The notes beneath the pieces are model-generated. The model was not told the origin of the DNA. It saw only the letters and a list, made by a program, of their open reading frames with translations, and made no database searches. This document shows positions 1 to 64,000 of a stretch of DNA of 64,000 bases, piece after piece (the stretch's first letter is position 1; every line of letters begins with the position of its first letter). The position numbers and the translations under genes are program-made. The DNA is from Candidatus Aenigmatarchaeota archaeon. GTDB taxonomy: Archaea; Aenigmatarchaeota; Aenigmatarchaeia; QMZP01; JAFGSV01. Location: contig JAFGFG010000008.1 of assembly GCA_016931255.1 (NCBI GenBank), positions 1 through 64,000 of the forward strand, given 5' to 3'.

Positions 1-88
1 AATTTCAGCTCTGAAAAAATTCTCAGCTCTGTTTCACGAGGAGAATTTTTTCGAGGAAATTGAACTTCCCTTAAGCCCGATGTTATAC
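1..88 (+). other. integron-type attC site, left end cut by window
   Basis: A long imperfect hairpin ends in the box GTTATAC at 82-88, which resembles the simple-site consensus GTTRRRY of integron attC sites. Bases 13-24 pair perfectly with 41-52, 9-11 with 53-55 and 1-6 with 56-61. Base 12 and bases 7-8 are left unpaired on one strand only, like the extrahelical bases by which an integron integrase recognises a folded attC. The partner of 62-88, with the opposite box, would lie to the left of the window. One base of the box departs from the strict consensus. The identification rests on structure and on the second site at 2497-2589. Confidence 0.65.
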
Positions 89-121
89 GCAAGTTTCGGG
101 GGCTCGCCAACGGAAAGAACA

Positions 122-129
122 TTTTATAA
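122..129 (+). promoter_or_regulatory. TATA box of the cassette protease gene
   Basis: TTTTATAA lies about 26 bases before the ATG at 152, the spacing expected for an archaeal leaderless transcript. It is inside the putative cassette, so the cargo gene would carry its own archaeal promoter. Confidence 0.55.
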
Positions 130-151
130 AGAATTTACATGAGCTTTTATT

Positions 152-1210
152 ATGACTGCTCATCAGCACAAAAGAAAATCAAATAGAGGTGTTTGCCATT
201 ATCATTTATGCAGAAAAAGAACAGAAATCCATAAATGCAAATATTGTGGTGAATCTTTCTGCAAAGAACATCTGAAAGCAAAACCGCCGGGTTTGCCTCG
301 TTTTGAAGGGACAAGTCATCAAGGCCGCCTTTTTATGGAAGAATGGCAAAATCCGGGCGGTCATCCATGTATGCCTTTTCTAAGCCATTGGGAAGCAGAG
401 AATGAAAGGAAGGAAAAAGAATATAGCCAAGCTTTGGACAGACTAATCAAATCTAAACCAATTCAATTTGAGAAAGAAGAGAAGCTATACGAACCTGAAT
501 ATGAACAACCCATAAGTGAAAAGAGGCCAAGATATCATCCTCAATATTTTTTTGAGAGTGATAACTTTTCAACAAAGTTCATAAAAAGAGTTTCAAATAG
601 AATACCAAGTTTGAGCAAGTGTATGGAATATTTAGTTATTTTAGTGTTCGTGTTAGGTTTCATTTTACCAATATTTCTTTTTTTCATTCATTTAGATATG
701 CAATATGTCATAGGAAATCCAAAGCCATTATATCTTTATGATATTGGTTCATCATGTTCTAATGAAACTAATATAATTTCTTCCTTAAATCACCTCTCTG
801 AAGAAACAGGAGTCAAATTTGTTCGTTTACAAAGTCCTCTGGCTCTCTTGTCTGGAGGTATAAGTTATAGTTGTGCTAGTGTAATATCTGATTCTGGTGC
901 AGTAGGAGAAGCAGAATCTGGATTTATAGGTGTTTCATGGTTCATCATAGCATGGAATCACATAAGATTATCCTCCGTTAGTCAAGAAGTTATTTTACAT
1001 GAAACCCTTCACGTAATGGGATTTGGTCATAGCGAAAACCCAACAAGTATCATGTATCCTTACGTCAATCAACAAGGGTTAGAGAATGAATTAAAAGATT
1101 TTATAAGAAACTGGTATGCCCGCAACCCTGTAGCATATTTCAATATAGTTCCACTAAATCTTTTATGGATGCTATTTTTTATAGCAATAATATTTCTTTA
1201 TAAAAAATAA
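152..1210 (+). CDS. AN1-type zinc finger / transmembrane / metzincin protease fusion
   Basis: The 352-residue protein has three visible parts. Residues 14-75 hold an AN1-like zinc finger (Cys14, Cys19, Cys28, Cys31, Cys36, His39, then a late His-Pro-Cys). Residues about 158-180 form a membrane helix. Residues about 195-325 form a metalloprotease domain with the full metzincin motif HExxHxxGxxH (His283, Glu284, His287, His293) and a downstream Met-turn (IMYP). A second membrane helix ends the chain. The likely topology puts the zinc finger in the cytoplasm and the protease outside. AN1 fingers fused to membrane proteases are an archaeal theme, usually with rhomboids; a metzincin partner is unusual. 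The gene ends exactly against the stop of the convergent HEPN gene. The substrate is unknown. Confidence 0.75.
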   Translation: MTAHQHKRKSNRGVCHYHLCRKRTEIHKCKYCGESFCKEHLKAKPPGLPRFEGTSHQGRLFMEEWQNPGGHPCMPFLSHWEAENERKEKEYSQALDRLIKSKPIQFEKEEKLYEPEYEQPISEKRPRYHPQYFFESDNFSTKFIKRVSNRIPSLSKCMEYLVILVFVLGFILPIFLFFIHLDMQYVIGNPKPLYLYDIGSSCSNETNIISSLNHLSEETGVKFVRLQSPLALLSGGISYSCASVISDSGAVGEAESGFIGVSWFIIAWNHIRLSSVSQEVILHETLHVMGFGHSENPTSIMYPYVNQQGLENELKDFIRNWYARNPVAYFNIVPLNLLWMLFFIAIIFLYKK

Positions 1211-1786
1211 CTATCTAATTGTCATTTCTTGTAATTCCTTTGTCTTCTTTCCAATAATCTCAACCATCTTTTCATCCAACTCATTCAAAACAAGCTTTAT
1301 CTTACTTACAAACTCTCTCGCGTTTCTCATCACAACGTCAGTTTCCTTGTAGTTTATGGAAATTCCATACTGGACGGTTTCTCTCGCCCTTTTGATTTTC
1401 CAGAGGTAATCAATGTATTTTTCGCCTATTGTTATAGCTTCAATCTTGTCTTTCCTTTCTTTCAACTCGTTGAATTTTCCTATCAAATCCCTGCTTATCT
1501 GCTCACCGAAAAAATATTCCAGAACCGCCGCGGTTGTGGCATGGTCTTTGCTTTCCAGACCTATTTTTGTGAGCAACGACATGGCAGATTGATACATCGC
1601 GTAATAAGCGGAAATAACAACCCAATCCTCGTGCCCGAGTTTGCTCAAATCAGTCATAACTATCAGATTGTGGTCTGCTTTCCTGACATGACCCTCGCTC
1701 AGATAATTATTTGGTTTGGATACTCTGAGGCCTCTCTCTTCTTTGGCCCTTTTCATCGACTTTACAATCATGTCTTTTGCCTTCAT
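1211..1786 (-). CDS. HEPN-domain protein, putative toxin of HEPN/MNT module
   Basis: The 191-residue protein has the HEPN helical core: a YYAMYQSAMSLL helix near residues 61-72, a Lys/His-containing turn (KDHATTAAVLEYFF) and a charged helix ending KRARETVQY. HEPN proteins paired with minimal nucleotidyltransferases are usually RNases neutralised by their partner. The classic R-x4-6-H catalytic motif is not obvious; Arg135...Tyr140 occupies its place, so RNase activity is uncertain. Translation is coupled: the ATG overlaps the stop of the upstream nucleotidyltransferase gene by 4 bases. Confidence 0.75.
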   Translation of the reverse strand: MKAKDMIVKSMKRAKEERGLRVSKPNNYLSEGHVRKADHNLIVMTDLSKLGHEDWVVISAYYAMYQSAMSLLTKIGLESKDHATTAAVLEYFFGEQISRDLIGKFNELKERKDKIEAITIGEKYIDYLWKIKRARETVQYGISINYKETDVVMRNAREFVSKIKLVLNELDEKMVEIIGKKTKELQEMTIR

Positions 1787-2367
1787 TTGAACACCAAATT
1801 CACGAATCTTTCCGCACCATATAAAATATAGTGGTCTTTTATAACTTCTTTGATGAGGGCTTTGTCTTTTTGTTTTTTGAAATCGCCTGATGCCATCAAT
1901 ACAACGTTAACCTCTTTGCCATATTTTGCATACACCTCTTTTGTTATTTTGTCTACACCAGCTTTTGTTTCGCTTATCAGCAGAATATCAATGTCGCTTT
2001 CTTTTGTCGCTGTGCCTTTGGCATGCGAGCCAAATAAAACAACTGAAACCGGATTGACTGATTCAGTCATTTTAACAAAATCGTCTAATATTATTTTTAG
2101 TTCCTTGTTTGAATTGTACAAATCATTTTTCTTTTCAATTTCACTTAGATTTACCAATGCGATTGTTTTTTCGGTTTCTAAATTTAGAGAACAAAGATAG
2201 GATTTGCCTGCTTTTTCTTTTGTGATTACATTATCTTTGATTAGCTTATTAACAGTTCTGTGGACGAATGAATAATATTCTTCTAGGGACTTGGCTATTT
2301 CATTTATAGTGAACTTTCGTTCCACATTTCTTGCCAATAAATCAACGATTTTCAATTCAAGTTTCAT
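1783..2367 (-). CDS. winged-helix / minimal nucleotidyltransferase (MNT) antitoxin
   Basis: The 194-residue protein has an N-terminal winged helix (about 1-60) and a C-terminal polymerase-beta-type nucleotidyltransferase core. The signature GSHAKGTATKESDID gives the Gly112-Gly/Ser pair and metal-binding Asp125 and Asp127. In HEPN/MNT modules the nucleotidyltransferase inactivates the HEPN toxin by complexing or by adding AMP. The fused winged helix suggests this antitoxin also represses its own operon through the palindromes just upstream. It is first in a two-gene operon with the HEPN gene, inside the attC-bounded cassette. Confidence 0.8.
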   Translation of the reverse strand: MKLELKIVDLLARNVERKFTINEIAKSLEEYYSFVHRTVNKLIKDNVITKEKAGKSYLCSLNLETEKTIALVNLSEIEKKNDLYNSNKELKIILDDFVKMTESVNPVSVVLFGSHAKGTATKESDIDILLISETKAGVDKITKEVYAKYGKEVNVVLMASGDFKKQKDKALIKEVIKDHYILYGAERFVNLVFK

Positions 2368-2369
2368 AT

Positions 2370-2414
2370 TATCACTATTTATGATAATATTATCACTATA
2401 AGTGATATATAAAC
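2370..2414 (-). promoter_or_regulatory. promoter and repeated palindromic operator of HEPN/MNT operon
   Basis: TATCACT-ATA-AGTGATA at 2391-2407 is a palindrome with 7-base arms. A related copy, TATCACTATTTATGATA, lies at 2370-2386, 21 bases away and so on the same helix face. On the minus strand TTTATATA (about 2405-2413) fits a TATA box with a start near 2382. A repressor bound at both copies would cover the start site. Control by the antitoxin's winged helix is inferred. Confidence 0.6.
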
Positions 2415-2496
2415 CTTTCGCCGGCTCGCCCCCGAAACCTTTTCGCCCGTCAGCCTTCGGCTGAACGTTGCACTCGGGTTCGTTCCTGAAGGAAGC

Positions 2497-2589
2497 GTAT
2501 AACAGCGATTAAGCGGTTCACTTCGTTGCACTCGTTCACCCGTATTTTCTCGCTCTGCTCGAAAACATCGCTTAATCGCGATGTTATGC
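2497..2589 (+). other. integron-type attC site (right end of cassette)
   Basis: The site has the four-part attC arrangement: GTATAAC box (2497-2503), an 11-base arm GCGATTAAGCG (2505-2515), a 53-base variable loop, the exact complementary arm CGCTTAATCGC (2569-2579), and GTTATGC (2583-2589). The spacers between box and arm are unequal (1 versus 3 bases), giving the strand asymmetry seen in folded attC sites. The loop contains a smaller TTTTC/GAAAA hairpin. One base in each box deviates from the RYYYAAC/GTTRRRY consensus. It is not a terminator, since no U-tract follows. Confidence 0.7.
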
Positions 2590-2672
2590 TCAATTGCGAG
2601 TCCGCCTCTGACGAGATTGCCGCCGTCATACCTGCAGTTGACCCCCAGAAGGCATGCGCTGCAAAGTCTCAT
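2584..2672 (-). pseudogene. 5' remnant of tudS-like (DUF523) gene cut by cassette boundary
   Basis: Reading leftward from an ATG at 2672, the frame gives MRLCSACLLGVNCRYDGG, the characteristic N-terminus of DUF523/TudS thiouracil desulfurase proteins with its conserved cysteines. Similarity stops after about 20 residues, and the frame then runs into the attC sequence. The rest of the gene is absent from the window. A second in-frame ATG at 2693 is possible. The simplest reading is that the attC-bounded insertion split or truncated this gene; an assembly join is the alternative. Confidence 0.6.
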
Positions 2673-2721
2673 GACTATGCTTTGGCGTGACATTTATTAA
2701 AAATGGAGCATTAGTGTAAGT

Positions 2722-3744
2722 ATGAAAGTGGCGATGTACTACAGCAACAGCGACGTCCGCCTTGAGGAAATGAAAAAGCCCAAGGCAGGCAAAGGCGAGA
2801 TACTGCTGAAGGTCATGGCCAGCGGCATATGCGGCTCTGACATAATGGAATGGTACAGGATAAAGAAGGCACCGCTTGTTCTAGGCCATGAGGTTGCAGG
2901 AGACATAGCTGAAGTTGGCGAAGGAGTGACAGGCTTCCGTGTCGGAGACCGCGTAACTGTCACGCATCATGTTCCGTGCGGCGACTGTAACTACTGCAGG
3001 GATGACAACTCAACAATGTGCGAGACTCTGAGAACCACGAAATTCTACCCCGGCGGCTTTTCCGAGTACCTCCGCGTTCCGGGAATAAACGTGAAGAAAG
3101 GCACATTAATTCTTCCAAAGAGCGTATCTTATAATGAAGGCACGTTCGTGGAACCGCTCGGCTGTGTAATACGCGGCCAGAGGAAGGCTCAGGTGAAAAA
3201 GAATCATAATGTGCTTGTCCTTGGTTCGGGCCTTTCCGGACTTCTGCATATAAAACTAGCAAAGGCAATAGGCTGCCGGAATGTGATAGCAACAGATGTA
3301 AGCGCTGACAGAAGAAAAGCCGCGCTGAAATCGGGTGCTGACAGCGTTATAGACGCAAATGAGAATGTTCCTGAGAAACTCATGGAGCTGAACAATGGCC
3401 GTCTGGCTGACCGTGTCATTGTCTGCACCGGAGCTGCACAGGCATTCGGGCAGGCGCTTGAGTCAGTGGACCGGGGAGGAACCGTCCTTTTCTTCGCATC
3501 AATGAAACCGGATGAGAGACTGCCTGTGCCTGTTGAGCACCTCTGGAAGAACGGAATAAGCATAGTGACTACATACGCCGCTGACATGAAAGACCTTCAG
3601 GATGCGCTGAGGCTCATTGAAGAGAAGACCGTGACTGTCGGTGACATGGTCACGCACGAGCTTCCATTGGAAAAGATAGGGGAAGGATTCAGACTGTTCG
3701 CCTCCGGTAAATCGATAAAGGTAATAATAAAGCCTTACCAATAA
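2722..3744 (+). CDS. zinc-dependent medium-chain alcohol/polyol dehydrogenase
   Basis: The 340-residue protein is a full-length MDR-family dehydrogenase. Cys37, His56 and Glu57 are the catalytic zinc ligands. Cys86, Cys89, Cys92 and Cys100 form the structural zinc lobe. The nucleotide fold has GSGLSG near residue 168. The family oxidises alcohols, threonine or polyols, or reduces aldehydes, with NAD(P). The gene lies 14 bases upstream of a class II aldolase on the same strand, so the two probably act in sequence on one sugar-derived substrate. Reduction of the aldolase's aldehyde product is a reasonable inference. Confidence 0.85.
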   Translation: MKVAMYYSNSDVRLEEMKKPKAGKGEILLKVMASGICGSDIMEWYRIKKAPLVLGHEVAGDIAEVGEGVTGFRVGDRVTVTHHVPCGDCNYCRDDNSTMCETLRTTKFYPGGFSEYLRVPGINVKKGTLILPKSVSYNEGTFVEPLGCVIRGQRKAQVKKNHNVLVLGSGLSGLLHIKLAKAIGCRNVIATDVSADRRKAALKSGADSVIDANENVPEKLMELNNGRLADRVIVCTGAAQAFGQALESVDRGGTVLFFASMKPDERLPVPVEHLWKNGISIVTTYAADMKDLQDALRLIEEKTVTVGDMVTHELPLEKIGEGFRLFASGKSIKVIIKPYQ

Positions 3745-3758
3745 TCTAATGTGGTAAT

Positions 3759-4343
3759 ATGGGAGACGAGTATGTGGGACGAAAATTCAGAACTGAATTC
3801 AAGAGCAATGATATTCCCCAGGACACGAGGATATACGAGATAATAAGACTCGGCGAGAAGTTCAAGAAAATGGGACTTCTTCCTGACGAGGACGGAGGGC
3901 ATGCAGGCAATTTCAGTTTCCGTAACTCAAAGGGATTTGTCATAACATCCGGCGGAAGAGACAAGGGAAATCTCAGCCAGAAGAATTTCGTGCAGGTTCT
4001 CAATGTCAACGTGGATTCCGGAAGGGTTATTGTCAAAGGCGAGGAGCAGCCGTCCTCAGAGACATTAACTCATCATCTTCTCTATTCAGGAAGGAAATCA
4101 GTCAATGCTGTCATACATGTTCACGATGATATCGTGCTTAAGAACGCGCACAAGCTGAACATAAAGTCCACTGAAAGGAAACATCCATACGGAACAGCGG
4201 AACTGGCCAAAGACATATACAAAAGCATTGGCAGGGAAAATTTCCTGGCAGTACGCGGTCACGGAGTCATTGCCACGGGAAAGAGCCTCTGGGAAGCGGG
4301 AAAGATTATAGAAACCATGCACCACGCAGCTGAGAATATATAA
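3759..4343 (+). CDS. class II aldolase/adducin family enzyme
   Basis: The 194-residue protein has the fuculose-1-phosphate-aldolase fold. Zinc ligands are visible as His120 and His122 (VIHVHDD) and His168 (RGHGV), with the catalytic acid at Glu101 (PSSETL). Family members cleave ketose-1-phosphates to dihydroxyacetone phosphate and an aldehyde, epimerise ribulose-5-phosphate, or dehydrate methylthioribulose-1-phosphate. The dehydrogenase upstream and the MTA phosphorylase 1.8 kb downstream favour cleavage of a 5-deoxy- or 5-methylthio-ribulose-1-phosphate, but this is inference. The stop abuts that of the convergent permease. Confidence 0.8.
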   Translation: MGDEYVGRKFRTEFKSNDIPQDTRIYEIIRLGEKFKKMGLLPDEDGGHAGNFSFRNSKGFVITSGGRDKGNLSQKNFVQVLNVNVDSGRVIVKGEEQPSSETLTHHLLYSGRKSVNAVIHVHDDIVLKNAHKLNIKSTERKHPYGTAELAKDIYKSIGRENFLAVRGHGVIATGKSLWEAGKIIETMHHAAENI

Positions 4344-5666
4344 CTACTTAACGTCAATGTCAACATTGACTTTGACATCAACCTTCGTTCTCTTGAAGAC
4401 ATTGTAAATTATCACTCCTGCGAATATCAGCAGCGTCTCGAATATCAGTATGTTTACATCCACGAAGAAAAGCATGAGAAGGCTTACAATGAGACCGAGC
4501 ATTGCTGTCAGAGGCACCTTCCCGATGCTGAGAGGTATCCTGAACGGGCGCTTCTCGTGCGGTTCCCTGTACCTGAGCACTATGACTGAAAGGTTTACGA
4601 AGACGAATGCCACGAAAATGCTTGTTGTTGTCACGTTGGCTATGAATGCGAGGTCTCCTGCGAAGAGGAATGCCATGGATGCGAACATGGTCGCCAGTAT
4701 CGCTACGTAAGGAGTTCTTGTTCTCTTGTGCACCTTTGAAAGGAACTCCGGCATGCTGCCGTCGCGTGATATTCCATACATCATCCTTGAGGACACTATC
4801 AGGCATATGAGTATGGTGTTGCCCGTTGAGAACAGCGCGACTATGCTCATCCAGAAAGCAGCTCCCGGTCCAAGTGCATGATCCACTATGAGCGACAGTG
4901 GGGCATTGGACTGCGAAAGGGCCTCCCAGCCGACGATGCCTATCGCAGCCACTGCGACAAGTATGTAGAGGATGGTCGATATGCCGAGGGACAGGAGCAT
5001 GGCCTTGGGAACAACGTTCCTCGGATCCTTCGTCTCTTCGGACATGTTGGCTATATCCTGGAATCCTATGAAAGCAAAGAACATCAGCGCCGCTCCGCTC
5101 ATTATCCCTGTTAAGCCTGCGGGGGAGAATGCGAAGTCCACTGTAGCGTCAAAGAACATGAAGCCCAGCGCTATTATGAATATCAGACCGCCAGCCTCAA
5201 TGAGCGTTGCGACTACATTGAAGTTGCTGGATTCCTCTATTCCCCAGAAATTCAGTATGGAGAATATTGCTATTATTCCAACAGCGACAGGAATTACGGG
5301 AGCTGCCGTGATTATCTTCTGGAAGTAGCCGGCGAATCCGAGCGAGACCGCTGAGGCAGATACCACAAGCGCCAGCACAAGGACCCATCCTACGACGAAC
5401 GCCACCTTCCTGTTGAACGCCCTCTTGGTGTAGGTGTATTCTGCCGCGTCCTTGGGCATCATAGAGTTCAGTTCGCAGTAGCTCAGTCCTGTGAATGCTG
5501 AGACAATTGCTGCTATCACGAAAGACAGCCACACTGCATTGCCCGCTATTCCAGCGCCTTCGCCAAGAAGCGCGTATATACCCGCGCCGAGGATTATGCC
5601 TACGCCGTACATCGTCATCTCGAAAAGCCCGAGGCTCTTCTCAAGCGTGGGCTCCTGCTTTGCCAT
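4344..5666 (-). CDS. APC-family amino acid permease
   Basis: The 440-residue integral membrane protein has about 12 hydrophobic helices and the APC-superfamily N-terminal signature (GIILGAGIYALLGEGAG) in helix 1, the substrate- and cation-binding unwound segment. The family imports amino acids or polyamines driven by ion gradients, or exchanges them. The substrate cannot be told from sequence. The C-terminus is a short charged tail with alternating Val/Asp/Lys. It is transcribed toward the aldolase gene and probably has its own promoter in the gap before yjbQ. Confidence 0.88.
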   Translation of the reverse strand: MAKQEPTLEKSLGLFEMTMYGVGIILGAGIYALLGEGAGIAGNAVWLSFVIAAIVSAFTGLSYCELNSMMPKDAAEYTYTKRAFNRKVAFVVGWVLVLALVVSASAVSLGFAGYFQKIITAAPVIPVAVGIIAIFSILNFWGIEESSNFNVVATLIEAGGLIFIIALGFMFFDATVDFAFSPAGLTGIMSGAALMFFAFIGFQDIANMSEETKDPRNVVPKAMLLSLGISTILYILVAVAAIGIVGWEALSQSNAPLSLIVDHALGPGAAFWMSIVALFSTGNTILICLIVSSRMMYGISRDGSMPEFLSKVHKRTRTPYVAILATMFASMAFLFAGDLAFIANVTTTSIFVAFVFVNLSVIVLRYREPHEKRPFRIPLSIGKVPLTAMLGLIVSLLMLFFVDVNILIFETLLIFAGVIIYNVFKRTKVDVKVNVDIDVK

Positions 5667-5702
5667 AAGAATAATTTGTCGGAGGCTGTTAAAATTAATT
5701 CT

Positions 5703-6116
5703 CTAACCAATGACCTGTATCACGACTTCCCTGTTCCTCGGCCTCGTGTCGAAGTCCAGTACTGCAATCTGCTGCCATGTGCCGAGAAGGAGATTTCCGT
5801 CTTTGAACGGGACTGTTATTCCCGGTCCCGTCAATGTTGCCCTCACATGGGAGGCGCCGTTGTCGTCGCCCCATGTCTTGTGGTGCTCGTAATCCTGTCC
5901 GTACGGCGCAATCTTCTCGAACACCTTCCTGACATCCCTGACAAGATTGGGCTCATACTCTATGGTTGAGACGGAAGCTGTCGAGCCGTTGATGAAGATG
6001 ACAGCAGAGCCTTCCTTCTTTCCTGAATCGCTGACCGTCTTCTGCACCTTGGCAGTAATGTCTATTATGTCGCCGTTTCCTTCGCTTTTCACGAAAATTG
6101 TCTCTGTTTTCACCAT
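5703..6116 (-). CDS. yjbQ: YjbQ/UPF0047 family protein
   Basis: The 137-residue protein matches the YjbQ family over its full length, with the conserved core SAVIFINGSTASVST, then EYEPNLVRD and HVRATLTGPGITVPF near the C-terminus. The family forms small homo-oligomers. Bacterial members have weak thiamine-phosphate synthase activity, but the physiological role is unsettled. It is divergent from mtnP with about 45 bases between the starts, so the two share an intergenic promoter region. Confidence 0.85.
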   Translation of the reverse strand: MVKTETIFVKSEGNGDIIDITAKVQKTVSDSGKKEGSAVIFINGSTASVSTIEYEPNLVRDVRKVFEKIAPYGQDYEHHKTWGDDNGASHVRATLTGPGITVPFKDGNLLLGTWQQIAVLDFDTRPRNREVVIQVIG

Positions 6117-6161
6117 GAGTAATATTTTAAATCCTGAAATAAATTCTTCATATTGGTTTAC

Positions 6162-6953
6162 ATGGAAGCAAAAGCAAAGATTGCGATTATAGGCGGTACA
6201 GGTCTTGCTGACTCCAACTTATTCAAATTCATTGAACATATTGAGGTGAAGACGCCTTTCGGCAAGCCTTCAGGAAAGATAACTATAACGGATTTCAACG
6301 GGACCATGGTCGCATTCCTTCCCAGGCACGGCGCAGGCCATGTCATACCTCCTCATAAGGTCAACTACAGGGCGAACATACACGCGCTGAAAGAGCTGGG
6401 TGTTGAGCACATACTTGCATTTACTGCAGTCGGTTCCCTCAGGGATGATATGAAACCCGGTGACATTGTCATACCTGACCAGTTCATAGACATGACCAAA
6501 AGAAGGGAGCTCACATTCTACGACGGCCCGAAGGTTGTCCATATATCTGCTGCTGACCCCTTCTGCGCAAACCTCCGTAAGCTGGCGGCCGATGTTGTCA
6601 AAAAGCTGGGCATACGCCATCACGGAAATGGCACTTACATATGCGTCGATGGACCGAGATTCTCCACGCGTGCCGAATCAAAGCTCTGGAAAATAATGAA
6701 GGCTGATGTTGTCGGCATGACTCTCGTTCCGGAAGCCCAGCTTGCAAGGGAAGCTGAGATATGTTATCTTTCGGTTTCCAGTGTCACTGACTATGATGTC
6801 TGGGCGGACAAACCGGTGAATGCTTCTGATATCATAGAGACCATGAAGAAGAATTCAGAGAATGTCGTATACATTGTCAGGGAGATTATTCCCCTGATAA
6901 AAGGCAAGCGGGTCTGCGAATGCGCCACTGCGCTGAAGAATGCGGAGCTTTGA
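6162..6953 (+). CDS. mtnP: S-methyl-5'-thioadenosine phosphorylase
   Basis: The protein of about 263 residues belongs to the PNP/MTAP phosphorylase family. Features include GGTGLADS at the N-terminus, a phosphate-binding PRHGAGH segment and the VVGMTLVPEAQLAREAEICY substrate loop. It releases adenine and 5-methylthioribose-1-phosphate from methylthioadenosine, and often handles 5'-deoxyadenosine or purine nucleosides. The ATG at 6162 is preferred over an in-frame TTG at 6153. It is followed 2 bases after its stop by adenine phosphoribosyltransferase, so the adenine released is reclaimed at once. Confidence 0.85.
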   Translation: MEAKAKIAIIGGTGLADSNLFKFIEHIEVKTPFGKPSGKITITDFNGTMVAFLPRHGAGHVIPPHKVNYRANIHALKELGVEHILAFTAVGSLRDDMKPGDIVIPDQFIDMTKRRELTFYDGPKVVHISAADPFCANLRKLAADVVKKLGIRHHGNGTYICVDGPRFSTRAESKLWKIMKADVVGMTLVPEAQLAREAEICYLSVSSVTDYDVWADKPVNASDIIETMKKNSENVVYIVREIIPLIKGKRVCECATALKNAEL

Positions 6954-6955
6954 TT

Positions 6956-7483
6956 ATGACCGATTCGCTGAAGAAGAAGATACGTACTGTCCCCGACTGG
7001 CCCAAAAAGGGCATCCAGTTCAGGGACATCACCACCCTGATAAAGGACCCGAAGGGCTTTCAGGAGACGTGCGACCTTCTCTATGATGCTTACAAAGGCA
7101 AGGACATAGATGTCATAGCAGGCATAGAGTCAAGGGGATTCATATTCGGTTCTGTTCTCGCCTACAAGATGGGCAAAGGTCTTGTTCTGATAAGGAAGCC
7201 CGGAAAGCTTCCTGCCGAGACAGTAAGCCAGGAATATGAGCTCGAATATGGAACAGATAAGATAGAGATGCATCTGGATGCAATAAAGCGTGGTGACCGC
7301 GTGCTTCTGGTTGACGACCTTCTTGCAACAGGAGGCACCATGGAAGCTGCAGCCAAATTAATACAGAAGCAGGGCGGGAAGGTGGTCGGCTGCGCATTCG
7401 TCATAGAGCTTCCGGAACTGAACGGACGCAGAAAGCTGGGAAAGTTCGAGCTGTTCAGGCTTGTGGACTTTGAAGGCGAGTGA
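6956..7483 (+). CDS. apt: adenine phosphoribosyltransferase
   Basis: The 175-residue type I phosphoribosyltransferase has the PRPP-binding loop VLLVDDLLATGGT and the adenine-family segment AGIESRGFIFG. It makes AMP from adenine and PRPP. The ATG at 6956 lies immediately after the mtnP stop and gives the normal APRT N-terminus (KIRTVPDWPKKGI...), so the earlier in-frame ATG at 6920 is rejected. The mtnP-apt pairing couples release and salvage of adenine. Its 3' end overlaps the convergent gene by 29 bases. Confidence 0.9.
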   Translation: MTDSLKKKIRTVPDWPKKGIQFRDITTLIKDPKGFQETCDLLYDAYKGKDIDVIAGIESRGFIFGSVLAYKMGKGLVLIRKPGKLPAETVSQEYELEYGTDKIEMHLDAIKRGDRVLLVDDLLATGGTMEAAAKLIQKQGGKVVGCAFVIELPELNGRRKLGKFELFRLVDFEGE

Positions 7484-7940
7484 TTTCTTCCTTAAGCTCA
7501 TTCATTTCAAAAAGCTCTGCAGCGTACATTCCTATCTTCATCTCAGTGGACTCGTCAAGCTCACCGTTGAGCTTGCCCAGCCTGTGGCCGATATAGTCCC
7601 TGATTACAGGCGCGAAATCATCTGTGCCTATGTATTCCATGACAATTTCCGTTACGAGCGTCCTGTAATCGCTCTGGTTTATGTCCCACTGGTCGTATCC
7701 GAATTTCTCAGCCAGCTGGTATATCCTGAAGAAGTTTTGCATGTGGTCATCCTTTGCCAGAAAATTTGCCACGTTTTTTGGTGTCACTGAAAATATTTTT
7801 CTGAGAGAGAGGACATCAATACTGTTGATTCCGTCAGTGTATGAAGGGCCAGGCGTCCCGTTCTTGTATTCAGGGAATGCTGTGTAGAAGGCGGCATCTA
7901 TTATATGACTGGTTGCAGGACTCTTTTCATTCAGGTGCAT
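7455..7940 (-). CDS. hypothetical protein
   Basis: The 161-residue protein is acidic and mostly helical by composition, with no membrane segment, signal peptide or cysteine cluster. I do not recognise a family. The C-terminal half (ELDESTEMKIGMYAAELFEM) is strongly helical. It overlaps the 3' end of apt tail to tail. Codon use and the regular frame make it more likely real than a shadow. Confidence 0.55.
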   Translation of the reverse strand: MHLNEKSPATSHIIDAAFYTAFPEYKNGTPGPSYTDGINSIDVLSLRKIFSVTPKNVANFLAKDDHMQNFFRIYQLAEKFGYDQWDINQSDYRTLVTEIVMEYIGTDDFAPVIRDYIGHRLGKLNGELDESTEMKIGMYAAELFEMNELKEEITRLQSPQA

Positions 7941-7979
7941 TACATATTATAAATTCGGGAAAATAAAAAACTTTCCTTT

Positions 7980-8189
7980 TCAGTCGTCTATTTTCACGAT
8001 TTTTCGCTTGCTTGTCAGGCCGGAGACGAAGCGTACATCCCTGTTGAAATGCTTCTTCAGAAGCTTCAGCACAGCTATATTGGCTTTGTTGTCCTTTGCG
8101 GGAGCTTTCACCTTCACAGTGAGAATACCGTCCTTTTCGGACACCTCTTCTGTTCCCGCATTCGCTGTTACCCTGATTTCCCTTTTCAT
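7980..8189 (-). CDS. DUF167/UPF0235 (YggU-like) protein
   Basis: The 69-residue protein matches the short DUF167 family: a strand-rich start (REIRVTANAG), the conserved KVKAPAKDNKANIAVLKLL core and the SGLTSKRKIVKI ending. The family is widespread but its biochemical role is unknown. It lies 8 bases downstream of the DNA glycosylase and is probably co-transcribed with it. Confidence 0.85.
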   Translation of the reverse strand: MKREIRVTANAGTEEVSEKDGILTVKVKAPAKDNKANIAVLKLLKKHFNRDVRFVSGLTSKRKIVKIDD

Positions 8190-8197
8190 TCATGCAC

Positions 8198-8818
8198 CTA
8201 CTTCAGCACCTTCCCTGTTTCCATGTACCAGAGGTAGAGGTCAAGCTCGGCCATATTCATTCCTGCGGATTTTCCCAGATTCCTGAGGATATTCTCTATT
8301 TCGATATATTTCTTTGGCGTTATTGTCTTTGGTCTTTCAATGAGACTATTTCTGACGAGTATGTCGACTATGTGGAAGTCCACTATGGCAAGTTCATTGA
8401 ACCCAATATTCCTAAGGAAGTGGCTCGCTTCCTTGTATCCGAGGCCTTTGACATTTTTCACGAGCCAGTTTCTGGCATCATTTCCCGACTTACTCAATAC
8501 TTCATCGAAAGAGTCCATGTGCTTTCTTGCGCTGACTATGTATCCTGCACGGGCTTCAGGGAACCTGTGTCCAAGCTTCCTGAGCATTGAGGCAAGCTCT
8601 TCCCTCGGAAGTTTCAGGAAGCCATCCCCGATAGACTTCTGTATACGTATCCCGCCCTCGGCGCTGTAATTCGCAGTGAGCAGGCAGAAGCAAAGCTCTT
8701 TGAACAGCTTCTCAGCCTTCCCTTTTCCAAGCTCCCTGAATTCCCCAAGCCGCTTGTCGACTGTCGCTTTCAGGACACCTTTCCTGATTTCCTTTATTTC
8801 AGCTGCGAGACTCTCCAT
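8198..8818 (-). CDS. ogg: Ogg2-type 8-oxoguanine DNA glycosylase/lyase
   Basis: The 206-residue protein has the archaeal Ogg2 form of the helix-hairpin-helix glycosylase fold. The hairpin VKGLGYKEASHFLRNIG carries the catalytic lysine, and the conserved aspartate follows in ELAIVDFHIVDIL. It lacks the N-terminal domain of Ogg1, as expected for Ogg2. It excises 8-oxoguanine and nicks the abasic site by beta-elimination. The role fits a genome that also invests in peroxide and superoxide defence. Confidence 0.88.
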   Translation of the reverse strand: MESLAAEIKEIRKGVLKATVDKRLGEFRELGKGKAEKLFKELCFCLLTANYSAEGGIRIQKSIGDGFLKLPREELASMLRKLGHRFPEARAGYIVSARKHMDSFDEVLSKSGNDARNWLVKNVKGLGYKEASHFLRNIGFNELAIVDFHIVDILVRNSLIERPKTITPKKYIEIENILRNLGKSAGMNMAELDLYLWYMETGKVLK

Positions 8819-8890
8819 TAAACCACCTGTAAATAGAGGTTAACTTATTCTTAATATTTTAAACCTGTTCTTTTAATCCAATAAACCATT

Positions 8891-9814
8891 TCACTGTTCA
8901 GGCTTTTTGCTGATATTCTTTAGCTTATTTTTAAGCTCAATCATCTTCAGTTCCCTGCCTATGGCAAGCTTGTTGATTTTTTCAAGTTCGCTGTTTGCAT
9001 CTTCAACAGCTTTTTTTGCATTACTTGCGATTACATTCGCATCCTCAAGCTCAGTAATTTTCGTCTCGATTTTTTTTATCATTACGTTAAGCGACCTTGA
9101 AAGGCTTCCTATCTCGTCTTTCCTATTCAGTAGATTATTATCGATACCTCTTTTCATTCTTCCTTCTGCAACATCATTCGCAATCTTGGAAAGCCTTATA
9201 ATCGGCACTGTCATTTTCTCGGAGAATAAGATTGCAAAAATAATGCATGATAATATGACAACAAGCGTCAGTACCGATATCATTATGATTATAATGTTGT
9301 ATGTATTGTCTACATTTTTCTGAATTATTTCTACGTATTTTAGTTCTTTTACCATAAGGCTCGCTGTATTTTCAATGACGAAGAATTTTTTGAGAAGCAT
9401 ATCGTTGTAGTATGATGCTGCTGCCGTTAAGTTGCCTTTTCTGATTTCTTCAATGCCTGAATCGCATTTTCCGATTATATCTATAATTGTGTTTTTCAGT
9501 CCAGTGTAGCTTATTTTGCTCTGGTCATAGACGATTGTTTTATCGAGCCTTGATATGGTGTCCAGTATCGAGTCGCGCTGCTCTTTGTATAGCGCATACC
9601 TTTCTGTACTTCCCGGTGCAAATACAACTCTGTAGTAATTCTCTATTAATTCAGGGACAGTTTCCGTGAATGTGTTTTCGAGTATCAGGTTGTCTGAGAG
9701 ATTTTTGTATTCCGTAATGGTGTAGAAAAATAGAAGTACGAAACTTGTGATTACTGCCGTGAGAAGCGATATTATTAAAAGAAATGCCAGTATTAGCCTC
9801 AGCCAAATTTTCAT
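8891..9814 (-). CDS. membrane sensor protein with HAMP domain and coiled coil, no output domain
   Basis: The 307-residue protein has two membrane helices (about 5-31 and 172-196) around an extracellular helical sensor region. A HAMP linker (about 197-250, with the MTVPIIRLSKIAND start) and a C-terminal coiled coil (about 250-300) follow. No kinase, cyclase or methyl-accepting domain follows, so the chain stops where an output domain is expected. It lies 45 bases downstream of the sugar-binding lipoprotein and is probably its membrane partner. The architecture is seen; partnership and function are inferred. Confidence 0.75.
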   Translation of the reverse strand: MKIWLRLILAFLLIISLLTAVITSFVLLFFYTITEYKNLSDNLILENTFTETVPELIENYYRVVFAPGSTERYALYKEQRDSILDTISRLDKTIVYDQSKISYTGLKNTIIDIIGKCDSGIEEIRKGNLTAAASYYNDMLLKKFFVIENTASLMVKELKYVEIIQKNVDNTYNIIIIMISVLTLVVILSCIIFAILFSEKMTVPIIRLSKIANDVAEGRMKRGIDNNLLNRKDEIGSLSRSLNVMIKKIETKITELEDANVIASNAKKAVEDANSELEKINKLAIGRELKMIELKNKLKNISKKPEQ

Positions 9815-9859
9815 TTAACAACCTCTGATGAATATAAGGAATTTGCTCTATAAAAAGCG

Positions 9860-10939
9860 TCATACTGCTGGCGGTCTTTGATCCTCTGGTATGTTCTGGT
9901 ATACATTTTCGTAATTCTGGAAACCATCTTCTATGACAGTGTCAATGATGTTGTCCTTTGTCACTGCCACGACATCAAGCAGGTAAGACGGTACGTCTTC
10001 TTGTCCGTTGTTCACAACATTATTTGTGTTTATTATTTCCCCATTTGCCGCCGCAACTGCCATTTCTGCTGCCTTGTATGCGATGTCTTTTATGGGCTTG
10101 TATACTGTTACAGTCTGCGTTCCTTCCACAATGCTCTGGCATGCGGCAAGTGATGCGTCCTGACCGGAAACAGGAACAGTTCCTGCAAGCCCGAACTCGT
10201 TCAGTGCCAGTATAATGCCTGATGCCGTGCCGTCGTTCGCTGCAATAACGGCATCAATCCTGCCGCCATTTTCATTAAGGTAATTTTTCATGGTTTCATA
10301 AGCCAGTTCTGGCAACCATCCCTTTGTAAAGTTATCGAGAACAATGTTTATGTCACCGCTGTCTATCAAAGGCTGGAGTACATTGAATGAGCCTTCCTTC
10401 AGAAGAAATGCGTTGTTGTCCGTCGGCGACCCGCCTATGTATGCGAAGTTGCCTTTGCTCACAACATTCACTACTTCCTGCGCCTGCTGTTCTCCAACTT
10501 TAACATTGTCGAATGATATGTAATAATCAAGATTGCAATCCTTTATCAGCCTGTCGTACGCTATCACCTTTATGCCTGCCTCGTGTGCTTTGTCTATAAT
10601 GTAGGATGCCTTCTCACCGTCATGTGCCACAACTACAAGGACATCGACTCCCTGAAGTATCATGTTTTCTGCCTGCCTGTTCTGAAGGTCCGCATCGTCG
10701 TCTGCTGACATTATGTTGACTTCTGCGCCAAGTTCGTTTGCCCTTTCTATGAACAGGTCGCGATCGCTTGTCCATCTCTCTACCCTGAATGACGCCATAG
10801 ATAATCCTATCACTATTCTGTCATCATCTGATATTTTTTCTGTTACATCTGTCTCCTGAATGCATCCTGAGGCCAGGACAAGAACGAATATCCCCATAAT
10901 CAGCGGGAATTTCACCAGCATTTTCATGCAAGATTCCAT
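9860..10939 (-). CDS. xylose/ribose-type periplasmic sugar-binding lipoprotein
   Basis: The protein of about 359 residues has a lipoprotein signal ending LASGC and a type I periplasmic-binding fold closest to XylF/RbsB (IVIGLSMAS, NMILQGVDVLVVVAHD, DAVIAANDGTASG, VPVSGQDAS). The start at 10939 is chosen because TTTTTAA lies about 25 bases upstream, fitting a leaderless transcript; an ATG at 10984 lies above that TATA box. No ABC permease or ATPase genes are nearby. The next gene is a HAMP sensor, suggesting sugar sensing rather than uptake. Confidence 0.8.
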   Translation of the reverse strand: MESCMKMLVKFPLIMGIFVLVLASGCIQETDVTEKISDDDRIVIGLSMASFRVERWTSDRDLFIERANELGAEVNIMSADDDADLQNRQAENMILQGVDVLVVVAHDGEKASYIIDKAHEAGIKVIAYDRLIKDCNLDYYISFDNVKVGEQQAQEVVNVVSKGNFAYIGGSPTDNNAFLLKEGSFNVLQPLIDSGDINIVLDNFTKGWLPELAYETMKNYLNENGGRIDAVIAANDGTASGIILALNEFGLAGTVPVSGQDASLAACQSIVEGTQTVTVYKPIKDIAYKAAEMAVAAANGEIINTNNVVNNGQEDVPSYLLDVVAVTKDNIIDTVIEDGFQNYENVYQNIPEDQRPPAV

Positions 10940-11039
10940 AATATATATTCTATTGGTATGCTTAAAAAGAATATATGAATGCATATTGTCGGCGTTTCAT
11001 TTATTGATTCACTGCATTTCCCGATGATATCGTCAGATG

Positions 11040-11414
11040 TTATACTTTCCACAGACCATGCAGGTTGCAGAACTCCCTCGCCTGAACGGCTTCAGCTTCT
11101 ATATCAAATTCTGCTATCGGTTTTTCACCCGGACCCAGGAACTTCCTGCATGAGAGTCCGTCAGCGAAGACTTCTATCCATTCGATGTAGTGTTCCTTTT
11201 CCATCGGATGCTCCACAGAGCCGACCTTCACAATAATGCCGTTTTCCGTCTTCTCTATGACCGGTACATGTTTTTCTCTCACAGCATCAACTGTGTTCTC
11301 CTTCATGAGCTGCATAGGCTGGCCGCAGCATACGAGTTCACCCGGACCTGCATGAACCACTTCCGTGATGTTTCCGCATACATTGCATTTGTAAACCTCT
11401 CTTAATTGCGTCAT
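11040..11414 (-). CDS. dfx: desulfoferrodoxin (superoxide reductase)
   Basis: The 124-residue protein is a two-iron superoxide reductase. Cys10, Cys13, Cys29 and Cys30 form the desulforedoxin-type centre. His49, His69, His75, Cys116 and His119 are the ligands of the catalytic His4-Cys iron. It reduces superoxide to hydrogen peroxide without making oxygen, typical of anaerobes. GGAGG stands 8-9 bases before the ATG at 11414, which fixes the start; an upstream in-frame ATG at 11531 lies inside trxB. It is last in the redox operon. Confidence 0.93.
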
Positions 11415-11430
11415 TTTATTACCTCCAAAA

Positions 11431-12339
11431 TCAATCCTTTTCAGCCAGGTACTTGGCGACTTTGAGAAGCGCCATCGTTCCCTGGCCTGCTGATATAACA
11501 TACTGGTATTCGCTTCCGGACACGCAGTCACCTGCTGCGAATATGCCAGGAGTCGTGGTCCTTCCGTGGCAGTCTATTTTTATGTGACCTGTCTGGTCCA
11601 TTTCAACAACGTTCCTGAACAGCTCCGTGTTCGGCACACGTCCTATCTCTATTATCACCCCGCGGACTTTCAGCTCGACTTCCTTTCCGTCTTTCTCGTA
11701 TTTCAGGGAACTGACCATTGCGTCTCCTTTTATCTCCTTCGTGTCCGCGTTGAATATGATTTCCACCTTGGGGTTTTTCTTTACCCTCTCTATGAGGTAT
11801 TCATGCCCGCGGAACTCGCCTCCGCGGACAATCAGGTAAATTTTACTGGCTATGTCCTTCATGAAGTCTGCCGCTTCAAGCGCTGAGTTGCCTCCGCCGA
11901 CTATTGCCACGTCCATTCCGCTGAAGACCGGGCCATCGCATACCGAGCAGTAGGCGACGCCCTTGTTCGCGAATTTCTCTTCCCCCGGAACTCCGAGCTT
12001 CCGTGCCTTTGAGCCGACTGCTACTATCACGGTTTTCGTATCATAGCTGCTTTTGTCGGTGATGACAGTAAAAGTGTCCCCTTTCTTCCTGACATCTCTG
12101 ACAGTCTCATTTTTGACTTTGACTTTGTTGTATTCGAGCTGCTCAAGCATGGTCTTCCTGAAGTCGAATCCCGTGGTCCTGACGATTCCGGGGTAGTTCA
12201 GCACTTCCCCGCTCACTAGAAACTGGCCGCCTGTGTCAGTTGACAGTATCTCGAATTTCATTACTTTCCTTGCAGCGTATATTGCCGCAGTCATCCCGGC
12301 TATGCCGGCCCCGATTATAATTGTATCGTACATAATCAT
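11431..12339 (-). CDS. trxB: thioredoxin-disulfide reductase
   Basis: The 302-residue FAD/NAD(P)H flavoprotein has the first dinucleotide fold [10 protein letters not shown], the redox pair Cys131/Cys134 (CSVC, where CATC is commoner), the second fold [10 protein letters not shown] and the C-terminal FAD segment GIFAAGDC. It recycles thioredoxin- or glutaredoxin-like proteins. The natural partner is the NrdH-type glutaredoxin encoded two genes upstream. The ATG at 12339 overlaps the gdh stop (ATGA), indicating translational coupling. Confidence 0.92.
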
Positions 12340-13442
12340 TTGGCGTTCCTTATCCTTTCGACTGCTATCTTCGTGGCGCATTCCCTCGGCGTGCTGCATT
12401 TGCTTTTGCTGAACCTCTCAAGGACGTATTTCGTGTTCTCACGGATTTTCTTTTCAACCATCTCGAACATCTCTTTCTCAGTCCCGCCTGTGTGCTCCAC
12501 GTATGACGATATCACGCCTCCTGCATTGGCAACGAAGTCCGGCACCACGAGTATTCCCTTTTCCTGTGCAAGCTTCTCGGTCTCATGCGTCATTGGTATG
12601 TTGCTTCCCTGGACTATCAGCCTGAATTTCAGCTTCGGTACGTCCGACGCACTTATCAGGTCAGGAACTGCGGCTGTTATGAGGACATCAGCCTTCACCT
12701 CAAGTATGTCCTCGCAGCATGTTCCTTGTCCTGGTATATAATTTACCACAGATCCGGTCTTCTTCTTGACATCCGCCAGCTTTTTGAAGTCTATTCCGTC
12801 TGCATTGTATATGACACCCCTGCTGTCTGATACAGCAACGAGCCTGCATCCGCATCTCTCTGAAAGGAACTTGGCAACGAACCACCCCACGTTTCCGAAA
12901 CCTTCTATTGCGACAGTGGATTTGCTCAGGTCTATTCCCGCGTGCTCTGCTGCCACAACTGTTGCATGATAGACACCGAACCCTGTTGAGCCGAGCTCAT
13001 GCGGAAGCCCGCCCATCTTCTTGGGCTTGCCAGTCGCAGACCTCCTGTAGCCATTGGCTTCCACGAACCATTCTATTTCCTTCTCGGCCATGTTCATATC
13101 GGGTGCAGCTATGTACTTCTTCGGGCTGACGATACTTATAGCCCTGGAAAATGCCTTCACTAATTCTTCTTTCTTCTTCGGCGTCATCTTCCTGTCATCA
13201 GCCACTATTCCGGACTTCGCGCCTCCGAATGGAAGACCGGCGAGTGCGTTCTTCAGCGTCATCGCGCGAGCAAGCCTTGCCACCTCTTCAACTGTGACAG
13301 TGGGTGTCATCCGTATACCGCCCTTGCCCGGGCCAAGTGTTGTGTTGTCTATCACTGTAAAGCCTTTCATTCCGGTCTTGGGGTCGTACACTGTGAGAAC
13401 CGTCTCAGGTCCGAACTCGTCATTGGCTATCATAAGTTCCAC
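12336..13442 (-). CDS. gdhA: glutamate dehydrogenase family enzyme
   Basis: The 368-residue protein has the Glu/Leu/Phe/Val dehydrogenase fold: the catalytic lysine region GLPFGGAKSG, AAPDMNM, the Rossmann segment AIEGFGNVG and VVPDFVANAGGV near the C-terminus. It is about 45 residues shorter at the N-terminus than common archaeal glutamate dehydrogenases, so glutamate specificity is probable, not certain. It interconverts glutamate and 2-oxoglutarate plus ammonia. It is unexpected in a redox operon; supplying NAD(P)H is a possible reason (inference). Confidence 0.85.
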   Translation of the reverse strand: MELMIANDEFGPETVLTVYDPKTGMKGFTVIDNTTLGPGKGGIRMTPTVTVEEVARLARAMTLKNALAGLPFGGAKSGIVADDRKMTPKKKEELVKAFSRAISIVSPKKYIAAPDMNMAEKEIEWFVEANGYRRSATGKPKKMGGLPHELGSTGFGVYHATVVAAEHAGIDLSKSTVAIEGFGNVGWFVAKFLSERCGCRLVAVSDSRGVIYNADGIDFKKLADVKKKTGSVVNYIPGQGTCCEDILEVKADVLITAAVPDLISASDVPKLKFRLIVQGSNIPMTHETEKLAQEKGILVVPDFVANAGGVISSYVEHTGGTEKEMFEMVEKKIRENTKYVLERFSKSKCSTPRECATKIAVERIRNAK

Positions 13443-13446
13443 TTCA

Positions 13447-13686
13447 TTACTTTATCTTCTCTATTTCTCTTTCTATCGCATGCCTGTCAAACCCTATGAT
13501 TGTCTTTCCGTTTATCTCCATCTGGGGAACTCCCATCTGGCCGGATTTTTCGACCATTTCCCTTGCTGCCTCAACATCCTGTGCGACATTTATGTCCCTG
13601 AACTCAACACCTTTCTCGGTGAGGAATTCCTTGAGCATGTGGCAGTACGGGCATGTTGGCGTACTGTAAACCTTAACTTCTGACAT
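13447..13686 (-). CDS. glutaredoxin/NrdH-like redox protein
   Basis: The 79-residue thioredoxin-fold protein has the active site Cys12-Pro-Tyr-Cys15, the cis-proline in MGVPQM and a GFDR C-terminal loop. Size and motif fit NrdH/glutaredoxin-like proteins that take electrons from thioredoxin reductase. A strong AAGGAGG site precedes the ATG. It lies 4 bases upstream of gdh in the redox operon and is the likely carrier between TrxB and peroxiredoxin. Confidence 0.88.
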   Translation of the reverse strand: MSEVKVYSTPTCPYCHMLKEFLTEKGVEFRDINVAQDVEAAREMVEKSGQMGVPQMEINGKTIIGFDRHAIEREIEKIK

Positions 13687-13736
13687 ATCAACCCCTCCTT
13701 TAAATGAATTAAATCATGATAGGGGAGCAGGCGGAC

Positions 13737-14228
13737 CTACTCTCTCTTTCCAAGTGCCTGGTCTAACATCATCAGGCCATTAACGGATTTTCCTACCATC
13801 TTGAGTTTGTCAACAATCTCTTTGGCGGATGCTTCCTCTTCAACCTGCTCGTCGATGAACCATTTGAGCATGGACATCGTTGCCTTGTCGCCTGCTTTCA
13901 TTGCAGTGTCGTGAAGCTTGTTTATGCAGCCTGTTATGTACTTCTCGTGCTTGTAAGCTGCTTCAAAGGCTGCAAGCGGTGAAGACCACTTTACAGCTGG
14001 CTTCTTCATTGCATCGAAGATTGCAGCTCCGCTACGGTCGAACAGATAGCTGTAGAACCTCATTGCGTGGGCCCTTTCCTCGTTGGCCTGCTTCTTCATC
14101 CAGTTGGCGAACCCCTTGAGATTCTCACCTTCGAAATAAGCGGACATCGCGAGATAAAGGTATTCCGATGCGAGCTCCTCATTCATATGCACGTTGACAG
14201 CGTTTTCCATATTCTTTGTTATTTCCAT
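13737..14228 (-). CDS. ftn: ferritin (iron-storage protein)
   Basis: The 163-residue four-helix protein has the ferritin di-iron ligands: Glu in NEELASEYLYL, the EERAHAM helix, and Glu residues in helix 3 and in DEQVEEEASA. It oxidises Fe(II) and stores Fe(III) in a 24-mer shell, consuming peroxide or oxygen and limiting Fenton chemistry. AAGGAGG stands 8 bases before the ATG. It follows the Cys-rich micropeptide in the redox operon. Confidence 0.93.
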   Translation of the reverse strand: MEITKNMENAVNVHMNEELASEYLYLAMSAYFEGENLKGFANWMKKQANEERAHAMRFYSYLFDRSGAAIFDAMKKPAVKWSSPLAAFEAAYKHEKYITGCINKLHDTAMKAGDKATMSMLKWFIDEQVEEEASAKEIVDKLKMVGKSVNGLMMLDQALGKRE

Positions 14229-14281
14229 AATAATTCCTCCTTTTCGAAATATAATAAAATTCTCTATTTAGTTTATCTGTC

Positions 14282-14329
14282 TTAGCAACTGCAGCAACAA
14301 CAGCATAATTCCTTCTTCTTTTCTGGCAT
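14282..14329 (-). CDS. 15-residue cysteine-rich micropeptide
   Basis: Between peroxiredoxin and ferritin an ATG at 14329 opens a 15-codon frame encoding MPEKKKELCCCCCSC followed by TAA. Six of the last seven residues are cysteine. A near-perfect TAGGAGG Shine-Dalgarno, overlapping the peroxiredoxin stop, lies 8 bases upstream. It is as strong as those of the flanking genes, so translation is likely. The Cys tail could bind a metal or act as a thiol buffer (inference). I know no family for it. Confidence 0.55.
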   Translation of the reverse strand: MPEKKKELCCCCCSC

Positions 14330-14340
14330 TCAATTACCTC

Positions 14341-14904
14341 CTATATTTTTCCTACAAGGTCAATACCAGGCTTCAGTGTATCCTTTCCCGGTGTCCAGCT
14401 TGCCGGACACACAAGACCTTTGTGCTCATTCACGAATTTCGCAGCCTGGAACTTCCTTAATGTTTCTTTGATATTTCTACCTATATCATTATCGTGCATT
14501 TCCACGGATTTTACAATACCTTCGGGGTTTATTATGAATGTTCCCCTCAGTGACATTCCCTCGTTTTCTATGTAAGTGCCGAATTTTCTGGACATCTTTC
14601 CTGTCGGGTCTGCCAGCATGGGGTATTTTATCTTCTTTATCGCATGGGAATTGTCGTGCCATGCCTTGTGCGAGAACGCGGTGTCTGTGCTCACGCTCAG
14701 TATCTCCGCTCCATTCTTCGTAAACTCTTCGTGATGCTCGGCTGCCTCTTCCAGTTCAGTAGGGCAGACGAACGTGAAGTCCGCAGGATAGAATAAAATG
14801 ACAGTCCACCTTCCCTTGTAGTCGTAAAGGCTGACTTTTCTGATTTCACCTTCATGGTATGCATCCAGCTGCATTTCCGGTATCTTATCACCAACGCTTA
14901 ACAT
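14341..14904 (-). CDS. 2-Cys peroxiredoxin (AhpC/Prx1 type)
   Basis: The 187-residue thioredoxin-fold peroxidase has peroxidatic Cys47 in the FVCPTE motif and resolving Cys166 in GLVCPASW. It reduces hydrogen peroxide and alkyl hydroperoxides using a thiol donor, here probably the operon's TrxB/glutaredoxin pair. GAGGTGA precedes the ATG. It is the first gene of the redox operon and is divergent from an Lrp-type regulator. The shared 70-base gap has a central TATA-like palindrome usable in both directions. Confidence 0.93.
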   Translation of the reverse strand: MLSVGDKIPEMQLDAYHEGEIRKVSLYDYKGRWTVILFYPADFTFVCPTELEEAAEHHEEFTKNGAEILSVSTDTAFSHKAWHDNSHAIKKIKYPMLADPTGKMSRKFGTYIENEGMSLRGTFIINPEGIVKSVEMHDNDIGRNIKETLRKFQAAKFVNEHKGLVCPASWTPGKDTLKPGIDLVGKI

Positions 14905-14956
14905 TTAATCACCTCAATTTTCATATGAATTTTATTTCAGATAAGTATATAAAGAA

Positions 14957-14988
14957 GTTCGAATATATAAATATTATGGTTCGAATAT
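14957..14988 (+). promoter_or_regulatory. direct repeats, likely operator of Lrp-type regulator
   Basis: GTTCGAATAT occurs twice (14957-14966 and 14979-14988), 22 bases apart, or two helical turns. The second copy overlaps the start of the regulator gene. A TATATAAA element at 14945-14952 sits just upstream. The arrangement suits autoregulation by the Lrp-type dimer and could also affect the divergent peroxiredoxin operon (inference). Confidence 0.5.
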
Positions 14989-15398
14989 CAAACTTAATGA
15001 TTATAGAAGCTCTCAAGAAGAATGCCAGGATATCCTATGTGGAGCTCGCCAGAAGGTTCGGTGTCACGGAGACAGCTGTGAGGAAGCGTATACGCAAACT
15101 GGAGGAAGAGGGCGTGATACGCGGATATACGATTGACATCGACCCAAGGAAGCTGGGCATGGAGGTCACTGCCACCATAGGGATTGACACCACTCCGGAG
15201 CGCTACATACATGTCATAGATGAGCTCAGGAAAATGGAAGATGTCCGTGCCATAAGAAGGTCCACGGGAGACCATATGATAATGATAGACGTCTGGTTCA
15301 CGAGCTCCGGCGAGCTGACGGAATTCGTAAAAATGATAGAAAAACTGCCCGGTGTCACGAAGACATGCCCTGCAATAATAACGGACTGCATAAAGTAG
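14976..15398 (+). CDS. Lrp/AsnC family transcriptional regulator
   Basis: The 140-residue protein has an N-terminal helix-turn-helix (ISYVELARRFGVTETAVRKRI) and a C-terminal ligand-binding RAM domain (VTATIGIDT...). The start at 14976 is preferred because the TATA box at 14945-14952 predicts a transcript starting at or just before it; upstream codons would lie above the promoter. Its position divergent from the peroxiredoxin operon makes it a candidate redox or metabolic regulator of that operon. The effector is unknown. Confidence 0.88.
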   Translation: MVRISNLMIIEALKKNARISYVELARRFGVTETAVRKRIRKLEEEGVIRGYTIDIDPRKLGMEVTATIGIDTTPERYIHVIDELRKMEDVRAIRRSTGDHMIMIDVWFTSSGELTEFVKMIEKLPGVTKTCPAIITDCIK

Positions 15399-15527
15399 CT
15401 ATTACCACCAACATACTGACAGAATTCTGTACAATTCACTGAATTTTTACATGCTTTCCGGCGTCATAACTATACCTCTGGATACTATTTAATTAATTAA
15501 TAAAAGAGCCTGCAGACAATAGATGTT

Positions 15528-18002
15528 ATGGTCAGGATAGAGAAAATCTCCATGGAAGGATTCAAGTCCTTCAAGCGGAAAGTTTCTATTCCCTTCCCAC
15601 AGGGATTCTCTGTCGTGACCGGGCCGAACGGTTCCGGGAAGACCAATATCGCAGATGCCATATATTTCGTTCTGGGCTCTGGAGGCTCAAGATTCCTCAG
15701 GGCTAAAAAAGCACACGAACTGATATTCCAGGGCAACGCCAAGAAGAAGGCTTCGGACTACGCAAAGGTCACTATGCATCTCGACAACAGGGACAGGGTT
15801 CTCCCGCTTGATGACGACAGTGTCAGCGTCTCAAGAAGGGTAAACAAGGCCGGTGTGAGCACATACAGGCTTTCCGGAAGGATAGCGACCAAGCAGGAAG
15901 TCATAGATACGCTTGTTCAGGCCAGCATAAGCCTTGACGGGCACAACATGATACAGCAGGGCGATGTCACCAGGATAGTTGAAATGGGCCCGGTTGACAG
16001 GAGGAAGGTTCTTGACGAAATCGCGGGCATATCTGATTATGATGAAAAGAAGGAAAAGGCGCTGAAGGAGCTGGAGAAGGTCGCTGACAAGGTCAGGGAA
16101 GCCGAAATCGTCATGGAGCAGAAGGACGAGTTGATGCAGAAGATAAAATCAGAAAGGGACGCCGCGCTCGAGTACAGGAAACTCCAGAACACGCTTAAGC
16201 TCGTTGTCGGGGCTTCGATACTGAAGAATCTCAGGACACTCGAGAAGAAGCTTGACAAGACAGAGGACGGTGCGGACAATAAGGAAGAGGAAATAGGCAA
16301 GGTCTCCGCTGAGATAAGGGACGTTGACAAATCCATAACTGAAAAGGAGGCTGAGATGGACTCCATCTCGGAGAAGGTTATAAAGGCTTCATCCCTTCTT
16401 GAAGAGGCCGGGCGCATAAGCGAGCTCAGGTCGAGGATAGAGATGAAGCATGAAAGAATAAAGATGAATGATTCTGAGATACAGAGGATATCCGATATGA
16501 TAGAAAAGGTGTCTTCCATCATCAGAAGGGAGAGCCCTGCGGTCAATGCCGTACAGGAGATGAAGGGTGTAGAGGGGACATTTGCTGACCTCGTGATGGT
16601 GCCGCCGAACTACAAGGTGGCGGTTGAAGTGGCAGCGGGTGGCCACCTGTCTGATGTTGTTGTTGACACAGCTACCAATGCAGCGTCCTGCATAAACTTC
16701 CTCAAGTCAGGAAAGATAGGAAGGGCAAGATTCCTTCCGATAGACAAGATTGCTTCAAGTGCAAAGGCAGACCTGCCTAAAGGCGCGATAGGATGGCTGT
16801 CAGACCTTGTGCATCATGATCCTAAATTCACGACCATAGTGAATTTCGTTCTCGGTTCAACTGTATGCGCCCGGGACATAGAAACAGCAAGGGAGATAGT
16901 GGAGAGGTCCGGAAGGTACAGGATAGTCACGCTCGACGGTGACATAATAGAAAAGAGCGGAGCAATGACAGGAGGCTTCTACAAGAAGGGCGGAGGTTCG
17001 CCTGTTAACATAAGCAATTTTATTGAGAGCAGGAAGGAACTCGAGCGTGAGAATGATACGCTGAGGATTGAATTAAGAGAACTGAAGAAGGAGCTTGAAT
17101 CGGTAAGAGGAAAGGACGAAAACATTGAAAGCGTCTCCAGGCTCGAGGAAAGAAGGCTTTCACTGTCAAGAGATATCGAGAGGTTGAGAGACAAAAAGGA
17201 CAACCTTTTCGAGAAGCGCTCATCAATCCAGCAGGAGGCCGGGAAGGCAGGCATACGCCAGGCGAGGTACGAGGCAGGCATTGAAACCGCAAGGCTTGAC
17301 TGGGAACGTTACAAGAACATGGAGAAAGACATAGAGGAGAGCGGGCTGATGGCAAACAGCGTATCGGAACTTGATGATAAAAAATACAGTATTAACAGGA
17401 AGCTTGATGAGATGGGTCCTGTAAACATGAAGTCCATAGAGGAGTTCGAGACATTCAGGGAGGATTTCGAGGAGTTCAGGGACAAGGTCATGAAGGTAAT
17501 GGAGGAAAAGAAATCCATAGAGAAGACAATAGAAGACATAGAAACCAAGAAACTCACTGTTTTCACTGTCACCATGAACAACATATCAGTGCACTTCCGC
17601 GAGGCTTACAGCGAGCTGACAGGAGGCGAGGCCGACTTGAGGCTTGCCGCTGACGGTGACATGGATTCGGGTCTCATGATTTATGCAAGCCCGCCGGGTA
17701 AGAGACTTCTCAACATAGACGCCATGTCAGCAGGCGAGAAGACACTGACAGCTTTTGCGTTCCTCTTCGCCATACAGAACCACAAGCCGGCGCCGTTCTA
17801 TGTGTTTGACGAATCTGATTCCTCACTTGACAAGTCCAACACCAAGCGGGTTGTCGAGCTGATAAAAAGGCACAGCAAGCTTGCCCAGTTCATACTGATA
17901 TCGCACAACGACCAGCTCATAAAGGAGGCCGATCAGGTATACGGTGTCAGCATGGAGCACGGGGAGTCGAAGATAATAGGCATCCAGTTGCCGAACAATT
18001 AA
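15528..18002 (+). CDS. smc: SMC chromosome-segregation ATPase with shortened coiled-coil arms
   Basis: The 824-residue protein has all SMC parts: Walker A GPNGSGKT (32-39), N-terminal arm (about 160-343), hinge (about 344-495, ending GAMTGG), C-terminal arm (about 497-655), ABC signature MSAGEKT (733-739) and Walker B with FDES (Asp761, Glu762). SMC dimers organise and segregate chromosomes with kleisin partners. Canonical SMCs are near 1,170 residues; here each arm is about half the usual length, with head and hinge intact. No scpA is in the window. The Walker B context DESDSSLD is also less usual than DEVDAALD. Confidence 0.93.
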   Translation: MVRIEKISMEGFKSFKRKVSIPFPQGFSVVTGPNGSGKTNIADAIYFVLGSGGSRFLRAKKAHELIFQGNAKKKASDYAKVTMHLDNRDRVLPLDDDSVSVSRRVNKAGVSTYRLSGRIATKQEVIDTLVQASISLDGHNMIQQGDVTRIVEMGPVDRRKVLDEIAGISDYDEKKEKALKELEKVADKVREAEIVMEQKDELMQKIKSERDAALEYRKLQNTLKLVVGASILKNLRTLEKKLDKTEDGADNKEEEIGKVSAEIRDVDKSITEKEAEMDSISEKVIKASSLLEEAGRISELRSRIEMKHERIKMNDSEIQRISDMIEKVSSIIRRESPAVNAVQEMKGVEGTFADLVMVPPNYKVAVEVAAGGHLSDVVVDTATNAASCINFLKSGKIGRARFLPIDKIASSAKADLPKGAIGWLSDLVHHDPKFTTIVNFVLGSTVCARDIETAREIVERSGRYRIVTLDGDIIEKSGAMTGGFYKKGGGSPVNISNFIESRKELERENDTLRIELRELKKELESVRGKDENIESVSRLEERRLSLSRDIERLRDKKDNLFEKRSSIQQEAGKAGIRQARYEAGIETARLDWERYKNMEKDIEESGLMANSVSELDDKKYSINRKLDEMGPVNMKSIEEFETFREDFEEFRDKVMKVMEEKKSIEKTIEDIETKKLTVFTVTMNNISVHFREAYSELTGGEADLRLAADGDMDSGLMIYASPPGKRLLNIDAMSAGEKTLTAFAFLFAIQNHKPAPFYVFDESDSSLDKSNTKRVVELIKRHSKLAQFILISHNDQLIKEADQVYGVSMEHGESKIIGIQLPNN

Positions 18003-18024
18003 ATATGGAGATGCAATTATTATT

Positions 18025-18306
18025 ATGGCTGTCAATGAAACGCTCATCGCAGAGTCGATTACACGAGGCATAACCGAAGGCCTTTCCGGAGGCGTTCCGG
18101 AAGCAGCGTTCTTCTTCATGTTACCGCTCATAATGATAACCCTGCTTCTCAGCATTCTCGTTTTCGTGGCTTGGCTCTGGATGATAATAGACTGCGCCAA
18201 GAGGAACAGGTTCAGGTCAGGCGACAGGGTCGTGTGGATACTGCTACTGGTGCTTGTCGGACCCATAGGAATGCTGCTGTATTATTTCATGGTGATGAGG
18301 AAATAA
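18025..18306 (+). CDS. small membrane protein, PLDc_N-like
   Basis: The 93-residue protein has two membrane helices (about 28-52 and 68-88) and the PLDc_N-type pattern: WLWMIIDC between helices, then WILLLVLVGPIGMLLYYF. Such domains occur at the N-terminus of phospholipase-D-like enzymes and as stand-alone membrane proteins of unknown role. It starts 24 bases after smc and may be co-transcribed. Confidence 0.7.
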   Translation: MAVNETLIAESITRGITEGLSGGVPEAAFFFMLPLIMITLLLSILVFVAWLWMIIDCAKRNRFRSGDRVVWILLLVLVGPIGMLLYYFMVMRK

Positions 18307-18340
18307 CAATTTAAAATTCACATCCAAAAAAAATGATTTC

Positions 18341-18541
18341 ATGTCAAACAATTTCGACTACAAAAGGGGACAAAACATAACACCGGAAATTCTCAGGAGT
18401 TATGGCTTCCTTCCTGATGGCAGCTGGCCTCTCTGGGACAATTATCTTTCTCAGGATATTCAGGTGCTTCTCGGGAAAGACATCAATGAAAATGGGGAAA
18501 GAAAAATACTCGACATACAGCCAAGGCCAGTAGACCGCTGA
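18341..18541 (+). CDS. small protein, paralogue of the gene at 18734
   Basis: The 66-residue soluble protein begins MSNNF and shares with the 74-residue protein at 18734 a start of the form MS-x-NF, a middle L-x-S-x-G-(F/Y) segment and a later (V/L)LG...N-x-NG motif. No known family is recognised. It appears to have its own promoter, an AT-rich element about 30 bases upstream. Confidence 0.5.
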   Translation: MSNNFDYKRGQNITPEILRSYGFLPDGSWPLWDNYLSQDIQVLLGKDINENGERKILDIQPRPVDR

Positions 18542-18733
18542 ATAATTTTCCTGATTTCAGGGCTATCCCGGTTCTTTGTTTTTCAGATGAGCCGATTATC
18601 TGGATTCGTATGTCAGAATAAATTGCAATAAATATGTCATTGTATTGGATGGTTTCTTTTATCATTAAAATTAAACTCGATTTTGGTGCAGTTATACTGA
18701 ACCTTTTTAAAGTTACGACTCTATATAATCTAG

Positions 18734-18958
18734 ATGTCTGAAAATTTCAGAAAAATGGGAATGGCAATAAATACTGGGGATGAAGTGAATCTGGCTGAAT
18801 TGCACAGTCGCGGATATGTGCTGTCAGAAGGTTCGGCAAATCCTCTCGGTGATGTATACGCGAATCCTGAGACAAGACACGCTCTTGTTCTCGGAGAAAG
18901 TAATGCGAATGGCAATTACAGGGTAGCATTCTCTTTCCCTTCGAGTGAACCGGTATAG
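18734..18958 (+). CDS. small protein, paralogue of the gene at 18341
   Basis: The 74-residue protein begins MSENF and aligns along its length with the 66-residue protein at 18341. CTATATAAT lies about 15-25 bases upstream of the ATG, fitting a short-leader transcript. Function is unknown. The 192 bases between the two paralogues hold this promoter and nothing else recognisable. Confidence 0.55.
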   Translation: MSENFRKMGMAINTGDEVNLAELHSRGYVLSEGSANPLGDVYANPETRHALVLGESNANGNYRVAFSFPSSEPV

Positions 18959-19005
18959 GCTAATATTATAATCAGCCTGATTTGCAGGACTGGATGATGT
19001 CTGTT

Positions 19006-19605
19006 TTAGATCGGTCTTGCCTTCATGATTCTCTGTAGTGCAGACAGATTCGTCAGCACAGCCAGAAGGGCAATTGTATATACAAGATATAACGGCTCTA
19101 CTGAGGCAAGAACAAGTCCTATGAAAAGTATGCCGAGCCTTTCCGCTCTCTCAATTATTCCACCATTGATTTCTCCAAGACCCTTCTCTTTTGCTGCAGC
19201 CTTGGCATAAGTGGTCATTATCGAGCCGAAATAGAACAGGAATATCCAGTTCTCGGCAGCCATAAGAAAATGCGGAAGCCCCTGATACATTGCAGCGAAG
19301 AATATTCCGAACACGACGATAAACTCCACATACCTGTCCACTATTGTATCGAGATAAGCGCCTTTCTTAGACACTTTTCCAGTCTCTCTGGCCACAGCGC
19401 CGTCCACCATGTCCAGGAAGCCGGACACTATGAACATCCCTGCGGCGTATATGTATTCGCCCTGCACCAGAAACCAGAAGGCGCCAAGCGCAGGAAGAAT
19501 GCTTAGCAGAGTCCACTGATTCGGACTTAAGCCAAGCTTCGAGAATGCTTTTCCTATACCGGATGAAAGTCCGCTGAACTTCTTCCTGCTGGCGTAGAAT
19601 GTCAT
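19006..19605 (-). CDS. CDP-alcohol phosphatidyltransferase
   Basis: The 199-residue membrane enzyme has the exact family signature D65-x2-D68-G-x2-A72-R73-x8-G82-x3-D86-x3-D90 and about six hydrophobic helices. In archaea such enzymes attach inositol phosphate, glycerol phosphate or serine to CDP-archaeol to make polar lipid heads. The substrate cannot be decided here, though archaetidylinositol-phosphate synthase is common at this length. It fits with the tetraether-synthase-like gene at the window end. Confidence 0.88.
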   Translation of the reverse strand: MTFYASRKKFSGLSSGIGKAFSKLGLSPNQWTLLSILPALGAFWFLVQGEYIYAAGMFIVSGFLDMVDGAVARETGKVSKKGAYLDTIVDRYVEFIVVFGIFFAAMYQGLPHFLMAAENWIFLFYFGSIMTTYAKAAAKEKGLGEINGGIIERAERLGILFIGLVLASVEPLYLVYTIALLAVLTNLSALQRIMKARPI

Positions 19606-19644
19606 AATATCTATTGTTTAGCGTCTAAATATATAATGAAAGAG

Positions 19645-19719
19645 TGCCCCCGCCGGGATTCGAACCCGGGTCCCCGGCTCGAGAAGCCAGTATCCTTGAC
19701 CGGGCTAGACTACAGGGGC
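19645..19719 (-). tRNA. tRNA-Glu (CUC)
   Basis: A full cloverleaf is readable on the minus strand: acceptor GCCCCTG/CGGGGGC, anticodon arm CTGGC-TTCTCGA-GCCGG with anticodon CTC, T-arm CCGGG-TTCGAAT-CCCGG and discriminator A. No intron and no encoded CCA. Confidence 0.95.
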
Positions 19720-19765
19720 TTACTTATCTGAGTTAACATGCATCATTTATAAAATTATTTCTGAG

Positions 19766-19840
19766 TGGGCCCGCTGAGATTTGAACTCAGGACCTCCCGA
19801 TTATCAGTCGGGCGCTCTAACCAGACTAAGCCACGGGCCC
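19766..19840 (-). tRNA. tRNA-Ile (GAU)
   Basis: The minus strand folds with acceptor GGGCCCG/CGGGCCC, anticodon arm CCCGA-CTGATAA-TCGGG with anticodon GAT, T-arm TGAGT-TCAAATC family pairing and discriminator A. No intron and no encoded CCA. It lies 46 bases from tRNA-Glu on the same strand. Confidence 0.95.
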
Positions 19841-19901
19841 TTTTGTGCAATAAATATAATATACATCTTTTTAATATTAGGCTATCCAGAATAGTTATTG
19901 C

Positions 19902-20090
19902 GCCTCAGTAGCTCAGTGGTACCCCCACCGCGTAAGCGGGGAAAGCCCAACTTGTGTTGGGGGCATTAAAGAGCGCGGCGTTGGTAATAAGCCTTTTACG
20001 GGAGTTTATGCTTCCACAAAAGCCTTACGGTAAAATGTGAATGGCTTACCAGACACGCCGAGGTCACGAGTTCAAATCTCGTCTGAGGCT
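19902..20090 (+). tRNA. tRNA-Thr (GGU) with two introns
   Basis: Exons give a 72-base cloverleaf: acceptor GCCTCAG/CTGAGGC, anticodon arm CGGCG-TTGGTAA-CGCCG, T-arm ACGAG/CTCGT. Intron 1 (about 19921-19969, 49 bases) lies in the D-loop. AGTG pairs with CATT as a 4-bp central helix flanked by bulges GTA and AAA, with the D-stem GCTC/GAGC and CCCCCA/TGGGGG on either side. Intron 2 (about 19987-20054, 68 bases) is at the canonical 37/38 site: TTGG/CCAG central helix, bulges TAA and ACA. Both are clean bulge-helix-bulge substrates for the archaeal splicing endonuclease. D-loop introns are uncommon outside some Crenarchaeota. Confidence 0.88.
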
Positions 20091-20518
20091 TAACGGTCTC
20101 TTTCGATCAATTCTCTGAGTATATCGTTGTATTCATTCATTTTCTCTTCTCTGAATGCGGAATCCACAAACAGCCTGATTCTCGAGAAATTATGCTTCAG
20201 GTCGACCATTTTCCTGTCGTGTATATGGTCGTGAATAGACACCAGAACATCATCCACCATTTTTTCTTTGTAATCCTGAGGTTCACTGTTCAGCAGCATA
20301 GCTGCATTGTATAATGTGTCATCTTTCTCCAGACCTATCTCACTGAGAAGGCTGTCGAATTCACCATGGTCATTGCCTATGAAGTAACCCAGTCCATTGG
20401 GAAAGTATCTTCCGTGTATGTAGTTGAAAAGTAATATGTCAGATGAACCTATGCCTTTCTCGCTGCATACATCCCCTATTGCGAGCGCGTCTTCCATGTA
20501 ATCATTGAAAACCATCAA
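20090..20518 (-). CDS. hypothetical protein
   Basis: The 142-residue acidic, soluble protein belongs to no family I recognise. It has several short helices and an unusual HDHIHDRK segment near residue 95. Its stop codon overlaps the last base of the convergent tRNA-Thr gene. It has no membrane segment or signal peptide. Confidence 0.55.
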   Translation of the reverse strand: MMVFNDYMEDALAIGDVCSEKGIGSSDILLFNYIHGRYFPNGLGYFIGNDHGEFDSLLSEIGLEKDDTLYNAAMLLNSEPQDYKEKMVDDVLVSIHDHIHDRKMVDLKHNFSRIRLFVDSAFREEKMNEYNDILRELIERDR

Positions 20519-20578
20519 CAGATTTGACAGAAAAAAATATAAACTGCTGAGGAGGTGAAAAATAAGAAAGTGTTGCCT

Positions 20579-21412
20579 TCAAGCTATCTCGAAGACAACG
20601 TTAACTGATGCTGTTACACTCACTTCTCCTGGGGTTACGTCTGTTGACGGGCTGACTCCCGCTCCCTCAGCCATTGCATAATCCATTGTCCTGTATTCAT
20701 TCACGCTTGGTGAGTACGAATATCCTTCAGTTGCGCTCATAACCCTTGACACTGTGACTCCAAGGCCTTTTGCCATTGCATCTGCCTTTTCCAGCGATGT
20801 CTTTGCCGCAGTCTCGAGAGCCATAAGCCTGAGCTCCTCCATCTTTTCATCGGAAAGGCCGAAAGAAACGCTGTTAACGCTGTTAACACCTGCTGATACA
20901 GCCGCGTCTATGACCTCTCCCGCCCTGCTGGTATCCGAGAGCTCGACCTTCATGGAGTGGATGGTCATGAAACCATCATTCGTGTATTTCCTGGTCTCGT
21001 AGTCGTATTCCCTTACCTGGCTGAGTGTGTACCCTGTTGTCTCTATTGAATCAGCTTCAAGCCCCATGCCTGTCAGTGCAGACCTCACTGCTGTTGTTAT
21101 GCCTGCATTTTCCTGCTGCGACCTGAGTGCGCTGTCATCCTGCGTTTCAACAGAGAAGTAAATGGTTACCTTATCCGGATTGGCACTGGCACTCGCGGTT
21201 GCGCTCACAAACATCGTATTGTCTGTGACATCCTCAGCTGCCCACGCACCCGGCATGAATGACTCACCGAATAGCGCATTAAGCTTTGTTTCCTGAGACG
21301 GGTTGGCGTAAAGCTCCTGCCTCTGGTCGTTGACTGCTGTCAACAGTGCAAGCGTTACGACCACGAAAACCGCTGCGAATCCAAATAATGTTTTTGTCTG
21401 GTTCATATGCAT
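20579..21412 (-). CDS. SIMPL-domain (DUF541) secreted or membrane-anchored protein
   Basis: The 277-residue protein has an N-terminal hydrophobic helix (about 8-28) and a SIMPL domain from residue 65 onward (VSATASASANPDKVTIYFSVET..., then TTGYTLSQVREYDYETRKY). Bacterial SIMPL proteins (YggE, BP26) form outward-facing oligomeric rings linked to oxidative-stress tolerance, but their biochemistry is unsettled. It probably sits outside the membrane. MHM at the start leaves two possible ATGs (21412 or 21406). Confidence 0.82.
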   Translation of the reverse strand: MHMNQTKTLFGFAAVFVVVTLALLTAVNDQRQELYANPSQETKLNALFGESFMPGAWAAEDVTDNTMFVSATASASANPDKVTIYFSVETQDDSALRSQQENAGITTAVRSALTGMGLEADSIETTGYTLSQVREYDYETRKYTNDGFMTIHSMKVELSDTSRAGEVIDAAVSAGVNSVNSVSFGLSDEKMEELRLMALETAAKTSLEKADAMAKGLGVTVSRVMSATEGYSYSPSVNEYRTMDYAMAEGAGVSPSTDVTPGEVSVTASVNVVFEIA

Positions 21413-21504
21413 GACTTGTTCGGTCTGCTTAAAAAGGAGAGCTTTTTTGTGAGGAATACGCCTTAGAATCTTTTTTAATATACATATAGGCTATTATAGT
21501 TTGA

Positions 21505-21579
21505 GGGTCCATGGTGTAGCTTGGCCTAGCATCGGAGCTTTGGGAGCTTCAGACCTGAGTTCGAATCTCAGTGGACCCA
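21505..21579 (+). tRNA. tRNA-Pro (UGG)
   Basis: Acceptor GGGTCCA/TGGACCC, anticodon arm GGAGC-TTTGGGA-GCTTC with anticodon TGG, T-arm pairing TGAGT...CTCAG region and discriminator A. No intron and no encoded CCA. TTTTTTAATATACATAT about 30 bases upstream is the likely promoter. The HIT gene starts 19 bases downstream. Confidence 0.92.
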
Positions 21580-21597
21580 TTCAGGAGGTAATGATAT

Positions 21598-22062
21598 ATG
21601 AATGAAGACAATGGCTGTCTTTTCTGCAAGATAGCCTCTGGTGAGATACCATCGAAGAAAGTCTATGAGGATGAGAAGGTTTTCGCATTCCTGGACATCA
21701 ACCCGAGGAATCCGGGGCATACGCTTGTCATACCAAAGAAGCATTTCACAACAATAAGCGACATGAGCGAAGAGGAATACGGGGAACTGTTCTCGCGTGC
21801 TAAGTACGTTGCGAACGGCGTCCAGAAGGGCACGAAGTCTGACGGCCTTTCCGTTGTCCAGTCGAACGGCAAAGCCGCCGGTCAGGTCGTGACCCATGTG
21901 CATGTTCACCTCATACCGAGATACATGTCTGAAGGGCCGGTTAGCCTTGAGGGAGTGCTCTCGGTGAAGAAGTTTCCGGACGAGACTCTCGACAGCGTTG
22001 CCAGTTCAATAAAGGGAAGCATAGGCAAGTCATCCGAGAAGAAAGAAGAGTATGACTTTTAA
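21598..22062 (+). CDS. HIT-family nucleotide hydrolase
   Basis: The 154-residue protein begins with the usual CxFCKIASGEIPSKKVYEDE stretch and has the histidine triad HVHVHLIPRY. HIT proteins hydrolyse nucleoside phosphoramidates or dinucleoside polyphosphates such as adenylylated compounds. AGGAGG lies 10 bases upstream of the ATG, directly after tRNA-Pro, so it may be on the same transcript. A C-terminal charged tail follows the catalytic domain. Confidence 0.9.
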   Translation: MNEDNGCLFCKIASGEIPSKKVYEDEKVFAFLDINPRNPGHTLVIPKKHFTTISDMSEEEYGELFSRAKYVANGVQKGTKSDGLSVVQSNGKAAGQVVTHVHVHLIPRYMSEGPVSLEGVLSVKKFPDETLDSVASSIKGSIGKSSEKKEEYDF

Positions 22063-22089
22063 AGGAATTACATATAATATTCCTTACAA

Positions 22090-22212
22090 GCGTCGGTAGT
22101 CTAGTCTGGCTAGGACCCAAACAATCTCAATGATGTCTTGGAATACATGACAGCAAATGATTGGGATAAGCCTTCCAAGCTTGTGACCCGGGTTCAAATC
22201 CCGGCCGACGCA
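22090..22212 (+). tRNA. tRNA-Gly (UCC) with non-canonical 29/30 intron
   Basis: Exons fold with acceptor GCGTCGG/CCGACGC, T-arm CCGGG/CCCGG and anticodon arm CAAGC-CTTCCAA-GCTTG (anticodon TCC). The 5' half of the anticodon stem is split: CAA ends at 22120 and GC starts at 22170, so the 49-base intron (22121-22169) interrupts the stem between positions 29 and 30. A bulge-helix-bulge is visible: AGG/CCT outside, ACCC/GGAT centre with one mismatch, bulges AAA and AAG, CAATC/GATTG inside. Confidence 0.88.
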
Positions 22213-22335
22213 CCTTTCCTTTTCACTTTTCATATATGTCTAAAAAATACTGCCAGATGTATGAAACAATCCGGTGAAACAATCCCTGAACTGTTTCATG
22301 ACACATTTTTAAAGACAAATTGAAGTATAATTCAT

Positions 22336-23262
22336 ATGAGAAGTATTATCATATTTTCGGCTTTCATAGTTTCGGTTATGTGGCTGTCAGGAACAGTCTC
22401 TGCTGCCACACTCGGCCACTATGGCATAGATATACAGGTGGAACGAAACCTGCATGCACGGACAGTACTGTCCCTTGAGCCGAACAGCCCAATAAGCCAC
22501 CTTGAATACAACCTCGGCTTCACCATCTACAACCTGACATCTGAATCAGAGAGCGGGACAGTTAACTGCGATTATGAAAATGATGTGCGAAGCAGTATAA
22601 TCTCATGCGACTTCTTTGGAATGGCTGCAAACAAAACCAACATAAAGCTGGGATTCACCACAAAGGACGCAGTCAAGCCGCAGGACGACAAATATGTTTT
22701 CAGGGAAACATTCCCCATGATAATGGATACTGAAGAATTGTTCGTGCTTCTCAAGCTTCCGGAAAAGTCCGCGTTCTCCGAGGAAGTCATAAATCAATCC
22801 TTCTCACCTCCTGACGGAAGGATATTCACAGACGGAAGGCATATGTTCATAGTTTGGGAGAGGACAGGTCTCGAATCCGGTGACAGCATAAGCTTCTCCG
22901 TATCATTTGAATCCGTAAGCCAGGGAGGTATGTTATGGAGCTTTACCGTGATAGCCATAACAGCTGTGGTGGTCGGTATCATGGTTGCAATAGGGCTTTA
23001 CATGAGCAGGGGCTCAAGGAAGAGGCTGCCTGCCGAGGTCAAGGTGCTTCCGCTGCTCAACAATGAGGAAAAGAAGGTCGTTGACATACTTGTGAAGCAC
23101 GAAGGCACTGCAAGGCAGAGGGAGATTGTGAGGGAGTCTGACTTCAGCAAGGCCAAGGTTTCGAGGCTGATAAAGAACCTCAAGGAACGCGGCGTGATAG
23201 ACACCGAAGCAATCTCCGGACGCGAGAACAAGGTCATACTCAAGATAAAGGGCATTGGGTGA
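22336..23262 (+). CDS. membrane-bound winged-helix regulator with extracellular domain
   Basis: The 308-residue protein has a signal peptide (cleavage after about residue 23), a beta-rich extracellular domain with paired cysteines (about 24-195), one membrane helix (about 202-222) and a cytoplasmic winged helix (about 240-308: NNEEKKVVDILVKHEG..., then SKAKVSRLIKNLKERGVI). The layout is that of archaeal one-component membrane regulators that read an outside signal. The C-terminus resembles that of the protein at 35558. Its target is unknown. It ends just before metG, whose ATG lies 32 bases on. Confidence 0.8.
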   Translation: MRSIIIFSAFIVSVMWLSGTVSAATLGHYGIDIQVERNLHARTVLSLEPNSPISHLEYNLGFTIYNLTSESESGTVNCDYENDVRSSIISCDFFGMAANKTNIKLGFTTKDAVKPQDDKYVFRETFPMIMDTEELFVLLKLPEKSAFSEEVINQSFSPPDGRIFTDGRHMFIVWERTGLESGDSISFSVSFESVSQGGMLWSFTVIAITAVVVGIMVAIGLYMSRGSRKRLPAEVKVLPLLNNEEKKVVDILVKHEGTARQREIVRESDFSKAKVSRLIKNLKERGVIDTEAISGRENKVILKIKGIG

Positions 23263-23294
23263 AACTTTTAAATTCGGCCATTCTAACTGGTTTT

Positions 23295-24785
23295 ATGAAG
23301 AAATTTCTTATAACAACAGCCATAGACTATCCGAGCGGGAAGCCGCATATGGGGCACGCATACGAGAAGATATGCACTGATGTCATAGCGCGATACAAAC
23401 GGCTTTCAGGATTCGACGTTCATTTCTCCACAGGAACGGACGAGCACGGCATGAAGATACAGCGCTGTGCCGAAAGGGAGAAGAAGACACCTAAAGAGTA
23501 CGTGGACGGAATGGTTGAATACTTCAAGGCGCTCTGCGATGCGCTTAACATATCGCAGGACGACTTCATCAGGACAACTGACGACAAGCACAGGAAGACT
23601 GCTCAGGGCATTTTCAAAGGCATCTTCGACAAAGGCGAAATATACAAGGGAAGCTATGAGGGGCTGTACTGCGTTGACTGCGAGACCTACTACACGGAGA
23701 AGGATCTCAGGGACGGCAAATGCCCTGTCCACGGAACTGCGCCTGACAATGTCAGCGAGGAGAGCTACTTCTTCCAGATGGGCAAGTACAGGGAAAAGTT
23801 GCTTGAGCACATAAGGAAACATCCCGATTTCATACAGCCCGATTCCAAGAGGAACGAGATAGTCAACCGTCTCATGAACCCCCTTAAAGACCTTTCTGTC
23901 TCCAGAACGAGCTTCAGCTGGGGCGTGCCGGTTCCCATAGACGAGAATCATGTACAGTACGTCTGGATGGATGCGCTCATCAATTATCTTTCAACAGTCG
24001 GGTGGCCTTCCCCGAAAGCGAAGGAGTTCTGGCCGACAGCTGTGCATATCATAGGAAAGGACATCGTCTGGCATCACACAGTCATATGGGGAAGCATACT
24101 CATGGCAGCCGGCATACCCCTTCCGAAGACTGTATATGTCCATGGTTTTGTGAACATAAAGGGCGCGAAGATGTCCAAGTCATCCGGAACTGTTGTCGAC
24201 CCTGTAGGGCTGGCTGAAAAATACGGCGCAGACCCGCTCAGATACTTCCTTGTCAGCGAGATACCATTCGGCGATGACGGGGATTTCTCCGTGGAATCTC
24301 TTGTCACGAGGAACAACGACGAACTGCTGAACAACCTCGGCAACCTTGTCAACCGCGTGCTTACCTTCATATACAACAAGAATGGCGGCAATGTAACGGA
24401 GCATAAGGATTTTGACAGCGCTGACAAGGCTCTCATAAAGTCCATGGAAAGCTATCCAAAGAAAGTGGCGAAATACATAGACGACTTCAATCTTCAGGCA
24501 GCGCTCGATGGGATAATGAAGCTGTCCAAGGAAGGCAATGAATACTTCCAGCAGAAGGAGCCGTGGAAAAATGACTATTCGAACTGCCTTTACATAGGCG
24601 CGAACCTCCTAAGGAGCCTTGCGATAATGCTCTCGCCGTTCATACCGGAGAGCGCGGAGAAGATATGGAAGTATCTGAACCTTCCCGGTTCAGTGCACAA
24701 GCAGAAGTGGGAAAGCGCAGCAAAGCTTGATGTGAAAGGCAAACACAAGATAAACAAGCCCGAACCCCTTTTCACGAGGCTTTAG
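23295..24785 (+). CDS. metG: methionyl-tRNA synthetase
   Basis: The 496-residue class I synthetase has HMGH at 18-21 (HIGH motif), a zinc knuckle CVDC...CPVH near residue 120 and KMSKS in VNIKGAKMSKSSG near 300. It charges tRNA-Met. It stops after the anticodon-binding helical domain and lacks the C-terminal tRNA-binding (EMAP-like) extension of many homologues. The start at 23295 gives the family N-terminus MKKFLITTAIDYPSG; an upstream ATG overlaps the previous gene. Its 3' end overlaps a convergent gene by 4 bases. Confidence 0.95.
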   Translation: MKKFLITTAIDYPSGKPHMGHAYEKICTDVIARYKRLSGFDVHFSTGTDEHGMKIQRCAEREKKTPKEYVDGMVEYFKALCDALNISQDDFIRTTDDKHRKTAQGIFKGIFDKGEIYKGSYEGLYCVDCETYYTEKDLRDGKCPVHGTAPDNVSEESYFFQMGKYREKLLEHIRKHPDFIQPDSKRNEIVNRLMNPLKDLSVSRTSFSWGVPVPIDENHVQYVWMDALINYLSTVGWPSPKAKEFWPTAVHIIGKDIVWHHTVIWGSILMAAGIPLPKTVYVHGFVNIKGAKMSKSSGTVVDPVGLAEKYGADPLRYFLVSEIPFGDDGDFSVESLVTRNNDELLNNLGNLVNRVLTFIYNKNGGNVTEHKDFDSADKALIKSMESYPKKVAKYIDDFNLQAALDGIMKLSKEGNEYFQQKEPWKNDYSNCLYIGANLLRSLAIMLSPFIPESAEKIWKYLNLPGSVHKQKWESAAKLDVKGKHKINKPEPLFTRL

Positions 24786-25087
24786 CAGGATGGGGTTCCG
24801 CATCCAATCTGAATGTCTTTTGAATCTATTCTGGAAGTTCCGAATATCTTCACTTTCAAGAAGTTCAGGTTTTCTGACCTGTAAGGGTCGTTCTTAACAC
24901 TTTCCGGAACCATATGGGTCTCTTCGAGCGGTGCGCCTTCCACATATCCCTGTGCAAGATGGTATGCCTCTCCGTTCCCATTCCCGAAATTAGTCGGCTG
25001 GTCGCTGATGACGATGGTGTAATTCCTGCTGCAGACGCCCATAGGACATTTCTCAACAGCACGTATGACCTCGTTGCCTGTGAACAT
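24782..25087 (-). CDS. hypothetical protein
   Basis: The 101-residue soluble protein belongs to no family I recognise. It ends GCGTPSC and carries two more cysteines (KCPMGVC) near residue 17, so two pairs could bind a metal or form disulfides. CTTATAAAT about 30 bases upstream of the ATG is a plausible TATA box. It is convergent with metG and overlaps it by 4 bases. Confidence 0.6.
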   Translation of the reverse strand: MFTGNEVIRAVEKCPMGVCSRNYTIVISDQPTNFGNGNGEAYHLAQGYVEGAPLEETHMVPESVKNDPYRSENLNFLKVKIFGTSRIDSKDIQIGCGTPSC

Positions 25088-25126
25088 TTTATCAGTTGAT
25101 AATTTGCAGTAAAATTTATAAGGTCT

Positions 25127-25453
25127 TCAGTATGCCTGCTCATTGACCTTCTGCTGTTCTTTCTGCACGACTTCCTTCTGTGGCGGGCGCTTGTCAGGAT
25201 TTGAGTCCAGATTGGCCTTTACCTCCGCCAGGTCTATCTCAACCTCTTTCATCAGCCTTGCTCTTTCACCGTGATGAAGGCGACGCTCCTCAAGAATCCG
25301 GAGGTTCTGCTCTATCTGGTCCTCTTTCGGAAGGAGAGTTGTTCTCATTTCCGGGCTCTTCTTCAGCGTCTTCTCGCGTATCCTGTCCCATTTCTTCCTG
25401 AGGCTGCGTATCTTCCTCGATGAACTGAACATGAAACCTAACGGATTAAACAT
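25127..25453 (-). CDS. hypothetical charged helical protein
   Basis: The 108-residue protein is very rich in Lys, Arg, Glu and Gln and probably one long helix after residue 12. No family is recognised. It is divergent from lhr, with 57 AT-rich bases between the starts, and its stop lies just after the promoter of the hypothetical gene downstream. Confidence 0.5.
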   Translation of the reverse strand: MFNPLGFMFSSSRKIRSLRKKWDRIREKTLKKSPEMRTTLLPKEDQIEQNLRILEERRLHHGERARLMKEVEIDLAEVKANLDSNPDKRPPQKEVVQKEQQKVNEQAY

Positions 25454-25510
25454 TTAAGCCCCTATATAGATTATTGTTTTGCCTGTTTAAGTTTTCTATG
25501 GTGTGTTATT

Positions 25511-28339
25511 ATGGTGTTTGAGTTGTTTTCAGAGGAACTAGGGAAGCTCGTGAAGAAGCGCTTCAGTGAGCCTACTGAAGTCCAGGAGAAGGGGATACCT
25601 CCCATACACAGGGGGGAGAATACGCTTGTCATCGCATCCACTGGTACAGGGAAGACCGAAAGCGTCCTGCTGCCGGTATTCGACCAGTGGCTGAGGAAGA
25701 AACCAAAAAAAGTTTCCATACTTTACATAACCCCACTGAAGAGCCTCAACAGGGACCTTGAGAAAAGGATAAGATGGTGGGCTAATCACCTCGAAATGGA
25801 CGTTTCTGTAAGGCACGGGGACACGAGCACGTATGAAAGGAGCATGCAGGCATCCAACCCCCCGGATATGCTGATATCGACACCTGAGACGCTTCAGGCC
25901 ATGCTTACAGGAAAGGTCATGCGAAAGCATCTCTCGAACATAAGGTACGTCGTTGTCGACGAGATACACGAGCTTGTGGGCAGCAAGAGGGGAATCCAGC
26001 TTTCCGTCGGTCTGGAGAGGCTGAAGTATCTTGTCAGCTCTGCCGGGAATGAAGACCCACAGTTCATAGGACTTTCAGCAACAGTCGGAAGCCCCGGAGA
26101 TGTTGCCAGATTCCTCGCAGGTGAAAAATGCAGGATAATCAATACAATTGATGTCAAGGGCATCGAGCTGCTGGTAGAATATCCGCTTTCTGGCAGCAAG
26201 GATAAGGCACTCGGAGCAGACATGTTCGTCACGCCAGAGGTCTCAGGAAGGCTTAGAAGGATAACAGAGCTTCTGGGAGAATCGCAAACCTCCATCATAT
26301 TCACGAACACAAGGCAGTTCGCTGAGGTGCTTTCGTCAAGGCTGAAATCAATCAGGAGCGTCTCCGTTGAAACCCATCATTCATCGCTTTCAAAGCAGGT
26401 AAGGATAGATGCTGAGAGAAGGCTCAAGGACGGCGAACTGAAGGCACTTGTCGCAACGAGCTCCCTTGAGCTTGGAATAGACATAGGCGAGATAGACCTT
26501 ACCATACAGTATATGTCGCCGAGGCATGTTTCGAAGCTCCTCCAGAGAATAGGGCGTGCAGGGCACTCTGTGGGAAGAACCTCAAGAGGCGTCATAATAT
26601 CAACAGATTCTGACGACATCTTCGAGTCAGCAGTGATAGCAAGGCTTGCTCTGAATGGTGAAATAGAGAAATCGGATATATATGGAATGGCGTTGGATGT
26701 TCTCGGTCATCAGATAGTTGGTCTCACAATAGATGAATACAGGATACCTGCGAAAAAAGCGTTCTCAATCATCAGAAAGGCAGTTCCGTACGAGAAACTT
26801 ACATATGAAAAATTCATGGAAGTGTGCCTGCTGCTGCAGCGATTAAGGCTCATATGGGTTGATGAAAAGTTCTCCGATGAAACAATACTGAAGCGCAGAA
26901 TCGATGCCTTCCAATACTATTATTCCAACCTTTCCACGATTCCGGACACAAGGAGCTACAGGATTATAGACATCGCATCCAACAGTCCCGTAGGCACACT
27001 GGACTCCGAATTCATAGCGCTTCATGGCTCTCCAGGCACGTCGTTCATAGTCAAGGGCCAGGCCTGGAAGATAATAGATGTCCAGAGGAACAGCATACTT
27101 GTCGAGTCCCAGAAAGGCATAGAGGCCGCAATACCGGCATGGGAGGGGGAGCTCATGCCTGTTCCCTTCGCAGTTGCGCAGGGAGTCGGAAAGCTCAGGC
27201 GTGAAATAGCGGAGAATCTTTCAGGCGGAAAAACACGTGCAGTGAAATTCATTATGAATAATTATCCTGTTGACAGGGAGGCCGCAGGAAAAATAGTTGA
27301 TACAATCATAGGGCAGAAGAAGCACGGCTTCGTCCCCGACGACAGGAGCATCCTGATAGAGTACATGCGCTCTGAAGAGGGATACCATGTTGTCATAAAT
27401 ACGTGCTTCGGGTCGCTTGTCAATGAGACCATCGGACGTGTCCTTTCGATACTGCTGACCAACAGGATGGGCTCAGTAGGACTCCAGACAGACCCTTACA
27501 GGATAATGGTGAAACTACAGTATCCGAGGTGGGACGATGCTATCAACACCTTCAGGTACATGGAGCCGGATTCTGTCGAGAGCATAATTGACCTGTCGCT
27601 TCCGCGCTCGGAGCTGTTCCACTGGAGGTTCCTTCACGTGGCCAACCGGCTAGGCATAATAGACAGGGGCGCGGATTTCGGGAAGGGCTATCTTGCGAAG
27701 GTGGCTGACGCATACATGGGAACACCAGCCTTTGAGGAAGCGCTCAGCGAGATAAAGAGGGAGAAGCTGGATATCGTAAAGTCAGTGGAAATGCTGCGCG
27801 ACATCCATTCCGGAAAGATACATTTAGAGGTGAAGAACGGAATGTCTCCAATAGGGAGGATGGGGCTTGAGAGGAAGTACGAGATAGTCGCTCCCGAAAG
27901 GCCTGAAAGCGAGATTCTCGATGCTGTGAGAAAGAGGATAATGGAAAGCAAGCTGAAGCTTATCTGCTCCAGTTGCGGTGACTGGGAGCTTATGGTGAGG
28001 GTCAGGGAGGATCCCAACCTGCAGTGCCCTAAATGCGGGGCGAGGATGATAGGTGTCACACCTTTCTGGGAGAGGCACGCCGCAAAGATTGTTAAGAAAG
28101 ACAAAATGGGGGAGAAACTCACTGCCGAGGAAAAGAGATGGCTTCAGTATCTAAACAACACAGGAACGCTTGTCATGAACTACGGATATCCTGCGCTCAA
28201 GGCACTTGCAGGAAGGGGCGTGGGATGGACAACAGCCAAGAGAATACTTTCGGAATTCACTGACGATGAAGACCTTTTCAGGCGCATACTCGATGCTGAA
28301 AGGAAATACGCCAAGACAAAGAGGTTCTGGAAGGATTAA
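25511..28339 (+). CDS. lhr: Lhr-family superfamily 2 ATP-dependent helicase
   Basis: The 942-residue protein has the Lhr-core plan: two RecA domains with Walker A ASTGTGKTE (42-50), DEIH box and motif VI RIGRAGHSVGR, then the winged-helix and Lhr-specific C-terminal domains. A zinc-ribbon pair (CSSC...CPKC) sits near residue 820. Archaeal Lhr proteins unwind forked DNA and RNA-DNA hybrids 3' to 5' and act in repair and recombination. It is monocistronic and divergent from the small charged protein. Confidence 0.93.
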   Translation: MVFELFSEELGKLVKKRFSEPTEVQEKGIPPIHRGENTLVIASTGTGKTESVLLPVFDQWLRKKPKKVSILYITPLKSLNRDLEKRIRWWANHLEMDVSVRHGDTSTYERSMQASNPPDMLISTPETLQAMLTGKVMRKHLSNIRYVVVDEIHELVGSKRGIQLSVGLERLKYLVSSAGNEDPQFIGLSATVGSPGDVARFLAGEKCRIINTIDVKGIELLVEYPLSGSKDKALGADMFVTPEVSGRLRRITELLGESQTSIIFTNTRQFAEVLSSRLKSIRSVSVETHHSSLSKQVRIDAERRLKDGELKALVATSSLELGIDIGEIDLTIQYMSPRHVSKLLQRIGRAGHSVGRTSRGVIISTDSDDIFESAVIARLALNGEIEKSDIYGMALDVLGHQIVGLTIDEYRIPAKKAFSIIRKAVPYEKLTYEKFMEVCLLLQRLRLIWVDEKFSDETILKRRIDAFQYYYSNLSTIPDTRSYRIIDIASNSPVGTLDSEFIALHGSPGTSFIVKGQAWKIIDVQRNSILVESQKGIEAAIPAWEGELMPVPFAVAQGVGKLRREIAENLSGGKTRAVKFIMNNYPVDREAAGKIVDTIIGQKKHGFVPDDRSILIEYMRSEEGYHVVINTCFGSLVNETIGRVLSILLTNRMGSVGLQTDPYRIMVKLQYPRWDDAINTFRYMEPDSVESIIDLSLPRSELFHWRFLHVANRLGIIDRGADFGKGYLAKVADAYMGTPAFEEALSEIKREKLDIVKSVEMLRDIHSGKIHLEVKNGMSPIGRMGLERKYEIVAPERPESEILDAVRKRIMESKLKLICSSCGDWELMVRVREDPNLQCPKCGARMIGVTPFWERHAAKIVKKDKMGEKLTAEEKRWLQYLNNTGTLVMNYGYPALKALAGRGVGWTTAKRILSEFTDDEDLFRRILDAERKYAKTKRFWKD

Positions 28340-28422
28340 TTGCATTTCCATTCTTTCTGATGATACTAATTAGTGCTGGACGCACATAGACTTAAAAAAT
28401 TTAGCAACCTTTAATTATTCTT

Positions 28423-29904
28423 ATGTATAAGCAGATGGCTTTCGCATTCATTGCATTTTCCCTTCTTGCGTCAGCTGTCGCATCCGCTGAGACACTGGTC
28501 GATGTGAATGTCATTTCAGATTCAGTATGCCCGTGCTCGACAATGACACTCAACGATTTCGAGATAACGGTTGAGAACACAGGGGATGCCGAAGAGACAT
28601 ACGCTCTTGAGCTTCTCCTTCCAGATGACGACTGGTCAGGATTCATAGTGCCTGAGGTCACAGTTCCCGCCGGAGGAGAAAAACCAGCCAGTGCTTTCAT
28701 AACACCTTCATGCTCAGTTGTCCCCGGAACCTATGTGATTGGGGTGTCGGCTGTTGAGAAGTCAACAGGAACCGAAACAATCGAGAACTTTAATATTGAG
28801 ATAGGAAAATGCAGGTGGGTTGAGATAACAGCCGGAGAGTATGAGGCATGCCAGGAAAAGGCAACAGCATTCGAGCTCAGGTTCTTCAACGCAGGCGAGA
28901 ACGACGAGAAGATCAGCATAGCATCTGATACGGAGTGGATAACATTCTCTGAGACCACGTTCGATATAAGTGCAGGCGAGACCGAGGCTGTTGATGTCCT
29001 TGCCACACCTCCTTCTGATATCGAGGGCACAGTAGATATAGAAGTAAGCCTTGAGTCAGAGATATCATATGCAAAGAACAAGGCTGTTTTCACAGTCGAT
29101 GTGAGGAAATGTTATGGAACCGAATTCACAGTTGACCCCCTGAGGGCAGACCTCTGTCCGTGCGAGACAGCAAAATTCACGCTTAACATAAGGAATTCCG
29201 GACTTATGGAAGACCAGTACACAGTCAGGTATGGTGACCAGGAGGATAGAATAATACTCGAGTCCCATGCCGAAGGAATTGTAACGCTTTTAATAGACGT
29301 TCCGTGCGACAAGGAAGCGGGTGATTACCATGTCCCCATAGAGATAGACTCCAATGACCCACTGGTATCCAGCCTGACAGTCGGCGTTTACGATTCAGGA
29401 TACTGCTATGCAACAACATTTGACAGCGAAGAGACAGAGATTTCGCTTGATGTCGGGCAGTCGTATACATTCGCGGTTTCACTAGCCAACAAAGGCAGAT
29501 TCAACCAGTTGCTTGAGCTCTCACTGGAAGGTCCTGAATGGGCGCATCTGTCAGATTCAGCTGTTCCAATCAAATCCGGAGACACTGAAACGCTTTATCT
29601 CTATGTGGCGCCTGAATATGAGACAGCAGCAGGCGAATATCCTGTCACCCTGAGCACATCCGCAGGTACTGTCGAAAGCAGCATTGAGTTCCTTATAACA
29701 GTCAACACGGATTTCGTCACAGGAGAGGGCATTAACGCATCCGGAGAGCCTGAGATGGAAGCGGACATAGGCATACCGACAGGCGAGGTCACAGGCATGG
29801 ATGTTGCAGCGGACAAGCCGTGGTCCCAGATAATGATGATTTCCGTACTGGCCATAGGCGTTGTCTTCATTCTCATCCTCAGGTTCGTAGTCATGATGAA
29901 GTGA
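28423..29904 (+). CDS. secreted membrane-anchored protein with repeated beta-sandwich domains
   Basis: The 493-residue protein has a signal peptide (cleavage near residue 22), about four repeated Ig-like/NEW3-type domains of about 105 residues, and a C-terminal membrane helix (about 468-490) with a short Lys tail. Repeats are marked by a CPC or Cys near their start (VCPCSTMTL, LCPCETAKF) and by an N-x-G turn. The protein probably stands on the cell surface, perhaps below or within the S-layer. Binding partner unknown. Confidence 0.72.
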   Translation: MYKQMAFAFIAFSLLASAVASAETLVDVNVISDSVCPCSTMTLNDFEITVENTGDAEETYALELLLPDDDWSGFIVPEVTVPAGGEKPASAFITPSCSVVPGTYVIGVSAVEKSTGTETIENFNIEIGKCRWVEITAGEYEACQEKATAFELRFFNAGENDEKISIASDTEWITFSETTFDISAGETEAVDVLATPPSDIEGTVDIEVSLESEISYAKNKAVFTVDVRKCYGTEFTVDPLRADLCPCETAKFTLNIRNSGLMEDQYTVRYGDQEDRIILESHAEGIVTLLIDVPCDKEAGDYHVPIEIDSNDPLVSSLTVGVYDSGYCYATTFDSEETEISLDVGQSYTFAVSLANKGRFNQLLELSLEGPEWAHLSDSAVPIKSGDTETLYLYVAPEYETAAGEYPVTLSTSAGTVESSIEFLITVNTDFVTGEGINASGEPEMEADIGIPTGEVTGMDVAADKPWSQIMMISVLAIGVVFILILRFVVMMK

Positions 29905-29906
29905 AC

Positions 29907-30734
29907 TCAGAATTTTCTTGAAGCATTCACAAATGCGCTGTAGACAACTGAAGTGCCTATGGAGAAATAGCCTAGAGCATCCCATGCGAATGAATCGGAA
30001 TTGACGAACTTCCTGAGCATGAATTTTGCAAACTTTGCCTTTGCCGGCGAATATGTCCTGTCAACATACTTCACTATGTCTTCGTAAGAGAGCCTCATCC
30101 TTTCCCTTGCCCAGTCAACCACAACAGGTATGGGAGTGTAGCTGCCATCAATCCTCACTCTATTTTTCATTATCTCACTGAATACACCGTCCATTGTCTC
30201 AGCATTTATGTGGTTCACCGTTCTTCCGAGCATAAGGGGGAAATGCGCGTCTGAGCCCCCGACAGCAGGGATTCCGGCCTTTTCTACATGCCTCCTGCTT
30301 ATCATGTTCTCGAACCTTGAAAGGTTAAGAGAATTGAACACTTCACCGGCATCGCACTTTCTGAATTCCTCGCCGATGCCTTCGCTCCTCAGGTCGAATG
30401 GATGTGGAGCTACAACGATTCCTCCCTGACTGTGGACAGCGTCGACAGTCTCATCTACGGACATGCCGCTTTTCACATGCTCGTTTATCCCGAGCGCAAG
30501 CATGTGGCCTGAACTGCTCGTCACCTCGACACCGGGTATGAAAAGCATGCCATGCTTCCTGGCGGCCTTCCTCGCCTCGGGCCAGCATTTTATTGTGTCG
30601 TGGTCCGTGAGCGCAACACCTGAGAAGCCCTTCTTCTTCAGTATGCTGAAAATCTCCTCAGGCTTCATGGGAGCTTCCCATGTTATCTTCTGCCCGCGCG
30701 AGTGATACGTATGGCAGTGGAGTTCGTATTTCAT
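29907..30734 (-). CDS. PHP-domain phosphoesterase
   Basis: The 275-residue protein begins MKYELHCHTYHS, the first PHP metal-binding motif, followed by ALTDHDT, a VAPHPFD segment and SDAHF. These supply the trinuclear metal site of PHP phosphoesterases such as nucleoside or histidinol phosphatases. A C-terminal tail of about 40 residues (after YSPAKAKF) has no known domain. The ATG at 30734 gives the family N-terminus; an earlier in-frame ATG at 30791 adds a stretch unlike the family. Substrate unknown. Confidence 0.82.
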   Translation of the reverse strand: MKYELHCHTYHSRGQKITWEAPMKPEEIFSILKKKGFSGVALTDHDTIKCWPEARKAARKHGMLFIPGVEVTSSSGHMLALGINEHVKSGMSVDETVDAVHSQGGIVVAPHPFDLRSEGIGEEFRKCDAGEVFNSLNLSRFENMISRRHVEKAGIPAVGGSDAHFPLMLGRTVNHINAETMDGVFSEIMKNRVRIDGSYTPIPVVVDWARERMRLSYEDIVKYVDRTYSPAKAKFAKFMLRKFVNSDSFAWDALGYFSIGTSVVYSAFVNASRKF

Positions 30735-31082
30735 GGTTATAATTGTGCAAAATGTTTTTATAATGTACTCAGATGCAAGTGCAATAATCACTGAAATAAA
30801 ATAATTTCCATAATTTTTGCCTTTTCGTTCGCTTCAACTCATGATTTATTTAAAAAACAATTTAATAAACCTAAATTAATTTTAAAATAATTAAAATTGT
30901 TTTGGAACAATTATGAGCATTTTAAATACTTATTTTTCATTTTAAAGGCTTTCTTCATGAGTCACATATCGCCTGTGAAACAGTTTCAGTTAACCTTTAT
31001 ATAGGTAGCGACGCTTACTACTATACATTCGCTCAATACCACACTATGCGGTTTTGGGTGATATTAAATAGGAGGAAATTAT
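30735..31082 (+). promoter_or_regulatory. S-layer gene upstream region with strong promoter and leader
   Basis: This 348-base gap is very A+T rich and non-coding. TTTATATA at 30996-31003 is an excellent TATA box, predicting a start near 31025 and an untranslated leader of about 55 bases that ends in AGGAGG 8 bases before the ATG. Further up, AAACAATTTAAT (about 30857) and ATTAAAATTGTTTT (about 30890) form an imperfect inverted repeat that could bind a regulator. A strong promoter fits a gene for the major surface protein. Confidence 0.65.
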
Positions 31083-33356
31083 ATGGAAATCAAAAGAGTA
31101 ATTGCAGGTGGTTTGGCAACCGTGGCTGCAGGAGCAACTCTTGCTCTTGGCGCAGGTGCCGTAACCCTTGGTGATTTCGTAACAGTCAGCGGTAACACAA
31201 TGACTTCACCATATATAGTAATAGGAGGAAACGCAGCAGCAGAAGACACATTAGCAGCAGCAGACATCGGCGTTGCACTTGGAGGACAGGCTACTCAGAC
31301 AGTGTCCGTCTCAGGTTCAATGGCAGAGATGTCAGTCAGCAATGGTGCCCTTGTAAAGACTAAGTCAAATTATCTTTACTTTGGTGATGCACTTTCATCT
31401 ATAAAATCAAAATTCACATACGACGACCTTCCGGTACTCCTTGCTTCAGGCACACTCAAGCAGGATGACGGAAACTCAGTAGACTACACACAGAGGCTAT
31501 ATCCGGGTGCACAAACTGTCGCCTTCAGCGTAAACAACAACGCTGTAGACGACTGGGCAGTCCCGAAGCTTCACGTGCAGCTTACAGACGGAGCAAACCT
31601 TTACACATATGAAGTTAGGTTCAGCCCGGCTTTAGACACAGCAGAGCTTGGAGACGTAGAGATAACACTTCTTGGAACAGACTACGTGTTCTCAGATGTG
31701 GCATCAGCAAACACAGGCGAAAAGCTTACCCTTTATGCATCAAGCCAGACAGAGACACTTATCCCTGGTGACGTTGTAACAGTCACAACAGGCGGTTTAG
31801 ACTACACAGTCGAACTTGTCGCAGTTGACGCAGACAACGACGAGGCTGTCATAAAGATAAATGGCGCCGCAGACACATACACAGAAGGAGAGGACATCGA
31901 GGAAGGCGACTTTGAAGCATACGTCAAGACTATCTTTGGAAGCACATCGTATTCGTACGTGTCGCTTTTCATAGGCTCCCAGAGCATGGTGCTTGCAGAC
32001 CCAGCGGGCGCGGGCACAACTGAGGTCGAGATAGGCGGTACCGGAGTAGACGGCTCAACAGTAGCTATCACAAACACAACAACCACGATAAGCAAGTTAG
32101 AGGTTGCATATGCCATGGACGACGATGTCGTGCTTGAGGCAGGAGACAGCTTCACGGACCCGGTTTTCGGAACATTCAAGTTAGCTTTCGGCGGACTTTA
32201 CCCGGGACTTGAAGACGCATCAAAGGACTTGATAAGCTTCGTGCCGTCATCAGACGAGCTTGAAATATCATTCGCCAACCTCGACGGAATCGAGTACGAG
32301 GAAGTGCTTACCGTCTACGACAGCGGATTCGAGCTTACTGCAGACGGAACAGACAAAATCAACTTCATAAACAATGCAACAATCGGCGAGGACGAATATG
32401 TTGTTGTAACAGACAACGACGAGTATTCGTACATCCTTAAGTCAAACGGAAAGAACACAGATGATGAGATAATCCTTGAGGACGTCTCAACAGGCAACCA
32501 GTACACAGTAACAGCATCTGACATAGGATACGACCTAGCAATCGGTTCGCTCGACGTTGAAGTGACATACTTCAACCTTGCCACCGAGTCTGTCGCACTC
32601 AACAACACAGGCGCTGCAATCAACACACTTGCTTGGATTGTCACCAAGAACGGTGCGGCATTCGCTCCATACATAAACACATCAACACCAACAGCAGGCG
32701 GAGAAGCATCACAGGCATTCCTTGCGGCCGCATTCAATGTCACGGAGGACATAAGCGCCGCATTCGACGAAACAGCTGTAGCAGTGTCAACATTCACAGT
32801 GACACTTGGTGGAACAACAGACATCACGACTGACACATCATACAGCGAAATAGCAGCCGACTCAGACCTGAACGAGAAGATGTGGGTAACAGCAGCAGGA
32901 ACATACATAGACATCAAAAACACGGACGACCAGGACACAACATACCTGTACATACCTGACGAACCAACTCCGGCATACGTCGCATTCGGTTCTAACCCAG
33001 CATTCGCAGCAGGCGAGGGCGCAGCAGCAGGAACAGTCGAGCAGGCAGTTCAGATACAGAACAGCATCTCCAAGATGGAATCAGAGGTCAACACAGCAAC
33101 ACTCGCAAAAGACCTTCTGCTTCTTGGCGGACCTTGCGCAAACGGACTTGTCGCAGAGCTCCTTGAGATGTCAGCAACAAACCCAGCATGTGCAACAGAA
33201 TTCACAGCTGAGTACCCAACCGAGGGTGTCATCACAGTAGTTGAAGACGCATTCGGATCAGGCCAGAAGGCTCTGATAGTGGCTGGTGTCGACAGGGCAC
33301 AGACAAGAAACCTTGCAGTCAAGGTAATGCAGGGAACTCTGGACTACAGCGCTTAA
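31083..33356 (+). CDS. S-layer protein
   Basis: The 757-residue secreted protein has a signal peptide (cleavage after about GAGA at residue 26), then domains resembling the methanococcal-type S-layer family. A C-terminal half carries LLGGPCANGLVAELLE and SGQKALIVAGVDRAQTRN, which match the S-layer C-terminal domain. It is highly acidic and rich in Thr, Ala and Ser, with several N-x-S/T sequons for N-glycosylation. It should form the paracrystalline cell wall. Its strong promoter, optimised codon use and clear terminator point to very high expression. A glycan-assembly operon lies directly downstream on the other strand. Confidence 0.9.
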   Translation: MEIKRVIAGGLATVAAGATLALGAGAVTLGDFVTVSGNTMTSPYIVIGGNAAAEDTLAAADIGVALGGQATQTVSVSGSMAEMSVSNGALVKTKSNYLYFGDALSSIKSKFTYDDLPVLLASGTLKQDDGNSVDYTQRLYPGAQTVAFSVNNNAVDDWAVPKLHVQLTDGANLYTYEVRFSPALDTAELGDVEITLLGTDYVFSDVASANTGEKLTLYASSQTETLIPGDVVTVTTGGLDYTVELVAVDADNDEAVIKINGAADTYTEGEDIEEGDFEAYVKTIFGSTSYSYVSLFIGSQSMVLADPAGAGTTEVEIGGTGVDGSTVAITNTTTTISKLEVAYAMDDDVVLEAGDSFTDPVFGTFKLAFGGLYPGLEDASKDLISFVPSSDELEISFANLDGIEYEEVLTVYDSGFELTADGTDKINFINNATIGEDEYVVVTDNDEYSYILKSNGKNTDDEIILEDVSTGNQYTVTASDIGYDLAIGSLDVEVTYFNLATESVALNNTGAAINTLAWIVTKNGAAFAPYINTSTPTAGGEASQAFLAAAFNVTEDISAAFDETAVAVSTFTVTLGGTTDITTDTSYSEIAADSDLNEKMWVTAAGTYIDIKNTDDQDTTYLYIPDEPTPAYVAFGSNPAFAAGEGAAAGTVEQAVQIQNSISKMESEVNTATLAKDLLLLGGPCANGLVAELLEMSATNPACATEFTAEYPTEGVITVVEDAFGSGQKALIVAGVDRAQTRNLAVKVMQGTLDYSA

Positions 33357-33390
33357 GCGTTGCCAATAGAAAACCACAAATTTACAAATT

Positions 33391-33420
33391 AGAGGGGGCT
33401 TACCCCTCTAACCTTTTCTT
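33391..33420 (+). terminator. hairpin terminator of S-layer gene
   Basis: AGAGGGG (33391-33397) pairs perfectly with CCCCTCT (33403-33409) over a 5-base loop, followed by ACCTTTTCTTTTT. It lies 34 bases after the stop and fits transcription termination for a heavily expressed gene. Confidence 0.75.
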
Positions 33421-33451
33421 TTTATTTCAGAACAAGACATGAGTATAGACA

Positions 33452-34477
33452 TCATCTTTTCATTATAATATTTACGGCCCTGTTTACGGCCTTGTACGGG
33501 TTGTCGAGCCTCTCAACGAGCTTTCCGTTTTCCTTATGCTTTTCCGAATCAAGTATGGCTCTCGACAGTGCCAGTGCCTTCTTTTCGTCCCTGGCGTGTT
33601 TCATTATCCCTTCCTTCACAAGGAACCTGTCGACACCCGGAAGATTGTCAGGGCACAGCGATATGGTCGGGCAGCCGCCCACGCACGCCTCCCTGTTCAT
33701 GCACGAGCCCGCGCCCAGCATAAGGTCTGCGTGGCTGTACAGGCTAAGCGTGTCTATTGAATGCTTCGGGATTATAACGTCAAGCCTGCTGAACTGTTCA
33801 GCATCAGCATTTCCCCTCGGCAGGAATACTATATTGGATTCGGGATATTCATTTTTCAGTGATTTGAGTGTTGCATACAGCACTGAGCAGTGGAAGTTGT
33901 GGGATGCCAGAAGGGGCTCTGTTCTCGCGATTATGATTTTTCCGGACTCAATCCCAAGTTCTTTTATTACATCATCAGAAGGCCTGAAATCGAAGAAATG
34001 GGCTGTCTCGCAGACCCCGTAGAATTCCATTATGTCACGGGCGCCGTATTTCTTCATCTTCCTCATGTCAGTGGCCTTCGGCGAGACTATCACGTCTGTT
34101 ATGGGTGCTGTGAGCCTGCTCTGCTTCGATGCTGTCTCGTGGTCTATAACCATCACTGACGGGATTCCGAGTCCAAAAGACACCCGTGCGCATTCCACAG
34201 AGTGCTTGGAGAGCGCTATGTCAGGCTTCTCCCCTGAAACAATCTTCACCAGTTCAATTATACGCTCCGAACTGTGCACAAGCTTGCTCTCCAGGTCCTT
34301 TCCTCCGTGCGAACCCACGTTGGTGTATTGTATTCCGTTCCTTTCGAGAATCTCGTTCATGACGCCGAAGCTGCGCGATGTCACGAAAACCTCATTGCCG
34401 GACTTCTCAATCATTTTGATGAATGACCTGAAGAAATGGACATGGGGGAGGCTGGTGACATCTATCCAGTATTTCAC
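33452..34477 (-). CDS. DUF354 family glycosyltransferase-like protein
   Basis: The 341-residue protein matches DUF354, a GT-B-fold family resembling UDP-GlcNAc 2-epimerase/MurG enzymes (start MKYWIDVTSLPHVHFF; C-terminal ADLMLGAGSCMNREA with the nucleotide-sugar loop). The activity is unproven, but members cluster with glycan synthesis genes. It overlaps the upstream phosphoglycosyltransferase by ATGA, so both are co-translated. It is probably involved in building the sugar on the lipid carrier for S-layer glycosylation. Confidence 0.83.
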   Translation of the reverse strand: MKYWIDVTSLPHVHFFRSFIKMIEKSGNEVFVTSRSFGVMNEILERNGIQYTNVGSHGGKDLESKLVHSSERIIELVKIVSGEKPDIALSKHSVECARVSFGLGIPSVMVIDHETASKQSRLTAPITDVIVSPKATDMRKMKKYGARDIMEFYGVCETAHFFDFRPSDDVIKELGIESGKIIIARTEPLLASHNFHCSVLYATLKSLKNEYPESNIVFLPRGNADAEQFSRLDVIIPKHSIDTLSLYSHADLMLGAGSCMNREACVGGCPTISLCPDNLPGVDRFLVKEGIMKHARDEKKALALSRAILDSEKHKENGKLVERLDNPYKAVNRAVNIIMKR

Positions 34478-35400
34478 AGCATAACACCTGTGGCAATCAC
34501 AGTGAATATTCCAACCATCAATGAGAGTGACCAGAAGAACCTGACAAGCTGCTTCTCGTTCATGGGCTTCTTTCTCAGTACAATCCTTGAAAGGGAGAGA
34601 TAGTCGCTTCTCGGGACGAGTATGTCGTTCTTTCCCACCCTTGTCCTGACCTTTTCGCTTGAGCTGAAGTATCCTGCTGATATTCCCTTGATGAATATGT
34701 CAGCCATGTGAAGCACCAGAAGCGGCAGCAGCAAATGTATCAGGCCGAAGTAGAGTGTCACGCCGACAAAGAATCCGCCTACGGTGAATGTCCCTATGTT
34801 TCCCGGGAATATCTTGGCCGGGTACTTGTTGTGGAGGAGGAACGAGAAAAGTATGAGGAACATGCCGAATGACATGTAGAATGGAATTATGTTTCCTGTC
34901 ATGAGGCAGAGCACTGAGAAGAAGAACGCTGTGGATGTGCTCGTTCCCATCTCAAGCCCGTTGAAGCCCGCGAATAGGTTGAATGTGTTTCCTATTCCCA
35001 TCACAATGACAAGAAGCGGTATGAACAGCAGGAACGGCGTGTTCGCGAGTCCGAGGAGAAGTGCCCCTATGCCTGCGGAAATCGCCATTTTCGGGTATTT
35101 CTGGAGCTTCAGCATGTCGTCAGCTATTCCGTATGCAGCGAAGAGTGCTGTCGAAAGCGTGACAAGGAGTATGACAGGAGAAAGCGTCACTGCGTATGCG
35201 AACATGAAAAGCGCTATCGCAGGAGGAAGTATTGCCACTCCTCCCATCTCTGCCACTTTCGGCTTGTTTCTCTTGTGGACATCGATTCCGAATATGTTCA
35301 TTGCCTTGAGCTTTTTGGCTATGTTCGGGGTCGCAAGATATGTCGCCAGTGACAGCACAGCTGAAACCGATACTATGGGAACCATCTGATTGAATATCAT
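34474..35400 (-). CDS. MraY/WecA-type phosphoglycosyltransferase (AglH-like)
   Basis: The 308-residue membrane protein has about nine helices and the conserved loops of GlcNAc-1-phosphate transferases: HKRNKPKVAEMGG, GIADD (Asp pair), NTFNLFAGFNGLE and FPGNIGTFTVGG. It should transfer a HexNAc-1-phosphate from a UDP-sugar to dolichyl phosphate, the first step of N-glycan assembly. It leads a two-gene unit with DUF354 and has its own promoter region at 35401-35557. Confidence 0.88.
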   Translation of the reverse strand: MIFNQMVPIVSVSAVLSLATYLATPNIAKKLKAMNIFGIDVHKRNKPKVAEMGGVAILPPAIALFMFAYAVTLSPVILLVTLSTALFAAYGIADDMLKLQKYPKMAISAGIGALLLGLANTPFLLFIPLLVIVMGIGNTFNLFAGFNGLEMGTSTSTAFFFSVLCLMTGNIIPFYMSFGMFLILFSFLLHNKYPAKIFPGNIGTFTVGGFFVGVTLYFGLIHLLLPLLVLHMADIFIKGISAGYFSSSEKVRTRVGKNDILVPRSDYLSLSRIVLRKKPMNEKQLVRFFWSLSLMVGIFTVIATGVML

Positions 35401-35485
35401 AATTAATAATGGTACACATACCCAATATAAATATTACTAGTGAAACGGTGCGTCGCATTTTTTTAAAATCATTAAAAGATGCTTA

Positions 35486-35541
35486 TATCATTCCTTGGAT
35501 AATTAAAATACTTATTATCATTCCTTGGATAATTAAAATAC
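35486..35541. repeat. 26-bp direct repeat in 30-bp period
   Basis: A 26-base sequence beginning TATCATTCCTTGG occurs twice (35486-35511 and 35516-35541), offset by exactly 30 bases. It lies between the membrane regulator gene and the phosphoglycosyltransferase start. A recent slippage duplication is likeliest; a two-site operator is possible. An imperfect GCAT...ATGC palindrome lies just left of it (about 35457-35482). Confidence 0.8.
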
Positions 35542-35557
35542 GTTATATTCTAATTAA

Positions 35558-36502
35558 TCATATTTTAGACTTTAATTTTATCCTGAACGTCTTTTTGAAC
35601 TTCTCTCTTTCTATTACACCCCTCTCTTCAAGGCTTCTCAGCATTCGGGATATCCTCGGCTTGGAGAAATCCGTGAGATTTGCGAGCTTGTTCTGCTCAG
35701 TCTTTCCGTGAATCTTTATTATTTCGATTATCTTTTCCTCATCCTCGGTCATTACTACTATTCCACCTTTTTCATTTCGTGAACGGTGCACTATGATTGC
35801 TGCCATAACCACTATCACGCCGAGAGAGAAAACAAGATAGAAATCCAGAAGCGTAACCGGACTTTTTGCAGACTCCTTAAGTGAAAGCATTTCGATGTTT
35901 TCTACTGTCATGCCGCTTGATTTCAGCACCTCTTCCGCGCTTTCCGATGAGCTTATCAGTGTCACAGACTTTGCACCTATCTTCCTGAGTGCGTTTCTTG
36001 TCTGTTCCGTTATAGTGGAATTTTTCAGGAAAAGTATCGGAACTCTTTTTTCCAGTGCTATTCTCTGGGCTATGAGGAATCCTGAATAGTCCTCGCCTTC
36101 TGTTATGACGACTTCCGGGGATTCTCCCCACAGTTCAATGGCAACCCGTGCGGCGGTTCCGTACCTGTCCCAGTCCCATAGCCTGTTGACTATGAAGCCC
36201 ATCTCCTTCAGGTCGTCCTCGACTGATGTCGATATTGCGCTCTCGCCGCCTATTATAAGCATCACTTGGTATCCTATGTTCCTGAATCCCATGAGCTCGC
36301 TGCGTATCTGCGGCTCTATGCTGTCAGGGCTGACGAAGACAAGCGGTATATCCTCTGCACCCGCATATGCAGAAGCTATGGTGTAGTCTGTCGGAAGGTC
36401 TCCCCTTACAACTATCACATCATAATCGACGATGGCCTGAACTGAGGGCAGAATCGCCGTGAGAGCCAGTATAGTGATTATCAGAATCTTTCGGATTTCC
36501 AT
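35558..36502 (-). CDS. membrane winged-helix regulator with CW_binding_2-like ectodomain
   Basis: The 314-residue protein has a signal peptide (about 1-23) and an extracellular domain resembling cell-wall-binding repeat 2 (RGDLPTDYTIASAYA, LIIGGESAIS, DRYGTAARVAIELW). One membrane helix (about 215-237) and a cytoplasmic winged helix (about 250-314) follow. The CWB2-like domain may contact the S-layer or glycan, letting the protein sense the envelope and regulate genes directly. The start at 36502 overlaps the flippase by 22 bases; the reading frame extends upstream only as a shadow of the flippase. Function is inferred. Confidence 0.8.
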   Translation of the reverse strand: MEIRKILIITILALTAILPSVQAIVDYDVIVVRGDLPTDYTIASAYAGAEDIPLVFVSPDSIEPQIRSELMGFRNIGYQVMLIIGGESAISTSVEDDLKEMGFIVNRLWDWDRYGTAARVAIELWGESPEVVITEGEDYSGFLIAQRIALEKRVPILFLKNSTITEQTRNALRKIGAKSVTLISSSESAEEVLKSSGMTVENIEMLSLKESAKSPVTLLDFYLVFSLGVIVVMAAIIVHRSRNEKGGIVVMTEDEEKIIEIIKIHGKTEQNKLANLTDFSKPRISRMLRSLEERGVIEREKFKKTFRIKLKSKI

Positions 36503-37698
36503 ATCAGTCCACCCATAAACACAAGCGTCACGAATGATGATATCCCAAGCGCGTAAGCTGCTCCCATGTATATCATTCCAGGCACTAAGTAAACATTCAG
36601 CGCGAGGCTTAAAAATGCGAACAGAGCAGCTGAGTAAACTGCGTATTTCTGCAGTCCGACTGAATTCGCGAAGAAGAACAGCACAGTCAGGAATCCCATC
36701 ATTATGTACGCGGCTGAGAGAGGCATAAGGAATTGTGTCACCCCGAGATATGCAGGGTTTATGGCATTTATCACAATCTGCCCTGCTGCCATGAGGACAA
36801 TCGTGTAAACAGCGAAGAATCCCGCGCTCGCCTTGAGCGCATGGAACATCTCGCTTTTCCTTTTTGCGCGGTTTTTCTGGTTCTCGGAAGCCTTCGGAAG
36901 GAGCGCATTCGAATATGAATTGGCTATTATCAGGTATCCTATGCACAGGGCTACTGCGACATCATAGAACCCCGCTTCAGCAGTGGAATAGAATCCTGAT
37001 ATCACAATCCTGTCAAGGTTCATTGCGAACTGCCTGAGGAATTCGCTCAGGAATATGGGAAATGAGTATATGAGGATAGTCCTGAATGCATGTACGGTTT
37101 CCTCTCCGTACTGCATGGAATTCCTGTTCCTGGCAAGCAGAAAAATGTCTATGAGCACGAAGCTTGCCACGAATGCCATGAAAGGCGCGAAAACATAACC
37201 TGCGTAGAGCAGGCCTATCAGGACTGCTATCCTCATCATCATCATGACCGCGTCAGTGAGAGTGCTGGCTTTCATCCTGTAGAGACCGCGGAAGTAGAAT
37301 ATGCCGATGTTATAGACTGCAGCAAAAGGAACTGCCAGTATGGCCCAGTAAATAACCGAGACACTCACGTTGACAGCACCCGCTATGAGGGGAGCTGCAA
37401 TGAAAAGAATGCCTGATACTACGGAAGCGATAATTATCGAGCCGAGAAGTGATGCAGTGAAAAATATCTTCTTTTTGCTGCTGTCGCTTGAGACAAACTT
37501 CGCCAGACCTATTGTGATATTGAGCGTTGCGAACAGCACGAACCAGTTGAAGAGTATGAGAAATATGGCCACCTCTCCGTAAGCTTCCATGGAGAGCGTG
37601 TTCATGCATATTATCCTGAACAGCACGCCTCCAACCTTGAGGAACATGAACCCCAGAAGGAGTATCAGCCCCCCCTTATACAGTTCGCCTGTCTGCAT
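36481..37698 (-). CDS. Wzx-type polysaccharide/lipid-linked glycan flippase
   Basis: The 405-residue protein has about 12 hydrophobic helices with the MOP-exporter pattern of Wzx/RfbX proteins. Positively charged loops and the NRNSMQYGEE segment fit this family. It should move the lipid-linked glycan across the membrane. It overlaps the polymerase-like gene before it by 23 bases and the regulator after it by 22 bases, so the genes form one operon. Confidence 0.85.
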   Translation of the reverse strand: MQTGELYKGGLILLLGFMFLKVGGVLFRIICMNTLSMEAYGEVAIFLILFNWFVLFATLNITIGLAKFVSSDSSKKKIFFTASLLGSIIIASVVSGILFIAAPLIAGAVNVSVSVIYWAILAVPFAAVYNIGIFYFRGLYRMKASTLTDAVMMMMRIAVLIGLLYAGYVFAPFMAFVASFVLIDIFLLARNRNSMQYGEETVHAFRTILIYSFPIFLSEFLRQFAMNLDRIVISGFYSTAEAGFYDVAVALCIGYLIIANSYSNALLPKASENQKNRAKRKSEMFHALKASAGFFAVYTIVLMAAGQIVINAINPAYLGVTQFLMPLSAAYIMMGFLTVLFFFANSVGLQKYAVYSAALFAFLSLALNVYLVPGMIYMGAAYALGISSFVTLVFMGGLIWKSERF

Positions 37699-38857
37699 CC
37701 TTTATCACCCTGAGCCATCCCATGTATGTAAATCCTATTATAATGAATACATTAATGCCTACGTCAAGCGTTCCGAGAAGCACTGCCATGAGGACAGCAT
37801 AAAGTGGATAGTCTTTTCTCCTGAGGTTTCCGAGGACGACTCCTGACCACCACCCGACGATGAATACCGCAGGGAGCCCGAAGTTCATCATAGCCTCGCC
37901 GAATGCTGTTGACGTTATCCTGCAGTCATAGCCATAGAAAACCTCGCATGTGTATTCAGTTGATTCCATTGTTATGGAGCCGCCGTATGTGTATCCCCAC
38001 GGGAACGACAGGTTGACTATGTTATCGAAGACGCTCATGGTGAATGCGAGCCGGTGCTCTAATGTCCTTACGGGACCAAGGTTCCATTCATTGTTGTCAG
38101 ACATCACCGAGTACCCTACGGAAATGAACAGCACGAAGAGCGCCGCAGCAACAGCCGCCAGCACAGCCGCCCTGCCGATGCCTTTTTTTTTCAGCATCCC
38201 CGCATTCAGTTCAAGAAGCACCCATGCTATGAATGATATGCATGCGTAGAGCCTGAATGTTGAGAGTGCGAGTGAAAAGATGAGGAACGGCCACAGGTAT
38301 CTCTTTGCGGGAAACAGCCTCGCCAGAGAGTATGTCATGAGGAAGAAACCCGTTATGAACATGGGGTTGACATGCGTCAGAAGGTCGTTGTGAAGCGAGA
38401 TGTCTATCAGTGGAAGTCCGTTGACAGCATAGCTCACCCAGAGCGCAAAAGCGCCTGTCGCGAACATGTACTCCCACCTGAATCTGGAGAGTGTCACTAT
38501 CGCGCATACCATGAGCACGAAAGCTGACATTAATATACTCAGAAGAACCGGAAGGCCTATTATGTAATATGCTGTGGCAACGCCTATGATGAATGCCGGT
38601 ATGAAAGGTATGAATGAGAGTTTTCTCGCCTGATTTGATGTTCTCAGCCCTATATAGAATGCAAGCAGTCCAAACAGGAATACACATACAGTTAGCGGAG
38701 TCGTGGATATCTTTGCGCTGGCTGCCTGTATTACAGGATCCATTGTTGCAAGGGATGTTATTATCAGATAAGCTATCCCTGCTACTATGAAAAGCTCCGG
38801 CTGTGTTGCCAGCTTATGAGCGCCTCTTAGCACTTCTGTAAATATTTTCCGTTTCAT
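37676..38857 (-). CDS. polytopic membrane protein, possible glycan polymerase (Wzy-like)
   Basis: The 393-residue protein has about ten membrane helices and one large extracellular loop (about residues 265-315) containing Cys-flanked TYGGSITMESTEYTCEVFYGYDC. The layout resembles Wzy/O-antigen polymerases and ligases, but no specific motif confirms it. Position between a glycosyltransferase and a flippase supports a role in glycan assembly. It overlaps the glycosyltransferase gene by 44 bases. Confidence 0.55.
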   Translation of the reverse strand: MKRKIFTEVLRGAHKLATQPELFIVAGIAYLIITSLATMDPVIQAASAKISTTPLTVCVFLFGLLAFYIGLRTSNQARKLSFIPFIPAFIIGVATAYYIIGLPVLLSILMSAFVLMVCAIVTLSRFRWEYMFATGAFALWVSYAVNGLPLIDISLHNDLLTHVNPMFITGFFLMTYSLARLFPAKRYLWPFLIFSLALSTFRLYACISFIAWVLLELNAGMLKKKGIGRAAVLAAVAAALFVLFISVGYSVMSDNNEWNLGPVRTLEHRLAFTMSVFDNIVNLSFPWGYTYGGSITMESTEYTCEVFYGYDCRITSTAFGEAMMNFGLPAVFIVGWWSGVVLGNLRRKDYPLYAVLMAVLLGTLDVGINVFIIIGFTYMGWLRVIKDADRRTV

Positions 38858-39911
38858 TGACCATCCTTCTGAGTGTAAACTTCTCGGCTTTTTTCCTGTT
38901 GCCTTTTACAATGACTTCCATGAACTTCCTGTCATTCAGCGCCTTCATGACATCGTGGGGCATGTTCCCTGATATGGACTCAGCGCAAAGGACTTCCGGA
39001 AGCGCTCCGTTGCCCGATGCTATTACAGGCACATCCATCAGCGCGGCCTCCAGTGCGGTGAGGCCGAAACCCTCTATCCTTGAAGGAATGACAACTACAT
39101 CAGATGCCTTCATGTATTCGAGAGTTTCCCCATGTTCCTTGGGGCCGACGAATTCCACAATACCGGACAGTCCCTTTTTTTTCGTGTCTTCTTTCAGCTT
39201 AACAGCAAGGGGACCGTCGCCTATCATCAGGAACTTCATGCCAGCATTCCTTCCGGACAGGTGCTCTGCGAGAAGAAGGAATATGTCCGCGCCCTTGGCT
39301 TCCGACAATTTTCCGGCGAATGTGACTATCTTTTCGCTGCCGAGCCCCAGCACCTTTCTTGCTTTCTCCCTGGAGCTTTGCGGAAGCTCCTTTTCATCCA
39401 GCCCGTTGTGGACAACACTTATTTTCTTTCTGTTTATGCCTGCCTTAAGTGCTTCTCCTGCCAGATGATCTGAGACGCATATGAGTGTGTCTGAAAGGTT
39501 TCCTGTCTTCTTCACCATCCACCTGCCGAAACGTCCTTTGGCGAGCGAAAGCAGGTCAGACCCATGGGCTGTCACTATTATCTTTTCATTCTTTCCGAAG
39601 AGCGCCCTGAATTTCACTGCAACGGTCCCAGGCGGGTGCATGTACTGCGCATGTATCACATCGAACTTCATTTCCCTGCACAGCGACCTCAGCTTGAAGA
39701 GCGTGCCCAGAAAGAATGAAGCTCCTCTCAGGAACTTCATATTTGCCACGGGTATCTCATGGATTGTTATCCGGTCGTCTTCCCGTCCCATTTTTCCATA
39801 TGTTATTAGATGCACTTCATGTTTCCCGGAAAGCGTATCAATGAGGCTCTCCGTATGAACAGGCACGCCTCCTGTCTGCGGAGCATATGGTGAGATTATG
39901 CATATCCTCAT
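38814..39911 (-). CDS. family 4 glycosyltransferase
   Basis: The 365-residue GT-B enzyme starts MRICIISPYAPQTGGVP, has a nucleotide-sugar site E-x7-E in IPSRIEGFGLTALEAALM and a GAD...ILLAEHL segment. Family 4 members transfer sugars with retention from UDP or GDP donors. It lies 5 bases downstream of the oligosaccharyltransferase-like gene. It probably adds a sugar to the lipid-linked S-layer glycan; sugar specificity cannot be told. Confidence 0.9.
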   Translation of the reverse strand: MRICIISPYAPQTGGVPVHTESLIDTLSGKHEVHLITYGKMGREDDRITIHEIPVANMKFLRGASFFLGTLFKLRSLCREMKFDVIHAQYMHPPGTVAVKFRALFGKNEKIIVTAHGSDLLSLAKGRFGRWMVKKTGNLSDTLICVSDHLAGEALKAGINRKKISVVHNGLDEKELPQSSREKARKVLGLGSEKIVTFAGKLSEAKGADIFLLLAEHLSGRNAGMKFLMIGDGPLAVKLKEDTKKKGLSGIVEFVGPKEHGETLEYMKASDVVVIPSRIEGFGLTALEAALMDVPVIASGNGALPEVLCAESISGNMPHDVMKALNDRKFMEVIVKGNRKKAEKFTLRRMVNETENIYRSAKRRS

Positions 39912-39916
39912 AGGCT

Positions 39917-42313
39917 TCAGCTCATCAGTTTAACAATTGTCTCAAGGTCATCCCTGGCAGGGTCATAATGTGATGCGAAGTAGCTCTTTGTCAGCTTGTA
40001 CTGCTGGTCGAGACCGGAGAAACTGTAAGCGCTGATTGCCAGAGGGTATGAGACCTGTTCTGTCCTTATCACCCTTCCGGTTGTCGGAACCACGAAGTTC
40101 CAGAACATGCCTTCAGAGTTCTGCTGCCTGGAAAGCCACACCGCGCCCTTCTCTATCGCAGCCTTCACCGCTGTGTCGCCTGTCAGTTCGTAGTAGTCAG
40201 TGAGCGATGAAAGTATGGCTGACTGCGAGTTCACTGTGCTCCTGTCGCTGAATTCTCCGTACGGCCAAGAACCGTCATCATTCTGCGCGGACACGATTCT
40301 TTCTGCAAGTGACTGTGCGATGTCGCTTCTCCCCATCATGTTCATCGCCGGAAGGCACGCTGCCTCGTTCCTGTAATCCTCGGAATCAGAGCTTTCGAGC
40401 GTTCTGAGCCACTCTCCATTATACAGCGATGTTATGAATGTCTTTGCATTTTCCACGGACGGCCCCCCGATATCCGGATAATCTTCGTATATGCTGATGA
40501 CATCCTCAGCCACAAGGCACGTTGCAGATGTGCTCTTCTTCGGGTATTCATACTTCTGGTCGAAGTATGCGCCGTCAGGAAGCTGCTCGAATGCGAGCCA
40601 CTCCATCAGCCATTCAGCCCTGTCGTAGAATTTATCATTGCCTGTCTTTTCGTATATGTCAATGTGAATCTTTACAATCTCCGATATGTCAGGGTAATGG
40701 GCCCTGAAATCCCTGTGGTCCAGGTATGCTATTCCGTTCCAGTATTCCTCAAGATAGGGAAGGAGCTCAAGTGAGTTGTTCGTTCCGAAAGGCTCTGCGT
40801 ACTCCTTGACATCTATGTAACTGTCCAGAACTTGGCTGTCTTCCGGAAGAACCGGGACAGGCTCATACTTGTAGACCTCTGCCTCGTCATTGGCGTATAC
40901 CGGCCTGAAATACGTGCTGTGGCTCAGGTGCTCGACAAGCCCGTATTTAAGCGCATCCAGCTGTGACCTCATCCTTGCATCTATGTATATGTAATCAACA
41001 GAATACCCGTCCATGAGCTTCAGCATCCAGTCCATATTCGCAGAACGGAACATCACGAACATGTCGGTGTAAGCAGCCTGTGCGTCAGCCACAGAAGGAG
41101 GCTCCTCGAAGAATCCCTGATATATCTTCTTCCACGTCAGGATGTCTTTGCGTTCGGTCACGCCCATTATGTAGTATCCTTCCTCTTTCCATGTCAGTAT
41201 TGTACTGTTCTGAGGTGTGTTCTCCTTTATCCATGACAGTGCTGACATTTCCCCAGGACCTGGATGCTCCACGAAATAAACAGCTGTCACTATCGCCTGC
41301 GCTACTGTCGCGAGTATAACCAGCGCCACAGCCTCCTTTAGGAGCTTCTTCTTCTTGGCTTTCGGTATGACATAGCTGACCATTGCGTAACCTGCGAGAA
41401 CAGACAGCGGTATCGCAGCATAAGGGTCGCGGAATCTGAAAGAAACAGAGCCAACTGTCAGCAGCATCACAGTCCATACAAGGATGAACATCTGGAACAT
41501 GTCCTTTGTCTTGTGGAGCTTTATCATTCCTATGACAGCGAATGCCAGCTGGACACCTCCCATCCATTTCAGGTATCCTATGGCTGTCACTGCCTCGACA
41601 TTTATCCTTGACACAAGGTCGGACATGTAAGAGTTGACTGCGTAGTAGACTGCTGCTATGAATATGCCAACAGCAGCAAGATGCCTCTTCTTCCTGAATA
41701 TGTGAGCATGGTACACAAGCAGCAGCAGGAATGCTGAAAGTATGAACAGCGACCATCCCCTGTGCGAGAATATGTACACAGTGAATGTGATTCCCATGAA
41801 GGCCAGCTGCCTGATATCCTTTGTCTTCAGGTATCTGACAAGGAACAGCAGCGCTGTCACGAACAGCATAACGCCAAAGCCCTCGGGTATGGCCATGGCT
41901 GTTCTGAATATGTGTATTGGTGACGCTGCGAAGAAGAATGCCGAGAAGAGCGCTATCTTATCATCCGGGAAGATTTCCCTTGAAAGGAAGAATATAGCAA
42001 TTGTTGTCAGCGCACCGATAAGTGCTCCAACAAGATGCGAGCCGAATACAGGCGGCAGGAAAAGGAGGAAGAATGCAAGAAGCGCATGGAAGCCCGGCGG
42101 ATAGCTGTATGCCTTCAGACCTATGAGGGAAATGGGGTCAAATGAGAGCAGGGTTCCGTTCTCGACTATCCTCAAAGCTATGTCAATGTGCAGGTATGAA
42201 TCAAGTCCCGCAGGCACCTGAAAGATGACAACAGGCATTAACCTCACTAACAGGGCGAACAGGAATATCACAGCCAGAGTCTTCAGCGTGGGGCTTAGCT
42301 TTCCGGGGTTCAT
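39917..42313 (-). CDS. GT-C (STT3/AglB-like) membrane transferase fused to alpha/alpha-toroid domain
   Basis: The 798-residue protein begins with about 12 membrane helices (1-345) of GT-C type, with an acidic first loop (GLDSYLHID) and SWIKENTPQNSTIL after the last helix. An AglB-type WWDYG motif is replaced by TWKEEGYY. From about residue 500 the soluble part contains several toroid repeats resembling terpene-cyclase/prenyltransferase or pectate-lyase-type alpha/alpha barrels (AQNDDGSWPYGEF, LSRQQNSEGMFW). Oligosaccharide transfer to the S-layer is the best guess; the fused toroid is unusual. It leads the glycan operon. Confidence 0.72.
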   Translation of the reverse strand: MNPGKLSPTLKTLAVIFLFALLVRLMPVVIFQVPAGLDSYLHIDIALRIVENGTLLSFDPISLIGLKAYSYPPGFHALLAFFLLFLPPVFGSHLVGALIGALTTIAIFFLSREIFPDDKIALFSAFFFAASPIHIFRTAMAIPEGFGVMLFVTALLFLVRYLKTKDIRQLAFMGITFTVYIFSHRGWSLFILSAFLLLLVYHAHIFRKKRHLAAVGIFIAAVYYAVNSYMSDLVSRINVEAVTAIGYLKWMGGVQLAFAVIGMIKLHKTKDMFQMFILVWTVMLLTVGSVSFRFRDPYAAIPLSVLAGYAMVSYVIPKAKKKKLLKEAVALVILATVAQAIVTAVYFVEHPGPGEMSALSWIKENTPQNSTILTWKEEGYYIMGVTERKDILTWKKIYQGFFEEPPSVADAQAAYTDMFVMFRSANMDWMLKLMDGYSVDYIYIDARMRSQLDALKYGLVEHLSHSTYFRPVYANDEAEVYKYEPVPVLPEDSQVLDSYIDVKEYAEPFGTNNSLELLPYLEEYWNGIAYLDHRDFRAHYPDISEIVKIHIDIYEKTGNDKFYDRAEWLMEWLAFEQLPDGAYFDQKYEYPKKSTSATCLVAEDVISIYEDYPDIGGPSVENAKTFITSLYNGEWLRTLESSDSEDYRNEAACLPAMNMMGRSDIAQSLAERIVSAQNDDGSWPYGEFSDRSTVNSQSAILSSLTDYYELTGDTAVKAAIEKGAVWLSRQQNSEGMFWNFVVPTTGRVIRTEQVSYPLAISAYSFSGLDQQYKLTKSYFASHYDPARDDLETIVKLMS

Positions 42314-42380
42314 AGTATCAACTGTTTGAAATTGATATTCCTGCTTAAAATAAAAAACCAGGAAAGGAGAAGAACAATAA

Positions 42381-42857
42381 TTACTTCTTTATTTCCTCGT
42401 CAAATGTTTCTATCTGCTGCCTGAGCTTTACGAGCATGTCATTTGTCTTCTCAAAGGAAACTGCCATAAGCTCTTTCTCGTTCTCAAGATTCTTGACCTG
42501 TTCCTGAAGAGTGACCCTTTCCGATGCGAGATGCGCCTTGTCTTCCTTCAGGCTTGATATCTTGGTCTGGAGAATGCTTATCTCTTCGCCCCTCTTCTGA
42601 AGCTCTCCATGAAGCTTGTCCCTTGTTGTCTTAAGGTCTCCTACAACTTCCTTGAGCTGCATTTCTTCCTGCTTGAGCTTTCTTATCTTGTCTACGAGCT
42701 GTTTCCTCTGCGCTTTTATGTCGAGCGCCTTAACTACATCCTCTGTCAGGGTATCCACTACATCCTCAAGGCCTTTTATATGTTCAAGTCTGACCTTTTT
42801 ATGATATTCAGGAGAACCCTGTACCGGCATATCCTGTTTTTGAACTTCTTCAGCCAT
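42381..42857 (-). CDS. coiled-coil protein
   Basis: The 158-residue protein is almost entirely heptad coiled coil from residue 20 to 155, without cysteines or membrane segments. No family is recognised. It lies 42 bases downstream of another coiled-coil protein (42900) and may be co-transcribed with it. Structural or adaptor role possible. Confidence 0.65.
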   Translation of the reverse strand: MAEEVQKQDMPVQGSPEYHKKVRLEHIKGLEDVVDTLTEDVVKALDIKAQRKQLVDKIRKLKQEEMQLKEVVGDLKTTRDKLHGELQKRGEEISILQTKISSLKEDKAHLASERVTLQEQVKNLENEKELMAVSFEKTNDMLVKLRQQIETFDEEIKK

Positions 42858-42899
42858 AAATTACACCAATAATTATTATTCGCTTAGCTCGTATTTAAA

Positions 42900-43397
42900 T
42901 TATTTCTTGTAATGCTTTAGCAGCCTCGTGATTTCGGTTAGCTGCTTGTTTATCTCATTAATGGAAATGCGCTTCTTTTCCGCGAGCTTTATCTTTGTTG
43001 TCCTTGAGGAACCGGTTTCTCCCCAGCCGCCTTCATCGTAGCTGTAAACGAACTTGCGTCCGGCTTCCATCCTGAGCTTTTCGAGCTCCTTTTCCATTTC
43101 CTCCACAAGTTCTGTAAACTTGCGGTTGTTCTCAAGAAGCGCCTCCCTCTCCAGTTTCAGGTCCCGTATCTCCGCTTTCGCTGCCTTGAACGTGTGGCTT
43201 GCCTTGCTAAGCGTCTGGACAGGATCACCCGACTGAATACTGTAGTCAGCCCCGAGCTCCTCGACAGCCCATCCGCATTTCTCGCATACGAGCTTTCCGT
43301 TCGGAGCGCCGCAGATAGGGCATGCATTGTCCCTGTCGTAGACCCTTTTCCTCGGGGTCTCCTCGACTATCTCTATGCCCGTGCTCTTTTTTGCCAT
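42900..43397 (-). CDS. zinc-ribbon coiled-coil protein
   Basis: The 165-residue protein has an N-terminal zinc ribbon (Cys26, Cys29, Cys38, Cys41 in CPIC...CEKC), a coiled coil (about 70-110), a short loop (YSYDEGGWGE) and a second charged helix. No named family. It follows truD by 25 bases on the same strand. Confidence 0.65.
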   Translation of the reverse strand: MAKKSTGIEIVEETPRKRVYDRDNACPICGAPNGKLVCEKCGWAVEELGADYSIQSGDPVQTLSKASHTFKAAKAEIRDLKLEREALLENNRKFTELVEEMEKELEKLRMEAGRKFVYSYDEGGWGETGSSRTTKIKLAEKKRISINEINKQLTEITRLLKHYKK

Positions 43398-43422
43398 ATT
43401 TAGTTTTGCATTTTTCCTTTAT

Positions 43423-44463
43423 TTAAGCTTCAGAAAGCTGGCGGATGACCTCAGTTGCATAGCTTCCTTTCGGAAGGAAGAAGCTGAGTTTCATGATTTT
43501 CCTTCCCTTGTGTTTCCTGTCAGCGCTGAAACTGTATGTGAAATCCTTCGGGAAGACCAAGTACTCCCTCTCTGTTCCTCGTGATGACAGCTCCCTCAGT
43601 ACAGTGTTTCCGAATTCCTCTGTGTAGATGTCCTCTTCAACAAGTATGCTGTTTAAAATTTCATTCACCTTGGGATAATTCTTGAGGACGGTCTTATGAC
43701 CAACTATGGGTATCGCTGTGTTATCGCCATCGTAACGCACAGCGCACTTGTTCCATATATTAGACTGGTAGGCATGAACGAACATCTTGACCATCCTGAG
43801 TGGCAGCTGCTTTATAGCGCCGGTATAGTCTCCCGGGAACTTTTTCAGATAAGCGGACATCTTTCTCTCGTAGCTGCCGTCGGTTTCTGTCATTATCTCT
43901 GCAGCGTTCTTGAAATCACCTTTTACCAGAAGCTTTCCTATTATGTGGTTAGCTCCTGAAACAGAGCCGAACCTCTGCTCGCCGAAATAATTTATCATTC
44001 CGTCTTTTTTCATCCTTTCAATCTTTTCTGCGAGGGCATCCTTCTCATCGCTGACATTCCTTATGACTATCTCGAATGCATTTCCCTTGTGCTCGCCGAG
44101 CTTTATCGGCCGGTTCCTAGACCGGAAGTCGCTTATCACAACACCCTTAATTTTCAGCGACCGAACTTCCTTCTCTTTCTCAATGGGCACTGATATGGTC
44201 TGATAAGTGACAGCCTTCCTGTCCTTTGTCCCCGAATAACCGATGTCCTTCGTGCTTATCCTGAGAGCACTTCCGAGCTCTCCGATGACCGTGAAGAAGT
44301 CCCTGTTCTTCTTCATGAGGGTGAACCACAGGTAGCGTTCCTTCTTCTCAGGGATGTTGCCCCGGATGCGCTGCATTTTCTCTTTCCACGACTCCTCGGT
44401 CCTGTCGAATATGACTTCCTTCACCACGAAGTCCTCCGGATTCTCCTTGATTTTCCAGTCCAT
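43423..44463 (-). CDS. truD: tRNA pseudouridine(13) synthase TruD
   Basis: The 346-residue protein has the TruD catalytic motif GYSGTKDRKAVTYQ, whose Asp attacks the uridine, and the inserted TRUD domain. It makes pseudouridine at tRNA position 13 or, in archaea, position 35 or other sites as Pus7-like enzymes do. The gene starts at 44463, divergent from a small hypothetical gene. Confidence 0.92.
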   Translation of the reverse strand: MDWKIKENPEDFVVKEVIFDRTEESWKEKMQRIRGNIPEKKERYLWFTLMKKNRDFFTVIGELGSALRISTKDIGYSGTKDRKAVTYQTISVPIEKEKEVRSLKIKGVVISDFRSRNRPIKLGEHKGNAFEIVIRNVSDEKDALAEKIERMKKDGMINYFGEQRFGSVSGANHIIGKLLVKGDFKNAAEIMTETDGSYERKMSAYLKKFPGDYTGAIKQLPLRMVKMFVHAYQSNIWNKCAVRYDGDNTAIPIVGHKTVLKNYPKVNEILNSILVEEDIYTEEFGNTVLRELSSRGTEREYLVFPKDFTYSFSADRKHKGRKIMKLSFFLPKGSYATEVIRQLSEA

Positions 44464-44577
44464 GTGAAAACATTCAGCGCAGTATTAAAATTAGAACTGC
44501 CCGCAGTGACCGGCATCACGGAAGGATTAATGACACCGGTCCCTTTTTTAATCTTACCGGGCAAATGTCATTGTATC

Positions 44578-44802
44578 ATGAAGAAGACATACGAGATAGT
44601 CATAAAGGGACACTGCTACAACGGAAGCAACAGCGGCGCTGTGATTGTTCATCCACTGAAAATAGAATACGATGAAGAGATAACGCTTGATAATGTCTTT
44701 GATGCCATCAAGGAGTATCACGAAGCGGCTGAGAAACAAGGCGTCAGGCCGCTGTCAAAAGAAATAATCATAGAATTCAGAAGCAATAACGTTTCAGAAT
44801 GA
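44578..44802 (+). CDS. small hypothetical protein
   Basis: The 74-residue acidic soluble protein, starting MKKTYEIVIKG, belongs to no family I recognise. TTTTTTAATC about 30 bases upstream of the ATG at 44578 fits a TATA box for a leaderless transcript; the frame open from 44464 would begin above it. It is convergent with rpl31e, whose stop lies 1 base away. Confidence 0.6.
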   Translation: MKKTYEIVIKGHCYNGSNSGAVIVHPLKIEYDEEITLDNVFDAIKEYHEAAEKQGVRPLSKEIIIEFRSNNVSE

Positions 44803-44803
44803 T

Positions 44804-45247
44804 TCACTTCTTCTCTTCGCCAGAAGGAGCTTCGTCTTTCTTATCTTCAGGAACAGGCTGCTCATCATTGACTTCAGCCTCCGGCTCTTCCTTTACTGCC
44901 TCATCAGGCTTCTCTTCTGCCTTTTCGTCCTTCTTGTCAAGGAACTTCTTCTTCTCTTCAGCGAGTGTTATCTCGTCAGGGAGTCTCACGCTTGCTGTGC
45001 CTTCAGAAATCGTGACTTTCACCGTGATTTTGTGAAGCGGCTTCTTGGCGCCGCCTGACCAGAGCGTTGTGTTTAGTTTCTCGGAAATCCTGACTTCAGG
45101 AGTGTGGGTGTGCTTTGTAACGTATTCCTTGACAGCCTTTACGGACTTCTTTGTCCTTTCTATCCTCGTGCCGCTTTTGTATGAACTTCTGAGCGGTATG
45201 TTGTAAATTTTCTCATCAGTTGACATTTTTGCTTTCTTCTCAGCCAT
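44804..45247 (-). CDS. rpl31e: ribosomal protein L31e with acidic C-terminal tail
   Basis: The L31e domain spans about residues 8-92 (KIYNIPLRSSYKSGTRIERTKKSVK...). A Glu/Lys/Asp-rich tail of about 50 residues follows, which ordinary archaeal L31e lacks. L31e sits near the peptide exit tunnel of the large subunit. ATGs at 45247 and 45226 (MSTDEK) are both possible; the first is 8 bases after the rpl39e stop. The tail's role is unknown. Confidence 0.9.
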   Translation of the reverse strand: MAEKKAKMSTDEKIYNIPLRSSYKSGTRIERTKKSVKAVKEYVTKHTHTPEVRISEKLNTTLWSGGAKKPLHKITVKVTISEGTASVRLPDEITLAEEKKKFLDKKDEKAEEKPDEAVKEEPEAEVNDEQPVPEDKKDEAPSGEEKK

Positions 45248-45255
45248 AGAAACAC

Positions 45256-45423
45256 CTACACCTTAAGCTTATCCCTTCTCCATTTCTTGGTGCTGACCCT
45301 TATTCTCCTGCTTCTGGCCCTCTTGAGCCCGAACTTCTTTATGTCAGCCCATCTCGGTGAAGCCCTTATTTTCGCTAATGATGCGAGCTTAAGCTTCTTC
45401 CTGATTGACTTATTGCTTGTCAT
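45256..45423 (-). CDS. rpl39e: ribosomal protein L39e
   Basis: The 55-residue, strongly basic protein reads MTSNKSIRKKLKLASLAKI... with WADIKKFGLKRARSRR in the middle. It matches L39e over its whole length and lines the peptide exit tunnel. It starts 1 base after the PDCD5-family stop, and rpl31e follows. The PDCD5-L39e-L31e order is widely conserved in archaea, which supports all three calls. Confidence 0.95.
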   Translation of the reverse strand: MTSNKSIRKKLKLASLAKIRASPRWADIKKFGLKRARSRRIRVSTKKWRRDKLKV

Positions 45424-45424
45424 T

Positions 45425-45700
45425 TCATGCCCTCTTTATTTTGGTTTCCCTTTTCTGTGATATCATCTGCAGCAGGCCTTTGAGCTTTTCGTCGCTTATC
45501 TTTCCCTTTATCTGCCCTGCCTGGTACACCTGCACCAGATACAGCTCGATTTGTCCCGCGAGCTGAGGATTTACAATCCTCACCCGGGCGAGCCTCTCGA
45601 AAGCATCCCTTTCGAGCACGCTGGAGAGCACCTGCTTCTTCAGTTCCTCTATCTGCTTCATCTGCTGGAACTTTTCAGGGTCTATTGACTCTCCGTTCAT
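45425..45700 (-). CDS. PDCD5/TFAR19-family DNA-binding protein
   Basis: The 91-residue helical protein matches the archaeal PDCD5-related family ([33 protein letters not shown]). Family members bind DNA non-specifically; the archaeal role is not settled. Its start overlaps the rps19e stop by 4 bases. It sits in the conserved S19e-PDCD5-L39e-L31e operon. Confidence 0.93.
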
Positions 45701-46113
45701 TTTTCCCGTGCCGCCTTTCCGGCGTCAGTTATGAATGAACTACCTTTCTTGGTGAGCTCCCTGCCCTTTCCCTTCTTGGTAGCCACGAATCCTGCAGCCT
45801 CAAGCTGCTGAAGTATCTTCCTGATTATGGAACCGGATGCCTTCTTCTTGTGTTCAGGCTTGTGTCCGAGGTTCTTCCTCCCGCCATAAGCCTTCCTGAG
45901 CCTCTGGGTTCCAACCACACCTTCAATTCCGACCTTCCTTAGAACAGCAGCTGCCCTGATGTACCACCAGTCTTCCTGCTGCGGCACCCTCTCCTTGTGG
46001 ACTCCTGTCTTCACGAACTGCGCCCATTCAGGAGGCTTGAACTCTTCCATTGTTTTCATTTTCTCTTTCAGATCCCCGATGAGCTTGTCTGCCGGATATT
46101 CATTAAGGTTCAT
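45697..46113 (-). CDS. rps19e: ribosomal protein S19e
   Basis: The 138-residue protein has the S19e features: N-terminal [10 protein letters not shown], the [18 protein letters not shown] segment and the winged-helix core ([17 protein letters not shown]...). It belongs to the small subunit and is needed for late assembly. It leads the ribosomal operon, with 57 AT-rich bases upstream containing a likely promoter. Confidence 0.95.
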
Positions 46114-46170
46114 TGTTTCACCTTTTTCAATATATAAGAACAGTTAGTATATAAAAAAGTTTAAAAGCTT

Positions 46171-46410
46171 TCATGATTTCCAGGATGTCACCATGAGATA
46201 AACAGCCCCAACATCGGCTATTATGAAAGAAAGAACCATGAAGAAACTCATTATCATTTCAAGGTTGTATGTCTCGATGCTGCAGTCAACATTCTCCGTT
46301 CCCAGATTCTCGCATGTGATGCTCTTCTTGAGAAGGGTGCTTCCTATGAAGAGAATGAAGAAAGTCGTAAGGAACACTATGAAAAGGCCGACTGTAAGCA
46401 CAACTCTCAT
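46171..46410 (-). CDS. small two-helix membrane protein
   Basis: The 79-residue protein has two hydrophobic helices (about 4-27 and 51-74) around a loop with two cysteines (SITCENLGTENVDCS) that could form an extracellular disulfide. No family is recognised. It lies 5 bases downstream of the RNase P gene and is probably co-transcribed with it. Confidence 0.65.
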   Translation of the reverse strand: MRVVLTVGLFIVFLTTFFILFIGSTLLKKSITCENLGTENVDCSIETYNLEMIMSFFMVLSFIIADVGAVYLMVTSWKS

Positions 46411-46415
46411 AATTA

Positions 46416-46772
46416 TTATTCACCTGCATCTGTTTTATTCTTTTTCTCCTTTGAGTATGGCATTCTTGTTGTTTCTCCGCAGATGTGACACTTCACTTCC
46501 ATCGAGAGCGACCTGCTGTTCGACCTGACTGTTGAATTCACTCCCGGCACCAGGAATCCCCTGCATGAGCCGCAGAACCGGACCTTGAGCTCTTTTGGAA
46601 TCCTCACATTGTAGCGCATGCCTATCTTCCGCGCGAGTTCCACATAGCTGTCAGATCTCTCCGGATGCCTGCTGAACTCCTCCTCAGCCTGCCTGAATAA
46701 CAGCTTTATCCTCTCACCTGCAATCTCCTGCTGCCAGCCGGGACGGGAGGAGCGACCTCTCTTATCGCTCAT
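46416..46772 (-). CDS. rnp4: RNase P protein component 4 (Rpp21)
   Basis: The 118-residue protein has the Rpr2/Rpp21 zinc ribbon with Cys67, Cys70, Cys95 and Cys98 (FCGSCRGFLVPG...CHICGE), and the basic loop STVRSNSR that contacts RNA. It is one of the archaeal RNase P protein subunits that mature tRNA 5' ends. Its ATG overlaps the histone stop (ATGA). Confidence 0.9.
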   Translation of the reverse strand: MSDKRGRSSRPGWQQEIAGERIKLLFRQAEEEFSRHPERSDSYVELARKIGMRYNVRIPKELKVRFCGSCRGFLVPGVNSTVRSNSRSLSMEVKCHICGETTRMPYSKEKKNKTDAGE

Positions 46773-46984
46773 TCCAGCCTCAGATGTTTCCTCGCAAGCT
46801 CAATGTCTTTCCTGACAACCGTCTTCCTTTCCGCATGCTCCGCGAATATCGCAGCGCTTTTCGCTATCTGAGACGCTATATCTCCTGTTATCTCCGAAAG
46901 AGCCTCTGCTGCTGAGAATGAGACCCTCTTGCCTCCATTATCCTTTATTATCTTCTCAAACGGCGCTACCGGCAGTTTAGCCAT
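46769..46984 (-). CDS. archaeal histone
   Basis: The 71-residue protein has the histone fold (LPVAPFEKIIKDNGGKRVS..., ending RKDIELARKHL), with the RK and IELA segments at loop 2 and helix 3. It forms dimers and higher polymers that wrap DNA. It is the first gene of a histone-rnp4-membrane protein unit. A non-coding AT-rich stretch of 65 bases separates it from proS. Confidence 0.95.
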   Translation of the reverse strand: MAKLPVAPFEKIIKDNGGKRVSFSAAEALSEITGDIASQIAKSAAIFAEHAERKTVVRKDIELARKHLRLE

Positions 46985-47049
46985 GAAATCAACTCCTAAA
47001 GCCTTAAAACTGGTTTATACTTCATTTTAGAAAATAAAAAGATTGCAAT

Positions 47050-48489
47050 TCAGTATGCGCGCGCGAAAAAGACCTTTTTGGAAGCTTTCTTTCCGCATGC
47101 AATGCATTTGCCTTTCTCTTTCTGCTCAAACGGTATGACCCTTGTGGTCGCTGCTGTGTCGCTCTTCACCTTATCCTCGCAACCGGTATCCTCGCACCAG
47201 AATGCGTGCACCATCTTCTTCTCAGCTATGGCCATCTTGAGGTCATTATATGTCATGGCCTCTACTGTATTGTCTTTCAGAGACTTCTTTGCGTTCTCAA
47301 ACATCCTTTTCTGCATTGCTGCCAGTTCTGTTTTTACAGATTTCTCAATGTCCGTCATCTTCACAGGCTTCTTCTCGCCGGTGTCCCTGAGAACCATCAT
47401 AACCTGCTTGTTCGCAATGTCCTTGGGGCCTATCTCAATCCTTATGGGAACGCCCTTCATTTCCCACTCGTTGAACTTCCAGCCTGCGCTGTATGTTTCC
47501 CTGTCATCGAAGTGAACACTGTAGCTCTTGGAGAGTTTCTTCCGGACCTTTTTGCATTCCTCGAAAGTCTTCTTCTTGTCCTTGTCGAATATTATCGGGA
47601 CAATCGCCACGTGTATCGGGGCTATCTTCGGCGGAAGTACCAGTCCCTTGTCATCGCCGTGAACCATTATCATGGCTCCGATGAGCCTTGTGCTCACGCC
47701 CCATGATGTCTGCCAGACCCTTTTCTCCTTGCCGTCCTTGTCCAGATACTTTATGTCAAAAACCTTGGAGAAGTGCTGCCCTAGGTTATGCGATGTTCCC
47801 ATCTGGAGAGCCTTCCCGTCAGGCATAAGCCCCTCTATTCCTGTTGTGTAGTATGCGCCCGCGAATTTCTCTGCCTCGCTTTTCTTTCCTGTGACCACGG
47901 GTATCGCGAGGTAGTCCTCCGAGAGCTTCCTGTAGAATTCGAGAATCTTCATCACTTCTGCGTCTGCCTCTTTTTCTGTTGCGTGGACAGTGTGCCCTTC
48001 CTGCCAGAGGAATTCCCTTGTCCTGAGGAACAGCTTTGTCACCTTGGTTTCCCACCTGACGATGTTGCACCACTGGTTGATAAGGATGGGGAGGTCCCTC
48101 CAGCTTCTCAGCCATTTCGAATAAGCGTCATAGATTATGGTCTCGCTTGTGGGTCTTATTGCATATCTTTCATGCTCGTCCTCGACCCATGCGACTTCAG
48201 GAGTGAATCCCTCGAAATGGTCAGCCTCCTTCTTCAGGAACCTTTCCGGTATGAACATCGGAAAATAAGCATTCCTGTGGCCGGAGTCCGCGAGCATCTT
48301 GTCAAGGATTTCCTGTATCCTCTCCCACACAGCATAGCCATGCGGCTTGATTATCATGCACCCGCCTATGGGAGCGAAGTCAGCCATCCCTCCCTTCAGA
48401 ACCACCTCATTGTACCATTCGGACATGTCATCATTCTTACGGATGGTTATGCCCTGGGTTTCCTTCTTTTCGGGCTTATTGTCTGCCAT
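47050..48489 (-). CDS. proS: prolyl-tRNA synthetase (archaeal type)
   Basis: The 479-residue class II synthetase lacks the bacterial editing insert and has the archaeal/eukaryotic C-terminal zinc-like domain (CEDTGCED...CIACGKKASK) ending in a conserved Tyr (FFARAY). Motifs include the TSETIIYDAYSKW motif 2 region and HTVHATEKEA. It charges tRNA-Pro; tRNA-Pro(UGG) is at 21505. It is divergent from the Vps4-like ATPase. Confidence 0.95.
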   Translation of the reverse strand: MADNKPEKKETQGITIRKNDDMSEWYNEVVLKGGMADFAPIGGCMIIKPHGYAVWERIQEILDKMLADSGHRNAYFPMFIPERFLKKEADHFEGFTPEVAWVEDEHERYAIRPTSETIIYDAYSKWLRSWRDLPILINQWCNIVRWETKVTKLFLRTREFLWQEGHTVHATEKEADAEVMKILEFYRKLSEDYLAIPVVTGKKSEAEKFAGAYYTTGIEGLMPDGKALQMGTSHNLGQHFSKVFDIKYLDKDGKEKRVWQTSWGVSTRLIGAMIMVHGDDKGLVLPPKIAPIHVAIVPIIFDKDKKKTFEECKKVRKKLSKSYSVHFDDRETYSAGWKFNEWEMKGVPIRIEIGPKDIANKQVMMVLRDTGEKKPVKMTDIEKSVKTELAAMQKRMFENAKKSLKDNTVEAMTYNDLKMAIAEKKMVHAFWCEDTGCEDKVKSDTAATTRVIPFEQKEKGKCIACGKKASKKVFFARAY

Positions 48490-48566
48490 AAGAAAACAGT
48501 TGTGCTTATGCTATTTATTTGTGCTACCGGTCAACGTTTTTTAATCCTCAGGCTGAAAAATAACCT

Positions 48567-49685
48567 ATGAGCGAGCTAAGGCACTATATGCTGAGACAGC
48601 AGCTTCAGGCAGAGCTCGAACTTGCGCACAAAGCAGAAGCCGCAGGAAAGGACAAGGAATCAGGCGAGCATTATGTCAAGGCAGGTGCGCTTGCAAGGAA
48701 AATAGCATACAGCGCACCAAGGGAGCATTCCGAAGAATTCTTCCATTCAGCCGGCCAGTACGAAAGCAAAGGCAATGTGATAAAGACAACCGAGGGAAAA
48801 GACCGCGCTGAGTCGGATGAGATGATAGACAAGCTGGTTGTAACGCAGAAGCCTGCGACAAAGTGGGAAGACATCGGCGGTCTGGACGATGCCAAGCATG
48901 CGCTCAGGGAAGCCATAATCATGCCTTTCGTCGGCGGAAAGCCGGACTTTGTCAGGACAACCAAATCCATACTTCTTTACGGACCTCCGGGAACAGGAAA
49001 GACACTTCTGGCAAAGGCTTCGAGCAATACGCTGAGCGCCACATTCTTCGAGGCCAAGGCATCAGGCTTGCTGTCCAAATACTTCGGCGAATCCTCGAAA
49101 ATCATTTCATCGCTCTTTCAGAAAGCAGCAGAGAAGCAGCCGAGCCTCATATTCCTTGATGAGATAGACTCTCTCGCACCGAGCAGGAGCGGCGACATCA
49201 ATGAGTCCAGCAGGCGGGTGCTCGGCGAGATACTGGAGGGAATGGACGGTTTCAGCGCCAGCAAGGAAGACAAGGTCATATTCATAGGCGCAACCAACAA
49301 GCCGTGGGACCTTGACGATGCGCTCCTTTCACGATTCCAGAGAAAGGTGTATGTCCCCCTCCCTGATGAGGAATCAAGAAAGAGCATATTCACCATACAT
49401 CTCAAGGGCGCCCAGCTGAGGCTCAACATTAATGACCTCGTGAAGCGCAGCGTGGGTTATTCCGGAAGAGATATAGCAGCCCTCTGCCAGCATGCAATCA
49501 GCTCAATGGTCAAGGAGCAGAACCCGGAGCTTGAGGACCTCACATCAAAGCAGCTTGAAACATACATGCTGAAGACAAGGGAGCTTCTGCCTTCGGATTT
49601 CGATGGCGCCTTCGAAAAGATAAAGCCGGCGAGTGATGCCAAATCGCTGGAAAAGTATTCCGACTGGGCGGATGAATTCGGATAG
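48567..49685 (+). CDS. Vps4/CdvC-like AAA ATPase
   Basis: The 372-residue protein has an N-terminal helical region (about 1-85) that could be an MIT-like bundle, then one AAA domain with Walker A GPPGTGKT (139-146), Walker B LIFLDEID (194-201) and arginine-finger-region LLSRFQRKV. A C-terminal helix (DFDGAFEKIKPASDAKSLEKY followed by W and EFG) is typical of Vps4/CdvC. Vps4 proteins remodel ESCRT-III in division and membrane fission. No CdvA or CdvB gene is in this window, so an ESCRT role is probable, not shown. Confidence 0.8.
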   Translation: MSELRHYMLRQQLQAELELAHKAEAAGKDKESGEHYVKAGALARKIAYSAPREHSEEFFHSAGQYESKGNVIKTTEGKDRAESDEMIDKLVVTQKPATKWEDIGGLDDAKHALREAIIMPFVGGKPDFVRTTKSILLYGPPGTGKTLLAKASSNTLSATFFEAKASGLLSKYFGESSKIISSLFQKAAEKQPSLIFLDEIDSLAPSRSGDINESSRRVLGEILEGMDGFSASKEDKVIFIGATNKPWDLDDALLSRFQRKVYVPLPDEESRKSIFTIHLKGAQLRLNINDLVKRSVGYSGRDIAALCQHAISSMVKEQNPELEDLTSKQLETYMLKTRELLPSDFDGAFEKIKPASDAKSLEKYSDWADEFG

Positions 49686-49722
49686 TGATTATGGCTGCGC
49701 CGCGTTTTCAGAAAAGAAAAAT

Positions 49723-49748
49723 AAAAGAGAAAAAAGTAAATCTCTTTT
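49723..49748. terminator. bidirectional hairpin terminator
   Basis: AAAAGAGA (49723-49730) pairs with TCTCTTTT (49741-49748) over a 10-base loop. A-rich sequence lies to the left and T-rich to the right, so the element can serve both the plus-strand ATPase gene and the minus-strand membrane gene. Confidence 0.55.
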
Positions 49749-49768
49749 TGATTTATCCGCTTAATTCC

Positions 49769-50122
49769 TTAAGCAGCTGGCTTGGAAGCCAGGTTATAGA
49801 TGGCCTTAAGAGCTACTACCAATGCTGCAGGTGCCACGAAAGCTCCTACATTGAGAACCATCAATGCTAGATAGGTTCCGACCACTGGGATTGCAGTAAG
49901 GTTTGCTGTTCCGATTATTCCTATTGCGATTGCCGCAAGCAGGAAGTCGTTGATTTCCTTGTCGCCGATGTTAAGGAATCCCACTATCAGACCAAGGACT
50001 ACAAGAGCAAGTGTTACGTAACCTGCTAATGCTGCGTCCAAAGCACCTGATGCAAGACCTGCGACGACTGCAATCAGTACGCCCAGAATAAAGGCCCATC
50101 CTCCGATTTTTTCATAGGGCAT
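49769..50122 (-). CDS. small four-helix membrane protein
   Basis: The 117-residue protein has four hydrophobic helices rich in Ala, Gly, Val and Leu, with few charges except GDKEIND in the middle loop and a final Lys. No family is named from sequence. GGTGAT precedes the ATG. It has a strong terminator and a separate promoter, which suggests high expression. Confidence 0.65.
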   Translation of the reverse strand: MPYEKIGGWAFILGVLIAVVAGLASGALDAALAGYVTLALVVLGLIVGFLNIGDKEINDFLLAAIAIGIIGTANLTAIPVVGTYLALMVLNVGAFVAPAALVVALKAIYNLASKPAA

Positions 50123-50196
50123 TATATCACCACTTAATAATTGGTTCGAGGTTGCCTATATATATTTTTTTAAGGAGTGTCGTCTTTTGACGTCGG

Positions 50197-51132
50197 TTAT
50201 CGCTGCTTCCTCAGTGGCGTAAGCGCTACAGTTATCATATATATGAAAATGGAGTAGAACACGAAAATTGCAACAAGCCTTGTGAGGAAGTCCATTGTCT
50301 CTATCAGCGCGCCGAGGAATATGAAAAGCAAAGCTATGGCCATGAGCTTTCCTGCGTCCTTTGAGACGCCGGTGAGTATCTTCCTGTTGTGACCCCTGAT
50401 GACTGCAGCTGAGATTATACCTCCTGCGAGGCCTGCCACGAGATACCCTCCTATCTCAGGAATGCCATGAGGAAGGAACGGTATGCTCTGCACCGGTATG
50501 TGGATGATGGTCTCGGACAGCCTTCCTATGAACACGCCGAGGATGCTCGCGTTCCAGACAATTATGAATATTGCGCCTGCGCCGAAGAGTATTGAAAATA
50601 CAAAAGAAAAGGCGGTCACCTGGAGGTTGTTCCAGAACACCCGCTCGAAACTGGCAAAATAATCACCTGAAAGCGCTTCGCCTGTCATCATATTCCCCTC
50701 AGCCATATCCATGAAGCCACCTGATGTGGAGCGTATATCCTGCACCTTCATGGTCTGTACCTGAAAGGTGTCTGCAGGAAGCATGAATCCCCAGAACGCG
50801 AAAGACACTGTAAGTCCTGTAAAGTAGAATCCGAATACAAGGATGTCCATGTAATGCCTCTGCAATATGCCCTTTTCGTAGTGCGCCTCGACATCCTTCT
50901 CATCCTGAAGCTCCTCCCTTTTGATGTAGTTAGTGAGGAAGTAGACTGACGGTATTATCGTGAACATGACTGCAAAGACTCCTGCAAGGTTGACAGTCGA
51001 GCCTGACAGGCTTATCGTATATGCGAGCTGGATGCTGAACAGCACGCCTACGCTTGAAATAAGAATCGCCCAGAACATCATAAGCCATGGATTCTTTTTT
51101 ATCTCATTGTACTTTATCAGCGATTCAAGCAT
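50197..51132 (-). CDS. SpoIIM/DUF95-family membrane protein
   Basis: The 311-residue protein has about seven membrane helices and the SpoIIM core: FASFERVFWNNLQVTAFSF, FGAGAIFIIVWNASILGVF and PHGIPEIGGYLVAGLAGG. In Bacillus SpoIIM works in a peptidoglycan-degrading complex; archaeal homologues are common but of unknown role. It is monocistronic and divergent from the SRP RNA gene. Confidence 0.85.
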   Translation of the reverse strand: MLESLIKYNEIKKNPWLMMFWAILISSVGVLFSIQLAYTISLSGSTVNLAGVFAVMFTIIPSVYFLTNYIKREELQDEKDVEAHYEKGILQRHYMDILVFGFYFTGLTVSFAFWGFMLPADTFQVQTMKVQDIRSTSGGFMDMAEGNMMTGEALSGDYFASFERVFWNNLQVTAFSFVFSILFGAGAIFIIVWNASILGVFIGRLSETIIHIPVQSIPFLPHGIPEIGGYLVAGLAGGIISAAVIRGHNRKILTGVSKDAGKLMAIALLFIFLGALIETMDFLTRLVAIFVFYSIFIYMITVALTPLRKQR

Positions 51133-51208
51133 GAATATTATTGTTTTGTCTCCCTTTAAAATGTTCGATAAAAATGCCTTTTTAAAACCTCATTCTCTAT
51201 TAATTGTT

Positions 51209-51484
51209 GACAGGGGATAGACCGGGCTGCTGGGCGTAGCTTGTAACTGCAAACCGTCTTCATGGCAGGGTCGAAGCCTGAGCGAGGTTCAGTCATTTGG
51301 CTACGGCCCTCGCATCCGACTGCGAAGCTCTGCCCTGCAGGATCGCTTTCATGGTGAACCTGGTCAGACCTTGACGGGAGCAGCCATAAGTCATGCTTTC
51401 GATGCTTGCAGGATCCAAGAGTGGAGAAGGATGCGCGGATAAACCGTTCCGGGTGTCTGTCCCGAACGATGGTGTTCTCCTGTC
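51209..51484 (+). ncRNA. ffs: signal recognition particle 7S RNA
   Basis: The segment contains the universal helix 8 motif (GGTCAGACC-TTGAC-GGGAGCAGCC near 51362-51384) and the archaeal-type 5' domain (GCTGGGCGTAGCTTGTAACTGC). GACAGG at 51209 pairs with CCTGTC at 51479-51484 to close helix 1. TTTTTAAAA near 51178 is a suitable TATA box. With SRP54 and SRP19 it targets membrane and secreted proteins. Ends are estimated within about 10 bases. Confidence 0.85.
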
Positions 51485-51490
51485 ATTTTC

Positions 51491-52315
51491 ATGATAAGGT
51501 ATTGTATGTACGATTACTGGCACCTGAAACACAAGAAGAGCAACTGGAAGGCAACTGCCGCTGTCGTGTTTGTCGTTGTGATAGTCTTCTTCTCCGGAAT
51601 CATCATAGGCAACAGCTACAGCAGGACAGTTGTCATTGAAAAGACATCTCCTGCGAAAGGCACAGCTGTTCTGGCAGCGCCCCCGCTCTATGATGAGATG
51701 CCGAGTGAAGGAACATTCGCCACGATTGTCATTCCTGCCATAGACGAGGACGAGAATGGCATAACCACCAGCATGACAGTTCAGGCGTTTCCCGGAACCG
51801 GTCGCATACTGACGAACATAGACAAGCTGCTCTTCTGGGTGGACACCCAGAATTCCATAAGACGGGCCACTCAGGTGGCTGAGAACATGACAGGCCTGAA
51901 CCTGTCAGAATACGACATCATATACACCATACAGGCAAACGCATCGGTAATAGGCGGACCTTCTGCAGGAGCTGCGATAACAGCAGCGACCATAGCCGCC
52001 CTTGAGAACCGCATGATAAACACCACAGTCATGGTCACAGGCTCTGTCAATCACGACGGGACCATAGGGCCTGTCGGCGGTGTCCTTCAGAAGGCTGGCA
52101 TAGCAAAGGATTCTGGTGCTGAACTTCTTCTCGTGCCTCTCACGCAGTCCAGCGAGGTTGCCTATAAGTCAAGGGAATACTGCGAGAAAATAGGATGGGT
52201 TGATTTCTGCACAACCGAGACATACCCTGTGAAAGTGAACATCGAGGAAGAGACAGGGATAAAGGTTCACGAAGTCATGGACATATCAGATGTCATAGAA
52301 TACATGCTTGTATGA
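51491..52315 (+). CDS. membrane-anchored Lon-type (S16) protease without AAA domain
   Basis: The 274-residue protein has one N-terminal membrane helix (about 21-40) and a Lon proteolytic domain. The Ser-Lys dyad is Ser158 in GGPSAGAAI and Lys201, 43 residues on, exactly as in Lon. No ATPase domain is present, so it cannot unfold substrates by itself; it may act on loops of membrane proteins, or a separate ATPase may help. Two in-frame ATGs (51491, 51506) are close. The SRP RNA ends 6 bases upstream. Confidence 0.82.
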   Translation: MIRYCMYDYWHLKHKKSNWKATAAVVFVVVIVFFSGIIIGNSYSRTVVIEKTSPAKGTAVLAAPPLYDEMPSEGTFATIVIPAIDEDENGITTSMTVQAFPGTGRILTNIDKLLFWVDTQNSIRRATQVAENMTGLNLSEYDIIYTIQANASVIGGPSAGAAITAATIAALENRMINTTVMVTGSVNHDGTIGPVGGVLQKAGIAKDSGAELLLVPLTQSSEVAYKSREYCEKIGWVDFCTTETYPVKVNIEEETGIKVHEVMDISDVIEYMLV

Positions 52316-52319
52316 TTTC

Positions 52320-52586
52320 TCAGGCTCTGCGATTTATCCTGAAATTCACCGGCATGCGCAGTTCGTCGCTTACCATGTCAGTGAATTCAAGCACAGCAGA
52401 AGCGTCAGGAAAATTGTAGACTGATATCCTTGTTTTCCATGTGCTGTCGCTGTTGAGCTCCGGCTCGTTTTCATATACAAGGCCGGGTATGCCTGAAACT
52501 GCAATCGCGGCCTTGATTCCATTCATTATGTAGCCCATCGATTCCTTGGTTTCCTTCGGCAGGTCGATGTATGCGCCAATCATCAA
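52320..52586 (-). CDS. hypothetical protein
   Basis: The 88-residue protein has no membrane segment, and the pattern KAAIAVSGIPGLVYENEPEL suggests an alpha/beta fold. No family is recognised. It is convergent with the Lon-type gene (5 bases between stops) and divergent from tatD, whose ATG is about 48 bases away. Confidence 0.55.
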   Translation of the reverse strand: MMIGAYIDLPKETKESMGYIMNGIKAAIAVSGIPGLVYENEPELNSDSTWKTRISVYNFPDASAVLEFTDMVSDELRMPVNFRINRRA

Positions 52587-52633
52587 GATATTTGACGCAA
52601 AGATTTTTAACCCCTGCGCATAAACCCAAGTTT

Positions 52634-53428
52634 ATGATAGACATACATGCGCATCTCTGCTTCCCGGGGCTGCTTGAGGACAAGGAACGCATAGTCAGGG
52701 AATGCGAAAAAGAGATGACAGTTGTCATAGTTACATCAGCCAGACTTGAGGAAGGCATTTGCGCTCTTGATATTTGCTCGAAACATGATAAGCTGTTTCC
52801 CACCATAGGCTTCCATCCTGTTGAGGGAGGGACCGAGGTCAGGCGCATAATGGAGCTAATCCGGGAAAGGAAGGACGACATAGTAGGAGTAGGAGAAGTG
52901 GGGCTTGATTATCACTGGGTCAAAGATGATAAAAAACGCGAGCAGCAGAAGAAAGTATTTTCGGACTTCATAAAGCTTGCCGAAGAACTGAAGAAACCGC
53001 TTGTCATACACAGCTGGGATGCGGAAGAGGACTGCTTTGGGATGCTTAAGGACGTCACTGTGCCGGTGATAATGCACTGCTACTCCGGCCCGAAGGAACT
53101 GGCTGAACGCATACTTGAAAAGGAGAACTTCTACATATCCATCTCAACCCATGTGCTTCTCTCGAAGCAGCTGAGGAAGATAGCGAAGATTGTTCCCCTG
53201 GAGAGGATGACAATAGAGACGGATGCACCTTTTCTTTCACCATACAAATACATGCAAGCCAAGGGAACCGAAGGCCGGCTGAAGCCCGGATTCGACCCTG
53301 AGAAGAACTATCCGTGGAATGTGCGCTTCGCTGCTGAGAAAATTGCGGAGCTGAAAGGCGTGGATGTGAAAGAAGTCATCACTAAGACGACAGATACTGC
53401 AAAGAAAATATTCGGGCTGATGCTCTAA
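52634..53428 (+). CDS. tatD: TatD-family metal-dependent hydrolase
   Basis: The 264-residue TIM-barrel protein begins MIDIHAHLCFPG (His5, His7), with GEVGLDYHW, VIHSWDAEED, HCYSGPKEL and IETDAPFLSPY further on, the TatD metal-site motifs. TatD proteins are DNases or phosphodiesterases in repair and turnover. The ATG at 52634 gives this N-terminus; an in-frame ATG at 52571 would be an unlikely extension. Its 3' end overlaps convergent asnA by 4 bases. Confidence 0.9.
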   Translation: MIDIHAHLCFPGLLEDKERIVRECEKEMTVVIVTSARLEEGICALDICSKHDKLFPTIGFHPVEGGTEVRRIMELIRERKDDIVGVGEVGLDYHWVKDDKKREQQKKVFSDFIKLAEELKKPLVIHSWDAEEDCFGMLKDVTVPVIMHCYSGPKELAERILEKENFYISISTHVLLSKQLRKIAKIVPLERMTIETDAPFLSPYKYMQAKGTEGRLKPGFDPEKNYPWNVRFAAEKIAELKGVDVKEVITKTTDTAKKIFGLML

Positions 53429-54459
53429 AGGAGCACCACGCCCTGCTTTTCAAAAATCTTTTCAACATCTTCCGGCCAGACGCTTGACTGGACTTCCCCT
53501 ATGTGAGCTTTCTGAAGAAGGAACATGCATATCCTCGACTGCCCTATACCCCCACCTATGCTGAGAGGTATGGACCCATCTATCACACCTTTATGAAAAT
53601 CCAGCGATTCCCTTTCGGAAAGTCCGAGCATTTCAAGCTGTCTTTTCATTGATACCGGATCCACCCGTATTCCCATTGAGGAAAGCTCCAGAGCCTTACT
53701 GCGTATGTCATCCCAGACTATTATGTCGCCGTTTAGCCCCTGAAATCCCGGAGATGTGCTAGTCGACCAGTCGTCGTAGTCAGCTGCCCTCAGGTCGTGC
53801 GGCTTACCTGACCTGAGCCTGCCACCGATGCCTATTATGAATACTGCGCCGTATTTCTTCGTAACCATATCTTCTCTTTCAGAAGGTGATAAATCCGGAT
53901 ACATCTTCTCAAGCTCTTCGGTGTGAATGAAAGTTATCTTTTCCGGCAGCCTTGTCCTCAGCACCGGAAATTTCATGTGCACGAACTCTTCTGTGTCTCT
54001 GAGAGCCTCGTGTATTTTCCTGACTTCCGACTTCAGGAAGTCCAGAGACCTCTCTTCTTCACGTATCACTTTCTCCCAGTCCCACTGGTCAACGTAGACG
54101 CTGTGTATGGGACTCACTATCTCGTCCTTCCTTATGGCGTCCATGTCAGTATAAAGCCCTGTTCCCGGACTGAATCCATACCTGGCCAGCGCGAACCTCT
54201 TCCATTTTGCAAGGCTGTGGACTATCTCAACTTTCCTGTCGGAGAATACAGTGCTGAAACTGACAGGAACCTGCGTGCCTGCGAGGTCATCCTGCAGCCC
54301 TGTTCCTGTAAAAAGGAACCTTGGCGCAGATACCCGCCTGAGGGAGAGCCTTCCTGCAAGTGCCTTCTGGAAATGCTTCTTGACATCATGTATACATTCT
54401 TCCGTCTCGAAGAAGTCCAGCTTGCTCTTGTAGCCTTCCGGAAATTGTCCATCTTTCAT
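53425..54459 (-). CDS. asnA: asparagine synthetase A, bacterial type
   Basis: The 344-residue protein matches AsnA, the ammonia-dependent synthetase related to class II tRNA synthetases: EIVHSLAKWKR, GLYTDMDAIR, HSVYVDQWDWE, IIGIGGRLRSG, YDDWSTS and GGGIGQSRICMFLLQ. It makes asparagine from aspartate, ammonia and ATP. This is the bacterial AsnA family, not the archaeal asparaginyl-synthetase-like enzyme, so transfer from bacteria is likely. AGGTGA precedes the ATG at 54459. It is divergent from an AsnC/Lrp regulator, the same neighbourhood as in enterobacteria. Confidence 0.9.
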   Translation of the reverse strand: MKDGQFPEGYKSKLDFFETEECIHDVKKHFQKALAGRLSLRRVSAPRFLFTGTGLQDDLAGTQVPVSFSTVFSDRKVEIVHSLAKWKRFALARYGFSPGTGLYTDMDAIRKDEIVSPIHSVYVDQWDWEKVIREEERSLDFLKSEVRKIHEALRDTEEFVHMKFPVLRTRLPEKITFIHTEELEKMYPDLSPSEREDMVTKKYGAVFIIGIGGRLRSGKPHDLRAADYDDWSTSTSPGFQGLNGDIIVWDDIRSKALELSSMGIRVDPVSMKRQLEMLGLSERESLDFHKGVIDGSIPLSIGGGIGQSRICMFLLQKAHIGEVQSSVWPEDVEKIFEKQGVVLL

Positions 54460-54555
54460 ATAATCACCTTTTGATATCATGGAGGAGCGGATATAAACTT
54501 AGTTCTTAAAATCATGAAAAATATACAAAATATACCAAATTTTATAAACATAATG

Positions 54556-54567
54556 GAACATATGTTC
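54556..54567 (+). promoter_or_regulatory. palindromic operator at the AsnC-like regulator start
   Basis: GAACATATGTTC is a perfect 12-base palindrome between TATA box TTTATAAA (54541-54548) and the start codon at 54571. It lies where a bound dimer would block initiation. Autoregulation by the AsnC-like product is the simplest reading. Confidence 0.5.
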
Positions 54568-54570
54568 TAT

Positions 54571-55011
54571 ATGGATAAGAAAGATGAAAAAATACTTGAG
54601 ACACTGAAGGCTGACAGTTCCCTCACCACAAGGCAGATATCCAGGAAAACTCTCATGCCGGTCACAACGGTTCACAACAGGATAAGGAAACTGAGGGAAG
54701 AAGGCGTGATAAAGCAGTACACAGTGAAGGTCGACTACCGGAAGCTCGGAAAGACTTTCACAGCCATACTTCTAGTTTCCTGTGATTACAAAGTGCTGAG
54801 GGAGACAGGAAGGAATCAGCATGACCTCGTAAAAGAGATGATGAAGCTTGCAGAGGTCGAGTCCGCGGACATAGTAACGGGAGCCACGGATATAGTGCTC
54901 CGTGTAAGGACAAAGGACGTTGAGGCTTTCGATGAGTTCCTGTTCAGGAAGCTCCAGACGATTTCAGGCGTGGAAAAAACGCAGTCGCTCGTTGTCATAA
55001 ACGAGCGCTGA
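54571..55011 (+). CDS. Lrp/AsnC family transcriptional regulator
   Basis: The 146-residue protein has an N-terminal helix-turn-helix (LTTRQISRKTLMPVTTVHNRI) and a RAM ligand domain. The ATG at 54571 (MDKKDEKILE) is chosen since TATA box 54541-54548 predicts a start there, giving a leaderless message; ATGs at 54514 and 54553 lie higher. It is divergent from asnA, and control of asnA by asparagine or a related amino acid is a reasonable hypothesis. Confidence 0.85.
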   Translation: MDKKDEKILETLKADSSLTTRQISRKTLMPVTTVHNRIRKLREEGVIKQYTVKVDYRKLGKTFTAILLVSCDYKVLRETGRNQHDLVKEMMKLAEVESADIVTGATDIVLRVRTKDVEAFDEFLFRKLQTISGVEKTQSLVVINER

Positions 55012-55059
55012 TCGCCTCTGATATATAAGTAGGAAAGAAGAAACAATAAACGTGGTCAG

Positions 55060-55851
55060 ATGACGAATATAAAAATACTTGAGAAGCCAAAACTGAAGAA
55101 TCCACTACTCCTTGTAGGCCTTCCGGGTGTCGGCAACATAGGAAGGGTGGCTGTCGGGTACCTCATCAGCGAGCTCAAATCAAAGAAGTTCGCGTCGCTC
55201 TACTCTGAATGGTTCTTTCCGTTCGTGATGCTTCATGACAAGAGCACCATAAAACTCCTCAAGAATGATTTCCATTACTACAAAGCCAGAAAGGCCGGAG
55301 AGCGAGACATCATATTCCTTACAGGCGACTGCCAGTCCCTTTCCCCGAACGGGCATTACGAGGTAATCGAGCAGATACTCGACTTCGTAGAAAAGTTCGG
55401 CGTAAAGGACATCATAACTGTCGGCGGGCTTGCAACAGGCGAGCTGGAATCCAATGAGAAGGTTCTTGGTTGCGTTACTGATGACAGCGTCATGAAGGCA
55501 TACGCCAAGCACGGCATAGAGTTCACCGCTGGCGAGAAGGTCGGCTATATAGTCGGAGCCGCAGGACTCATGCTTGGAATAGGTTACGAAAGGGGTATGA
55601 AAGGCCTATGCATGCTTGGCCAGACAAGCGGCTTCCCGATAGTCACAGACCCCAAGGCAGCTGAGCGCATCCTTGACACGCTTGTGAAAATAATCAAGCT
55701 CAAGGTGGACAAGAGCAAGCTGGAGAAGAAGGTCGATGAGATGGAGGAGTTCATCAAGAAGGTCGAGGGGCTTCAGATGAAGGCTGTTTCCGAACTTGCG
55801 AAGAGTGCAAAGTCACAGGCATCCGGCGAAGAGCTCCGTTACATCGGATAA
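55060..55851 (+). CDS. PAC2-family proteasome assembly chaperone-like protein
   Basis: The 263-residue protein has the PAC2 features: PLLLVGLPGVGNIGRVA near the start, VGGLATGELESNEKV and a helical C-terminal tail with charged heptads. Archaeal PAC2-like proteins assist 20S proteasome assembly or act as peptidase-associated factors. It lies 49 bases after the AsnC-like gene. Two lysine-rich coiled segments (about 210-245) follow the globular domain. Confidence 0.85.
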   Translation: MTNIKILEKPKLKNPLLLVGLPGVGNIGRVAVGYLISELKSKKFASLYSEWFFPFVMLHDKSTIKLLKNDFHYYKARKAGERDIIFLTGDCQSLSPNGHYEVIEQILDFVEKFGVKDIITVGGLATGELESNEKVLGCVTDDSVMKAYAKHGIEFTAGEKVGYIVGAAGLMLGIGYERGMKGLCMLGQTSGFPIVTDPKAAERILDTLVKIIKLKVDKSKLEKKVDEMEEFIKKVEGLQMKAVSELAKSAKSQASGEELRYIG

Positions 55852-55906
55852 ACATTTATAAATAGTCCTCTTAGTATATACATTCATCAAAAATTCTGGT
55901 GCTTAC

Positions 55907-56092
55907 ATGAGAGGAAAGGAAAATTACTCGCATTTTGAAAAAGTCAGGGTACTTTCAGCAAGGGCTCTGCAGATTTCACAGGGTGCCCCAATCCTTGTCA
56001 GCATACCGAAGGGAATGATAACTCCCGTGGACATAGCAAAGCTTGAGTGGGAGAAGGAAGTCATACCCATAGAGAGCAGAAGAAGGGTCTAA
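55907..56092 (+). CDS. rpoK: RNA polymerase subunit K (Rpb6/omega)
   Basis: The 61-residue protein matches RpoK: KVRVLSARALQISQGAPILVSI, then DIAKLEWEKEVIPIESRRRV. It promotes polymerase assembly and stability. Its promoter is the AATATA-type stretch about 35 bases upstream. Its stop overlaps convergent gene 56089 by 4 bases. Confidence 0.95.
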   Translation: MRGKENYSHFEKVRVLSARALQISQGAPILVSIPKGMITPVDIAKLEWEKEVIPIESRRRV

Positions 56093-56859
56093 TAGTTCGA
56101 TTTCATATTGTCTATAGATCTTCTTACACCCTCATCCTCGACGTACAGCTCATCAAGAAGGTCGGTGAACTTCCTGGTTGTCTTCGATATGGCCATTTCC
56201 GCCTCGCCTTCTATGCTTTTTCCGTATTTTCTCAAAGCTTTCACTTTTTTCCTGTCAAGCATCTTGTCTATCCTCGTGTTCCTCAAGGTCTTGTATACGT
56301 TTCCCAGACCGAGTACTGTTCCCGCTGTTCCTATTGCCGCGAGCGTGGTCAGCTCCCCTATCGTGGTCTCGTCAGCTATTCCAAGCTTGCTTGCCACATA
56401 CGGTGCTATGATGTATCCTGCTAATGCGCCGCCTGTCACTTCCAGCACATTGGATAGCTTCGTGATAATGCCGTTGTTCAGACGCTCATGCCTTCTTCCT
56501 GAATCGTTCTCATATCTCCTCACATCGCTCCTGTATTCCCCTTTCCTGTTCTCCTTTCCTGTTGCGTATGTCACGGCGTATGTTCTGAAAGCTTCCAGAT
56601 AGCATCGTTCGCTGCTTCCCTCTTCGAAAAGTTCTATTCTCTTCTCGAAATCCCGGAGTGCTTTTGCGGACTGATCCCTCAGAGACTTGTATCTCTCCTC
56701 TTCCCTGAAAAGAGTCTCATACTTTTCATCACCTTTGAGCAATTCGATTTTATTGCCGTTCTCCTTGAGATAGTCATCGAAAGACATGCCGAGATTGTAT
56801 ATACAATTCCCTACATCTATAACCTCATCAGGCTTGTACACCCTCGGATCGTAGCCCAT
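56089..56859 (-). CDS. hypothetical protein with central hydrophobic pair
   Basis: The 256-residue protein has a charged helical N-terminal half (KGDEKYETLFREEERYK...), then two hydrophobic helices rich in Gly/Ala (about 140-195, ALAGYIIAPYVASKLG and LAAIGTAGTVLG) and a charged C-terminal tail. No family is recognised. The hydrophobic pair could be a membrane hairpin. It runs toward rpoK, whose stop it overlaps. Confidence 0.6.
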   Translation of the reverse strand: MGYDPRVYKPDEVIDVGNCIYNLGMSFDDYLKENGNKIELLKGDEKYETLFREEERYKSLRDQSAKALRDFEKRIELFEEGSSERCYLEAFRTYAVTYATGKENRKGEYRSDVRRYENDSGRRHERLNNGIITKLSNVLEVTGGALAGYIIAPYVASKLGIADETTIGELTTLAAIGTAGTVLGLGNVYKTLRNTRIDKMLDRKKVKALRKYGKSIEGEAEMAISKTTRKFTDLLDELYVEDEGVRRSIDNMKSNY

Positions 56860-56993
56860 TTCATCACCCCTGCTTGATAGTTAACAAAAAGTTTTAAAAA
56901 TGCATTGCAGCATATCGATTTTGAACAGAAAAAAATAATATATTAATAATATATACCAATGTGTTTTTTAGATGTGTTAACCAAATCATTATC

Positions 56994-58148
56994 ATGATAC
57001 AAAACCTGAAGCTCCATGTGGTACTGAACGGGTCCGGATCGCATGCATTCAGGGCCAAGCTATGGACGCATTCAGGGAAGGTTTTTCAGGCAACCGTTCC
57101 CGTGGACGGCGTCAGCACAGTGAAGATAAACCGGATGAAAAGAATATTCTCTTCCATACGCTCGAACTTCTCCGGGCTCAATGAAGAGGACTGGATTTCA
57201 TTCGATGCTCTTCTGGAGCAGCTTCTTTCTGATGAGAGTGATGTGGACCCGGCAATGACCCTTGCTCTCTCCCTTGCATCCGCAAGGGCTGCGACTAATG
57301 ACGAGCTCTGGAAGCTGCGCGGTCCCGCAGGCAGGTTCCCGTACATACTCGGCATAGTCGCCGAGGGGAATGTCTGGCCCGAATTTATGCTCATACCGCA
57401 CAGGGAGAGAACCATAGAGGATGCATTCAAAAGCCTGAACGAGGCATGGAAAGTCGCCGGAGAGGAGCTCCGCGATAAGGGGCTTCTGAGGGGCCGGGGG
57501 CCAACAGGAGGATGGCTCGCTGATGCCGGAGATACAGAGCTTCTTCATCTGGTAAGCCAGATTGCGGGTGACTGGGGCATGGGAATCGGCCTCAGGGTGG
57601 ACGGAAGCAGGCTGTGGAACGGAACGCATTATGATTACAGGAAGAATGCCGGAAGCATCATAAAGAGGAAGATTTCTCCTGATGAGCAGATGTCACTGGT
57701 GTCAGCCCTGATGGAGCACTATAAGATTGACTACATAGAGGACCCTTTCAGGTCTTCTGATTTCATGGAGCATGCGAAGCTCACGCACAGGTTCGACAAC
57801 TCGATTGTATCGGGCGCATCGCTTTACGGTGCTGACATCGGGAGGATAAAGCGCGCATACAAGTTCAGGCCCACGAACTGCATAGCAACAAATTCAAGGG
57901 AAATCTTCACAGTCAGCAGGCTTTCGGACATTTACGATTATTCAAGGAACAGGAGCATAAAGCTCGCGCTTTCCCGGGGAAGGAGCGAGACAGGCGACAG
58001 CTGGATTTCAGACCTTTCCGTTGCATTCTCAGCTGACATACTGAAGCTCGGAGTCACCGGAGCCGCCAACACGGAGAAGTACAGCAGGCTCATCGAGATA
58101 TGGGAAGAAGCGCAGTCTCCGAGAATGAGCAGGACAATCCATCACTGA
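56994..58148 (+). CDS. enolase-like protein with altered active site
   Basis: The 384-residue protein follows the enolase fold but is divergent: YIEDPF keeps the metal-binding Glu, and ILKLGVTGAANTEKYSRL matches the C-terminal catalytic-Lys region. The usual GDD (second metal aspartate) is replaced by SGA, and the catalytic Lys in (S)ILIK is replaced by a CIAT stretch. So it may not make phosphoenolpyruvate; a related dehydration or a regulatory role is possible. ATG 56994 is preferred; an ATG at 56961 would add mostly hydrophobic residues. Confidence 0.75.
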   Translation: MIQNLKLHVVLNGSGSHAFRAKLWTHSGKVFQATVPVDGVSTVKINRMKRIFSSIRSNFSGLNEEDWISFDALLEQLLSDESDVDPAMTLALSLASARAATNDELWKLRGPAGRFPYILGIVAEGNVWPEFMLIPHRERTIEDAFKSLNEAWKVAGEELRDKGLLRGRGPTGGWLADAGDTELLHLVSQIAGDWGMGIGLRVDGSRLWNGTHYDYRKNAGSIIKRKISPDEQMSLVSALMEHYKIDYIEDPFRSSDFMEHAKLTHRFDNSIVSGASLYGADIGRIKRAYKFRPTNCIATNSREIFTVSRLSDIYDYSRNRSIKLALSRGRSETGDSWISDLSVAFSADILKLGVTGAANTEKYSRLIEIWEEAQSPRMSRTIHH

Positions 58149-58163
58149 GTCTAAGGTTTCAGG

Positions 58164-58826
58164 CTAGGACATGCATTCAAGCACTGCCTGCACCTTGGTT
58201 GCATCCTCTACTATGAAGTCTGGCTGCATCTCTGTAGCCTCCTCCCTTGAGAGTGCGCCTGAAAGCACAGCTATTGAGTACATCTTTGCTTTCTTGGCTG
58301 CCTGTATGTCTGAGACAGCGTCGCCGACATAGACACATTCGTGCGGCTCCAGGCCGAAATGCTCAAGCGCCTTGTTCAGCATGTCAGGATGCGGTTTCCC
58401 GTTCTCAACCTCATCAGCTGAGACCACGAAATCGAAATATCCATTCAGTCCGAACTTCTCTATGAATCTGTGCAGTACCTTCTTGTTGTTCCCTGATGCC
58501 ACTGCCAGCTTGAACTTCTTCTTGAGCCTGATGAGTGAATCCTCTATGCCCGCTATCGTGCTGAATGAATCCAGAAAATCATCACTCGAAGCTATCTCCA
58601 TCATGTTGTTGTACATTGTCGTGAGGACATCGCTGTCCTGACGCGCTTCAGGATGAAGTCCCCTGAGAACATCCATGTAGGGCTTTCCGTACATGGGCTT
58701 AAGTGAATCGTATGATATCTTCCTCTCAACACCTATGTCCTTCGCAAGCCGGTTCTGTACATCCACCCATGCTTCGTTGGAATTTACCAGAACACCGTCG
58801 AAGTCAAATAATACGAGTTTTATCAT
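58164..58826 (-). CDS. HAD-superfamily phosphatase (phosphoglycolate-type)
   Basis: The 220-residue protein has HAD motif I DFDGVLVNSN, motif II ASGNNKK, motif III KPHPDM and motif IV VGDAVSDIQAA, with an alpha-helical cap. It resembles phosphoglycolate phosphatase/beta-phosphoglucomutase enzymes; substrate unknown. It is convergent with the enolase-like gene and follows pyrH. Confidence 0.88.
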   Translation of the reverse strand: MIKLVLFDFDGVLVNSNEAWVDVQNRLAKDIGVERKISYDSLKPMYGKPYMDVLRGLHPEARQDSDVLTTMYNNMMEIASSDDFLDSFSTIAGIEDSLIRLKKKFKLAVASGNNKKVLHRFIEKFGLNGYFDFVVSADEVENGKPHPDMLNKALEHFGLEPHECVYVGDAVSDIQAAKKAKMYSIAVLSGALSREEATEMQPDFIVEDATKVQAVLECMS

Positions 58827-58878
58827 TGTGAATCACTTGAGCAATACCTCTCCTTGTGTTTAAACCTTTAAAAACATT

Positions 58879-59562
58879 CTACTGAATTACGGTCCCCTTG
58901 AAATCCCTGCTCTCGACTGCATTCTCAAGGTTCTCCATATCCCTTATGTCAAGCACTATGCATTTCAGCCCTGTTTTTTCTATCACACCGACAGCAACAG
59001 GGTCTATTATGGTCTTTGTCCCGGGAGACACAGACTCGGTCTCGGTCATGTCTTTAAGCTCTGATACGGATATGAGCGAGATGAAAGCTGCATTGCTGTA
59101 TTTTTTAGGGTCCCTGTCGTAGACACCCTTCACGTCGGTTCCTATTATGACGAGCTCTGCGCCAACAGCCTCTGCTGACTGCAGTGTTACCGCATCAGTC
59201 GTCTGGCCCGGCCTGAAACCACCGAGAACAATGATTTTACCGCTTTTGAATGATTCCCTTACTCCACCCTCGTCCCTCGGTATTCCGCTGAATGCGGCGT
59301 CACCAAGGGCTTCTATCAGCACTCCGGCGTTCTTCCTTGAAGCCTCTATGCCGAGATTGTGCAGGACATCATTCGAGTCCTCCCCCTGCTTCCTTGCATC
59401 CGCTATCATCTTCCTTGCGAGCCTCCCGCCTCCGACAACAGCAATCATCCTGTGCTCGCTGGAGAGCCCTTTCAGCGTCTTTGCCAGCTTCATTACGAAA
59501 TCCATATCCGGACTTTCCGTCGGGCAGAGAACCGAACCGCCGACTTTGAGCGCGATTATCAT
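58879..59562 (-). CDS. pyrH: uridylate kinase
   Basis: The 227-residue amino-acid-kinase-fold protein has KVGGSVLCP, VVGGGRLAR and GGFRPGQTTDAV, with GTDVKGVYDRDP at the phosphate site. These are typical of archaeal UMP kinase. It makes UDP from UMP for nucleotide and nucleotide-sugar synthesis, including the glycan genes above. It is last on this strand before the AbiE islet boundary at 59590. Confidence 0.93.
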   Translation of the reverse strand: MIIALKVGGSVLCPTESPDMDFVMKLAKTLKGLSSEHRMIAVVGGGRLARKMIADARKQGEDSNDVLHNLGIEASRKNAGVLIEALGDAAFSGIPRDEGGVRESFKSGKIIVLGGFRPGQTTDAVTLQSAEAVGAELVIIGTDVKGVYDRDPKKYSNAAFISLISVSELKDMTETESVSPGTKTIIDPVAVGVIEKTGLKCIVLDIRDMENLENAVESRDFKGTVIQ

Positions 59563-59638
59563 GGTAATATAATGTCATAGGAAAGATAAAAAGCGCCGAG
59601 GAAGTGCTATAGAACTGAGTTGTAATGCCCAACTGACA

Positions 59639-60376
59639 TTACCCTTTCTTTCTTAAGAGTTTTTCCAATGTCTTTATGCATTCCAGAAAATCGAGCTTAT
59701 CGTTTGTAAGAGGATCAATATCGTCTTTCCATTTGCTGTGGATTTTTTGTGCATTTCTAAAAACTCTTTCCACGTCGAACAATTCTTCGGCTTCCCCTGT
59801 TTTAATCTCAACCAAATTCATGTCTATATCCCATTTCTTTGATATGTAATAGACATCGAAATAGTCCCTTGGCTGATTTCTTGTTATAAGTGCCCTTACC
59901 TTTTCTGCAATCAGTTCTTTCAGATTGAGCGTATTCACACTGAATGACACCCCATAGAAGTTTGGGACTTCATGGACTTCCGGTTTCAGGTGGATTGAAG
60001 CTTTCTTGTTGATGTCAAGTATTATGAATGATTCCTTCTGGAAATAACTTTTGTAGTACACCTTGTATCTCACGAACTCCGCGGTAGTTTTATCAGTTTC
60101 AATCCTTGTGAAAAAGCCGACTTTCTTTACGAGACTTTCTATCTCGTCCCTTATATCATTTACGGACCTGTCTGTCGCAAAGTCGAGGTCTTCAGAGAGT
60201 CTTTTGTGATTGAGGAATATCTTGTTCAGTGCTGTCCCACCCTTGAAATAAATACCTTCCACTTCACGTATGAGATAGAGAAGATGTGTGAGGAAATAAT
60301 CCTTTTCGATGTATATCAGGTTAAGGTTCATCTCTCCGGCGATGTATCTCAGCTTGTCTTCGGAAATCATTTCCAT
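59639..60376 (-). CDS. abiEii: AbiEii/AbiGii nucleotidyltransferase toxin
   Basis: The 245-residue protein has the DUF1814 nucleotidyltransferase motif: KGGTAL (Gly46-Gly47), R-LSEDLDF with Asp63 and Asp65, and later LKELIAEKVRAL...RDYFDVYYI. AbiEii proteins are toxins of type IV systems that modify tRNA or other targets with GTP or other nucleotides, giving phage abortive infection. Its start overlaps the stop of abiEi by 10 bases, so antitoxin and toxin are co-translated. Confidence 0.9.
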   Translation of the reverse strand: MEMISEDKLRYIAGEMNLNLIYIEKDYFLTHLLYLIREVEGIYFKGGTALNKIFLNHKRLSEDLDFATDRSVNDIRDEIESLVKKVGFFTRIETDKTTAEFVRYKVYYKSYFQKESFIILDINKKASIHLKPEVHEVPNFYGVSFSVNTLNLKELIAEKVRALITRNQPRDYFDVYYISKKWDIDMNLVEIKTGEAEELFDVERVFRNAQKIHSKWKDDIDPLTNDKLDFLECIKTLEKLLRKKG

Positions 60377-60873
60377 TTAATACTCTCCTCCTTTGTTAGT
60401 ATCGTAAAGTCGTGTCCCATGACAGTCTTTTTTACGCAGCGGGGCATCTTTCTTACTCTTCGGAACCTTATCTCCGTTCCGAGGACCTCCTTCTTTCCCT
60501 GTCTGCTTCTGCTGAAAACCTCGATTTCTACTGGTATATGGTCAGATTGACCGTTGTAGTTTGCAGCACTCTTGCCGCCTATGCAGTATCCTTTTGCGTT
60601 GCACATCTCATCTATTATTATGTACGGGTGCTCGGACCATTTGCCATTCCTTGCCTGTACCGGGAGGATGTAATATTTATTTGCGTTTATCTTTACTATC
60701 CTTCCCTTCTTCTTCATTCTGTGTATATAGACGTTCATTTCGTTCTCACTTGAGAAGAACTGCATGATGTCGTCTCTATTGAAGAACCTTTTTCCTTCAA
60801 GTTCCAGAAAAGAGAATACTTCCATCTCCTTTCCTGAAACCCCCATATTCCTTCCTTTATCTTTCATTCTCAT
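60367..60873 (-). CDS. abiEi: AbiEi-like antitoxin
   Basis: The 168-residue protein has an N-terminal winged-helix region (MEVFSFLELEGKRFFNRDD...) followed by the AbiEi core (SEHPYIIIDEMCNAKGYCIGGKSAAN, VPVEIEVFSRS-type strands). It is shorter than bacterial AbiEi (often above 190). It should neutralise AbiEii and repress the operon by binding inverted repeats. The nested palindrome just upstream fits that control. Two close ATGs (60873, 60867) are possible. Confidence 0.85.
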   Translation of the reverse strand: MRMKDKGRNMGVSGKEMEVFSFLELEGKRFFNRDDIMQFFSSENEMNVYIHRMKKKGRIVKINANKYYILPVQARNGKWSEHPYIIIDEMCNAKGYCIGGKSAANYNGQSDHIPVEIEVFSRSRQGKKEVLGTEIRFRRVRKMPRCVKKTVMGHDFTILTKEESIKWK

Positions 60874-60875
60874 AT

Positions 60876-60914
60876 GTTACACCAATATTAACAATATGTT
60901 AATTATAGTGTAAC
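60876..60914 (-). promoter_or_regulatory. nested palindromic operator of abiE operon
   Basis: Two concentric inverted repeats are centred at 60895: the outer arms are GTTACAC (60876-60882) and GTGTAAC (60908-60914); the inner one is ATTAAC-AATAT-GTTAAT (60887-60903). ATTTAAATA (about 60916-60924) on the minus strand is a fitting TATA box. The start site and the operator overlap, which suits repression by AbiEi. Confidence 0.6.
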
Positions 60915-60959
60915 GTATTTAAATATGTTATTTTCTTACCGGAACTGAAAAAGAGAAAG

Positions 60960-61117
60960 CGCCGAGGATGGGATTTGAACCCATAAGCCCAGAGGGCACC
61001 AGATATCTGGGATTTGCGGACTTTTCGATGTTTAGTTTTTCCGCAAGCGCTTTTTTCCTGTCTTGGAAGGAAAAGGGCTTCCAGTCTGGCGCGTTAACCA
61101 GATTCTGCCACCTCGGC
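60960..61117 (-). tRNA. tRNA-Ser (GGA) with intron
   Basis: The minus strand folds with acceptor GCCGAGG/CCTCGGC, discriminator G, a long variable arm (GCCC-TCT-GGGC), T-arm ATGGG/CCCAT and anticodon arm CCAGA-CTGGAA-A-TCTGG with anticodon GGA. The intron is at 37/38 (about 61005-61078, 74 bases). CTGG pairs with CCAG as the central helix and ATA is the 3' bulge. The inner helix is weak but the intron contains two hairpins, TTGCGGA/TCCGCAA and CTTTTCC/GGAAAAA. Its 3' end is the right boundary of the AbiE islet. Confidence 0.88.
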
Positions 61118-61152
61118 ATTGTGAAATATACTTGCATAATTGTTTTATATAA

Positions 61153-61278
61153 TTAGCATTTCATGGTCTCTGATGGTTTCCCGTTGCCAAGAACCTTATC
61201 GAGCGAGCCTGACACTTCCCTGTACCACTTCTCCATGTCCTCGGAGAATTCCTCGAACGCGTTCGCTAAATCTTCCAT
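61153..61278 (-). CDS. small acidic protein
   Basis: The 41-residue reading frame (MEDLANAFEEFSEDMEKW...) is acidic and probably helical. An in-frame ATG at 61284 would add two residues. AAAATTTAAAAG near 61299-61310 lies at TATA-like distance on the minus strand. No family is recognised. The gene lies between tRNA-Ser and the zinc-ribbon gene. Confidence 0.4.
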   Translation of the reverse strand: MEDLANAFEEFSEDMEKWYREVSGSLDKVLGNGKPSETMKC

Positions 61279-61302
61279 AAGCATCAGAATTAGAAGGAAA
61301 AT

Positions 61303-61455
61303 TTAAAAGCCCTTTCTGGCCTGGCCCGCGCATCTGTAACAAAGACCAAGTTCATTATCAAAGCATTTCGAACAGACAATGGCTCCGCACGAAGAACAAG
61401 TGTAAGCGGGTTTCGCAAGCCCTCCGCACTGCGAGCAGATGCCGGAGACTTCCAT
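61303..61455 (-). CDS. small double zinc-ribbon protein
   Basis: The 50-residue protein has eight cysteines in four pairs (ICSQC, TCSSC, VCSKC, LCYRC). It resembles small archaeal B-box/zinc-finger-like proteins and can bind two zinc ions. It starts by TAATG overlap with the antiporter stop, so it is translated with it. Function unknown. Confidence 0.65.
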   Translation of the reverse strand: MEVSGICSQCGGLAKPAYTCSSCGAIVCSKCFDNELGLCYRCAGQARKGF

Positions 61456-62810
61456 TATGACCCCTCGTTCTCGTCGTACTCCAGCATCAGGGAGACATCC
61501 TCGTCCTGCCTGACGCCGACACTGGGTATGTTGGCATCTTCCTTCTTCTTTTCCTTGCCCTTCTTGGGCTCGCCCTGGAACCTCTTCATGCTTGCGACAG
61601 CACCGACTATCGTGCTGAACAGCACTGAAAGGAGTATTACCATGAACACTATGTTTATCATCTTCTCAGCCAGCACCGGCTGTCCGGCAGCTATTATGGC
61701 CGCAGCCACTATCGGTATCATCGCGGCAGCTGAAAGCCCCCTAGGTGCTATGAATCCCAGAAGCACTAGGTCCTTCTTCGTGAACTTTGTCCTGAGGTCA
61801 CCCATGAGCGACAGCATCATCACAGGCCTGACGAGTACCACCATGAGGAAGAAGAACAGTATGTAGGCGAGCTCTTCCATTCCCATGAGAAGTGTTACCT
61901 GTGCGCCGAGCAGCGTGAAGACAGATATCCTGAGCATCTCAGAGAACTGGTCCTGGAAGTGTATGATGTCATCCTTGTCACCCCTTCCGTGGAGAGTGAA
62001 GTTGCCTGCAACAAGGCCGCATATGGCCACTGCAAGCATGCCTGAGCCACCGACACCGGTTGCAAGTGCGTATGTTATGAGAGCGACTGCGAACAGCAGA
62101 AGCGGCGTGTACTCCTTCATTATGCCCTTAAGAAGATGGGAAACCGCCAGTCCAACTATGAGTCCTGTGCCGACGCCAACGCTTATCATGAGCCAGAACT
62201 GCGACAGGTACTTCAGCGGTTCCAGCAGGGCACCGGGAGTGACACCTACGAGGTCGAGGAATATGAGAGGCACAAGCACAGACACAGGCGAGTTGAATAT
62301 TGACTCAACCTTGAGAATTGTCAGTGCTGTTTTTGATTTGGCGAGAGCCTTCTCGAACGCGAACACAACTCCGCTGCCTGTCCCGCTTATCACAGCCCCG
62401 AGCAGCAGCGCGAACACGATGTCCATGCCGAACATGAGGTGAGCCACCAGACCAAGGACTACTGTGTTGAATATCACCCCTATGAATGCGAGCTTGAGCG
62501 ATATGTTGGAATATCGCTTGAATACTGAGAAGTTCAGGTTGAACGTTCCTATGAATATGACGAGTATAAGGGCGAGCGTACGGAAGAAATCCGGTATTAT
62601 GCCCATCGCAACCACATCGACGAGTTCTATGGAGATGTACTGTGTTATCATCGGGTTCGTGGTTATTGTCGGGCTGAAGAGCAGTCCCAGCAGGAGAAGG
62701 AAGAAAGTATCCGGTATGCTCCTTTTCCTGAGCAGGTTCGCTACAAGGACGCCGAAACCCAGCAGTATGGCGAAATACATCACTGACAATGTAACAGCAT
62801 CCAGAGCCAT
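61455..62810 (-). CDS. CPA-family cation/proton antiporter
   Basis: The 451-residue protein has about 12 membrane helices of the sodium/hydrogen exchanger fold. GAVISGTGSG carries a helix-5-type acidic-region equivalent, then GLVAGNFTLHGRGDKDD and APRGLSAAAM. A C-terminal charged tail (EPKKGKEKKKEDANIPSVG...) follows the last helix. It expels Na+ or K+ in exchange for protons. The antiporter and the zinc-ribbon gene form an operon downstream of a regulator gene on the same strand. Confidence 0.85.
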   Translation of the reverse strand: MALDAVTLSVMYFAILLGFGVLVANLLRKRSIPDTFFLLLLGLLFSPTITTNPMITQYISIELVDVVAMGIIPDFFRTLALILVIFIGTFNLNFSVFKRYSNISLKLAFIGVIFNTVVLGLVAHLMFGMDIVFALLLGAVISGTGSGVVFAFEKALAKSKTALTILKVESIFNSPVSVLVPLIFLDLVGVTPGALLEPLKYLSQFWLMISVGVGTGLIVGLAVSHLLKGIMKEYTPLLLFAVALITYALATGVGGSGMLAVAICGLVAGNFTLHGRGDKDDIIHFQDQFSEMLRISVFTLLGAQVTLLMGMEELAYILFFFLMVVLVRPVMMLSLMGDLRTKFTKKDLVLLGFIAPRGLSAAAMIPIVAAAIIAAGQPVLAEKMINIVFMVILLSVLFSTIVGAVASMKRFQGEPKKGKEKKKEDANIPSVGVRQDEDVSLMLEYDENEGS

Positions 62811-62843
62811 GAATATTTCTGTGTTTCTTTAATATATTAATTT

Positions 62844-63320
62844 TTATGGAAGCCTGATGCCAGAAAGGAGGTTTATGTACTTCTCAAGGCGCCTGACTTC
62901 ACTCTCGAGGGTTGAGAGGAGTTCTGCTGACCTTCTTCCGTTCTCGTCGTTGAGCGAGACGGCTTTCTTCTTCTTTTCAGCTATGTCCTCAAGCGAATTG
63001 ACTATGCCTTTCTTGACCTTTACTATCACGGCTTTCTTCAGTATTTCCAGCAGGTCTCCCTCAAGGCTGACGTAGAGCTTCCTGTCGCCGGTCTTCTTTA
63101 TCTTCTTTATCACACCCAGCACCTCAAGAAGGTCGAGGCTCAGCGATATCATGCCTGTCGAGTAGCGGGTTCTCTTTGCAATCTCCTGAAGAGGGAGCGG
63201 ATGGTCTTCGACTATGAGAGCGGCTATTATCTTTCCGTGTATCGGCGAGTATCCTATTGTCTCCGCCAGCTCTGAGAATACTGTGAAAACCTCCTTCTCC
63301 ATGTTCTTCCCGTCGGCCAT
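62844..63320 (-). CDS. GbsR/MarR-like winged-helix regulator
   Basis: The 158-residue protein has a winged helix (about 20-95: HPLPLQEIAKRTRYSTGMISLSL...) and a C-terminal helical dimerisation tail with heptads. It resembles GbsR, the osmoprotectant regulator. The gene lies 33 bases upstream of the antiporter, and an osmotic or ion link is plausible. TATA box ATATTTATATA near 63331-63341 makes the ATG at 63302 (MEKEVF) equally likely; GGTGAT before 63320 supports the longer form. Confidence 0.8.
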   Translation of the reverse strand: MADGKNMEKEVFTVFSELAETIGYSPIHGKIIAALIVEDHPLPLQEIAKRTRYSTGMISLSLDLLEVLGVIKKIKKTGDRKLYVSLEGDLLEILKKAVIVKVKKGIVNSLEDIAEKKKKAVSLNDENGRRSAELLSTLESEVRRLEKYINLLSGIRLP

Positions 63321-63372
63321 GAAATCACCAATATTTATATACTACTTGTGAGAATTAGATTATATAATTTAA

Positions 63373-63396
63373 AACTTTTAAAAATCATTAAAAGTT
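63373..63396. promoter_or_regulatory. palindrome in shared promoter of regulator and radical SAM gene
   Basis: AACTTTTAA (63373-63381) and TTAAAAGTT (63388-63396) are perfect 9-base arms over AAATCA, ending 6 bases before the radical SAM ATG. It may be an operator for the divergent GbsR-like protein. A related imperfect palindrome occurs at about 35457-35482. Confidence 0.45.
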
Positions 63397-63402
63397 GATA
63401 AT

Positions 63403-64000
63403 ATGACAGTAAAGAAAACTCCGAAAAAAGCCGCAAGGAGGGTCACCAAAAGAGGTGTCATCAACGCTAAAAAGGCTGTCACTAAAACCGGTTCTATTTG
63501 TCCTGAGTGCTTTGAGATAATCGATGCGAATATATTCGAAAGGGACGGAAAGATATGGATTGAGAAGACATGCAGTAAGCACGGCAGTTTTGAAGAGCTT
63601 TACTGGGGAGATGCCAAGCTCTACAGGAAGGCAAAGAGATTCGCTGCTGACGGAAAAGGCATAGAAAATCCCAATGTTGATAAGAAAGACCCTGTCTGCC
63701 CGAGAGACTGCGGCCTTTGCAGCATACATAAATCGCATACAGCTCTTGCAAATCTTGTTGTTACGAATAGATGCGACCTTTCATGCTGGTACTGCTTCTT
63801 CTATGCAAAAAGAATGGGTTATGTTTACGAACCTACCCTGAATGATATTGACAAAGCAGTTGAAACTCTTGTAAATGAAAAGCCTGTCAGATGCAATGCT
63901 GTGCAGCTTACAGGTGGCGAACCGACACTTAGGGAAGACCTTGTCGAGATGGTAAAAATATGCAAGAAGCACGGAATAGACCATGTTCAGCTCAACACCA
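63403..64000 (+). CDS. radical SAM protein, tetraether-lipid-synthase-like (partial)
   Basis: The first 199 residues are in the window; the gene runs off the right edge. A lysine-rich start is followed by a Cys motif (ICPEC...CSKHG) and CPRDCGLC, then the radical SAM cluster Cys124-x3-Cys128-x2-Cys131 (CDLSCWYC). This order of an N-terminal zinc/Fe-S region and the radical SAM core resembles the MJ0619/Tes family that joins two archaeol chains to form macrocyclic or tetraether lipids. The call is tentative until the C-terminus is seen. Confidence 0.7.
   Translation, partial: MTVKKTPKKAARRVTKRGVINAKKAVTKTGSICPECFEIIDANIFERDGKIWIEKTCSKHGSFEELYWGDAKLYRKAKRFAADGKGIENPNVDKKDPVCPRDCGLCSIHKSHTALANLVVTNRCDLSCWYCFFYAKRMGYVYEPTLNDIDKAVETLVNEKPVRCNAVQLTGGEPTLREDLVEMVKICKKHGIDHVQLNT

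Follow-up and report, generated by a model that had tools for sequence, protein, structure and literature searches.

A probable chromosomal integron with a Xer-like recombinase, inserted between aldolase and ADH genes in a small-genome archaeon

Integrons are arrays that collect genes, and IntI reads extrahelical bases by means of its I2 helix. According to integron theory, recombination of the folded single-strand attC became possible when a Xer-like ancestor acquired the I2 helix (PMC4792948, PMC7790495), and I2 is held to be necessary for cassette capture, with intermediates said to be lacking (PMC7790495, PMC4792948). Archaeal integrons with IntI-type integrases were reported in 2022 (PMC9668308). 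In the literature searched, which excluded preprints and most subscription papers, there was no earlier description of Xer-like integron integrases or of Patescibacteria integrons.

The locus described here resembles the bacterial IntI integrons (class 1, Vibrio and other chromosomal ones) in its divergent integrase, attI, tandem cassettes and imperfect-palindrome attC sites with AAC/GTT cores and a G|TT crossover signature. It differs from them in its integrase, which lacks the I2 or IntI-specific domain and falls outside the IntI group in the tree, in an attC class that is missed by the bacterial model, and in cassette-specific inverted repeats. Ghaly et al. 2022 (PMC9668308) described archaeal integrons and CALINs which, like this locus, involve arrays of attC in archaeal MAGs, cargo of the toxin-antitoxin type and a proposed exchange across domains; the integrases of that study, however, contain the IntI-specific domain, which was the basis for calling them, and systems of the present kind would there be called CALINs or missed. 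The Xer recombinases (PaXerA, TaXerA, XerC/D) are closest in fold and size and also have no I2 helix, whereas the present enzyme is patchily distributed, linked to attI and cassette arrays, and below the cut-off of NF040815. Finally, the integration of CTX phage and IMEX by XerCD likewise relies on an enzyme of the Xer type and on a single-strand site that is folded (PMC4792948, PMC7790495), but here there are an own integrase, multi-gene cassette arrays and an attI platform.

We analysed a window of 64,000 nucleotides whose first base is also that of contig C9 (68,136 bp), in a genome of 929 kb (9 contigs, 93% complete, 0.04% contaminated). The earlier note had placed this DNA in an archaeal chromosome, and we agree that contig C9 is archaeal because an archaeal SRP RNA was found in the window; the label DPANN, applied to these archaea, would follow from small genomes and archaeal markers. 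Positions 1–2721 of the window are very likely the distal end of a chromosomal integron with a Xer-like recombinase, lying between an aldolase and an ADH gene, with its proximal end on contig C2. Its layout and boundaries, and the conservation, covariation and cassette movement between genomes set out below, are read from the sequences themselves. The features are as follows.

1–88, plus strand: 3′ half of the preceding attC, with L′ arm at about 68–78 and R′ box GTTATAC at 82–88 (repeat and box evidence)
83–2583, plus strand: gene cassette in its integrated form, delimited by a G|TT crossover on either side; the 5′ end TTATACGC is complementary to the R″ box of this cassette, GCGTATAAC
93–115, plus strand: left arm of a cassette-specific subterminal inverted repeat (repeat search, cassette comparison)
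152–1210, plus strand: ORF of 352 aa with a weak AN1-like zinc finger at its N terminus, hydrophobic segments and a matrixin-like (M10) metalloprotease domain
1211–1786, minus strand: HEPN-domain protein, putative toxin, 191 aa (PF05168, 29.6 bits)
1783–2367, minus strand: MNT-type nucleotidyltransferase, putative antitoxin, 194 aa, with a winged-helix-like N-terminal region (PF01909, 43.6 bits)
2416–2438, plus strand: right arm of the subterminal inverted repeat (repeat search, circle fold)
2439–2494, plus strand: structured spacer from inverted repeat to R″ box, with GTTGCACT
2495–2594, plus strand: attC (R1 57 bits, E=2.8e-9, and fold), made up of R″ GTATAAC 2497–2503, L″ 2505–2515, a two-branched loop 2516–2568, L′ 2569–2579, R′ GTTATGC 2583–2589 and CAAT 2591–2594
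2584–2721, plus strand: probable remnant of the next cassette, from the last attC to ADH
2722–3744, plus strand: chromosomal gene for ADH, which flanks the integron on the right; the aldolase gene is directly upstream in several relatives
C2:318824–319678, minus strand: divergent tyrosine recombinase of 285 aa, Xer-like, beyond the aldolase

The three end boxes named in the earlier note (GTTATAC at 82–88, GTATAAC at 2497–2503 and GTTATGC at 2583–2589) are all present where it had placed them. Of its two long hairpins, the second was recovered, with 11-bp arms (2505–2515 and 2569–2579) that pair perfectly around a 53-nt loop, whereas only the 3′ half of the first is there since contig C9 begins at base 1. 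The hairpin at 13–52 is the inner hairpin of this truncated attC, whose GGGCTTAAGGG arm and R″ box fall outside the contig. The covariance model R1, trained on nine attC sites, all taken from genomes other than the window genome but within its order, scored 57.0 bits (E=2.8e-9) at 2495–2594; run on the whole genome it returned this site at E=4e-8 and no second one under E=0.1, which leaves one complete attC in the genome. The fold of the bottom strand of 2497–2589, which the note had proposed to check, was more stable than all the shuffles (z = -3.96; 0/200 equally stable). The truncated half alone scored 13.8 bits (E=2.7); judged by an 80% direct repeat that it forms with the second site, and by the exact 9-bp GTTATACGC/GCGTATAAC match, it is half of an attC. 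Its missing half was sought at the other contig ends of the genome and none carries it. The claim of a gene cassette at 83–2583 was borne out by its 5′ end GTTATACGC, the exact complement (9 bp) of its own R″ box GCGTATAAC. In a search for further attCs in the same genome by the R′ motif, the matches were chance ones inside coding sequence. The C5 end (L031) and the C7 end (L035) of this archaeal genome, G000, carry CRISPR arrays with the repeat end AATTTCTACTATTGTAGAT, typical of Cas12a (type V-A).

As for the cargo, which had been described as an AN1-metzincin with a HEPN/MNT pair, profile matches were obtained for M10 (27.1 bits against a cut-off of 24), PF05168 and PF01909, but AN1 stayed under its cut-off. 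The MntA profile scored under cut-off on the 194-aa MNT protein, and the alignments to metzincin relatives within the phylum mostly cover only part of the protein. Beyond the last attC, window positions 2584–2610 share 27 identical bases with positions 9346–9372 of L382, a cassette start in G053, from another family; these 27 bases may represent a shared cassette-end type.

When ADH was sought in relatives, it was found right after the aldolase gene, with a short gap only, in four genomes (G004, G023, G016 and G025), an arrangement that we interpret as the empty site of the integron and that answers to the uninterrupted locus anticipated in the earlier note. In the window genome the aldolase gene lies at C2:317983–318819, near the right end of contig C2, and is followed by the divergent recombinase and then by an attI-like site, GTTCGCTAAATAGGTG|TTAGTTTC (also written TTCGCTAAATAGGTG|TTAGTTTCAAT). 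Next comes a first cassette, an AT-rich segment of 3.3 kb with a TrmB-like regulator, a methyltransferase and a xanthine/uracil-type permease; no transposase was found among these three genes. Its GAAACTAAC stands at the very end of the contig, and GTTAGTTTC/GAAACTAAC match perfectly, as GTTATACGC/GCGTATAAC do in the window, a pairing that by its bases is a cassette signature. From the aldolase/ADH synteny and the order on C2, the insertion would read integrase, attI, cassette 1, assembly gap and last cassette, with the join between C2 and C9 drawn from synteny and not from reads. The integron reading of the earlier note is upheld as far as cassette, attC and an integrase on C2 are concerned, but not for a canonical IntI.

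The AlphaFold model of the recombinase (pLDDT 82.6, pTM 0.61) has XerA as its nearest solved structure, followed by VchIntIA, and the best NCBIfam model is that of archaeal XerA (NF040815), at 193 bits against a cut-off of 220. The I2 or IntI-specific segment is absent, residues 177–240 of VchIntIA being skipped in the alignment, and the spacing from KGxKxR to HxLRH is 62–72 aa in the Xer-likes compared with 106–107 aa in most IntIs. The enzyme does not behave as an archaeal XerA that is a core gene in most relatives: close orthologues (E<1e-80) were detected in about 12 of 61 genomes, are 60–71% identical and are patchy in order and class, and three genomes of the same genus have weaker homologues only. 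A match to an IntI profile had been expected, and none passed the cut-off here or in the phylum, where canonical IntI was found in 0 of 156 genomes (TIGR02249, E<=1e-45); as a positive control, the same search detected it in three IntI-bearing genomes. In the integrase tree, DPANN, CPR and IntI form separate well-supported clades (main DPANN integrase clade 100/99, CPR clade 100/99, IntI clade 100/100) and the deep nodes are weak. By AU tests neither DPANN+IntI (p=0.33) nor DPANN+CPR (p=0.34) was rejected, and all three together gave p=0.065.

Covariance models were used because degenerate attCs had escaped a strict stem finder that allowed no gaps. The nine attCs of other genomes adopt a common Y-shaped fold with compensatory changes in 17 of 23 pairs, and in 59 attC sites, whose alignment was fitted to the model and is biased towards structure, 90.5% of cells are paired (66.6% when shuffled) with a covariation score of 0.585 (0.169 shuffled, at most 0.108 slid). 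The sites are thus attCs folded by R and L arms and conserved by covariation, and the attC reading of the earlier note stands on R1, but not as a canonical attC: R2, a bacterial attC model built in this analysis and distinct from attC_4 of IntegronFinder, gave the window site 12.4 bits (E=0.25). The same model scored bacterial arrays up to 60 bits and elsewhere found no archaeal site; since it detects the bacterial arrays and not the archaeal sites, the latter are regarded as a separate attC class. Matches to R1 were also seen in Flavobacterium loci L144 (32.8 bits) and L147 (22.3 bits); that of L144, at 16322–16459 in Flavobacterium enshiense, is attC-like, lies about 5.5 kb from a Xer-like recombinase and could be chance or a further relative.

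In the phylum, attCs of the R1 type occur in 52 of 156 genomes, and in many genomes orthologues of the recombinase adjoin the same attI and attC arrays; attI is found beside a divergent integrase gene. A conserved half-site, TTCGnTAAATAG(G/T)TGTTA, lies upstream of members of the recombinase family and is followed by variable cassettes, and a second integrase clade, in G013 and G130, has its own attI type, GATATGAG(C/T)ATGTTA. Most contigs break off within the array; completely assembled cases are G009, G130 and G081. The order in G009 is integrase, attI, at least three attCs and then archaeal genes, DnaK/GrpE and L24e-like, the L24e-like ones identified by eye. As many arrays lie on contigs with no recombinase, action in trans or undetected integrases would be needed. 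Two other loci were seen: L135 (G001) has five weak attC hits on both strands at 12839–17784, in an unusual position relative to the recombinase, and in L141 (Woesearchaeota) an attI-like half-site, TTCGTTAAATATGTGTTAATTGCAAT, precedes a recombinase with 41% identity that falls outside the main clade in the tree.

Tandem cassettes with the G|TT crossover signature were found, and the two ends of a cassette belong together. In 15 of 16 cassettes, 5 or 6 of the 6 variable bases at the 5′ end are complementary to the R″ box of the same cassette, compared with 15 of 240 cross pairs, and 0 of 100,000 permutations did as well; the R′ match is also present in most of 17 bacterial control cassettes. 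The cassette-specific inverted repeat starts mostly 10 nt past the crossover and recurs 50–80 nt ahead of R″. Its score was 11.8 for self pairs and 7.1 for mismatched ones (0 of 100,000 permutations), reaching at least 10 in 10 of 12 archaeal cassettes and in 0 of 17 bacterial ones, in which the repeat was absent (self 6.5, mismatched 6.7). Both the box match and the inverted repeat were seen again in 30 further segments. When the circle is reconstructed, the repeat prolongs the R stem in the fold and the whole attC region becomes one long hairpin. Of 42 archaeal cassettes, 14 have the motif GTTGCACT (at 2464–2471 in the window, for example) within the final 130 nt, whereas 55 kb of cassette bodies contain just two copies.

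Among 287 Patescibacteria genomes, 32 carry an integrase of a related clade, in many cases with attI CGCATAnAAACGAGTTnnnnGAAAT. The archaea-trained R1 detected attCs (E<=1e-3) beside the Patescibacteria integrase in 11 of 16 loci, in all 11 upstream of the integrase and on the opposite strand; there were 10 sites in G316 (by the stem finder), at least 6 in G409, and a score of 70 bits in G413. One cassette is common to the patescibacterium G413 (L432, array start) and the archaeon G115 (L381, 7978–8605), 89.8% identical over 629 nt. The G413 contig is bacterial because it carries genes for EF-P, peptide deformylase and an ECF sigma factor. The homology stops at the subterminal inverted repeats GGCGGCGGC/GCCGCCGCC, and the two loci have different R boxes and attC frames, as would be expected if gene modules passed from one such frame to another. 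Moreover, G289, a patescibacterial contig of 984 kb, and the archaeon G065 share an attC frame (88.8%, 134 nt).

We propose that the recombinase would bind the folded bottom strand of attC, in the array or in the circle, and that strand exchange at 5′-G|TT-3′ would let cassettes exit as circles and re-enter at attI; the I2 helix would not be required here, and the extended attC fold may substitute for it. Catalysis by the Xer-like recombinase, a single-strand substrate and a circle intermediate are what the comparisons suggest. Alternatively, the Xer-like integrase could be active on double-stranded core sites like ordinary Xer, the attC fold having another role. The absent I2 helix, the inverted GCGAA/TTCGC layout of attI, which resembles a duplex core site, and the use of duplex dif by Xer enzymes (PMC4792948) would suit such activity, but we consider it unlikely, since stem covariation is very strong across the entire Y-shaped fold, attC and attI have little in common except the GTT core and the downstream CAAT, and folded attCs are kept in both domains.

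It is more doubtful still that the locus is an archaeal integron of the ordinary kind reported in 2022, an attC cluster without IntI that a host XerA adjoins by chance. Archaeal CALINs are known (PMC9668308) and the recombinase scores highest with archaeal XerA, which would speak for this reading; against it, the order and orientation of gene, attI and array are constant in many genomes in which the integrase is patchy, Patescibacteria have a like arrangement with a different integrase clade, and the bacterial attC model fails on these sites. Another mobile element, of IMEX type or a transposon with terminal inverted repeats, might come to mind from the subterminal inverted repeats in the cassettes and from the G413/G115 homology that ends at them, yet it is very improbable with tandem cassettes that each have an own attC and matching R′/R″ boxes, one adjoining attI, and a first cassette without a transposase. 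As the contig starts within an attC and the data are of MAG type, a chimera of assembly or binning was also considered, but it is hardly credible for a genome of such completeness and low contamination, with like structures inside long contigs of 149 kb (G009), 918 kb (G115) and 984 kb (G289).

The preferred reading, a chromosomal integron with a Xer-like recombinase, describes a system that would work like an integron with two features of the IntI type missing, an I2-domain integrase and an attC of the bacterial model. Points that weigh against this reading are the single complete attC in the genome, the closeness of the recombinase to XerA in structure and profile score, the unusual position of the weak attC hits in G001, the many arrays on contigs with no recombinase, and the reliance on synteny for joining C2 to C9. 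Somewhat less firmly, and on balance, we favour an I2-independent integron lineage with Xer-like integrases, an attC class of its own and inverted repeats that flank attC, widespread in the small-genome archaeal phylum and in Patescibacteria and swapping cassettes across domains, which would be either the missing intermediate between Xer and IntI or of independent origin. The I2 hypothesis becomes directly testable because I2-less Xer-like integrases adjoin attC arrays that are under strong folding constraint. Such systems would explain archaeal attC arrays with no recognised integrase, and would offer a concrete route of gene exchange between archaea and ultrasmall bacteria.

Follow-up and report, generated by a model that had tools for sequence, protein, structure and literature searches.

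Positions 59590-60968 of the window (the whole stretch of 64,000 nucleotides analysed here) are read, with moderate confidence, as a non-autonomous, CIME-like cassette flanked by att sites, which would have been inserted by tyrosine-recombinase-type integration with the enzyme supplied in trans and would belong to a family of minimal cassettes. Within this reading, integrase-type insertion at tRNA-Ser is well supported by comparison of related loci, and it seems likely that the islet moves as a minimal unit and did not arise by decay of a larger element. The islet would consist of one AbiE operon with an attR/attL-like copy of the tRNA-Ser(GGA) 3' end on either side; once circular, it would have the tRNA 3' end as its attP, which a tyrosine recombinase from another element or from the chromosome would join to the tRNA gene (attB); the joining would rebuild the tRNA at one edge and leave the displaced end at the other. 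In tyrosine-recombinase biology, an attP carrying the 3' end of its target restores that target, and a copy remains at the far edge. We infer that the cassette can be excised, that its recombinase acts in trans and that the toxin–antitoxin pair helps to retain it (addiction) and/or acts in defence. To our knowledge, toxin–antitoxin modules are scattered in archaeal genomes and the route by which a single recombinase-less pair arrived is usually unknown; here units, edges and targets can be read directly, as stackable cassettes at tRNA 3' ends, one of them shared between genera. If a trans-acting recombinase does move such cassettes, very small genomes could trade defence and toxin genes without the cost of a mobile element.

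The source genome (G000) comprises 929 kb in 9 contigs and is 93% complete; the closest relatives that bear a name are Candidatus Aenigmatarchaeota. Throughout these 929 kb, the 13-bp sequence AAAGCGCCGAGGA occurs exactly twice, at 59590-59602 and 60956-60968, and open reading frames and profile searches place only abiEii and abiEi between the two copies, in agreement with an earlier note on this DNA, which had described a repeat of the tRNA end flanking just these genes. The features of the locus are as follows.

58879-59562, minus strand: pyrH (archaeal UMP kinase), conserved neighbour flanking the islet on the outside, with its start codon 28 bp from the distal copy
59590-59602, no strand: distal att-like copy of the tRNA-Ser 3' end, AAAGCGCCGAGGA, lacking a tRNA body
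59603-59638, no strand: inner distal end of the islet; in tRNA direction, a GTTC box precedes the tRNA end by about 20 nt, as in other distal copies
59639-60376, minus strand: abiEii, nucleotidyltransferase toxin (245 aa), with conserved motifs GGT..L/SEDLDF and AEK..A/RN.PRDYFD
60367-60873, minus strand: abiEi, winged-helix antitoxin-type protein (168 aa), a short form also present in relatives, overlapping abiEii by 10 bp
60874-60955, no strand: AT-rich stretch upstream of abiEi, separating the pair from the tRNA
60956-60968, no strand: proximal repeat copy, overlapping the 3' end of the tRNA gene
60959-61117, minus strand: tRNA-Ser(GGA), the attachment (target) gene, with an anticodon-loop intron
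61455-62810, minus strand: cation/proton antiporter, flank on the tRNA side and conserved neighbour in the congeners G001 and G003

ARAGORN finds the intron-containing tRNA-Ser(GGA) only with its intron option on. AbiEii matches PF08843 (E = 3e-26) and its motifs are invariant in 5 relatives; AbiEi matches the PADLOC AbiEi model (E = 1.6e-15), with residues 13-150 falling on profile positions 3-132 of 252, and its short form is kept in 5 relatives. An AbiEii-family toxin with AbiEi encoded upstream is a predicted AbiE toxin–antitoxin pair. The absence of a tRNA at the left copy and of an integrase from the islet, both proposed earlier, is borne out; open reading frames and profile searches reveal neither integrase nor transfer genes between the 13-bp copies. 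At 39-40%, the GC content of the islet is lower than that of its flanks (about 50%). GAACTGA occurs on both sides of the core, but not significantly so (p = 0.17), and direct arm repeats at this islet were rejected on that ground. AbiE/MenAT systems (PMC10435456) resemble the islet pair in combining an AbiEii-family toxin with an AbiEi-type antitoxin, whereas the islet AbiEi is a short form of 160-170 aa and the islet pair is known from sequence alone. MenT toxins modify tRNA 3' ends, and MenT3, which is related to the AbiEii encoded at 59639-60376, prefers tRNA-Ser acceptor ends (PMC10435456). The islet itself lies in a tRNA-Ser gene; this match is probably a coincidence because abiE sits at protein-coding genes in the genomes G013 and G009.

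A scan of the 3 kb downstream of each of 28 tRNA genes of the source genome for same-strand repeats of the gene's own 3' end, 11 bp or longer, gave three, at Thr(TGT) (16 bp), Ser(GGA) (13 bp) and Glu(TTC) (11 bp exact, 15/17 allowing two mismatches). Shuffled downstream regions of the 28 tRNAs gave an expectation of 0.15 matches of at least 11 bp, and three control placements for the same tRNAs (upstream and both reverse-complement) returned none; a chance repeat was rejected on the basis of these shuffles and placements. All three repeats bracket one toxin–antitoxin-type pair each, the cargo being MntA–HepT (PF18765, PF01934) at Thr(TGT) and HTH-MNT–HEPN (PF01909, PF05168) at Glu. It might be argued that the distal copy arose by segmental duplication, illegitimate recombination or chance and that abiE is an ordinary chromosomal pair, given that the window core is only 13 bp and the native spacer by pyrH has not been kept. 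However, three matches against 0.15 expected, none in the controls, a toxin–antitoxin pair between the copies of every repeat and the duplication of the same tRNA ends around other cargo in congeners make an origin of this kind very unlikely. Past the tRNA-Thr islet, the DNA encodes Fic and another MNT–HEPN pair (L151:1275-3278, G000:C5), and in G043 (L220) a related MNT–HEPN pair directly follows tRNA-Thr, with a weak end copy of 9 bp.

The same tRNA-Ser site is differently occupied in congeners. In G001, whose pyrH is 73% identical and where pyrH and the antiporter still flank the site from opposite sides, a 12.1-kb element lies between pyrH and tRNA-Ser, with a 14-bp tRNA-end copy at its far edge; its genes include a 405-aa Phage_integrase abutting the tRNA and a KAP-NTPase matching QatA-type models, and members of this integrase family adjoin tRNA 3' ends in several relatives. 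G003 and G002 contain a single copy of the tRNA-Ser end, with no second copy at the site. The integrase element, the single-copy sites of these two congeners and the recurrence of the layout at other tRNAs agree with the earlier claim of integrase-mediated insertion at tRNA-Ser. The comparison with an empty site, also proposed at that time, held in that G003 and G002 have one copy only; a clean empty junction can be compared just roughly because the congeners are too diverged (pyrH 59-73% identical). Read outward, the outer side of the distal copy in the window (CTTTTTAT / GCGCTTTTTAT) resembles the native tRNA trailer of G003 (CTTTTTGAT / GCGCTTTTTGAT). In the window 28 bp separate the distal copy from pyrH, compared with a spacing of about 330 bp in G003, indicating that some native spacer has been lost.

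The presence of the full 12.1-kb element at this very site in G001 also speaks for a different history, which we regard as rather unlikely, in which a larger integrase-bearing insertion at tRNA-Ser lost all but the addictive pair and the att ends (a CIME by decay, in the sense of PMC5704250), so that the islets would be survivors and not current travellers. Toxin–antitoxin genes are not readily lost, and this would account for the cargo bias; 13 insertion remnants are found in tRNA genes of S. islandicus (PMC3718332); and the abiE pairs at three different targets are just 52-59% identical to that of the window and are therefore old. Against such decay, many islets are down to a single module, with 2-200 bp between it and a core of 13-21 bp that carries no mutations, and since no selection is evident on the distal copy, decay would be expected to remove it often.

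A survey of the tRNA neighbourhoods of ten genomes (172 tRNAs) yielded about a dozen further integrase-less islets, with cargo of mostly toxin–antitoxin, Fic or nuclease genes. The class of small islets is thus wider than the earlier note had supposed, and its proposal to look for the end repeat with defence genes at other tRNA genes led to Thr(TGT) and Glu(TTC) in the source genome and to more in relatives. In G001, the islet at Thr(TGT) encodes a SAM methyltransferase together with a RelE-like pair (called RelE/RelB by eye), that at Glu, of 4.2 kb, channel, CBS and P-ATPase genes (named by eye), and that at Gly(GCC) an MNT–HEPN pair with a 21-bp repeat; the same tRNAs, Thr(TGT) and Glu, hold different cargo in the source genome and in congeners. 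The islets of G004 comprise an MNT–HEPN pair at Tyr (15 bp), a DUF4258/DUF2283 pair (14 bp) and a Fic gene (15 bp). A Gly islet in G009 encodes an NYN nuclease (15-bp repeat), an islet in G012 a metallo-beta-lactamase fold gene (repeat of 11 bp when exact and about 24 bp when two mismatches are allowed) and the Thr islet of G003 a small gene that in G001 is located outside the islet. Proteins homologous to the toxin–antitoxin proteins of the islets are encoded at most 2 kb downstream of 11 tRNAs, 9 of them with the repeat, and the two upstream matches both represent the Thr(GGT) islet viewed from neighbouring tRNAs. A Fisher test for toxin–antitoxin genes next to a repeat gives p of about 9e-10, but part of this is circular, the query proteins having been taken from islets, and the cargo bias is indicative only. 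Against the cassette reading, no tRNA lies within 1.5 kb of 29 other abiEii loci. Probable false positives, left uncounted, are G004:C22 (repeat inside a gene), G065:C1, tRNA duplicates in G043:C2 and L163, and two G041 tRNAs (L362, L363), which have copies of their own 3' end of 21 and 26 bp just 106 and 66 bp downstream, without cargo. The L163 locus (G001:C74:144597-148045) contains about 40 tRNA genes in 3.5 kb, many with encoded CCA, in a bin of 1.9 Mb, and is possibly a viral or foreign contig.

Cassettes also stand in arrays. At Thr(GGT) of G001 there is a tandem array of two, and on contig C75 of the same genome four tRNA-end cores bound three cassettes, encoding a bAvd/reverse-transcriptase fusion and a gene of unknown function; a surface-type protein and an AAA/DUF4143-like ATPase (both named by eye); and DUF4258/DUF2283 with a 122-aa gene. 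Each C75 core that lies beyond the tRNA has a conserved end in front of it, about 80 bp long at most. The bAvd–reverse transcriptase fusion (L183:2806-4224) resembles parts of diversity-generating retroelements. The DUF4258/DUF2283 cassettes of G001 and G004, which belong to different genera, are 87% identical over 813 bp, and the identity stops at the last base of the core; this sharing is the best evidence that the cassette is a unit of exchange. A compact cassette common to two genera with its edge at the core, like the arrays of compact units, weighs against the decay of larger elements. Protein-coding genes may also serve as targets: in G013 the abiE pair lies alone between 26-bp exact (36/37) repeats of the yjbQ 3' coding end, and in G009, again alone, it has on both sides the end of a coding gene, repeated imperfectly over about 74 bp, so that, with the window, the same two genes are found alone between target-gene 3' ends at three different targets. 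The proposed family in Aenigmatarchaeota would mostly carry one toxin–antitoxin or toxin-like module per cassette, would target tRNA gene 3' ends and sometimes protein genes, and could be stacked in arrays.

The arrays of G001 recall integrons; toxin–antitoxin cassettes are known from integrons and CALINs of Archaea, and attC sites have been reported from Aenigmatarchaeota (PMC9668308). The islets would then be integron gene cassettes (CALIN, attC without IntI) which resemble tRNA ends by coincidence, yet the repeat matches the 3' end of its neighbouring tRNA exactly and changes with the tRNA, and no attC hairpin folding above shuffles was detected at the islets (z -0.1 to -1.2), leaving this explanation extremely unlikely. 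Integron cassettes and CALINs do share with the islets arrays of single modules, richness in toxin–antitoxin genes and the lack of a nearby integrase, but rely on attC hairpins and IntI, where the islets have tRNA-end att sites without hairpins and are anchored at tRNA genes (PMC9668308). CIMEs and the accretion of IMEs and ICEs at tRNA genes (PMC5704250) are similar in their attL/attR flanks, their lack of integration and transfer genes and their tandem accretion at one target, although they are bacterial, decayed ICEs or IMEs, whereas the islets are mostly single modules of 0.7-2.9 kb in a DPANN archaeon, with one compact unit in two genera. The dif (pdif) modules of Acinetobacter (PMC6449649) are likewise tiny and recombinase-less, some with toxin–antitoxin genes, and are thought to be moved by a recombinase in trans, but use XerC/XerD sites mainly on plasmids, unlike the chromosomal tRNA 3' ends of the islets. 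pNOB8-type and other archaeal integrative elements (PMC8371274, PMC6563490) insert at tRNA 3' ends with short att repeats, of median 17 bp for integrated elements in Thaumarchaeota. They differ from the islet in having an integrase next to the tRNA and many genes; a pNOB8-type-like element with such an integrase occupies the same tRNA in G001. A 1.87-kb insertion in tRNA-Thr of Caldiarchaeum (PMC3293823) is also small, lies in an archaeal tRNA gene and is bounded by a tRNA fragment, but encodes a putative recombinase and no toxin–antitoxin pair, and duplicates the 5' part of the tRNA.

The term 'satellite-like' used in the earlier note does not apply in the sense of phage satellites (PICI/P4-like): the two-gene islet has no hijack or packaging genes and no integrase of its own, and no relatives of AbiEii or of the G001 integrase were found among viral contigs, on which ground viral carriage was rejected. 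No description of such cassettes was found in the open-licence papers searched. The logic of the islets is that of CIMEs, dif modules and integron cassettes, with a full match to none of them in view of the tRNA-end sites, the absence of attC hairpins, the single-module size and the DPANN host. More tentatively, and as a possibility we would not yet call probable, Aenigmatarchaeota may maintain an integron-like cassette economy on tRNA genes, in which cassettes, each a single toxin–antitoxin or defence module with a single tRNA-end att, would be inserted, stacked and traded between genera by a trans-acting recombinase, tRNA 3' ends serving as attI with no dedicated integron integrase.

In most islets the sequence TTGATATCGATTTT (with few mismatches) is located 8-40 nt past the tRNA end, and many distal copies are followed by it as well; distal copies also tend to retain the T-loop GTTC box. 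It was rejected as a general tRNA trailer because, with up to 3 mismatches allowed, TTGATATCGATTTT follows islet-bearing tRNAs and has only 2 weak matches among about 60 others, one 61 nt away in L178 and one beside tRNA-Ser(GGA) of G004. That the core of the window islet is short (13 bp) and that TTGATATCGATTTT is absent from it count against the cassette reading. Since the GTTC box is kept all the same, the islet may depend on a recombinase of different specificity. The 12.1-kb element of G001 has a GTGTGAACGCCTAC-like arm repeat, inverted at both ends; this repeat is missing from the window islet and the source genome has only a truncated relative of the G001 integrase, which was rejected as helper of the islet. 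That C-terminally truncated tyrosine integrase (L115:9610-10293, G000:C2:224687), about 2.2 kb from a tRNA-Pro pair, is a remnant of another integrated element. The source genome has three Phage_integrase genes and the truncated one, none of which adjoins an islet. Its orphan tyrosine recombinases are encoded at C7:51374 (192 aa), C2:318854 (XerA-like) and C7:59046. Orphan tyrosine recombinases of about 190 aa with only the catalytic domain recur across these genomes (L155:5345-5920 in G000:C7, and similar frames in relatives) and are helper candidates.

An extra intron-like insert in the T-loop, beside the att core, is present in tRNA-Ser(GGA) of both congeners with a vacant site (L094:4362-4580 in G003 and L096:7130-7360 in G002) and absent from both occupied tRNA-Ser genes (60959-61117 in the window and L093:16948-17031 in G001). 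The pattern is a lead and not a rule, because tRNA-Ser(GGA) of G004 has neither insert nor repeat. Vacant sites with the insert and occupied sites without it provide a test case for the idea of Randau and Söll, as cited in PMC3293823, that tRNA introns guard against integration.
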